DNA of 32,794 nucleotides from Ignavibacteriaceae bacterium (GCA_013388515.1 JACAFC010000197.1:1-32794), one strand, 5' to 3'. Shown: positions 1 to 32,794, counted from the stretch's first letter. Notes: generated from the letters alone by a model not told the origin. Program-made: numbers and translations.

Positions 1-1
1 C

Positions 2-1090
2 TTTTCAATCATAAAAGTTAACAGCTCCTCAACTGTTTCCTTCGCTGATTTTGATAACGATGGCGACTATGATCTGCTCAGCGGTTCAACTTTAGATAAA
101 ATGCAATATCTAAAAAATGAAGGGACAAATTCCAAACCAAATTTTACATTTACTGCAGCTCCCTTTTCGTCATTTGATCCTGGCTTTCGATGTTCACCAG
201 TTTTTGTAGACATTGATAACGACCTCGATTACGATATTGTTTCCGGTGCTGATAATGGATCGATAAGCTGTTACATAAACAATGGGAACGGTTTTTCAAT
301 CAATACAAGTTACTTTGGTTTAATTGATGTTGGTTACGCAAGCGCACCAGCTTTTGTCGATATTGATGGAGATAATGATGAAGATCTACTCATCGGAGCC
401 GAAAGCGGTGCGAATTATGTCTTTCTCATGCGGGAAGGAAACAGTTTCAATACTGCAGCTTCTAATCCCTTCAACACAATTTCATTTCCTAATTACAGCC
501 GTCCAAGTTTTGCCGATATTGATAACGATAATGATTATGACTTAATCCTTGGTAAAAGTTTTGGAGAATTAAATTGCTATGAAAATATCGGCAATGCTCA
601 AAGCCCGGAATGGTTAAGAAATGATGCTTTAATCTCCAACATGGAAGTAAAGCAAAATTCCGCGCCAGGTTTTGCAGATTTAGATAACGACGGACGAATT
701 GATTGTGTAATTGGCGAGTACGACGGAAATTTCACCTACTATAAAAATCTTTTTGCACCAACTTCTTTGAATAATGATATAAGTCCAGAACCATCCAACT
801 TTTATTTAAGCCAGAATTTCCCGAACCCGTTTAATCCTTCAACAAAAATAAGATTCACAATACCGCAAGATGTCATTCTGAGCGAAGCGAAGAATCTCCT
901 CGTAACACTTAAAGTCTACGACATCCTTGGAAATGAAGTTGCAGCATTACTTGAGGAATACAAACCAGCCGGTACTTACGAGGTTGAATTTTCTGTGGGA
1001 CAGCCTTTCAGTCTGTCCAGCGGAGTGTACTACTACCAGTTAATATCTAACGAGTTTGTTCAAACTAAGAAGATGATTTTAATGAAGTAG
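2..1090 (+). CDS. Secreted VCBS/FG-GAP repeat protein with T9SS C-terminal sorting domain (5' end missing)
   Basis: The frame is open from base 2, before the first ATG at 101, so the gene starts upstream of the window. Five Asp-rich calcium-binding-type repeats of the VCBS/FG-GAP kind begin near bases 47, 209, 359, 515 and 677 (e.g. DFDNDGDYD, DIDGDNDED, DLDNDGRID), spaced 50-54 codons apart; such repeats form beta-propeller blades. From about base 785 the protein has a type IX secretion sorting domain: NFPNPFNPSTKI, VYDILGNEV, YKPAGTYEVEF, SSGVYYY and terminal KKMILMK. The product should therefore be exported across the outer membrane and either anchored at the surface or released. Two short palindromic repeats are built into the sorting domain in frame (see separate entries). 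Substrate or role is not deducible. Family call is strong; the N-terminus is unseen. Confidence 0.9.
   Translation, partial: FSIIKVNSSSTVSFADFDNDGDYDLLSGSTLDKMQYLKNEGTNSKPNFTFTAAPFSSFDPGFRCSPVFVDIDNDLDYDIVSGADNGSISCYINNGNGFSINTSYFGLIDVGYASAPAFVDIDGDNDEDLLIGAESGANYVFLMREGNSFNTAASNPFNTISFPNYSRPSFADIDNDNDYDLILGKSFGELNCYENIGNAQSPEWLRNDALISNMEVKQNSAPGFADLDNDGRIDCVIGEYDGNFTYYKNLFAPTSLNNDISPEPSNFYLSQNFPNPFNPSTKIRFTIPQDVILSEAKNLLVTLKVYDILGNEVAALLEEYKPAGTYEVEFSVGQPFSLSSGVYYYQLISNEFVQTKKMILMK
871..901 (+). repeat. SEAKNL-encoding dispersed repeat inserted in frame in the sorting domain
   Basis: Between IPQ and VTLKVYD, which are normally only a few residues apart in this sorting domain, the gene reads DVILSEAKNLL. 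The nucleotide core, TCATTCTGAGCGAAGCGAAG, is a string I recall as a dispersed repeat in many bacterial genomes, where it appears in proteins as VILSEAKNL. It adds about 11 codons without breaking the frame. That it is an insertion is inferred from family spacing. Confidence 0.6.
998..1018 (+). repeat. GGACAG/CTGTCC hairpin repeat in frame in the sorting domain
   Basis: GGACAG at 998-1003 and CTGTCC at 1013-1018 form a 6-bp stem with a 9-base loop. It encodes GQPFSLS between EVEFSV and SSGVYYY, a place where this sorting domain normally has a shorter, Asn/Ala-rich link. It is probably a second short dispersed palindrome tolerated in frame. The hairpin is seen directly; its identity as an element is inference. 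Confidence 0.45.
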
Positions 1091-1205
1091 TATACAATAG
1101 TATTTATTGGAGAGCAAAGAAAATTTTTATTTAGGCTTCACTTGCTTAATTTTGGATTGGGGATTTAAGGTTAATTAATAACTAATTATTGTTGCTATAC
1201 GTTGA

Positions 1206-2042
1206 ATGGATTTGGATAAATTACTTAATCTTCTTGAACTGCCGGCATCTGAGCTTACCGAACACAAGCACACATTTGTTCCATATTTATATATTGATGG
1301 TCACCGCAGCAGTGGAATTAATGATGATGATGTTGAAAGCTACAAAAGCGGCATAAATTTTTTCCTCCGCTTTTCTGAAATCTTAAAACAGCTTGGTTTC
1401 GAGCAAATGGTAACCATGGTTCACACAAACAGAAATAAAGCTGTTGCTGGAAGAGTTCATGCTATACAAAAAGCTATTCAAGAGGATCTTGATCTTTCTA
1501 ATAGTATTGCTGCACACTCAAGGTTTAGGATTTACGGTAATCTTGATGAATACCTTAACAACGGCAGCCGAAAATTTTATGATTACCTTAACAATGTTAT
1601 TGAAAAAACTTCACGCAATACAGACTTCACACATCACATTCTCATTAATTACTCTGAAGACTGGGCAATTTCAAACCTTGGAACAATTAATAACTTACCC
1701 AAAATTAGTTCTGTTATCCGATTTACTAAAGGATTTGTAAGCGGCGGCTGGATTCCATTAAAGATGCAAGAAACTACTTTTGTTTACAGTCAGCTTCCAT
1801 CTGTTTCGGAGTTTTGGTCTGACGAAGCAATTCTTTTTTTAATATTGGTAAGCTTTAAAAACTGGGCAGCGTTGTCAAATTATATAGGTAAAAAAGTTTA
1901 TACCGCCGCTGAAAGAAACGAGATTCATGAAAAACGAGATTTGGAACTAAGATCAGACACTTCAGAAGTTAACATTAATTCTAAGATGCACAACAGAATA
2001 ATCATTTTCGGTTTGCACGGCCCTATTATTTATGAGCTATGA
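1206..2042 (+). CDS. Divergent cis-prenyltransferase (UppS-like) homologue
   Basis: The 278-residue protein follows the undecaprenyl diphosphate synthase fold order: YIDGHRSSG at 29-37 in place of MDGNGRW, HTNRNK at 73-78 in place of FSTENW, FRIYGNLDEY at 107-116 (family R-IGD/L), INYSEDW at 147-153 (family LNYGGR), VIRFTKG at 170-176 (family IRTSGE) and FVYSQLPSVSEFW at 192-204 (family AYAELYFTDVLW). The pyrophosphate-binding Asp31 and Arg171 appear kept. The GH-x-x-G His, the second Arg of the IRTSGE-x-R motif and the Glu equivalent to E. coli E213 (here Gln196) look lost. It may be inactive, a partner subunit, or a changed prenyl-chain or cyclase enzyme. Its last 11 bases overlap the next gene, so the two are probably translationally coupled. 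No clear ribosome site precedes the ATG. Homology fairly sure; function open. Confidence 0.7.
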   Translation: MDLDKLLNLLELPASELTEHKHTFVPYLYIDGHRSSGINDDDVESYKSGINFFLRFSEILKQLGFEQMVTMVHTNRNKAVAGRVHAIQKAIQEDLDLSNSIAAHSRFRIYGNLDEYLNNGSRKFYDYLNNVIEKTSRNTDFTHHILINYSEDWAISNLGTINNLPKISSVIRFTKGFVSGGWIPLKMQETTFVYSQLPSVSEFWSDEAILFLILVSFKNWAALSNYIGKKVYTAAERNEIHEKRDLELRSDTSEVNINSKMHNRIIIFGLHGPIIYEL

Positions 2043-2958
2043 TTATTTTAAGTCAATCGATTTGCAATCTGCATTCAGCTTAGCTGAGCAAACTGCAAGG
2101 TTAAAATCTCCCAAAGCAAAATTTATTTTAGACCATACCGTTGAAAAACATAAAAGAGGTTATCTCAATTTATCGTTTGCTTATCTAAGATGGGTAGATG
2201 ATTTTGTTGATAACCCCAATATTGCTGTTTCTGATAAAGAAAAATTAGTTAACCGCCAGAAGTTTTTAATTCAACAGTACGCTAAAAAGCATTTTGAGGA
2301 GTATAAGCTGCCTGAGGAGGCATTCTTATATCACTTTATCGAATATGCAAATAAAGTAAACGCTCAAATATTAATTAACGCTGCTAAAAAAATGGTTGAA
2401 GCAATAGGAATGGATGTTGACCGCTTGAAAGGAGATGGAATATTTTCCGAAGCTGAACTTAATTTCTATATCAACACTCTGTCTAAAGCACTTTATGATA
2501 TTATTATTTACTTTTTCCTTCCCGGGCAATACCAGTCTGTTCAAAATGTTCTTACAGGCAGATTTCAAGCCCGCGCTTTTATGATGAGAGATATAATTGA
2601 AGACATTGATGCTGGATTTATAAACATTCCCCGTGAGGATATCAATAAATTTAAATTGGATATTAACTCAATAAAAGAGAAACGAAACTTGGAACATTGG
2701 CTGGAAAAAGAGATTGATCACATTCTAAAACTATTAATTGACGAAGCTGAAGAAGCCAATCTGCTTCCCACTAAGTTCAAAATTTTTATGTACTACTCTC
2801 ACCTTTATTATTTACCAAAAATATTTAGACTTAAAGAGTATTCATTTAATCCTCTATTAGCCGCTCAACAAAAAAAAATTACCAATGAACTAAAAGCATA
2901 CCTTCACTCTGCTGCATTTGGAGTAAAGCTTTTCAAAATAGAATTTCTAAAACCTTAA
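2032..2958 (+). CDS. Squalene/phytoene synthase family protein (first copy)
   Basis: A 308-residue all-alpha trans-prenyl synthase of the SQS/PSY family, which joins two prenyl diphosphates head to head. Both aspartate-rich magnesium-binding motifs are present: YLRWVDDFVD (DDFVD at 56-60) and MMRDIIEDIDAGFINIP (DIIED at 187-191), the latter matching the family pattern RD-x-x-ED-x-x-G-x-x-x-x-P. Length fits bacterial members (about 280-310). The start codon overlaps the end of the cis-prenyltransferase-like gene, and a second family member follows 51 bp downstream, so the three probably act together. HpnC/HpnD squalene synthesis also uses two such proteins, but no HpnE-type flavoprotein is seen here. 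Exact substrate (FPP, GGPP, or a cis-prenyl diphosphate) cannot be read from sequence. Confidence 0.8.
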   Translation: MSYDYFKSIDLQSAFSLAEQTARLKSPKAKFILDHTVEKHKRGYLNLSFAYLRWVDDFVDNPNIAVSDKEKLVNRQKFLIQQYAKKHFEEYKLPEEAFLYHFIEYANKVNAQILINAAKKMVEAIGMDVDRLKGDGIFSEAELNFYINTLSKALYDIIIYFFLPGQYQSVQNVLTGRFQARAFMMRDIIEDIDAGFINIPREDINKFKLDINSIKEKRNLEHWLEKEIDHILKLLIDEAEEANLLPTKFKIFMYYSHLYYLPKIFRLKEYSFNPLLAAQQKKITNELKAYLHSAAFGVKLFKIEFLKP

Positions 2959-3009
2959 CCAGTATGATAGTACAATTGCAGAACTATGATAAGATCATGT
3001 TAAGTTTTT

Positions 3010-3921
3010 ATGAATAACAAAACCCAAGCAATTCCGTTAAGTGAAGCAGCTAAAGCCGCAAATATCAGCACACGTAAGCGAGCTTTCAAGTTTTGGCTGA
3101 TAAGTCATCTTTTAATGACAAAAGAAGCCCGTATTTATATTTATATGCTCCACATGTATTTGCGCTGGGCAGATGATTTTATTGACACCACATCAAATTC
3201 TGCTGAAGATAAAATAAAGTTTGTAAGATATCTTTTCACTTTGAAGGAAAAAATTCTAAATCATCATTATGATTTTAATAAGCTTGAAGAGCATTACCTT
3301 TACTATTCAATCAAGTTTGCAGAGGGAAAAAATAGACCTCTAATCTTAAACTGCATTGACCAATATCACGAATTATTCGAAATGGAAGCCAATAGGTTAA
3401 GCCGAGGTGGAATTTATTCTAAAGAGGAATTCGAACGCTACGTATTTGTTAATATTACTTCGTTAATGCCTGTATTTCATCTTTTCTTATACTATAATTC
3501 TGCAACCAATATTGATTATGGAGTAATTGGTCGGTTCTTCCTTTATGTACGGCTGCTTAAAGATTTTGAAGAGGATGTAAATGTTGGCTATTTAAATATT
3601 TGCAAAGAGGACATCGAAAAGTATAACCTAAATACAACTAACATACTAAATGACCCAAAACGTTTTTTATGGGCAGAATCTTTTTCAACTGAAATATTTA
3701 AAGCACTGTTCGATGAGCTTGAGGTTATGGCAAAAGCTCCTCTGAAAGTAAAATTATTTTGGACGCTTGGTTATATCTATTTAGCAAAAGAAATTTTACA
3801 AATTAAATGTTATAAGTTTCAATTCGGCTGTAAAATAAAGAAGAATATTGTAACGGAAATTATAATTCTTTCTTCAACAATTCGGCTTGGAAGCAAGATT
3901 ATACAAAAAATATTTTTCTAA
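3010..3921 (+). CDS. Squalene/phytoene synthase family protein (second copy)
   Basis: A 303-residue paralogue-like partner of the preceding gene. It has the first Asp-rich motif in YLRWADDFID (DDFID at 55-59) and the second in RLLKDFEEDVNVGYLNI (DFEED at 185-189). The usual Arg before the second motif is Lys184 and the family Pro after it is replaced (NICKED), so it is more divergent than its neighbour. Two unequal family members side by side suggest either sequential reactions, as in HpnD then HpnC, or a heterodimer. The gene ends 11 bp before the end of the convergent MFS gene; no hairpin terminator is visible between them. Family call good, reaction unknown. Confidence 0.78.
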   Translation: MNNKTQAIPLSEAAKAANISTRKRAFKFWLISHLLMTKEARIYIYMLHMYLRWADDFIDTTSNSAEDKIKFVRYLFTLKEKILNHHYDFNKLEEHYLYYSIKFAEGKNRPLILNCIDQYHELFEMEANRLSRGGIYSKEEFERYVFVNITSLMPVFHLFLYYNSATNIDYGVIGRFFLYVRLLKDFEEDVNVGYLNICKEDIEKYNLNTTNILNDPKRFLWAESFSTEIFKALFDELEVMAKAPLKVKLFWTLGYIYLAKEILQIKCYKFQFGCKIKKNIVTEIIILSSTIRLGSKIIQKIFF

Positions 3922-3932
3922 ACAGAAGCAAG

Positions 3933-5168
3933 CTAAATCTCTTCCAAAAAATTTAAATCAGTTCCAAAAGTTTCCTTCAAGTTGTATAATGCAATAAGTG
4001 CTATCACTATACACAATATTCCAACAATCAGAGCAGAGTTAATCATTCCAAGAGAATGACGAAGAGCATCAAAAGCCAAAGTAATAGGAACAACTGAGCC
4101 GCGAATAAAATTGGGCACAGTAGTAGTAACTGTTGATCTTAAATTCGTACCAAATTGTTCTGATGCAGTAGTTACAAAAACAGCCCAATAGCCAATTGAA
4201 AATCCTAGTATAACACAAAGAGTATAGAAAAGCGTTAGAGAGAGCCCATAAACAAATAAGTAAACAAGAATGAAAATACTTGTTAGAATTATAAATATTC
4301 CAATCACTTTCCTTCTGCTTTTCATTAGCTGACTTAAAAAGCCGCTAGCAAAATCGCCAAAAATTAATCCTAAGTATGTAAACATTATCGATTTACCCGC
4401 AACAATTGGTTCAGTAACACCAATCACTTTTCCGAATTCTGGTGAGAATGTAACAAGCACACCTACTACGTACCAAATAGGTAAACCGATAAGTATGCAG
4501 TAAGCATATCTTAAAAATCTATCTTTTGATGTGAAGAGAGAAAGAAACTTTCCTCGTCCAACATTTGCAGTTTTTAAGGAATTGAACATTCCGGATTCAT
4601 ACATTTTAATTCGCATAACTAAAAGAATTAAACCTAAAACCCCGCCAATAATGTATGCAGTTTGCCAGCTAAATAAATCACCAACAATTGCAGCGCCAAT
4701 TGCACCGCTAACGCCAATCGTTGCGACAATTGCAGTACCATAACCGCGAGTTTCTTTTGTCATTACTTCGCTTACAAGAGTGATTGCAGCGCCGAGTTCA
4801 CCAGCGAGTCCAACTCCGGCAACAAATCTTAAAATCGCATACATATCCACCGAAGTAACAAAAGCATTTGCAAAGTTTGCAACAGAGTAAAGAAATATTG
4901 AACCGAACAAAACTGAAAGACGTCCCTTTTTATCACCCCAAATTCCCCAAATAATTCCGCCGATAAGCATTCCCGCCATTTGCATGTTTAGGAGAAATAC
5001 TCCAACTTTAATTAACTCATCTCCCTTGATTCCAAGGTCAGTTAAACTTGGTACACGCACAATACCAAAAAGAATTAGGTCATAAATATCCACGAAGTAA
5101 CCCAGCGCGGAAACTAAGACAGTTGTATTGAAAAGATGTTTTATTAGACTTGTGTTTTTGCTTTGCAT
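3933..5168 (-). CDS. MFS transporter, metabolite:H+ symporter-like
   Basis: A 411-residue inner-membrane protein with about 12 hydrophobic segments. The MFS motif A is seen in the first cytoplasmic loop as GIWGDKKGRLSVL (about 75-87). RFVAGVGLAGELGAAITLVSE follows in the next helices and resembles the metabolite:H+ symporter branch (ProP/ShiA/citrate-type carriers). N- and C-terminal halves are each complete, so the gene looks intact. The substrate cannot be assigned. It is convergent to the isoprenoid genes and lies just outside the left end of the genomic island. The ATG has no recognisable Shine-Dalgarno site. Confidence 0.85.
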   Translation of the reverse strand: MQSKNTSLIKHLFNTTVLVSALGYFVDIYDLILFGIVRVPSLTDLGIKGDELIKVGVFLLNMQMAGMLIGGIIWGIWGDKKGRLSVLFGSIFLYSVANFANAFVTSVDMYAILRFVAGVGLAGELGAAITLVSEVMTKETRGYGTAIVATIGVSGAIGAAIVGDLFSWQTAYIIGGVLGLILLVMRIKMYESGMFNSLKTANVGRGKFLSLFTSKDRFLRYAYCILIGLPIWYVVGVLVTFSPEFGKVIGVTEPIVAGKSIMFTYLGLIFGDFASGFLSQLMKSRRKVIGIFIILTSIFILVYLFVYGLSLTLFYTLCVILGFSIGYWAVFVTTASEQFGTNLRSTVTTTVPNFIRGSVVPITLAFDALRHSLGMINSALIVGILCIVIALIALYNLKETFGTDLNFLEEI

Positions 5169-5274
5169 GTTTGTACGTTAATTTTTATTGGATATGAGAA
5201 ACTTAAATAATTTTAGGTGAAACTAAAGGATATTGAAGAAAATTGCAAAAAGCAGGTTGAATATTGATTAGATA

Positions 5275-5308
5275 GTGCACCCTGGGGGACTCGAACCCCC
5301 GACCAATA
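5275..5308. repeat. Left island boundary: 34-bp copy of the tRNA-Lys 3' part (att-like)
   Basis: This stretch is identical over 34 bp to 17177-17210, covering the tRNA 3' acceptor strand, T arm and variable region. Identity stops abruptly on both sides (A versus T to the left, AAG versus GAT to the right). There is no anticodon arm, D arm or 5' acceptor strand here, so it is not a tRNA gene. Orientation matches the intact tRNA, as expected for the far end of an element integrated into the tRNA 3' end. Confidence 0.85.
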
Positions 5309-5340
5309 AAGTTATAATAATCTTTAAATATTAACGCTAA

Positions 5341-5578
5341 GGTGGTGTCTATTATTTTTCATTCTTCATAAGTGAGATTGTACAGTTTGTAAACCATCCC
5401 TCACACACTCCTTGCCTTATCCAATCGGTTTTTTACTAACTCGGCAACGGACCAGTAAACTTCTCCGCCAGTGGCGGACAGGTTTCTGTTCAGCTTCGGT
5501 TAAGTCGAGTGCATCAAAGATGATGTCGTCTAATGCTTTTCTATCCGGCAGTGGATATAGCTCTTTTAAGTTTATTTA
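5341..5578 (-). pseudogene. Decayed DNA methyltransferase C-terminal tail, copy A
   Basis: On the minus strand, 5578-5483 reads KELYPLPDRKALDDIIFDAL then DLTEAEQK. After a 19-bp palindrome (5464-5482), 5463-5401 reads EVYWSVAELVKNRLDKARSV and stops. Removing the 19 bp joins the two pieces in frame, giving a C-terminus of the kind I recall from Eco57I-like or type IIG methyltransferases (DDIIFDAL ... ELVKNRL-KA-SV). After the stop, 5397 onward reads MVYKLYNLTYEE, a stop, then KIIDT, which resembles another methyltransferase tail. No catalytic domain remains. Methyltransferase origin is recalled family knowledge; the frames and stops are direct. Confidence 0.6.
5464..5482. repeat. 19-bp palindromic element interrupting the methyltransferase relic
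   Basis: TCCGCCAGTGGCGGACAGG contains the near-perfect palindrome TCCGCC-AGT-GGCGGA. Its length is not a multiple of three, and it separates two fragments that are otherwise contiguous in one reading frame, so it behaves as a small insertion that broke the gene. Confidence 0.6.
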
Positions 5579-5635
5579 TTTTTTCTGAATTTAAACTTTA
5601 AAGTTGAGTTTCTCTGAATAATTCCTCACGAAAAA

Positions 5636-6073
5636 TTATGGTGTTTTATAAAAGGGTAATGTTAGAGGTGGAACATTCATTCTTGAAGTAGTTTGATTAA
5701 CGAATTCTCTTAAATATGGCCAAGTATTCAAGTGAAGACTAATGTTTTTATAAACATCAAAAAAATCTTCTGTTAAAGTTTCTTTTGAATAGAGTTTTAC
5801 TAAAAAGGTAACTTCTAACTGAAAAAACCTGGTTTTAGATTGCGGTTTCCGAGCATCTATCTGATACTTTTGAAAAACAAATACGACCCCTTCTTCTTTA
5901 ACCTTATAATCAGCTTCATCCTTTATTTGTATGTTTAGTTCTGTTGGTGGAGTTATCTCGACGTTTAAAAAAGTTCTTGATTCTTTTAATGAAATACTAA
6001 TAAGATCTAAACCTTGTAAAATTTTTTTATAATCTTCTGGAGATATTTTTGGTTTTTTAACTTCTTTATTCAT
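5636..6073 (-). CDS. SecB-like chaperone of a toxin-antitoxin-chaperone (TAC) module
   Basis: The 145-residue protein has a beta-rich body and ends with WPYLREFVNQTTSR then MNVPPLTLPF (118-141). This matches the SecB C-terminal helix and following loop (E. coli [23 protein letters not shown]). Length is near that of SecB (about 150). SecB-like proteins placed third after a toxin and antitoxin are known from TAC systems (M. tuberculosis HigBA-Rv1957, with HicAB and MqsRA variants), where the chaperone folds and protects the antitoxin. The start is 2 bp after the antitoxin stop, so it is co-translated with it. An ordinary export SecB is unlikely given the genomic-island, toxin-linked setting. 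Confidence is good for the SecB fold and moderate for the TAC role. Confidence 0.75.
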   Translation of the reverse strand: MNKEVKKPKISPEDYKKILQGLDLISISLKESRTFLNVEITPPTELNIQIKDEADYKVKEEGVVFVFQKYQIDARKPQSKTRFFQLEVTFLVKLYSKETLTEDFFDVYKNISLHLNTWPYLREFVNQTTSRMNVPPLTLPFYKTP

Positions 6074-6075
6074 AA

Positions 6076-6633
6076 TTAACCAGCTTTTGAATAGTTAGCG
6101 TACACATTATCTTTTTTCTCCCCAACAATAAAATGAAGATTTGGGGAGCTAAAATCCTTATAGATATTTTTTTGTTGAATCTCATATTCAACTTTTTTCA
6201 TCTCTGTGAGCACTTGCTCAAATTTGCTACAATAAGTTTCAGTAATTTCTTCAAATGATGAAAAAGATATACCTTTAGTAATTATATATTGCACAAATTG
6301 ATTTAAACTTATCCCATTTTTATTAGCATTCCGCACCAGTTCTTTATGTAATTCCTTTGGTACCCTAACCAGAAATTTACCGCTAAATTCGTCTTCTTTT
6401 TGTTCTTGCGGTTCTGGGATAGGAATTCCTTTTTGTAACATCCTTGCAAAATTTTCTTCCTTTATAATCTCTAGGTTTTGAATTGCTTCTTCTATAGTTT
6501 CTCCATCAGAAATGAAAGCATTTCTGCCTAAAAATGGTATACAGGCAGAATAGCCACCGCCTTCATCATCAGGAATTTTATTAATTTCTATTGGATAATT
6601 AAGGGCGAGATAATATTTAAGATCCTTTTGCAC
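6076..6633 (-). CDS. hicB: HicB-like antitoxin with C-terminal extension (putative chaperone-addiction segment)
   Basis: Residues 1-75 form the HicB partial RNase-H-like domain: GGGYSACIPFLGRNAFISDG at 25-44, then ETIEEAIQNL and GIPIPEP at 69-75. Residues 85-121 are a ribbon-helix-helix DNA-binding domain (FLVRVPKELHKELVRNANK then GISLNQFVQYI). The protein continues to residue 185, about 60 residues past that domain; ordinary HicB proteins end near it. In TAC systems an extra C-terminal segment (ChAD) makes the antitoxin depend on its SecB-like chaperone, which is encoded next here, so the tail is a candidate ChAD. The start is GTG with AAGGAG seven bases upstream, inside the end of hicA. It should bind HicA and repress the shared promoter. 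Confidence 0.8.
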   Translation of the reverse strand: MQKDLKYYLALNYPIEINKIPDDEGGGYSACIPFLGRNAFISDGETIEEAIQNLEIIKEENFARMLQKGIPIPEPQEQKEDEFSGKFLVRVPKELHKELVRNANKNGISLNQFVQYIITKGISFSSFEEITETYCSKFEQVLTEMKKVEYEIQQKNIYKDFSSPNLHFIVGEKKDNVYANYSKAG

Positions 6634-6636
6634 AAC

Positions 6637-6924
6637 TTACTCCTTGATTAACCTTATTGCTTCACAAAGCATTCGCATATAAAAAAATTTAATTCTTTTA
6701 CCACCTGTTGTCGGAATAGTAAGCATTCCTTCTGTTCCATATTTTTCAGGATATTCCTTAAACTTTTCGTGCCAAATTCTGTAATTATGAGAACCTCTCG
6801 TATCACCAAATGACCAGGAATCAGGAAAAAAATGATTTAAAATTGACTCTAAATCATCTCTAGGAATTTCTTGTTTGTAATTTGGATTACAAAATTTCTC
6901 AAGTCTCTTTTCAATTCTAGACAT
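6637..6924 (-). CDS. hicA: HicA-like mRNA interferase toxin
   Basis: This 95-residue protein has the HicA pattern: a glycine then the catalytic-type His in TRGSHNYRIWH (42-52), then MLTIPTTGGKRIKFFYMRML (66-85) in place of the family VTIP-H-GKEIKKGTLRSIL. HicA toxins adopt a double-stranded-RNA-binding fold and cleave mRNA and tmRNA. It is longer than the classic 58-80 residues, with an N-terminal extension (1-25). It is first in a three-gene operon with HicB (3-bp gap) and the SecB-like chaperone. A palindrome-containing promoter lies just upstream. The His needed for activity is present, so it is probably a working toxin. Confidence 0.75.
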   Translation of the reverse strand: MSRIEKRLEKFCNPNYKQEIPRDDLESILNHFFPDSWSFGDTRGSHNYRIWHEKFKEYPEKYGTEGMLTIPTTGGKRIKFFYMRMLCEAIRLIKE

Positions 6925-6940
6925 ACTTAAATTTGTGCCA

Positions 6941-6973
6941 ACAAAGTTACTATATATAGTATCACTTTGTCAA
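6941..6973 (-). promoter_or_regulatory. Promoter and palindromic operator of the hicA-hicB-secB operon
   Basis: Plus-strand 6941-6970 carries arms ACAAAGT and ACTTTGT around the perfect palindrome ACTATATATAGT (6949-6960). On the minus strand TTGACA lies at 6973-6968 and TAACTTTG at 6949-6942, 17-31 bases before the hicA ATG; the second fits the Bacteroidota -7 consensus TAnnTTTG with a 21-bp spacing after TTG. The operator overlaps both boxes, suitable for repression by the HicB ribbon-helix-helix domain. The sequence features are seen; the autoregulation is inferred. Confidence 0.6.
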
Positions 6974-7086
6974 GACATTTCCAACTGATTATCGAATTAT
7001 ATTGAAAATTGTTTATTTATAGATTTAGTCATATCAGTAAATTTTTTCTGAGTCAAAATAAGTATTTCAAGTATAATTAACTCATC

Positions 7087-7158
7087 TCACACACTCCTTG
7101 CTTTATCCAAGCGGTTTTTTACTAACTCGGCAACGGACCAGTCGTCTTCTTTATTGTC
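7087..7158 (-). pseudogene. Decayed methyltransferase C-terminal tail, copy B
   Basis: Minus-strand 7158-7087 reads DNKEDDWSVAELVKNRLDKA then RSV and a stop, nearly identical in DNA and peptide to the terminal part of copy A (5463-5401). It is cut off upstream by the 52-bp GGCGTCTCTGCG repeat. No start codon or further domain is present. It lies on the other side of the TAC module from copy A. Confidence 0.6.
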
Positions 7159-7208
7159 CTGGCGTCTCTGCGTAAAATTATTTTTCTTGCAAAGCCGCAA
7201 AGACGCTA
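7157..7208. repeat. 52-bp imperfect palindromic repeat (GGCGTCTCTGCG family), copy 1
   Basis: It matches 13407-13458 at 47 of 52 positions, with no gaps. GCGTCTCTGCG near one end pairs with CGCAAAGACGC near the other with one mismatch, so it can form a hairpin. Repeats of this wording (lower-copy REP-like elements) are scattered in many bacterial genomes. Here it interrupts the run of methyltransferase relics. Confidence 0.65.
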
Positions 7209-7217
7209 TATTTTTTT

Positions 7218-7372
7218 TCAAATTTCAAATCTTTCATACTCTTCTCTGCTTATTATTCGCTCAATTTCCGGGTCTATTATTTTCACTTCCTCGTATGTGA
7301 GGTTGTAGAGTTTGTAAACCATTCCTCAATCACTCCTCACTTTATCCAAGTGTTTTTTACTAACTCGTAAAT
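7218..7372 (-). pseudogene. Decayed methyltransferase tail, copy C (with a 34-codon open frame)
   Basis: From 7372 the minus strand shows the ELVKN segment, one base short, then a damaged LDK-R-S segment ending in TGA. Then ATG at 7322 opens a 34-residue frame, MVYKLYNLTYEEVKIIDPEI then ERIISREEYERFEI, to a stop at 7218. Copy A has the same junction (stop, one glycine codon, ATG GTT TAC AAA), so A and C are duplicates of one ancestral segment. The 34-residue peptide resembles the last residues of Eco57I-like methyltransferases and is unlikely to be a gene on its own. Confidence 0.55.
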
Positions 7373-7431
7373 AACCAGCGGCATAATTCCTTAAAAGTCT
7401 TTTGGCTTTAGCCTGATTATAATGTGTCCAT

Positions 7432-9645
7432 TTAATTACTCATCATCATATTATAATGCTCAATATGTCCAGTGATTTCAAAAATTTTCTTGAATACAAT
7501 TTTAAATTTGTCCATTTGTTCATTAGTAATAGATACATTATAATCATCTATAATCTCGTGTGAACCAGCATTAACCCAAGCGAACAAACTTTTACATATT
7601 AATTGCTCTTCTTTTTCAAATTTTTCAATCAATTCGTGTTCGTTTATATTGGCAAGAAACTTAAAGTAAAACTCTATAATCCTACGCATTGAATTTTGAA
7701 GTGAAATACAATCACTTGCATTACGCTTAACATCATCCCATAAAAGTTGGTAACTGGTTTTTATAGGACAAGTTTCATATTTATCAATGAAACTAATATT
7801 AAAATTTTTCCTAACAATAAAATAGATAGTATCACTCCGATTATTGTAACAAGATTCCCTGCTTGAAATAAAAGTTATTTCTTTAAAGAAATATGCATTA
7901 TGTGTAAAAATGAAAACTTGTTTAATTGTGCCTTCGTTATTTCTAACATTATCTAAAGTCTTTCTTATTAACATTGAGACAATGAATAAAACATCTGAAT
8001 CAAAACTTGATACTGGGTCATCTATAACAAGCACCTTATCCTGATTTATATTTTCTTCTGGATTTTCAACACCGTATACAAAATGATAGAAATACAAGAA
8101 CACTAAAAAGTTTCTTTCACCTTCGCTTAATGTTTTTTTGGCATCTGAGCCATCATTCCGAATTACTTGATAATGTTTTTCATCTTCCGAAGCTTTTAGC
8201 TTAAAACCCGTAAAACCAAAATTTTCCAATATCTTATTTATTGCATCAACGGTTGGTTTTACGCTTTTTATTTGCTTCTCTAATTCCCCGATTTCTTTCG
8301 TTGTATCTGTAATATTTTGTTCTTTTTGCTGTATTTGCTGAGATATATTTTTAATTGCTTTTTCTATATTATTATTCTCTTTTACATAATTAACTACATC
8401 ATTTTTTAATAATTCAAAAATAAATCTCCATATTTCATTATTTAAAATTTGCTTTTCACTTTCTTTATTATCAATCAACCTGTTATGCTCTTTTATATTT
8501 TCATCAATTTCAGTTAGAATTACATTTATTTCTTCGACCACGTTTGAGTATGGTTTAATTTCTATTTTCTCACTTGGGTTATTTTGTTTTTTCACAAGTA
8601 ACTGTTTATTCTGATTGATTATTCCATCGATTATATTGTGTTTATCCCTAATAATAGATTTCTTTTCATCAATGTATTTATTTGATAGCAAAAGTAATTC
8701 TGAAAAATATTCTTCTACCTTTTTTGCTAAATCAGAATAATTTTTAACATAGTTATTTAACTCGCTAAGTTTTTTTTGATAAGTCTCGTCAAAATACTCT
8801 TCCAATTTTTTTCGGAAATCTTCGGATGTTTTTTGCTGACAGAAAGGACAAATATAATTGCCATCTTCATCAATATTTTGATCATAATATTCTTTACCTT
8901 GTTTTACCCAATCGTGATTATGCAATTTTTCAATCATCCTGGCTATATCAATATCTTTCTTACCAACGATTGATAATTTCAGAATGCCTTGATTATCTTC
9001 AATTGATTTAATCTCTTCTAATGTATTATCATCTAAAAAAATTAGTTCATTTATTTTTGAAACATCACTGCCATAGAGTAAATCATATTTCTCTTTAAGT
9101 TTTATTCTATATAATAATGCTGAAGAATTCGAATTTTGAGCTAATATCTCATTAGCAAATTTTTCTTTGCTTCCTTTATATCCAGTAAAAAACAAATCAA
9201 AATCATTTTGCAAATCCAAATAACCTTTTTGCCAGCAAGTTTCTTTAAATTCTTTAAATAAGTCAGTTTGTTCTAGTTCTTTTTCCGCCTTTGTTCCGTT
9301 TAAACTTGTTAATTCTTTCTTTAGTCTATCTAAATCACTCTTTTTGTTTATTATCTCTTCTTCAATCTCTTTTGCTCCCTTACCAATTGTGTAAATTCCA
9401 CTAAGTGAATCTTTAGCATAAAAATAGTCTCTTACAAAATCTTCATTGTAAATGATAGTTTTTAATTTGTCATTCCCATACCATTCAACATTACAATAAT
9501 TATATGCATCTGGATTTGCTAAAACTCTAGTTATAGTGGTTTTACCTGAACCATTAGCCCCATAGAAAAAATTGATTTTTCTTAGTTCTTCTAAATTTAC
9601 TGCGTTTTCAAATGGTGTAGTATGAAGTTTTATACTATTTATCAA
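7432..9645 (-). CDS. AAA_13 ATPase with PrrC/RloC-like anticodon-nuclease C-terminus
   Basis: The 737-residue protein has an ABC/SMC-type split ATPase: Walker A GANGSGKTT at 29-37, signature LSEGE at 506-510, Walker B VLVIDDPVSSFDS at 538-550, and switch His in FTHN near 580-583. Between them is a long coiled coil with one CPFC at 266-269, like the zinc hook of RloC. The C-terminus has Arg654-x-x-x-Glu658 and His696 (MRRIIEFYF ... NAGSHEI), matching in order and similar spacing the Arg-Glu-His triad of the PrrC anticodon nuclease (R320, E324, H356). It probably senses DNA damage or phage attack and cleaves a tRNA. The start is TTG, 14 bp after the methyltransferase stop, with GAGG five bases upstream. 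Third gene of the defence operon. The ATPase call is firm; nuclease activity is inferred. Confidence 0.82.
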   Translation of the reverse strand: MINSIKLHTTPFENAVNLEELRKINFFYGANGSGKTTITRVLANPDAYNYCNVEWYGNDKLKTIIYNEDFVRDYFYAKDSLSGIYTIGKGAKEIEEEIINKKSDLDRLKKELTSLNGTKAEKELEQTDLFKEFKETCWQKGYLDLQNDFDLFFTGYKGSKEKFANEILAQNSNSSALLYRIKLKEKYDLLYGSDVSKINELIFLDDNTLEEIKSIEDNQGILKLSIVGKKDIDIARMIEKLHNHDWVKQGKEYYDQNIDEDGNYICPFCQQKTSEDFRKKLEEYFDETYQKKLSELNNYVKNYSDLAKKVEEYFSELLLLSNKYIDEKKSIIRDKHNIIDGIINQNKQLLVKKQNNPSEKIEIKPYSNVVEEINVILTEIDENIKEHNRLIDNKESEKQILNNEIWRFIFELLKNDVVNYVKENNNIEKAIKNISQQIQQKEQNITDTTKEIGELEKQIKSVKPTVDAINKILENFGFTGFKLKASEDEKHYQVIRNDGSDAKKTLSEGERNFLVFLYFYHFVYGVENPEENINQDKVLVIDDPVSSFDSDVLFIVSMLIRKTLDNVRNNEGTIKQVFIFTHNAYFFKEITFISSRESCYNNRSDTIYFIVRKNFNISFIDKYETCPIKTSYQLLWDDVKRNASDCISLQNSMRRIIEFYFKFLANINEHELIEKFEKEEQLICKSLFAWVNAGSHEIIDDYNVSITNEQMDKFKIVFKKIFEITGHIEHYNMMMSN

Positions 9646-9659
9646 ATTAACCTCATTGT

Positions 9660-12600
9660 TTATTTTTTCCCCATATACATTTCTTCCACCATCTCGTCCA
9701 ACTCTTTTTGTATTTCTGATAAATTATTTTCGGCTTCTATTTCTTTAATTTTCCCTTCAAACTTTTGCTTTTGGTTATTATAAGCTCTCTCAAATATATT
9801 TTCAAATTGTTTTAGCTGGTCAGGTGTTGGTATAATAATCGGCAAGAGTCTAGCATCGTTTATTTGAAACGTTTGTGTGTTTTTAATAAAAGAAAATACA
9901 TATTCACTTACAAATGTAGAATTTAAAAGACAAACAAAATAATATTCTGGATATTCATTGTAATCCAAAGAAAATAAACTCATACTTTTTACATCGTGTA
10001 TCCCATTTATCTTAATTCTACATTTTATATTTAACGTATGAATATCACTCCAGCAAAAACCTTCACGGAAATAGAACTGAGGATTTCGGACAACAGGCAT
10101 CCCTTCGCCCTTTTTACCAGAGTTTTCTTTTAAAAATTTCACATTCTCTCTACTCCAGTCTATATAGTACGGTGTAGGGGCATACCAGCGGTTACCGTCT
10201 TTATCGCCTTTATCATACGGAACAAAAGTTTTTGTTCCTTTTATTCCATTTAGTTTCTCATCTTCTGTTAGTTTATCTAAATCTGCAATTTCTTCTTTAC
10301 TTACAATACGATAAAGCCAGCCTTGTCCAAAAACATCTCTTCCATACTTTTCTTTTAAGTCATCAAAGAGTTTTCTAATTTCTTTTTCTGAAAGATTTTC
10401 TAAAAATGTTTGAGCGTCTTGCTTTGTTTTTATGTGTTGTTTTTTACAAAACTCCGTAGCCAAAAGTAATTTCTCGGGTCTTTGCTTCTTTACATTATCT
10501 GCCCATTTGGTTTCTTCTAATACTCCAACATATTTACCATTATTAGCTGTAGCTAAACCTTGTCCACCTTCTGTAATCAAACCCAGCAAAGTTATATCAC
10601 CAGGTCTTAGGTTTTTACGATATTCATCTAACTTTCTTTTGTTTTTTTCAATGTTTTTGCTGGTGGAGATTAAATCCCACCATTTATGTAGTAATTCATT
10701 TACTGTTTTACCTAACTTTTCATAAATTTTTATATTCACCGTAGTTGGAATAAAAAATACTTTATTTGGGGCAGCAGAAAAAACAATTTGCTTTGATTTG
10801 TATCTATCAGGATTAGATAAATTTGTTTTGCCATCTAAAAAAATAGTGTTATGAGATTCATCAACTATTTGCTTTTGAACAATAGCAACACAAGTATCAA
10901 CCATAGCCGATTCGAAAGGATTTGCGGTATCAAACAGTTGGAGGATTTTATTTCTTAAAAGGAGTTCTCTTAAATTCTTTTTGGTTTGTATAGTCCAGAA
11001 AGTTTTTGAAGAAATATAAGCAAGAATACCATTTTCTTTGAGTAGATTTATTCCTTTGAAGTAAAAGTGGTTGTAGGTATCATCAGCAAAGCCATATTGT
11101 TGCTCAAGTTGTTTTTTATCTTGTGAATCTACTCCTTTTGTTGAAATATACGGCGGATTACCAATCACAATATCAAATCCTGAAGATTCGGATACTTTTA
11201 TTCCAAACATCCATTCTGGGTCAAACCAATCGGAGTGTGTGTTTTGGTCGAAAGGATCCCAGCTTGTAATTTTTTCTGCAATGTCGTTTTGAAAACCATT
11301 TTGTTTTAATGCAACTTTAAGTTGTTCTCTTAATTTTTTCTCTTTCTTTTGAAGTTCAACTTTTTCTTTTCTGCTGTTGGTGTAAAATATTTCTTCTCTA
11401 ACTTCAAATAATTTCTTTTCAAGTGATTCAATTTCGCTTGAAGTTAAACTCATTTGCGTTGGTCTGCTCAATCCAATTAAAGTATTTGCCGCAACAAATT
11501 TTGTTTCAAGGTTTGGTAAGGCACGAATATCACGATTTGGTTTTGTGTCATCAATTTCTTGCTCTACCAGTAACGAAATAAAAAATCTAAGTTTACTTAT
11601 CTGTATTGCAATTTCCTGAATATCAACGCCATAAATACAATTTTCAATCAAGCCAAGTTTTCTTATATAATCAACTGACTTATTCAATAAAGATTTTTCT
11701 GTTTCATCTTTTATTTCTGGAGGAACTCTTTCAAGCAATTTCTTTTTCCAGATTTTATTATCGGGGTCAAGTTTATGGAGAGCAAGCACAAGTTTATGCA
11801 AAATTCCCATTGGAAAAGCACCGCTACCACAAGCTGGATCAAGAATTTTTATATTCTCAATTGCTTCAATTAATTTTATAGTAGTTTGTTCATCAAAAGG
11901 ATTTTCATCGGAAGCATAATCGAAAAGTAAACGAAGGTTATCTTCAGATATTTTATCATTATTATTAAGAGAAGTTTTTAAATGTTCAATCAAAGAGTCA
12001 TTTACCATATACTCAACAATTTCCCTTGGCGTATAATAACTTCCGGTTGCTTTTCTTGCTGTTTCAGAAGTTTCTGGCACATAAGCAGCCAATAAGTTTT
12101 CAAATACTTTACCTAATAGTTCTGGGTCTAATGCAACATCCTGGTCAACAGGTGTGTTTTCATCAATTGTAAAGTTGTATCGTTTAAGTATGGTTAAAAG
12201 CCCGGTAACTTTTTTATTCTTACCTTTGTCAAGATATTTTGATAAGTCGACATCATTTTCTTTATCGAGGAAAAATATTTCATCTGGAACTTTTAATTTG
12301 GTTTCATTCTTAGGATTATCAGAAAAACAGTCAATTCTTATTACTTCAGTACCTATTTTTTTATCTAGGCATTCAAACAAACCACCATTTAAGAATGGCA
12401 CATTTTCAAATTGTTCTATAAATAAATTTTTGTCTTTTATAAATCTGCTATAACGATAATATCCTTGTTGAAGGTACGCATCGCTTAAGTATCCTTTTTT
12501 CTCAGCTTCTTCAACAAATATTCTGCTTTCCTTATCATCTTTTTTCATTTTTGTATTAAGCGTAGCAAAGAATAAATTTTGAAGTATTGCTTTATAGTAT

Positions 12601-13337
12601 GTGCTGCCAGTATTGTCTTTGTAATATATGATTTTGTCAATAAAGGATTTTTCAAATAGTGTAGAAGGAACAAGTTCTTTTTCCTTCATAAACCAGATGA
12701 AAATTATTCGTGTAATTAAACGAATAAGACTTTTAGCATTTCTCTTTTCTCTCTCTTTTTCTTCATCATCAGGAAATTCTACTTTATCCATTGCCCAGAA
12801 ATACCAGTTAGCAATTTCCTGATAGAATTGTTTGGTTACTTTTTCTACACTGAATGCATCAATGATTTTATCGAGCGAGGTAAAATCAGCCTCGGTAAAT
12901 TGTTTTATGAATGTTTTGTTAGTTTGGTCTTTGTTTACAAAGTAAGTAAATCTTCTAAAGTTGCTCCAGTCTCTTTTGCCGGTTGAAAGGGGAATATCAT
13001 AAATCAATGAAAAGCGAAAATCACCTTTGTCATCATAGAAAATGAAAAAGCCGGCAATATATTTTTGAGCATCTTTAAGAAATTTTTTGCCAAGTGTGTA
13101 TTGTGCTTTTTTGCCAGAGCGTTCAGAGAGTGGTTTGTTTACTTTAGCAGTTACAACTACAATTAGATCATCATTATTAACCTTAAATTCACCAAATAAA
13201 GATGATTCAGAAAACTGAACATCATTTAATTGGGTTAGTTTTTCTTCAACCAGTCGGAAAGTTCTGGTTTTAGCTCTCAGAAGAGAGTGCAGATTATAAT
13301 CGTTGAATTGGTGAATAAGGTTTTCAATTTCTTTCAT
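9660..13337 (-). CDS. Eco57I-like N6-adenine DNA methyltransferase (type IIG/BREX-PglX-like architecture)
   Basis: Counting from ATG at 13337 the protein has 1225 residues. Motifs run in gamma-class order: GSYYTPREIVEYMV (about 432-445), SAM-binding ILDPACGSGAF (498-508), IYGVDIQEIAIQISKLR (568-584), and catalytic NPPY (727-730). A C-terminal target-recognition region includes VVRNPQFYF. The N-terminal region (to about 190) has the pattern of large Eco57I-like enzymes (ERSGKKAQYTLGK, FRFSLIYDI) but no nuclease motif I can defend. It should methylate adenine in a specific site and so mark self DNA. A longer reading from TTG at 13382 would add 15 residues, but these lie in repeat-derived sequence, so the ATG is preferred. 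Stop is 14 bp before the ATPase start. Nuclease and motor functions are probably supplied by the helicase gene upstream. Confidence 0.88.
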   Translation of the reverse strand: MKEIENLIHQFNDYNLHSLLRAKTRTFRLVEEKLTQLNDVQFSESSLFGEFKVNNDDLIVVVTAKVNKPLSERSGKKAQYTLGKKFLKDAQKYIAGFFIFYDDKGDFRFSLIYDIPLSTGKRDWSNFRRFTYFVNKDQTNKTFIKQFTEADFTSLDKIIDAFSVEKVTKQFYQEIANWYFWAMDKVEFPDDEEKEREKRNAKSLIRLITRIIFIWFMKEKELVPSTLFEKSFIDKIIYYKDNTGSTYYKAILQNLFFATLNTKMKKDDKESRIFVEEAEKKGYLSDAYLQQGYYRYSRFIKDKNLFIEQFENVPFLNGGLFECLDKKIGTEVIRIDCFSDNPKNETKLKVPDEIFFLDKENDVDLSKYLDKGKNKKVTGLLTILKRYNFTIDENTPVDQDVALDPELLGKVFENLLAAYVPETSETARKATGSYYTPREIVEYMVNDSLIEHLKTSLNNNDKISEDNLRLLFDYASDENPFDEQTTIKLIEAIENIKILDPACGSGAFPMGILHKLVLALHKLDPDNKIWKKKLLERVPPEIKDETEKSLLNKSVDYIRKLGLIENCIYGVDIQEIAIQISKLRFFISLLVEQEIDDTKPNRDIRALPNLETKFVAANTLIGLSRPTQMSLTSSEIESLEKKLFEVREEIFYTNSRKEKVELQKKEKKLREQLKVALKQNGFQNDIAEKITSWDPFDQNTHSDWFDPEWMFGIKVSESSGFDIVIGNPPYISTKGVDSQDKKQLEQQYGFADDTYNHFYFKGINLLKENGILAYISSKTFWTIQTKKNLRELLLRNKILQLFDTANPFESAMVDTCVAIVQKQIVDESHNTIFLDGKTNLSNPDRYKSKQIVFSAAPNKVFFIPTTVNIKIYEKLGKTVNELLHKWWDLISTSKNIEKNKRKLDEYRKNLRPGDITLLGLITEGGQGLATANNGKYVGVLEETKWADNVKKQRPEKLLLATEFCKKQHIKTKQDAQTFLENLSEKEIRKLFDDLKEKYGRDVFGQGWLYRIVSKEEIADLDKLTEDEKLNGIKGTKTFVPYDKGDKDGNRWYAPTPYYIDWSRENVKFLKENSGKKGEGMPVVRNPQFYFREGFCWSDIHTLNIKCRIKINGIHDVKSMSLFSLDYNEYPEYYFVCLLNSTFVSEYVFSFIKNTQTFQINDARLLPIIIPTPDQLKQFENIFERAYNNQKQKFEGKIKEIEAENNLSEIQKELDEMVEEMYMGKK

Positions 13338-13406
13338 AGTTAAATCCCATTTTAAGTTTCTCGCTAAGTCGCTAAGTGACAAAGACGCAGTTTTAATTCT
13401 TTGCGT

Positions 13407-13458
13407 TCCTGGCGTCTCTGCGTGAAATTCTTTTTCTCGCTAAGCCGCAAAGGCGCTA
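13407..13458. repeat. 52-bp imperfect palindromic repeat (GGCGTCTCTGCG family), copy 2
   Basis: It matches 7157-7208 at 47 of 52 positions. It fills the gap between helicase and methyltransferase genes, and its edge supplies the helicase stop codon (TAG, 13456-13458). A related fragment with TCGCTAAGTCGCTAAG and AAAGACGCA lies at about 13359-13388 and overlaps the possible TTG start of the methyltransferase. Confidence 0.65.
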
Positions 13459-16400
13459 AATCATTTTGTTAAGTATTGCTATAATAATTTCTTTTTCCTC
13501 TTTACCAAGTTTTCTTTTTTCTTTTTCAAGATAATCTTCACCTAATTCTTCTTTGATTGATGTTATTTCTTCTATCGCTTCCTTCAATTCTGTATTGTTT
13601 AATTTAAGATTTGCAATTCTTCTTATTGTATAATCCGGTAAAGTACCGTAATCAATTAAATCTTCTTTTAAGGTTCTTATAAATTTTTTAAGACTTAACA
13701 GTTTTTCATTTTGATTTACCTTGAGCAGATAGTCAATATTTGTTAATGCTTTCTTTTCATTACTCTGAGCAGATGTTGGCGTATAAATTTTTTCTTTAGA
13801 TTCTTTGGCTGATTGATACATTTTCCAAAAATCTTCATCAATACTTAAACCTTTTTCATTAGGTTCGCACTTAATTTTATCGAGCACAAGTTCAAGTGAA
13901 GAATCATTAACTTCAGTTTTGCCGTCATACGTTTTTACAGTTTTTAAGTACATTCGGTTTTTCATAAAACAAACAATCATCTCATTTTCATTAGATTGTT
14001 TTGTTACCTTAATTCGTTTCGGCATTTCTGTCAGCAATTTTTCTAATTCGGGATGCTTGCTCTTAATTTTAAGGTAAAGATTAAGCACTTTGGTATAAAA
14101 ACTTTCCTCTTCACCTTCTTCAGGATTTTGTAACAATTTCTGAAACAGTTTTGCTGGTGATGGTTCTTCTTCAGGATCAAATATTTTAGAATCCTCACCA
14201 AGAGTATTATGAATCATAAACATTTTATTCTGTGCAATTTCTCTTGATCTTACGAGTTGTGCACCCTTTTCTGTCGGAAAGAAATTTACTATGTAAAGTT
14301 TTTCAAAAACTTTTTTGCTTATACGATTTATTCTTCCCAATCTCTGAATGACACGAACAGGATTCCAGGGAATATCATAATTGATGACCATTCCGGCACG
14401 ATTAAGGTTAAATCCTTCACTTAGTTTATCGGTAGAGAGAAGAATATCATAATCATCATCTTGTTTTTTTACTGAAGCATCAAAGTTTCTATTGATTTCA
14501 GAAATTTTCGACTCCGGAAGAGAGCCGGTAACTACAAGAGTTCTTTTTCTGATTTCCGGTTTTAATTCTTCTATTTTATCACTCACATATTTGACTGTGT
14601 CAGCATATTCAGAAAAGATTACAATTTTTCTTTTAGGTTCGCCGGAATTGGAGGGTTTGCTTAATTCTTCCTGCAAGTGTTTTAACAAGCATTCTGTCTT
14701 GGGATCTTGTTCAATCAGTTGAAACTTTTCAAGTTTTCTTAGAACTTCATCAAACAATCTTATATCAGACTTTATATCCTCAATAAACCCTTTACCATCT
14801 TTAAATTTTTCTATTTTATATCTTTTATGTTTTTTTGGATATGCACCAGCTGTAATCTGCTTTTCATAATCCTTTAATGCTTCTTCAATTTCGTCCGGTG
14901 ATTTTTCCACAATACTTTCAAGCAATTCCCTGTCTAGAATGTACTCCCCTTTTAGTGGGTCACCTTTGCCTGTTTTCTCAATAAACTCTAATACAATTTT
15001 ATTAATTCTCTTAAAATTTTTAATACTCCGCTCAAACGCACCAAATGAACTTTCAAATCTTTTAACTATCAATCTTCGCATAATATCGAACAAGTTGCGC
15101 TGTTGCAATAATTCACGGTTCTTTTCGAAATCTTTCTCCTCTTCATCAAACAGATTCTGACCGTGGCCTGTTTCATAAATAAATGGAAGATAAATCGCAC
15201 CCTTAAATAGTCCACCTTCATTCGGGTCCTCAAAATATTTTGCAATAATTTCATCATAAAATGAGGATTGCTCTGAAGTCAGTTCATAAAACCATTCTTT
15301 GGGGTCATCAACAACTGAAAGCTCTTTAACTTCGTTTTTATAATTTGGATTTTTAAGAAGGTCTAATCTGTTTCTTCTTATAGTAATCGGTTCGATGACA
15401 TCTCTTATTTGTTTTGCGAGCTGGTGTGTTCTTCTTTTAATTTTGCTCAGATCAATTGAATCCTCGCCGAAGAAAGTTCTGTAAAGTTGTTTGGCAGTTT
15501 TGGCTTTTTTTGCGTCTCTTGAGTTATAATTTTTTCTTATAAATGCAAGTTTATCAAATAAATAATTAATTGCTCTGAATACAAAAATTAAATCACTACC
15601 AAGAGTTATGCTTGATTTTTTAGGGGTTATAAATAAATTCAGTAAAGCTAAAACATCTTCGGGTTTGTTATTAAAAGGCGTAGCAGTAAGAAGAATTACT
15701 TTTTTATCTCTGCAAATATTCTTTAATAATTCATATCCTTTAGTATCCTGATTTCTGAATCTATGGGCTTCATCAACAATAACAACTTCAATATCATCAT
15801 TTGCTTTTACGAATTCTAATGTTTTCTCAAGATCGCCAAGTGAACGAACTTCCCAGTCATACAGCTGAAACTCATTCAGATATTTTTTCCAGCCTTCAGT
15901 CATATTATCGTCACCGATCAATCCTGGTGGACAAATAACTACTCCTCTTGATCTAAGATTTTTTGCAACCATACAAGCAATAATTGTTTTACCGAGTCCA
16001 ACAACATCAGCAATAAGAACTCCATTATGATTTTCTATTACTGACAACGCCATTTCTACGGCATCAATTTGATATCGGTAAAGTTTATATCCTTTATCAG
16101 TCAATAATTTTTTAATTGCTGTAGAAATTTTTTTGTGCTGAAAAGAATCTAGATAAGTTTTTAATACTAAAGTGTAAGCTTCAAACGGTGATATTTTTTT
16201 TATCAGAGTTTCATTTTCAATTAATTCTATCAGTCGCTTTTTAATATCATCTGCTTCAGTAATTTTAACACCATCTTTCCAGAGATTATCAAAATATTCT
16301 TCTGCATCTTCAAAACCATAATCAGAAATTTCAACATTAAACTCACTTTGAGTTGTAAGCCCTGCTTTAGTAAGATTGCTGCTTCCGGTTATAAAAAGTT

Positions 16401-16842
16401 TATTCTTACCAACTTGATCTTCTTCAAGTTTGAATAAATATAATTTAGAGTGATTAGGCTTAAATGTTTTTCTTATTACTAATCTATCGTCAGTGATCAG
16501 TTGCAGAAAAAAGTCTGCTTGTTCATAGAATTCTTTGATATCAAATAAATCTGTATTAATTGATTTTTTTACAGAATCAAGAAAATTATTTATTTTTTCT
16601 TCATCAGTCAGCTTTTCATTCTCAGCATACTCAACCAAACTGAAATTAAACTTATCAACATCCAATCCTACAAGAATTTTTAGTATGAAATTATTCTTTT
16701 GCTTTAGTCCTTCATATAATTCTCTGATTCCGGAAAAATAGAAGAATCCAATAAGGAATTTTAATTCTTCGCTTTTGCTTATTAGTTGATTTAATCTTTT
16801 TTTAAGATCTTTAGTTGATTGGTTGGTGATGAAGTTACTCAT
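13456..16842 (-). CDS. PLD-family nuclease fused to SNF2/HepA-type helicase
   Basis: The 1128-residue protein begins with a phospholipase-D-like nuclease domain: HSKLYLF at 131-137, GSSNLT at 153-158 and Glu167 (HxK plus GSSN and E of the PLDc_2 type). Then comes a SNF2 superfamily-2 helicase: motif I DVVGLGKTI (279-287), DEAH (357-360), LTATPFNN (385-392), then in the second RecA lobe VIFSEYADT (741-749), STDKLSEGFNL (803-813) and QRLGRINR (833-840). A charged C-terminal region follows. Such fusions occur in restriction-like defence loci, where the motor translocates on DNA and the PLD domain can cut. It is first in the operon with methyltransferase and ATPase. The stop codon sits in a 52-bp repeat, so the C-terminus may have been altered. 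The ATG has no obvious Shine-Dalgarno site. Confidence 0.88.
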   Translation of the reverse strand: MSNFITNQSTKDLKKRLNQLISKSEELKFLIGFFYFSGIRELYEGLKQKNNFILKILVGLDVDKFNFSLVEYAENEKLTDEEKINNFLDSVKKSINTDLFDIKEFYEQADFFLQLITDDRLVIRKTFKPNHSKLYLFKLEEDQVGKNKLFITGSSNLTKAGLTTQSEFNVEISDYGFEDAEEYFDNLWKDGVKITEADDIKKRLIELIENETLIKKISPFEAYTLVLKTYLDSFQHKKISTAIKKLLTDKGYKLYRYQIDAVEMALSVIENHNGVLIADVVGLGKTIIACMVAKNLRSRGVVICPPGLIGDDNMTEGWKKYLNEFQLYDWEVRSLGDLEKTLEFVKANDDIEVVIVDEAHRFRNQDTKGYELLKNICRDKKVILLTATPFNNKPEDVLALLNLFITPKKSSITLGSDLIFVFRAINYLFDKLAFIRKNYNSRDAKKAKTAKQLYRTFFGEDSIDLSKIKRRTHQLAKQIRDVIEPITIRRNRLDLLKNPNYKNEVKELSVVDDPKEWFYELTSEQSSFYDEIIAKYFEDPNEGGLFKGAIYLPFIYETGHGQNLFDEEEKDFEKNRELLQQRNLFDIMRRLIVKRFESSFGAFERSIKNFKRINKIVLEFIEKTGKGDPLKGEYILDRELLESIVEKSPDEIEEALKDYEKQITAGAYPKKHKRYKIEKFKDGKGFIEDIKSDIRLFDEVLRKLEKFQLIEQDPKTECLLKHLQEELSKPSNSGEPKRKIVIFSEYADTVKYVSDKIEELKPEIRKRTLVVTGSLPESKISEINRNFDASVKKQDDDYDILLSTDKLSEGFNLNRAGMVINYDIPWNPVRVIQRLGRINRISKKVFEKLYIVNFFPTEKGAQLVRSREIAQNKMFMIHNTLGEDSKIFDPEEEPSPAKLFQKLLQNPEEGEEESFYTKVLNLYLKIKSKHPELEKLLTEMPKRIKVTKQSNENEMIVCFMKNRMYLKTVKTYDGKTEVNDSSLELVLDKIKCEPNEKGLSIDEDFWKMYQSAKESKEKIYTPTSAQSNEKKALTNIDYLLKVNQNEKLLSLKKFIRTLKEDLIDYGTLPDYTIRRIANLKLNNTELKEAIEEITSIKEELGEDYLEKEKRKLGKEEKEIIIAILNKMI

Positions 16843-17176
16843 AATTAATATAATTTTGTTGGGAATAGAATAGTTACTCCAAGTTTAAATCAATCTGAAA
16901 TTACTCTATAAGAATAAAGTATTCATATTGATCGAGAAATTTTTAATAAAAACCTCAGAAAGAAGTTTAGACTGATTTGTTATAAATTGATGAGACATTG
17001 TTACCTATTTATTTTTTGAATCACCACCAATAAGTTAACTTGCAATATCCAACCCAACCCCTAGAAATAAAATCGTAGTGAAATTATAGGCATCTTAGAT
17101 ATATTCTCAAAAATAACGATAAGATTTATCGAAATCTAACGGATTGGGTACAGGAGGAAAAAATGATGGGTTTTTT
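16843..17176. other. Non-coding stretch between the defence operon and the tRNA; no integrase
   Basis: This 334-bp AT-rich stretch holds the presumed leftward promoter of the helicase operon, but I cannot identify its boxes with confidence. An integrase gene, usually next to the tRNA in such elements, is absent. AGGAGG followed by ATG at 17163 opens only 17 codons, antisense into the tRNA, and is not called. Confidence 0.5.
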
Positions 17177-17210
17177 GTGCACCCTGGGGGACTCGAACCC
17201 CCGACCAATA
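17177..17210. repeat. Right island boundary: 34-bp att-like repeat inside the tRNA-Lys gene
   Basis: Exact partner of 5275-5308. It lies in the intact tRNA gene from one base past its 3' end through the acceptor strand, T arm and variable region. With its partner it delimits about 11.9 kb. Confidence 0.85.
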
Positions 17211-17250
17211 GATTAAGAGTCTACTGCTCTACCAATTGAGCTAAGGGTGC
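17178..17250 (-). tRNA. tRNA-Lys (anticodon CTT)
   Basis: The minus strand folds as a standard 73-base tRNA. The acceptor stem is GCACCCT pairing with AGGGTGC, followed by discriminator A. The D arm contains AGCTCAATTGGTAGAGC, the anticodon stem is GTAGA/TCTAT around loop CTCTTAA, and the T arm is GGGGG-TTCGAGT-CCCCC. Anticodon CTT reads AAG (Lys). CCA is not encoded. The 3' part is the target site of the adjoining genomic island and remains intact, so the tRNA should be functional. Confidence 0.95.
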
Positions 17251-17392
17251 TCTCAAAATTAATTATTTTCACATGGCTTTCAAAACTTTTCGATGATTTA
17301 TGTTGTTATATCACTACGATTCTCAACTCAAAAAAGTATATTTAATCATCTTATTTCAATCATTTTATTATAAAATAGAAAGGACCATAACA

Positions 17393-17824
17393 ATGCCAAT
17401 TAGAAAAGCGAATGCAGAGTGGAAAGGCAACTTAGTTCAAGGAACCGGTACTATTTCAACTGAAAGTGGAGTTCTTAAAAATATTGCTTACAACTTTGTG
17501 TCAAGATTCGAAACTGGTACAGAAACTAATCCAGAAGAGTTGATTGGAGCGGCTCATTCAGCTTGTTACTCAATGGCTTTTGCAAATAACCTTGCTAAAG
17601 CCGGTTTTACTGTTAATTCAATTAAAACTGATGCTAAGGTATATATTGAAAAACTTGAGGCAGGTTTTACAATTACTAAAATTGAATTGGATACAGTCGG
17701 CGACGTTCAGGGAATTGATGAAAATAAATTTCTGGAATTTGCTGAGCAAACAAAAACAACCTGCCCAGTTTCAAGAGCTATAACAGGCCCAGCTTTAATT
17801 TTAAAAGCGAGTTTAAAGAAATAA
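17393..17824 (+). CDS. OsmC-family peroxiredoxin
   Basis: A 143-residue protein that detoxifies organic hydroperoxides in the cytoplasm by thiol chemistry. It begins MPIRKANAEWKGNLVQGTGT, typical of OsmC, and has both active cysteines: AAHSACYSMAFANNLAKAG and KTTCPVSRAI, near residues 56 and 122. The frame is open further upstream to 17300, but ATG at 17393 is preferred because it fits the family N-terminus and has GAAAGGA about eight bases before it. It ends in a strong hairpin terminator and stands alone as a transcription unit just outside the island. Confidence 0.92.
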   Translation: MPIRKANAEWKGNLVQGTGTISTESGVLKNIAYNFVSRFETGTETNPEELIGAAHSACYSMAFANNLAKAGFTVNSIKTDAKVYIEKLEAGFTITKIELDTVGDVQGIDENKFLEFAEQTKTTCPVSRAITGPALILKASLKK

Positions 17825-17840
17825 TTCTGAACACTAATAC

Positions 17841-17871
17841 AAAAGCGGATAGTAAAAATCTATCCGCTTTT
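17841..17871. terminator. Bidirectional hairpin terminator between osmC-like and GNAT genes
   Basis: AAAAGCGGATAG at 17841-17852 pairs perfectly with CTATCCGCTTTT at 17860-17871 across a 7-base loop. Flanking A and T runs make it work on both strands, matching its place between two convergent genes. Confidence 0.85.
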
Positions 17872-17890
17872 AACATTTCACAGGGGGCTT

Positions 17891-18160
17891 TTAATTTAAT
17901 AAGTACTCATACTCCGGATGGCGTTGAAAGTACACATCAACATAAGAACAAGATGGAATGATTTTAAATCCATTTTGCTTTGCATATTCTAACGCAGCTT
18001 CAACTAATTTACCGGCAATTCCCTTCCCTCTTAGCTGGTATGGGACATAAGTATGATTCAAATCTAAAATATTATCAAGCTTTACATAGTGAAGATGTGA
18101 TTCCAAGTTTTCAGTAATCACATAAAACTTTTGCTGATGCTCGTCGTGCAGTATCTCCAT
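17891..18160 (-). CDS. Small GNAT acetyltransferase (YjdJ-like)
   Basis: An 89-residue protein of the short GNAT class (Acetyltransf_CG type). The acetyl-CoA-binding segment is HTYVPYQLRGKGIAGKLVEA (36-55), with Arg/Gln-x-x-Gly-x-Gly/Ala in RGKGIAG. The tail IIPSCSYVDVYFQRHPEY (66-83) matches the conserved PxCSYV-x-x-x-x-x-HPEY signature. Members lack the N-terminal half of ordinary GNAT proteins and their substrates are unknown. Single gene, convergent with the OsmC gene. Confidence 0.88.
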   Translation of the reverse strand: MEILHDEHQQKFYVITENLESHLHYVKLDNILDLNHTYVPYQLRGKGIAGKLVEAALEYAKQNGFKIIPSCSYVDVYFQRHPEYEYLLN

Positions 18161-18194
18161 AACATTTACTAACTATTGAAACTAAATAACCCTT

Positions 18195-20255
18195 TCAATT
18201 TTTTATTGGAAGAAAAGAATAGTTCTGATCATAGTAAAGCATTTGCTCAACAAAGTCATCGGGATATTCTATTTTAACATCAACAAGTTTGCTGCCTTCA
18301 TAAACGGGTTTCAAAACCGGGTTGATAAATCCCTTGTAAGGGGCAATATTCAATTTGGCATATCTTTCCTTTACTTCTTTATGGAGCTCTAAATCAATTT
18401 TAACGCCGTAAGTTTCAACTAAATTTTTTGCAGCTTCATAATCACCTTCGGAAGTTATTCTTTGAACTTCTTTGAGCAGTTGTCCGAACAAAACTCTAAG
18501 CTTTTGGTAATCGTTAATCACAAAATAAGTTTTACCATCTCTAATTTTTTTCTCGATAACGTTCTCGGTTTTGCCTTTTTCTAAAACCCATTTAGCTATA
18601 AGCTGGCGGTTTCTCATGTGTGCCTGTTCAATATTATCGCCAAGCTCTATACGATTTAACTGAAGCATTAGACCATTTCTGATGTACCTATCATACTCAG
18701 CTTTTCCAACCTCAAGACTGGGCATCACACCAATATCAATTAACTTTTGATCTAAACCATAATAAAGTGCAACTAAATCTGCACGAGTTTCTTCAATTGC
18801 AGAAGCATAATTTTTTAGAGATTGTTTCGGAGTTCCAACTCCAGGTTTAATTTGACCTGATGCATGACCAATAACCTCGTGAAGATCGGTGTGTAAATTA
18901 TCGGCAAGATCACCATACTGTTTTGCACGCTTGATTTCTTCTTCCGTAAAATAAAATTCGTTAAAGATTTCCGATGAACCGGCTTTGTTGTATGAATGAA
19001 CAATGTTTCCAAGATTCACAGATTTTGAGCCGTGCACTTTTCTAATCCAATTTGAGTTGGGAAGATTTATTCCAATTGGAGTTGAAGGAGAAGCATCGCC
19101 CGATTCTACCACAACAGTAATTACTTTTGCTGAAATACCCACAACATTTTTCTTTTTATATTCATCAGCAATTGTTGAATGGTCTTCAAACCACTGTGCT
19201 TGCCTGCTGATAGCATCAATTCTTTTTGTTGCTTCTAAATCTTTAATGGAAACTATTGCTTCGAATGAACCTTTAAAACCTAATGGATCGTTATAAACTT
19301 CAATGAATCCATTAACAACATCAACTCGCGAAGTAGTATCTTGAACCCAAAGAATGTTGTACTCATCCCAGGTTTTAAGGCTGCCGGTTTTATAATACTC
19401 AACTAATTTTTGAAGTGCCTTTTTCTGCAGTTCGCTTTCAGCTGCGCCAACAGCTTTTTCGAGCCAATAAACTATTTTTTCAATTGCAGCCGAATACATT
19501 CCTCCAACTTTCCAAACCTTTTCAGTTAACTTTCCGTTTTCTTTTACTACTTTGGAATTAAGACCGTGCCATACAGGAGTTGAATCGTTTTTATCAATCA
19601 TGCTGCCATAAAATTTTTCAACTTCTTTTTGATTTGTTCCTTCATAAAAATTAACAGCCGAGGTTTTAATCAAATCGGCACCGGGAGTTAAATTAACTTT
19701 TTGTGCATCGATATTAGGATTAAAAATGATCGGCACAAGCTTATTCAGCAGATTATCAACTGTTTCGGTTTCCGTAATTGGCAGCAGCTTAGGATCTGAA
19801 TTAAGCAATAAGATTTTGAAATACTCGGGTGTGAATTCCGGAGTAAACTTTTTACTTGAATAATGGTGATGAATTCCGTTTGAAAACCAAACCCGCTTTG
19901 CATAAACTAAAAAGTTTTTATACTCAGCACTCTGCCTGTCACCATTATACGAGCGAACTATACCGCTCAAAGTTTTTCGAATCAGCAAATTGTTTTCATA
20001 ATTCTGATCATAATAAATATCTCTGCCGGCTAAAGCAGCTTCGTACAAGTAGTACACAAGCTCTTTTTCTTTTAGAGATAATTCTTCAAAGCCCGGAACT
20101 TTGTATCTTAAAATTGCTAGATCGGCAAATTGTTCTGTTTGATATATGAAATCATCTGATTCTTCAGCTTGTTTTAGTTGGTTCATTTTATCCTCATTTT
20201 TTGCGCAGCCAATTAGTAACAACATTAGTAAAAATACTGCCAATAAATTTTTCAT
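18195..20255 (-). CDS. Peptidase M49 (dipeptidyl-peptidase III-like) lipoprotein
   Basis: A 686-residue protein with a lipoprotein signal peptide (LLAVFLLMLLLIGC, lipid Cys17), so it is probably anchored in the cell envelope facing the periplasm. The M49 zinc motif HEVIGH (HExxGH, 459-464) and the second zinc-ligand motif EETRAD (488-493) are present, as is the usual ordering of the family. M49 enzymes release dipeptides from the N-termini of oligopeptides. Bacterial relatives of this length are often mislabelled as nudix or dihydrofolate reductase proteins. It follows the L,D-transpeptidase by 48 bp on the same strand and may be co-transcribed with it. Confidence 0.88.
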   Translation of the reverse strand: MKNLLAVFLLMLLLIGCAKNEDKMNQLKQAEESDDFIYQTEQFADLAILRYKVPGFEELSLKEKELVYYLYEAALAGRDIYYDQNYENNLLIRKTLSGIVRSYNGDRQSAEYKNFLVYAKRVWFSNGIHHHYSSKKFTPEFTPEYFKILLLNSDPKLLPITETETVDNLLNKLVPIIFNPNIDAQKVNLTPGADLIKTSAVNFYEGTNQKEVEKFYGSMIDKNDSTPVWHGLNSKVVKENGKLTEKVWKVGGMYSAAIEKIVYWLEKAVGAAESELQKKALQKLVEYYKTGSLKTWDEYNILWVQDTTSRVDVVNGFIEVYNDPLGFKGSFEAIVSIKDLEATKRIDAISRQAQWFEDHSTIADEYKKKNVVGISAKVITVVVESGDASPSTPIGINLPNSNWIRKVHGSKSVNLGNIVHSYNKAGSSEIFNEFYFTEEEIKRAKQYGDLADNLHTDLHEVIGHASGQIKPGVGTPKQSLKNYASAIEETRADLVALYYGLDQKLIDIGVMPSLEVGKAEYDRYIRNGLMLQLNRIELGDNIEQAHMRNRQLIAKWVLEKGKTENVIEKKIRDGKTYFVINDYQKLRVLFGQLLKEVQRITSEGDYEAAKNLVETYGVKIDLELHKEVKERYAKLNIAPYKGFINPVLKPVYEGSKLVDVKIEYPDDFVEQMLYYDQNYSFLPIKN

Positions 20256-20303
20256 GATTTTACGCCAATTGTTTATGATTTAGTTAATTATTTAAAAATA
20301 TTT

Positions 20304-21263
20304 TTATCGTTTTTTATTGTTTTTGTTTGCAAGTTTAATCGAATCCAATTTAGCAGTCAATTCAATTCTTTTCTTCTTTCTTTCAAGGATTAAATCCAGA
20401 TAATCATTTATTTCATCCTCAACATCTCCAGCAGAAATTTTCACTTCATCCGGATTGTTTACTGATTTTCTCCAGGGTTTTTCATCATCAAAATCATATT
20501 CATCAAAAATTATTACTGGTGTTCCATAGGCGCGAATAGATTCTTCATCTGCAGTTACAATCCATTGATCTGCCCAGTTGTAAATCCATTGAGCATCCTT
20601 CTCATAAAGCCGAACACATGCATGACTTGCAGGATATCCCGGCATTTCATATTGATGTAGCGAAACACCTTCAAAGTTCTCGATGTTAAAACTCCACTTT
20701 AAAATCCACTCATCATCAAAAGTACTAACAGTTTCTTCTGCTTTCCAATTAGTATGAAATAAGCCATTGGGAGTTGGAGTTTCCTCCTTTCCGGTGCTTG
20801 TTGGACCCCACAACACAAGATTGCCAAGCTGATAAGCTGCAAATGCTTGAACTCTTTGCGATACTAAAATTAACTTTGGAATTTGAAATGCTTCTTCAAC
20901 TTTAAGAGGAAATGGCGAGTAATATTTCCAGTTGGTTACAAAAGTATCGGGAACAACCACCGAATCTCTTCTCTTTAGATTTTTTTTATCAATTCGATTT
21001 AATGCAAGAATTAAATCGGCTCCATTTTGTCCGAACTTTCTAACAAGTTTATAGTATGTGTTGCCTCTTTTTGGATAGTAAAATTTGTATTTAACCGGTC
21101 TTTTAGAAAATTCTTTCTCCAGGGAATCGGAAACTGCTGTCAGCTTAATTCTAAGTGAATCTTCTCCAGTCATTACATATTCTTCTTCGGATGTACAGCT
21201 TGACAAATACAAAAGACTACTTAGCAGCAGCACAAATAAGCTGTAATTTTTATGGCTGTCCAT
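20304..21263 (-). CDS. L,D-transpeptidase (YkuD) lipoprotein with LysM-like segment
   Basis: A 319-residue envelope protein. The signal peptide ends in a lipobox (LYLSSC, Cys23). Residues about 68-105 (YYKLVRKFGQNGADLILALN, then a GD-like RRDSVVVP) look like a LysM peptidoglycan-binding motif. The catalytic YkuD domain has His203 and SHACVR at 213-218 with nucleophile Cys216. It should form 3-3 cross-links in peptidoglycan or attach proteins to it. A charged Lys-rich tail ends the protein. Its ATG overlaps the end of the HAD gene by 14 bp, implying translational coupling. Confidence 0.87.
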   Translation of the reverse strand: MDSHKNYSLFVLLLSSLLYLSSCTSEEEYVMTGEDSLRIKLTAVSDSLEKEFSKRPVKYKFYYPKRGNTYYKLVRKFGQNGADLILALNRIDKKNLKRRDSVVVPDTFVTNWKYYSPFPLKVEEAFQIPKLILVSQRVQAFAAYQLGNLVLWGPTSTGKEETPTPNGLFHTNWKAEETVSTFDDEWILKWSFNIENFEGVSLHQYEMPGYPASHACVRLYEKDAQWIYNWADQWIVTADEESIRAYGTPVIIFDEYDFDDEKPWRKSVNNPDEVKISAGDVEDEINDYLDLILERKKKRIELTAKLDSIKLANKNNKKR

Positions 21264-21879
21264 TGGTCAGTACTTTTCGGTTTTTGAGTTCTTCAACAAG
21301 CTGCTTGTAGTTTAAAAACTGCACCGCATCCCATCCCAATTTTTTAGCAGCATCTGTGTACTCAGCTATATCATCAATGTACAAAAGTTCTTGAGGCGGA
21401 ACATTGGCTGTAACTTCAACTTGCTTATAAATTTTCTCTTCGGGTTTCACTGAACCAGCTTCAAATGATAAAACTTTATAATCAAAGTAAGAGAGAAATT
21501 CATACTTCTCCCAGCCGTACTGTTTATGAAGCGGATCGGTGTTGGACAAAAGGATTAGCATATAATTTTTTTTTAAAGTCGGAAGCAAGGAAATAACATC
21601 ATCATGTGCAGTAAAAATATCAGCGTAAATTTTGGAAAAAGTATCTGCATCAATTTTATTGTTTATGCCTTTCAGAGCAAATTGAATAAAATCGTGAGTG
21701 CTTATCTTTCCCCTTTCAAATTCACGGTGAATGTCGTAATATTTTTTGAAGTGCGCCAAAAAATCATTACCAAGATTAGGTTCTATTTTATTAAAACGAT
21801 TAACAGCTATATCGTAATCAAAATTTATCAAAACCTTTCCTAGGTCGAACACAATTACTGAATATTTTTTTTCTGGCAT
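21250..21879 (-). CDS. HAD-superfamily phosphatase (YihX-like)
   Basis: A 209-residue cytoplasmic hydrolase. Motif I is VIVFDLGKVLINFD; the nucleophile Asp is followed two residues on by Gly instead of the usual second Asp, as in the YihX and related FDLGNVL subgroup. Motif II is LLSNTDP. Motif III/IV are VKPEEKIYKQ and LLYIDDIAEYTDAA. The helical cap lies between. ATG at 21879 is preferred to the upstream TTG because family members begin just before motif I. Substrate not deducible; YihX itself acts on glucose-1-phosphate. It overlaps the L,D-transpeptidase start by 14 bp and is divergent from the phosphatase at 22008. Confidence 0.85.
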   Translation of the reverse strand: MPEKKYSVIVFDLGKVLINFDYDIAVNRFNKIEPNLGNDFLAHFKKYYDIHREFERGKISTHDFIQFALKGINNKIDADTFSKIYADIFTAHDDVISLLPTLKKNYMLILLSNTDPLHKQYGWEKYEFLSYFDYKVLSFEAGSVKPEEKIYKQVEVTANVPPQELLYIDDIAEYTDAAKKLGWDAVQFLNYKQLVEELKNRKVLTNGQP

Positions 21880-22007
21880 AAGTATAGAATATGAATGAAT
21901 CACTCGCAAAAATATCTGATTTAATGCTCAAACGGAAAATTAAAATGAGTATTTTAAGTATGTACAAACTAGCAAATCAAAATAAAACTATTAATCAGAG
22001 AATTATT

Positions 22008-23402
22008 ATGAAAAGAATATTTATTCTTGCCGTCATCATTTATTTATCAGCACCGAATTTTGCCCAACTGAATTTGGGACCTATTGTTGGAGCAGTAACC
22101 CAAAACTCAGCAGTTATTTTGGTAAAGACTTACAAGCCGCAAACTGTTCAAATAGAATTGTTTACACAAGAAAATCCCCATCCTTCAATTTTTTCTGATA
22201 CTTTTACAAGTGATACGAGTAATTATAATTATGTAAAGATTCCTATTGTTAACCTAAAGCCAAACACTGCTTATTTTTATCGAGCAATTGTTGGAGGGTT
22301 AAAATCTAAACGGTGGCATTCATTTAAAACTTTTCCGGAAGATAAAGCATACGGTTTTTCATTTGGTTTTGGGTCTTGCCAGCAGTCAGGATACTCAAAA
22401 TGGAATCCAGAAATATTTCCGGTGATTGCACAGGATTCACTCAGGTTTTTCATTCAAATTGGCGATTGGACTTATCTCGACTCAACAGAAAAAAAATATG
22501 GTTACCGCTTTAATACCAGCATGGATTTAATTGAGAAAAGTTATCAATCCAAATACAATTACAATTACCCTTTTGCAAGTGAAGTGCTGTCACAAATGCC
22601 GGTAATGTATGCTTATGATGACCATGACTTTGCGGCAAACAACCCCGATGGAACTGATCCTGCAAAACAAAATTCACTTTTGGGATATAAAACATTTTTT
22701 CCGCATTACCCATTAAAAAATCCGGATAATGGAATTTGGCAGAGTTTCAATTTTGGTGACGTTGAATTTTTTATTCTTGACTGCCGTTCACAAAGAAATA
22801 TAAATAAGAACGCCCTGGATGAACATGGAAACTTTAGTCCACCGAAAAAACATTCAATGCTTGCGGGATATGAAATCAATGGTGAAAATCAACTTGATTG
22901 GTTTATGAATGCACTTAAAAATTCTACAGCAAAGTGGAAAGTTATTGTATCCACTGTGCTGTTTAATCCCTCTTACGCTAAGGTTTTTCAAAATGCAGAA
23001 CTGTTAAAAAAATATCCTTGGATGAAGGAAGATGTAATTGATAAATGGGCAGGTTTTCCGCATGATCTCCAGCTTCTTTTCAATACAATCAAAGAGAATA
23101 ATATTAAGAATATTCTAATAATCAGCGGGGACAGTCATTCGTCATACATTGATGATGGTACTAACTCGGTGCTTCCAGAAATTAGCGCATCAAATCTTGA
23201 TGTAAATAATTCGCTTCTGCATAAAAAGTTGGAAGAAGGAGGGATTAACATTTGGAACCGAGGAACTTATAATGGTAACGGACATGTGTACGGTAAAGTG
23301 AGTTTTATTTATGCGGATGATGATTATGCTTTATTGGAAATTATTGATGAAAGCGGAAAATCTGTTGTCTCTTATCGGTTAGGAGTTAAACAAGAACGTT
23401 AA
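22008..23402 (+). CDS. Secreted PhoD-like metallophosphatase
   Basis: Counted from ATG at 22008 the protein has 464 residues and starts with a signal peptide (MKRIFILAVIIYLSAPNFAQ). A fibronectin-like N-terminal domain leads to LKPNTAYFYRA. The metallophosphatase core follows: FGFGSCQQSG (119-128), QIGDWTYLD (150-158), YAYDDHDFAANN (201-212) and IISGDSHSSY further on, which are the metal-ligand motifs of PhoD alkaline phosphatases and phosphodiesterases. The frame extends upstream to 21891, but that would bury the signal peptide, so the inner ATG is chosen. It probably releases phosphate from organic esters in the periplasm. Its stop overlaps by 4 bp the stop of the convergent next gene. Confidence 0.87.
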   Translation: MKRIFILAVIIYLSAPNFAQLNLGPIVGAVTQNSAVILVKTYKPQTVQIELFTQENPHPSIFSDTFTSDTSNYNYVKIPIVNLKPNTAYFYRAIVGGLKSKRWHSFKTFPEDKAYGFSFGFGSCQQSGYSKWNPEIFPVIAQDSLRFFIQIGDWTYLDSTEKKYGYRFNTSMDLIEKSYQSKYNYNYPFASEVLSQMPVMYAYDDHDFAANNPDGTDPAKQNSLLGYKTFFPHYPLKNPDNGIWQSFNFGDVEFFILDCRSQRNINKNALDEHGNFSPPKKHSMLAGYEINGENQLDWFMNALKNSTAKWKVIVSTVLFNPSYAKVFQNAELLKKYPWMKEDVIDKWAGFPHDLQLLFNTIKENNIKNILIISGDSHSSYIDDGTNSVLPEISASNLDVNNSLLHKKLEEGGINIWNRGTYNGNGHVYGKVSFIYADDDYALLEIIDESGKSVVSYRLGVKQER

Positions 23403-24274
23403 TCAATTTGAAAAATTTCATCCGGAATACCAGTATTTACTTTAATTGACTGAATTGTGAAGTCTAAAATTTGGTTTCCAAGATATTGTTTTATTTTGAA
23501 GGGATAACGGATTCCATCTACCGTTCTGTAATCACCAAATTCAGTTATCTGCTTAAATTTACCGTTAGAAGTAATTATGTCTTTTGAATCCCTAACTTTC
23601 AATCCTGTTTCAAGATCAAAATATTGATACCACTCGGCACCATTTGGAAGCGTAAACAAAATTGTATAACAATCACGTTCATTTATCTTTTCCATTCCTT
23701 TATACTTAAGCAATACATTATTTTGTTCGGGTTCAAGTAAAAGATTCATTAGTGCATCAAAATTGAGTTTTGTTAATTCGTTTCCTGTCATTTCTTGAAT
23801 TATATCTCCAACAATTTTCACTCCTTTATTTCCATCAAAAATAATTTTCTGTTCAACATCACCCACAAAAGTTTGCTGGCATAATTTATTAGGAGCTTTT
23901 TGATAGAAAACTATTTCTGTTCCGAGTCCTTGAACAATTCCTTTCATATCAATGATTCTATCATTAACACTTCTTAATAATTCCTCTCCTCCAATAGAAG
24001 CAAAGTACTTTTTTAATATTTCTTTAGCGTAAGCAGTATTTTCAACTATTAAACTGGCGGAATCTGTATACGGCTGTTTAGCAAGCATAGAATCAAATTC
24101 AACAAGAAATAATTCGGTGTTGTTTTTATCATCATAATCAAACAGTTCAACGGATATCTCCACAGCCTGTTTAAAGTTCTTTAATAAAATTTTGTTATTG
24201 TCGGAATTTGGAGTGGTTGAGGTGTTCATAAAATTTAGAAAAAAAACAAAAAGTAAAAGATAAATAGCTTTCAT
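23399..24274 (-). CDS. Exported LolA-like outer-membrane lipoprotein-sorting-type protein
   Basis: A 291-residue protein with an N-terminal hydrophobic signal (AIYLLLFVFFLNFM). From about residue 80 it has the pattern of the exported LolA/LolB-like proteins common in this bacterial group: AKEILKKYFASIGGEELL, MKGIVQGLGTEIVFYQKAPN, a glutamine-rich beta stretch, YKGMEKINERDCYTILF, and the late FGDYRTVDGIRYPFKI. This fold binds acyl chains or lipoprotein anchors in the periplasm, and similar domains are attached to zinc peptidases in these species. No peptidase motif is present here. Exact role unknown. Confidence 0.7.
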   Translation of the reverse strand: MKAIYLLLFVFFLNFMNTSTTPNSDNNKILLKNFKQAVEISVELFDYDDKNNTELFLVEFDSMLAKQPYTDSASLIVENTAYAKEILKKYFASIGGEELLRSVNDRIIDMKGIVQGLGTEIVFYQKAPNKLCQQTFVGDVEQKIIFDGNKGVKIVGDIIQEMTGNELTKLNFDALMNLLLEPEQNNVLLKYKGMEKINERDCYTILFTLPNGAEWYQYFDLETGLKVRDSKDIITSNGKFKQITEFGDYRTVDGIRYPFKIKQYLGNQILDFTIQSIKVNTGIPDEIFQID

Positions 24275-24411
24275 AAACCACCTCTCAATAATTTATGTTT
24301 TCCCTATGAGAAAATAGTAATTACTCTAATTAAAAAACAAAAGGAAAAGATTAAGCAGCAAGCAAACAAATATTAAAATGAATGAAATAGAAACTCTAAA
24401 AGAATAATTTA

Positions 24412-24437
24412 AAATAAAAAAGCGCTCGAGCGAGCGC
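24412..24437 (-). terminator. Rho-independent terminator of the RRM gene
   Basis: The minus strand reads GCGCTCG-CT-CGAGCGC followed by TTTTTTATTTT, a 7-bp GC-rich stem plus U-tract, beginning about 25 bases after the RRM stop codon. Confidence 0.85.
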
Positions 24438-24460
24438 CTTAAGAATCAGTTGTTAATTTT

Positions 24461-24712
24461 CTAGCCCTTTGATTTTGCTTCGCTAACAACGATGTTCCTT
24501 CCGCTTAAATCTTTGCCATTAAGTGCTTGAATAGCATTGTTTGCATCAGATTCTTCAGCCATTTCTACAAAACCGTAACCTTTAGACCTGCCAGACTGAC
24601 GGTCAGTAATAACTTTAGCTGAAACGACTTTACCATGAGCTTCAAAAGCAGCTTTCAAAGTATCATCGTTAACGGACCAGGGAAGACTTCCCACGAAGAG
24701 TTTAGTACCCAA
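24461..24712 (-). CDS. Small RRM RNA-binding protein
   Basis: An 83-residue protein made of one RNA-recognition motif. RNP2 is KLFVGSL at the N-terminus and RNP1 is KGYGFVEM in the middle; helix and strand order is complete, ending ALNGKDLSGRNIVVSEAKSK. These bacterial RRM proteins resemble plant glycine-rich and cyanobacterial cold-shock RNA-binding proteins and probably act as RNA chaperones. TTG at 24712 is chosen because GAGG lies six bases upstream and the product then begins MGTKLFVG as family members do. A GTG at 24724 would add four residues (MRLL). It is monocistronic, with its own terminator. Confidence 0.85.
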   Translation of the reverse strand: MGTKLFVGSLPWSVNDDTLKAAFEAHGKVVSAKVITDRQSGRSKGYGFVEMAEESDANNAIQALNGKDLSGRNIVVSEAKSKG

Positions 24713-24867
24713 AAGTAACCTCACAAATAAAGTAAAAAAATAAACTCAGTTCAAAAGAACCTTATTTGAACATACAACTAAAATTTCAGAAATACAAAAG
24801 ATTTTTTTTTCGAAAATAATTACTTCAGTTATCTGTGATCTAAATCAGGCAATTGATATGCCTAATT

Positions 24868-26214
24868 TTAGGACATCAAGTAGCTTATTGCAGAATTTAA
24901 GTTGTCTATGGGAATGATTTTTATTGCAGAATCTTTTAGAGATGCATTATTATATGATGGTATCAAGATGGTACTGAAACCTAACTTTTCCGCCTCTTGA
25001 ATTCTTTTCTCAATCTGGCTCACACTTCTAACTTCCCCGCCTAAACCAACCTCCCCAACTACTATTGTATCTCCATCAATCTCTTTATCAAGTAAACTGG
25101 ATGCGATACTGCAGCAAACAGCCAAATCGATTGCAGGTTCAGTTATTTTTATTCCACCAGCCATGTTAAGAAAAACATTATTTGCAGATAACCGAAGACC
25201 AGCACGTTTTTCTATAACTGCTAAAAGTATAGCAAGTCTTCTATAATCAAATCCGGTTGCAACTCGCTGAGGATTTCCAAAGTTCGATGGAGTAACTAAA
25301 GCTTGAACTTCAAGAAGGATTGGTCTTGTACCTTCCATGCTTGAGGTTACAATTGATCCTGAAGTTTTACGTTCTCTTTCACTGAGGAATAATTTGCTCG
25401 GATTTCGGACTTCTTGCAATCCATTTTCATGCATTTCAAAAACGCCAATTTCATTTGTGCTGCCAAATCTATTTTTTTGCGCTCGCAAAATTCTAAATGA
25501 ATGATGATGTTCTCCCTCAAACTGAATAACAGTATCCACAATGTGCTCTAAAATTTTTGGTCCGGCTATAAATCCTTCTTTTGTAACATGACCGATCACA
25601 ATTACGCAAAAATGCTTTTTCTTAGCTTCTTCCATCAGAGTAACAGTACATTCCCTAATCTGTGTCATCGTACCCGGAGAATTATCAAGCTCGCTCATTG
25701 CAATAGTTTGAATTGAATCAATAACTACAAGCGATGGCGATATCTTATTTATGGAATCTAAAATTGCGGTTAGATCAGTTTCAGGAAGAACAAAAAATTC
25801 ATCAGACGTAATTCTTAATCGTTCTGCACGCAGTTTAATTTGCTTTGCCGATTCCTCACCAGAAACGTACAAAACAGGAGTTTTAAGATTGGCACATGCT
25901 TGCATAGCAAGTGTTGATTTACCAATACCTGGATCTCCACCCAATAGAATAACTGACCCTGGCATCAACCCGCCGCCAAGCACTCTGTCAAATTCTTCAA
26001 TTTGCGTTTGTATTCTTTCTTCTTCGGCTGCAAAAATTTCATTGATTCTGCTCAATGGAACTATATTCTTGCCAGCTGTTTGTTTTTTCTTTCCTGTCTC
26101 AACAAGCTCTTCTACAAAAGCATTCCAACTTTCGCATTCGGGACATTTACCTATCCATCTTAAAGATTCATAACCACAATTTGAACAGATGTATTTTATT
26201 CTTGATTTGGGCAT
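24868..26214 (-). CDS. radA: DNA repair protein RadA
   Basis: A full-length (448-residue) RadA/Sms. The N-terminal zinc finger is CSNC ... CPEC (Cys10, 13, 24, 27). The RecA-like core has Walker A GGDPGIGKST (92-101), Walker B LVVIDSIQT (162-170) and the RadA-specific KNRFG motif (247-251). The C-terminal Lon-protease-like domain includes NVFLNMAGGIKITEPAIDLA and VGEVGLGGEVR. RadA is a branch-migration helicase that processes recombination intermediates. It appears to be a single gene. Confidence 0.97.
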   Translation of the reverse strand: MPKSRIKYICSNCGYESLRWIGKCPECESWNAFVEELVETGKKKQTAGKNIVPLSRINEIFAAEEERIQTQIEEFDRVLGGGLMPGSVILLGGDPGIGKSTLAMQACANLKTPVLYVSGEESAKQIKLRAERLRITSDEFFVLPETDLTAILDSINKISPSLVVIDSIQTIAMSELDNSPGTMTQIRECTVTLMEEAKKKHFCVIVIGHVTKEGFIAGPKILEHIVDTVIQFEGEHHHSFRILRAQKNRFGSTNEIGVFEMHENGLQEVRNPSKLFLSERERKTSGSIVTSSMEGTRPILLEVQALVTPSNFGNPQRVATGFDYRRLAILLAVIEKRAGLRLSANNVFLNMAGGIKITEPAIDLAVCCSIASSLLDKEIDGDTIVVGEVGLGGEVRSVSQIEKRIQEAEKLGFSTILIPSYNNASLKDSAIKIIPIDNLNSAISYLMS

Positions 26215-26425
26215 GATATAATAATTAGATTACTGGCAAAACTACAAATATTTTAATATTTAATATAAATCTTTAAATCATCGGTTAGTTAAAAAGCTAA
26301 CTATAGGAAGTAAGATGATTTATTAAATAATCCTAATTCTACTGACTTTAGCAGCAGTAATTACCTTTAAGTATTAAATCCGAATTACTATTTTCAATCA
26401 TTATAAAGAATTTTCTCTAATAAAA

Positions 26426-27952
26426 ATGAAAACTGAGCATCGACCATTACCAACAATAATTATTTTACTAGCACTTATTAATTTACTAATCCACTTAATT
26501 ACGACCGGCTTTTTTAACTACGGTATTTTCAGAGACGAACTGTACTATTTAGCATGTACTAAAAGATTGGATTTCGGATATGTAGATCATCCTCCATTCT
26601 CCATTTATATACTTGCTTTATGGAAGCTGGTTTTTGGTGATTCACTTTTTGCAATTAGGCTGATTCCGGCTTTAGTTTCAACATTAAGCTTATTTATGTT
26701 GGGTATAGTTACAAAACGGCTGGGAGGTAAAAGACCAGCGATAATAATTGCTGTGTTAGCTTTTATGACAACGCCAATTTTCCTTGGAATGAATACTATT
26801 TTTTCAATGAATACTTTTGATTTTCTTTTCTGGATTACTTCAACATATTTTCTTTTAAGAATAGTTCAAGAAGAAAACCAAAAAATGTGGATTTGGCTTG
26901 GTATTGTTATTGGATTGGGTTTATTAAACAAAACCAGTATGCTTTGGCTGGCTGCTGGAATTTTAGGAGCAACTGTTTTTACTCCCTTAAGAAAAGATCT
27001 TAAAACCAAATATCCCTATTTAGCCGTATTAATTGCACTTCTTATATTTTCGCCGTTTATAATTTGGAACATTCTGCATGATTTTGCACACCTTGAGTTT
27101 ATGCAAAATGCTGCTACTAGAAAGTATGGCGGCTTAACACCGATTTCATTTATTGCGGATCAATTATTAATCCTAAATCCGCTTTCCATTTTAATTTGGT
27201 TACCAGGATTTTATTTTTTCTTTTTTGATGATGCTGGGAAAAAAGTTAAAGCTGTTGTCTTTATTTGGATTATAACATTTGTAATTCTATTTATAAATGG
27301 GCATAGCAAAGGAGAATACATTGCGCCAGCTTATCAAATTCTTTTTGCTGGCGGTGCAGTTATTATTGAAAAGTGGAGCGTTACAAAAGCTTGGCTAAAA
27401 TACACAATTGCGATTCCTATAATTCTTGCTAGTTTATTCTTTACTCCATTTGCCCGTCCTTTACTTTCACCAGAGTCTTTTCTAAAATATCAAAATTTAA
27501 TCGGCCTCAAACCCCCAAGTAATGAAGGACATGAAACTATACTTCCACAATTTTACTCGGACATGTTTGGCTGGGAGGATTTAGCAAAACAAGTTTCTAA
27601 AGTATATCAGTCTATCCCAAAATCCGAACAAGATAAAACTGTGGTTTACTGCAGCAATTATGGAAAAGCCGGTGCGATTGAATACTTTAGCAAAAAATAT
27701 AATCTTCCAAAAGTGATTTGTCCGCATAACAGTTACTGGTTCTGGTGGCCAATGTCAAATGATTATTCAACATTAATAATAATTGGCGGTGAGATTGAAG
27801 ATCATCTTACCTCAATTAAAGATGTTAGGGCCATAACTACCTATCAAACCGATTACGCCATGCCTTACGAAAACAATCTAACAATTTATGTTGGAAGAGG
27901 TTTCATAAGATCACTGCAGACAATAAGAATGAGCAACAAGATTTTTATTTAA
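26426..27952 (+). CDS. Membrane glycosyltransferase, GT39/ArnT-like (PMT_2)
   Basis: A 508-residue polytopic inner-membrane protein. After the first transmembrane helix, the outer loop has FRDELYYLACTKRLDFGYVD (35-54) then HPP, the acidic motif of dolichyl- or undecaprenyl-phosphate-sugar-dependent glycosyltransferases of the GT39/GT83 type. About ten further hydrophobic helices follow to residue 350, then a soluble C-terminal domain (SNYGKAGAIEYFSKKYNLPK). It probably transfers a sugar from a lipid carrier to lipid A, a glycan or a protein on the periplasmic side. Acceptor unknown. There is no clear ribosome site; it stands alone. Confidence 0.82.
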   Translation: MKTEHRPLPTIIILLALINLLIHLITTGFFNYGIFRDELYYLACTKRLDFGYVDHPPFSIYILALWKLVFGDSLFAIRLIPALVSTLSLFMLGIVTKRLGGKRPAIIIAVLAFMTTPIFLGMNTIFSMNTFDFLFWITSTYFLLRIVQEENQKMWIWLGIVIGLGLLNKTSMLWLAAGILGATVFTPLRKDLKTKYPYLAVLIALLIFSPFIIWNILHDFAHLEFMQNAATRKYGGLTPISFIADQLLILNPLSILIWLPGFYFFFFDDAGKKVKAVVFIWIITFVILFINGHSKGEYIAPAYQILFAGGAVIIEKWSVTKAWLKYTIAIPIILASLFFTPFARPLLSPESFLKYQNLIGLKPPSNEGHETILPQFYSDMFGWEDLAKQVSKVYQSIPKSEQDKTVVYCSNYGKAGAIEYFSKKYNLPKVICPHNSYWFWWPMSNDYSTLIIIGGEIEDHLTSIKDVRAITTYQTDYAMPYENNLTIYVGRGFIRSLQTIRMSNKIFI

Positions 27953-28401
27953 CTTCAGAAGTGAAAAAACCTAGCAGAGTCTTCTTAAATTTTAAAATCG
28001 TAATTTATATGAAAACGAGAATCCATTTTTTTTGTTATCGATATAACCCTGCCTTGCCATAAGTCGTGCTTTTGTGAGGTGACAAGACCCATAAATTTTA
28101 TTTTCATAAGCCTCAGTAAAATCTATTCTATAAAAATTGTTAGGAGTTTGTTATTAAAATTGATCACTAACAATGGTTTATTTCATATAAAATTCACCTC
28201 AGCTTATTCCTAAATGCTTAATTAGAAAGAGTGATGCTTAACACGCATTAATTAAATTTTTCGAAGTAACTTGATTTGTTACCTCGATGTTGTGATGCAT
28301 ATTCAACCGCTCAATATCACAAACATCATTAGCATCACCTATGCCGCACAAAAACCGGTCAGGTTAATTATTTTTTCAATAATTTATTAAAAGGAGTTTC
28401 T
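27953..28401. other. 449-bp intergenic region: one gene relic and the cytochrome c leader
   Basis: The left part holds a minus-strand remnant at 27992-28150 (separate entry). The right part is AT-rich, with a small inverted repeat GTAAC-TTGATTT-GTTAC near 28266-28282. It ends in a good ribosome site, AAGGAG at 28391-28396, six bases before the cytochrome c ATG. I see no RNA gene. Confidence 0.5.
27992..28150 (-). pseudogene. C-terminal remnant of an unidentified protein, possibly an outer-membrane barrel
   Basis: An open minus-strand frame of 52 codons without a start codon, bounded upstream by two stops. It reads QTPNNFYRIDFTEAYENKIY, then GSCHLTKARLMARQGYIDNK, and ends KNGFSFSYKLRF. The alternating residues and final Phe resemble the last strand of an outer-membrane beta-barrel. 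Codon use looks protein-like. I do not recognise the family. It could be a chance frame. Confidence 0.35.
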
Positions 28402-29001
28402 ATGCGAAACACTTTCTTCATTGCGTTTACAATCGCAATGTGTTCTGTTCTTTTGTTTCTTCAGGTTAACTGTACACAGCAAGTGGAACAAAAGCCGTTA
28501 ACTCAGGAAGAATTGATTGCCCGAGGAAGTTACATCGTAAATTCCAGCGGATGCGGTGACTGCCATACACCCAAAATTATGTCGCCAAATGGGCCTGTAG
28601 AGGATACAACGAGATTTCTTTCTGGTTTTCCAGCCGAAGATAAACTTCCGCCTCTAGATTTGAAAACTGTGGCCCCTGGTAACTGGTATGTTACAGAAAA
28701 AAATCTTGCTGCTTGGGTAGGACCTTGGGGTATTTCCTATGCTTCAAATATAACACCCGACAATGAAACCGGAATCGGCACCCTTTCAGAGGAAATGTTT
28801 ATAAAAACAATTAGAGAAGGAAAATTGATGGGAGTAGGCAGACCATTATTGCCCCCAATGCCTTGGCCAATGTTTGCTAGAAAAACAGATGAGGATCTCA
28901 AGGCAATTTACGCTTATTTGATGTCAATAAAACCAGTAAAAAATAAAGTTCCGGATCCTGTTCCCCCGCCAAAACTTGCCGAATATTTTTCTAAAAAATA
29001 A
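28402..29001 (+). CDS. Exported mono-haem cytochrome c
   Basis: A 199-residue protein with an N-terminal hydrophobic signal; Cys24 after LQVN could be a lipid anchor, though Asn at -1 is atypical. The haem site is CGDCH (51-55). A conserved ITPDNETGIG segment and MPWPMFARKTDEDLKAIYAY supply the probable Met ligand, as in cytochrome c subunits associated with alcohol or sugar dehydrogenases. It should carry electrons in the periplasm. AAGGAG precedes the ATG by six bases. No partner oxidoreductase adjoins it in this window. Confidence 0.87.
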   Translation: MRNTFFIAFTIAMCSVLLFLQVNCTQQVEQKPLTQEELIARGSYIVNSSGCGDCHTPKIMSPNGPVEDTTRFLSGFPAEDKLPPLDLKTVAPGNWYVTEKNLAAWVGPWGISYASNITPDNETGIGTLSEEMFIKTIREGKLMGVGRPLLPPMPWPMFARKTDEDLKAIYAYLMSIKPVKNKVPDPVPPPKLAEYFSKK

Positions 29002-29003
29002 TT

Positions 29004-29047
29004 AATAAAAAAAACCTTCGAGGTTGCAAAACAAAACCTCGAAGGTT
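29004..29047 (-). terminator. Terminator of the NmrA-like gene (AACCTTCGAGGTT family)
   Basis: A 13-bp stem (AACCTTCGAGGTT at 29013-29025 with AACCTCGAAGGTT at 29035-29047) is followed on the minus strand by a run of Ts. It lies about 20 bases after the NmrA-like stop. Its stem is identical to the terminator after alaS at 30116-30150. Confidence 0.8.
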
Positions 29048-29066
29048 GCTTTCAATTAAATCGAAA

Positions 29067-30017
29067 TTAACCCACCGGAATTTTAGTTTTATTTTCCTTT
29101 AACCATACTTCCAAGTTTTTTAATTCTGGATTGAGCAACTTTGTGAAGCCAACATCTCTTAAACCGTTAACATCTTTATCACAATCATGATAAAATTGAA
29201 ACATGTTTCCCGCTTCATCAGCACCTGGAAAACCAAAGCTGCGAAACATATCAAATGAAACTTTGTTGTAAACAACTTCCTCACCTAAGGTTTTTGCAAA
29301 TAAATCTGCCATCTCTTGAATGGTTAGATGATCACTAGCTATTCCTATTTTTTTACCAAAAAATTCATTTCCTTTTTTAAATATTGCATAAGCACATTTG
29401 CCAATATCATCAGATGCAATACCTGCCAGCTTTTTATCACCCATGGGAATGGTAAGCGCCAATCTTCCATCAGGACCTCTTTTAGGACCCAGCCCGAAGT
29501 AGATAAAATTCTCCCAATAAAATGATGCATATAAAAAAGTTACAGGCAAATTCAAATCGGTAAAAAATTTATCGGAACTGCCCTTGCCGTCAAAGTGGGG
29601 GACTTTATACTTCTCCTGAAGAGTGGGCATTCTGCTATCTGTCAATGGAATCCACTTACGTGTATCTTCTAAAGTAGACCAGATAATATGCTTAACATTA
29701 GTTTCCTTTGCAGCTTTTGCAATTGATTCAGCTTGTAAGATTTCTTTTTCTGCTGAAAAATGATGCCAGAAAAATGTTACAGCATATACTCCATAAGCAT
29801 TTGAAAATCCGGAACGAAGGCTTTCATAATTATCAACATCAACTGTAACTACTTCTACACCCATTTCTAATAATGCTTTAGCTTTTTCTGAATTAGGATT
29901 ATGAACTAATGCACGAACACTAAACTCGCTTGATTTGTCGTTCAATATTGCACGAACCAAACCGCCGCCCTGCGCACCTGTTGCACCAAGTACGGCAATA
30001 ATTTTTTTATCAGCCAT
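29067..30017 (-). CDS. NmrA-like NAD(P)-binding protein
   Basis: A 316-residue atypical short-chain dehydrogenase. The Rossmann motif is AVLGATGAQGGGLVRAIL (8-25), the NmrA variant GATGxQGG. VRALVHNPNSEKA follows, then VKHIIWSTLED and HFDGKGSSDKFFTDLNLPVT, where the usual catalytic Tyr-x-x-x-Lys is replaced by HFDGKG, as in NmrA/HSCARG proteins that sense the NADP(H) ratio rather than catalyse. Length matches that family (about 300). AAGGAGT lies just before the ATG. Single gene with its own terminator. Role may be redox sensing or a reductase. Confidence 0.88.
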   Translation of the reverse strand: MADKKIIAVLGATGAQGGGLVRAILNDKSSEFSVRALVHNPNSEKAKALLEMGVEVVTVDVDNYESLRSGFSNAYGVYAVTFFWHHFSAEKEILQAESIAKAAKETNVKHIIWSTLEDTRKWIPLTDSRMPTLQEKYKVPHFDGKGSSDKFFTDLNLPVTFLYASFYWENFIYFGLGPKRGPDGRLALTIPMGDKKLAGIASDDIGKCAYAIFKKGNEFFGKKIGIASDHLTIQEMADLFAKTLGEEVVYNKVSFDMFRSFGFPGADEAGNMFQFYHDCDKDVNGLRDVGFTKLLNPELKNLEVWLKENKTKIPVG

Positions 30018-30107
30018 TTTTACTCCTTATAAGTTAATAGTTAAAGCAAAGCTAAGAGAAAAGCTGTCCTAGTAAAAGGAAAAGAAGCGGGGATATGATG
30101 TGGAGCA

Positions 30108-30150
30108 TATAAAAAAACCTTCGAGGTTACAACACAAAACCTCGAAGGTT
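30108..30150 (-). terminator. Terminator of alaS (AACCTTCGAGGTT family)
   Basis: Stem AACCTTCGAGGTT at 30116-30128 pairs with AACCTCGAAGGTT at 30138-30150, followed on the minus strand by a T-run. It lies 22 bases after the alaS stop. The stem is identical to that at 29013-29047, and the loops differ at only two positions. Confidence 0.8.
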
Positions 30151-30172
30151 GCTAGTGTAGAAACGTTTATTA

Positions 30173-32761
30173 CTAAAATTTACCCACCATTTCCTCAACC
30201 TTACTCAACGCAGCTTGAACATTGGCAACATCTTTACCACCTGCAGTTGCTAAGTGATTTTTGCCGCCTCCGCCGCCGCCGACAAGCTTCGCAACTTCTC
30301 CAACAATCTTTCCAGCACTTAGTTTCTTCTCTTTGATAAGATCATCTGAAACGACACAAACAATACTTACTTTTTCATCAATAACAGAGAATAAAATTCC
30401 GACACCGCTTTTAATTTTGCTGCGAAGCTCATCTCCCATACTTTTTAATTCATCAACATTCGCAGAAGTTACTGTTCCTTTATAAACATTAATTCCATTT
30501 ACTTGCGCTGATTGTCTAAGTAAAGTGTCCACTTGTCCAAGTTTATCTTTTAGCATCAGCTCGGAAATTTCTTTCTCTAATTTCTTTTTCGCTTCAAGCA
30601 GTTCTGCAATTCTTTCATCAGATTGCTTTAGTTTTTCAATTTGGCTGTCTATGTACTTCTCAACACCTGATCCGGTAACGGCTTCAATTCTGCGTACACC
30701 GCTTGCAATTGAGGATTCGCTAATAATCTTAAACAATCCAATTTGGGATGAGTTTTGAACATGGGTGCCGCCGCAAAATTCTAGACTAAACTCGCCGAAC
30801 TGAACCACATTAACTTTATCGCCGTACTTATCGCCAAAGAACATCAATGCGCCCATCTTCTTTGCAACTTCAAATGGAATATTTCTATGATGCTGAAGCT
30901 GAATATTCTTCCTAAGCTCTTCATTTACAAGTGCTTCAATATCTTTTACTTCGCTTGCAGTTAATTTAGCAAAGTGTGTGAAGTCAAAACGAAGTCTGTC
31001 CGGTCCAACATAGGAACCGGCTTGATGAACATGAGTTCCCAAAATTTTCCTTAATGCTGAATGCATAAAGTGAGTTGCTGTATGGTTCCGCATAATGTCC
31101 CAACGCCTTTGTTCATCAACCTCTGCTACAGCATCCAATCCTGGAGAGAGTAAGGTGTTTGACTCATTTTGAATAACATGAATTGTCTTATCATCAATTT
31201 TGGTAACATCAACAACCGGCAGTTTAACATTGCTGGCGATAAGGTTTCCAAGATCATCAATCTGTCCGCCGGCTTCAACATAAAAAGGAGTTTTATCAAG
31301 AATCACTAAATCATTTCCATTTTCTTTTTTATGTCCAATAATTTTTGAAGTTGATTTTAATTCATCATAACCGGTGAAGAGAGGTTTATCTTTCGATACA
31401 AATTCGAAAGAGCTTGTATCTCCAACTGAAATGTTTACTGATGCGAATTTATCTTTTGCAGATTCTCTTGCTCTTTGCTTTTGGGAATTCATCAGTTCGT
31501 TAAATCCAACTTCATCGACAGCAAATCCTCTTTCCCGAGCCATAACGTTTGTAAGATCAACCGGAAAACCATAGGTATCATAAAGCATAAATAAATCTTC
31601 ACCGGGAATGACTTTGACTTTATCTTTTTCCAAACCTTTTATCAGCTCCTCAAACAAATCTATTCCCCTGTCAAGCGTAGCATTAAAGTTTACTTCTTCA
31701 CCTTTGATAACTTTTTTAACGTATTCTTTCTTCTCCTTTATTTCGGGAAAGACATCGCTCATTGTACCTACTAAAACATCAAGAAGCTCAAATAAAAAGG
31801 GTTTGTTAAGATTTAGTTTTCTTCCATAACGGGCAGCCCTTCGTAAAATTCTGCGGAGAACGTAACCTCTTCCTTCATTGCCTGGAACAGCACCATCAGC
31901 TATGGCAAACGTTAAAGTTCTTATATGATCAGCAATTACTCGCATCGCAACTCGTTGTTCTTCCTTTGCAGAGTTATAATTTACTCCGGCAATTTCTGAT
32001 ACCGCATCAATCAAAGGAGTGAAAACATCAGTATCATAATTTGAATTTTTCTTCTGAAGAACTGCGCAAACTCGTTCGAAGCCCATCCCAGTATCTACAT
32101 GTTTTGCGGGAAGTTCGTGCAGAGTTCCTTTTTCATCTCTGTTGTACTGAATGAAAACAAGATTCCAAATCTCAATACATTCCGGAACTCCGGCATTCAC
32201 ATATTTCGGGTTATCAAAATCATCACCAACATTTATGTGAATTTCCGAACATGGTCCGCAGGGTCCGGTATCTCCCATTTCCCAAAAATTATCTTTCTCA
32301 TCAAAACGTAAAATGTGATTTGGATTGATATCAGTTTTTGTTTTCCAATAGTCAAAAGCTTCATCATCAGTTCTGTAGACTGTTGCCCACAATCTTTCTT
32401 TAGGAAGATTCCAAACATCGGTTAGAAGTTCCCACGCCCATTCGATGGCTTCAGCTTTGTAATAATCACCAAAGGACCAATTACCAAGCATCTCAAAAAA
32501 AGTGTGATGATAAGTATCGTGTCCGACTTCTTCCAAATCATTATGCTTGCCGCTAACACGAATACATTTTTGAGTGTCGACTGCGCGCTTGTATTCCCGT
32601 ATTCCCTTGCCCAAAAACACATCCTTAAATTGATTCATTCCGGCATTTGTAAAAAGCAGCGTGGGATCATCGAACGGTACTACCGGCGAGCTTGAAACAA
32701 TTTTGTGATCTTTACTTTTGAAGAAGTCTAAAAATTGTTGCCTTATTTCTTTTGAAGTCAT
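30173..32761 (-). CDS. alaS: Alanyl-tRNA synthetase
   Basis: A complete 862-residue AlaRS, which charges tRNA-Ala with alanine in the cytoplasm. The class II catalytic core begins FLDFFKSKDHKIVSSSPVVP and has the AlaRS-specific LFTNAGMNQFKDVFLG and GNWSFGDYYK. The editing domain carries the zinc ligands in HTATHFMH and CGGTHV. The C-terminal DHHA1 domain ends with the Gly-rich stretch VGGGGGGKNHLATAGGKD. All domains are in the normal order and length is usual (about 870). The ATG lies 33 bases from the window edge, so its promoter is mostly outside. Confidence 0.98.
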   Translation of the reverse strand: MTSKEIRQQFLDFFKSKDHKIVSSSPVVPFDDPTLLFTNAGMNQFKDVFLGKGIREYKRAVDTQKCIRVSGKHNDLEEVGHDTYHHTFFEMLGNWSFGDYYKAEAIEWAWELLTDVWNLPKERLWATVYRTDDEAFDYWKTKTDINPNHILRFDEKDNFWEMGDTGPCGPCSEIHINVGDDFDNPKYVNAGVPECIEIWNLVFIQYNRDEKGTLHELPAKHVDTGMGFERVCAVLQKKNSNYDTDVFTPLIDAVSEIAGVNYNSAKEEQRVAMRVIADHIRTLTFAIADGAVPGNEGRGYVLRRILRRAARYGRKLNLNKPFLFELLDVLVGTMSDVFPEIKEKKEYVKKVIKGEEVNFNATLDRGIDLFEELIKGLEKDKVKVIPGEDLFMLYDTYGFPVDLTNVMARERGFAVDEVGFNELMNSQKQRARESAKDKFASVNISVGDTSSFEFVSKDKPLFTGYDELKSTSKIIGHKKENGNDLVILDKTPFYVEAGGQIDDLGNLIASNVKLPVVDVTKIDDKTIHVIQNESNTLLSPGLDAVAEVDEQRRWDIMRNHTATHFMHSALRKILGTHVHQAGSYVGPDRLRFDFTHFAKLTASEVKDIEALVNEELRKNIQLQHHRNIPFEVAKKMGALMFFGDKYGDKVNVVQFGEFSLEFCGGTHVQNSSQIGLFKIISESSIASGVRRIEAVTGSGVEKYIDSQIEKLKQSDERIAELLEAKKKLEKEISELMLKDKLGQVDTLLRQSAQVNGINVYKGTVTSANVDELKSMGDELRSKIKSGVGILFSVIDEKVSIVCVVSDDLIKEKKLSAGKIVGEVAKLVGGGGGGKNHLATAGGKDVANVQAALSKVEEMVGKF

Positions 32762-32794
32762 AAATCTTATTAAGTTAAATAGTGTGCAAAGATA

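Follow-up and report, generated by a model that had tools for sequence, protein, structure and literature searches.

The window, a stretch of 32,794 nucleotides from Ignavibacteriaceae bacterium (GCA_013388515.1 JACAFC010000197.1:1-32794), contains three large open reading frames, arranged one behind the other on the minus strand, that encode a PLD-Snf2 helicase (HEL), an Eco57I-type methylase (MT) and an RloC-type ATPase. Their Pfam domains agree with the nuclease-helicase, adenine methyltransferase and AAA_13 ATPase named in a preliminary description of this DNA, and its account of three large co-directional genes is borne out. That description had missed the HicA-like, HicB and SecB-like genes, the tRNA-Lys repeats and the relics of methylase tails. 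The features are:

5275..5308, plus strand: left island border, a 34-nt copy of the tRNA-Lys 3' end (100% direct repeat)
5308..5587, minus: orphan MTase 3' tails behind the toxin-antitoxin-chaperone (TAC) genes, type B at 5404-5587 and a degraded type A at 5308-5397
5636..6073, minus: SecB-like chaperone (PADLOC PD-T4-9_C, E 2.3e-7)
6076..6633, minus: HicB antitoxin with a C-terminal extension after aa 118 (Pfam HicB, E 1.4e-15)
6637..6924, minus: tentative HicA-like toxin, 95 aa (position before hicB, and a GSH motif seen by eye)
7090..7164, minus: orphan MTase 3' tail of type B, short and weak (52-65% to the L035/L029 MT ends)
7221..7322, minus: orphan MTase 3' tail of type A, behind RloC (85% over 34 aa to the L130 MT end, E 5e-12)
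7432..9645, minus: predicted RloC-type ABC ATPase with zinc hook and C-terminal ACNase/HEPN-type domain, 737 aa (AAA_13, PADLOC PDC-S06, signature residues, Rad50-like model)
7558..7686, minus: RloC catalytic triad region, R654-E658-H696 (invariant in 16 homologues)
9660..13382, minus: MT, 1240 aa, Eco57I-type N6-adenine methyltransferase with C-terminal specificity domain (Pfam Eco57I, E 1.6e-31)
9663..11159, minus: exchanged specificity (target-recognition domain, TRD) half of MT, from motif IV (aa 742) to the end (identity break)
12783..13334, minus: N-terminal block of MT (to aa 200), PD-(D/E)XK-like (tracks HEL identity, DrdV fold match, ExK Glu loss)
13456..16842, minus: HEL, 1128 aa, predicted restriction subunit with PLD nuclease and SNF2/SF2 translocase (Pfam and invariant motifs)
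17177..17250, minus: tRNA-Lys(CTT), right island border (ARAGORN; Rfam tRNA, 75.7 bits)

Gene spacing and island borders

The spacing between MT and the ATPase gene is 14 nt, as first described; that between HEL and MT is 73 nt when counted to the TTG start of MT and ~121 nt when counted to an ATG at 13334, near the ~118 bp given earlier. Homologues of MT align from this ATG (residue 17), which is probably the true start. Since the homologues of HEL, MT and the ATPase found elsewhere are full-length and conserved, these genes are not chance open reading frames. Promoter matches were no richer than in shuffled sequence, and terminators were fewer.

All three genes reside in an 11.9-kb island bordered by 34-nt exact tRNA-Lys repeats that lie 11,902 bp apart, with flanks of unremarkable chromosomal content, among it genes for alanyl-tRNA synthetase, OsmC and an MFS transporter. 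The window also encodes a Por_Secre_tail protein (Pfam), which would point to a host within Bacteroidota. In G079, the only congeneric genome compared, a different element occupies the same tRNA-Lys between the same MFS and OsmC neighbours; it encodes a tyrosine integrase (PF00589, E 1.7e-33) and has a direct repeat of 52 nt. This tRNA gene is therefore an integration hotspot. Pfam recognised no integrase among the island ORFs between the tRNA-Lys repeats; related integrases are encoded elsewhere in the organism's genome, and the island may depend on one of them acting in trans.

The HicA-like, HicB and SecB-like genes probably form a HicAB-SecB toxin-antitoxin-chaperone module. Their order, with an extended HicB, is that of known TAC modules (PMC5105189), although HicA is assigned here from position and motif alone, and the ORF has neither a Pfam match nor a plasmid tblastn match. 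The SecB-like protein aligns with Pfam SecB over nearly its full length at E 0.011, which is below the cut-off.

The helicase-methylase pair

HEL combines PLDc_2/RE_NgoFVII, ResIII/SNF2 and Helicase_C domains (Pfam). Its DEAH and QRLGRINR motifs are intact and, together with GLGKT, are invariant across 14 aligned homologues, as are the PLD residues H131, K133, N156 and E167. The canonical HxK(x4)D aspartate is absent from the PLD site, which counts against the explanation of HEL as part of a restriction-modification (R-M) enzyme. Relatives of HEL at E<=1e-80 occur in 15 of 395 phylum genomes, and a scan of viral contigs found none.

An adenine-type methylase adjoins HEL homologues in ~29 loci spread over the family, the order, the phylum and plasmids, those of Thermus and Allomeiothermus included. 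No neighbouring MT is seen beside the HEL homologues of L036, L038 and L088, and several other contigs end at this point. The preliminary description had proposed a search for the same trio in other genomes: the helicase-methylase half of that expectation held, whereas the exact HEL-MT-RloC combination did not recur in any of 80 family, 164 order and 395 phylum genomes. A candidate second trio in G188 was rejected, as HEL and an RloC fragment lie there on separate contigs and no MT was found in that genome.

The catalytic motifs of MT are intact (DPACGSG at 515, NPPY at 742) and the motif columns are conserved in the alignment; its best PADLOC matches are Type IIG models. The earlier suggestion that the methylase marks self DNA is supported insofar as MT is a predicted adenine methylase with an Eco57I domain. 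Comparison with other loci reveals a three-block mosaic. Relative to the near backbones L084 and L085, MT is 70-88% identical in its middle and core and 17-24% identical beyond a break at aa 720-745, which coincides with motif IV; relative to the distant L092 it is 16-20% identical at the N-terminus and 69-71% identical beyond the same break. As read from the alignments, such a pattern is to be expected when a target-recognition domain has been exchanged.

The N-terminal block has a different history. In pairwise comparisons across 20-21 loci, the identity of HEL is closely followed by that of MT aa 1-200 (r=0.96, a value reached by 0 of 2000 permutations), less so by aa 205-410 (0.69-0.70) and least by the TRD (0.25). 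Because the identity of this block tracks HEL and the correlation drops in a largely stepwise manner past it, aa 1-200 probably constitute a docking domain for HEL, and the block thus predicts a docking interface. Linkage may contribute, and the correlation may in part reflect gene adjacency; the tracking persists where other genes intervene between HEL and MT (0.98 vs 0.67). The predicted fold of the MT N-terminus, for which Foldseek gave no convincing match, is best matched in a second aligner by the N-terminus of DrdV (Z 7.3, 112 residues, 3.5 A; a middling score), with further PD-(D/E)XK nucleases among the structural matches. The ExK glutamate, replaced by Thr, is lost in the window MT and absent from its clade, and for this reason the N-terminal domain is probably a dead nuclease, with the PLD domain of HEL cutting in its place.

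The RloC-type ATPase and the cargo position behind MT

By its sequence, the third protein fits RloC as defined by Davidov and Kaufmann (PMC2610378), an anticodon nuclease of 658-897 aa whose PrrC-like ABC domain is interrupted by a coiled coil bearing a CXXC zinc hook. What had been described as anticodon-nuclease-like proves to carry the complete published signature. It matches AAA_13 along its entire length (E 7e-160) and PDC-S06 in PADLOC. The zinc hook is CPFC at 266-269, and the C-terminal R654-X3-E658-X37-H696, with S695 before the His, corresponds to the Arg-X3-Glu-X36-52-His of RloC, in which Ser often precedes the His (PMC2610378). C266, C269, R654, E658, S695 and H696 are all invariant in 16 aligned homologues. 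The gene starts with UUG, in keeping with the rare start codons that RloC genes are reported to use (PMC2610378). In an AlphaFold model (mean pLDDT 81), residues 1-638 align to Rad50/SMC heads (best 9bi4_D, Z 16.0, 346 residues, 4.3 A), a coiled coil is present, and an extra helical domain follows the Rad50-like part at 631-736. Searches of the PDB with phmmer gave nothing significant, and a profile of the protein found only weak matches to ABC heads and coiled coils. A search of the genome contigs with this protein returned a single related locus, albeit an informative one.

Several relatives of this protein lie in R-M loci. In a Type I locus from Goldiibacteriota (L045, 58% identity) one of them separates hsdS from hsdR; another (L098, 48% identity) immediately follows a Type IIG enzyme and precedes a DUF3644 protein; a third (L099) lies after HsdM-HsdS and a fourth (L140) after a Type I set. 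Other relatives have no R-M neighbours, so that coupling to R-M is not required for the RloC family. Conversely, the cargo beside HEL-MT pairs varies: Gabija genes, with GajA alone or with a GajB-like helicase (L025, L028, L037), KAP/PifA-like NTPases (L094, L095), SIR2-like proteins (L086, L131), HerA (L096), Fic (L132) and a TIR/SEFIR protein (L120). Our reading of these neighbourhoods is that of an R-M core with exchangeable back-up effectors, of which RloC would be one, and it agrees with back-up effectors described previously (PMC12839542) and with the linkage of HEPN proteins to R-M systems (PMC3710099).

The sequence behind the cargo suggests how such exchange might occur. The type A tail behind RloC is closest to the end of the L130 MT, whose adjacent HEL is ~82% identical to that of the window, and in the whole genome it is found in only two places, behind RloC and behind the TAC genes. 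In the latter place, type B matches the L035/L029 tails at E ~1e-7 and type A is 65-74% identical. The order MT, cargo, duplicate MTase 3' end recurs in L027, L031, L033, L086, L092, L098 and L130; the duplicate begins no more than ~41 nt from the cargo stop in the six loci measured (L031 excluded), and it is 79-91% identical to the native MTase end at the DNA level in five cases. In 97.6 kb downstream of 25 loci we counted 11 tail clusters on the same strand; the opposite strand had 0, as had each strand of the 92.5 kb upstream. The queries came from the loci that were counted, and the controls used the same ones. L092 combines the TRD type of the window with a DUF3800 cargo; TRD type and cargo are thus not linked, and each seems to be exchanged independently of the other.

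These data suggest that the tails are repeats through which homologous recombination inserted cargo; alternatively, they may be the remains of tandem MTase genes. A broader scenario, which we put forward tentatively and are inclined to doubt, is that back-up effectors are loaded behind MT as integrase-free cassettes, each placed between the MT stop codon and an MTase 3'-end duplicate that acts as the recombination repeat; RloC would have arrived by this route from loci of the Type I or Type IIG kind, and specificity halves would be exchanged separately at motif IV. If true, homologous recombination would suffice for a strain to swap both the sequence it recognises and its suicide weapon. Orphan tails would then provide a checkable mechanism for the gathering and replacement of defence genes usually described just as "defence islands". 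Our search of the open-licence literature turned up no account of cargo bracketed by tails in this way behind the methylases of R-M systems.

Models for the locus and relation to known systems

We favor, as the probable if by no means certain explanation, a model in which HEL and MT form a two-subunit, ATP-dependent R-M enzyme that is guarded by the RloC anticodon nuclease, with the guard coupling as its weaker half. MT, with its target-recognition domain, would methylate one adenine motif on self DNA. HEL would bind MT at its N-terminal docking domain, a dead PD-(D/E)XK fold inherited from a Type IIG ancestor, translocate from unmethylated sites and cut through its PLD domain. RloC would stay inactive until it meets DNA ends or a blocked restriction event; once fired, it would cut tRNA anticodon loops and bring translation to a stop, and the whole would protect against phage. 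The ~29 HEL-MT loci, the co-variation of MT with HEL, the TRD exchange, the RloC signature and the placement of the nearest RloC relatives in R-M loci speak for this model, as do the activation of known RloC by double-strand breaks (PMC3874168) and the guarding of EcoprrI by PrrC (PMC12707154); the single occurrence of the trio, the lone RloC relatives and the HEL homologues without MT speak against it.

Part of the same evidence could be accommodated if HEL and MT were an R-M enzyme and RloC an independent, break-sensing suicide passenger in a cargo slot behind MT. Genes in the third position replace one another without being related, R-M neighbours are missing beside some RloC homologues, the MTase-tail scar right behind RloC suggests insertion, and RloC of Acinetobacter responds to double-strand breaks even when the cells are R-M-deficient (PMC3874168). 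However, RloC relatives recur beside several R-M gene types and the 14-nt gap to MT suggests co-expression, and we judge an independent passenger to be possible but unlikely. It seems improbable that MT alone is a Type IIG enzyme and HEL a separate anti-DNA effector sharing the operon: the top PADLOC matches of MT and the PD-(D/E)XK-like fold of its N-terminus would fit, but the ExK glutamate is missing in this MT and its clade, the N-terminal block tracks HEL, and the HEL-MT pairing is widely conserved.

The helicase-methylase-ATPase class (Hma), to which the locus had been provisionally assigned, and a DUF499-centred BREX-related system have the same make-up of HKD-Snf2 helicase, N6-methylase and ATPase (PMC12839542), although the original Hma paper calls HmaB an m5C enzyme (PMC8565338). 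PADLOC gives a partial HmaA match, and Type-2 BREX-related helicases likewise have an N-terminal HKD domain. The Hma ATPase, HmaC, is however a DUF499 protein (PMC12839542), whereas the ATPase here is of the AAA_13/RloC type, no DUF3780 was found, and PF04465 (DUF499) has no match in the locus or the whole genome while matching in a control genome. We therefore reject membership in Hma and give the idea hardly any weight. A reduced DISARM system is just as remote a prospect. HEL has a partial match to DrmD and MT one to DrmMI, but all of these matches are far below the NCBIfam cut-offs (161 vs 610 bits), and, as the preliminary description itself had noted in likening the locus to DISARM, DrmA, DrmB and a separate DrmC are absent from the window, the island ORFs included. 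BREX was rejected because its core genes are absent. What stands of the earlier interpretation is an R-M-like defence operon, near a split Type I/ISP arrangement, with an RloC signature; the Hma and DISARM memberships do not.

R-M systems with an HKD helicase are already known, as are RloC and the logic of a guard. For the HEL-MT-RloC combination, the docking block and the tail-bracketed cargo, we found no description in searchable open-licence papers. In their predicted domains, motifs and TRD exchange, HEL and MT fit a broad definition of ATP-dependent R-M systems, namely a translocase-nuclease with a sequence-specific methylase. They do not form a Type I system of HsdM, HsdS and HsdR, since MT is of the Eco57I type with its own TRD and HEL is a PLD-Snf2 protein. 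Like Type ISP and Type I enzymes, the pair brings together translocase, nuclease, N6-methylase and specificity domain; unlike them, it is split into HEL and MT, has a PLD in place of an Mrr-type nuclease, and has no separate HsdS. With Type IIG enzymes (DrdV, PADLOC REase_MTase_IIG) MT shares a PD-(D/E)XK-like N-terminus, a gamma-type methylase and a C-terminal TRD, but here the nuclease glutamate is lost and a PLD-Snf2 partner is linked. PbeABCD and CxC-ABC (PMC10853773) similarly have an HKD-SF2 helicase beside a zinc-hook ABC ATPase; no DndE-family ORF was recognised in the island and there are no PT genes, and the ABC protein here has an ACNase-type C-terminus.

The ATPase resembles known RloC proteins (PMC2610378, PMC3874168) in its CXXC zinc-hook-split ABC domain, its length of 737 aa, its R-X3-E-X37-S-H triad and its rare start codon, and differs in that it sits behind a PLD-Snf2/Eco57I R-M pair and is known from sequence. 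The closest parallel to the proposed guard is PrrC, which guards EcoprrI (PMC12707154). In both cases a predicted tRNA-cutting enzyme is tied to a restriction system, although PrrC is shorter, lacks a zinc hook and watches a Type IC enzyme. Our model would carry the PrrC-EcoprrI principle to another class of restriction motor, and it raises a testable question: do the breaks made by a restriction motor fire RloC?

Repeats and integration at the island

A short dispersed repeat, GCGTCTCTGCGTGAAA...CGCAAAG, occurs in the gap between the PLD-Snf2 gene (HEL) and the Eco57I-type methylase gene (MT) and again downstream of the predicted anticodon nuclease gene (RloC), with 83% identity over 71 nt. 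Its copies in the window are:

7147-7217, dispersed repeat copy
13397-13467, dispersed repeat copy
13357-13376, dispersed repeat copy

In the congeneric genome G079, the same tRNA-Lys is occupied by a 7.6-kb element that carries an integrase (L044:6099-13792) and is unrelated to the window island. Its crossover point differs, the 52-nt repeat corresponding to the 5' part of tRNA-Lys and not to the 3' end.

Variant gene layouts in other genomes

Plasmids of Allomeiothermus and Thermus (L118 and L119) have a related layout composed of MT (~745-790 aa), an additional protein of ~330-410 aa that may be a separate specificity subunit, and HEL. At locus L026, a separate gene for DUF559, a Vsr-like nuclease domain, lies between HEL and MT (4134-4496), and a DUF559 domain also resides inside the methionine synthase (MetH) ORF (9695-12481, - strand), where it is flanked by two B12-binding domains and is an odd insertion.

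RloC homologues and stacked RNases

In genus g93, several RloC homologues (L108, L110 and L111) are truncated: at ~610-640 aa they stop short of the R-E-H nuclease region, which is not restored by any frame further downstream. At L098 (5204-8720), a Type IIG enzyme is followed by genes for an RloC homologue and for a DUF3644 protein, and directly after each of these two comes an orphan tail of duplicated methylase 3' end. DUF3644 overlaps a HEPN family (PMC3710099), and the locus stacks two predicted RNases behind a single restriction-modification enzyme.
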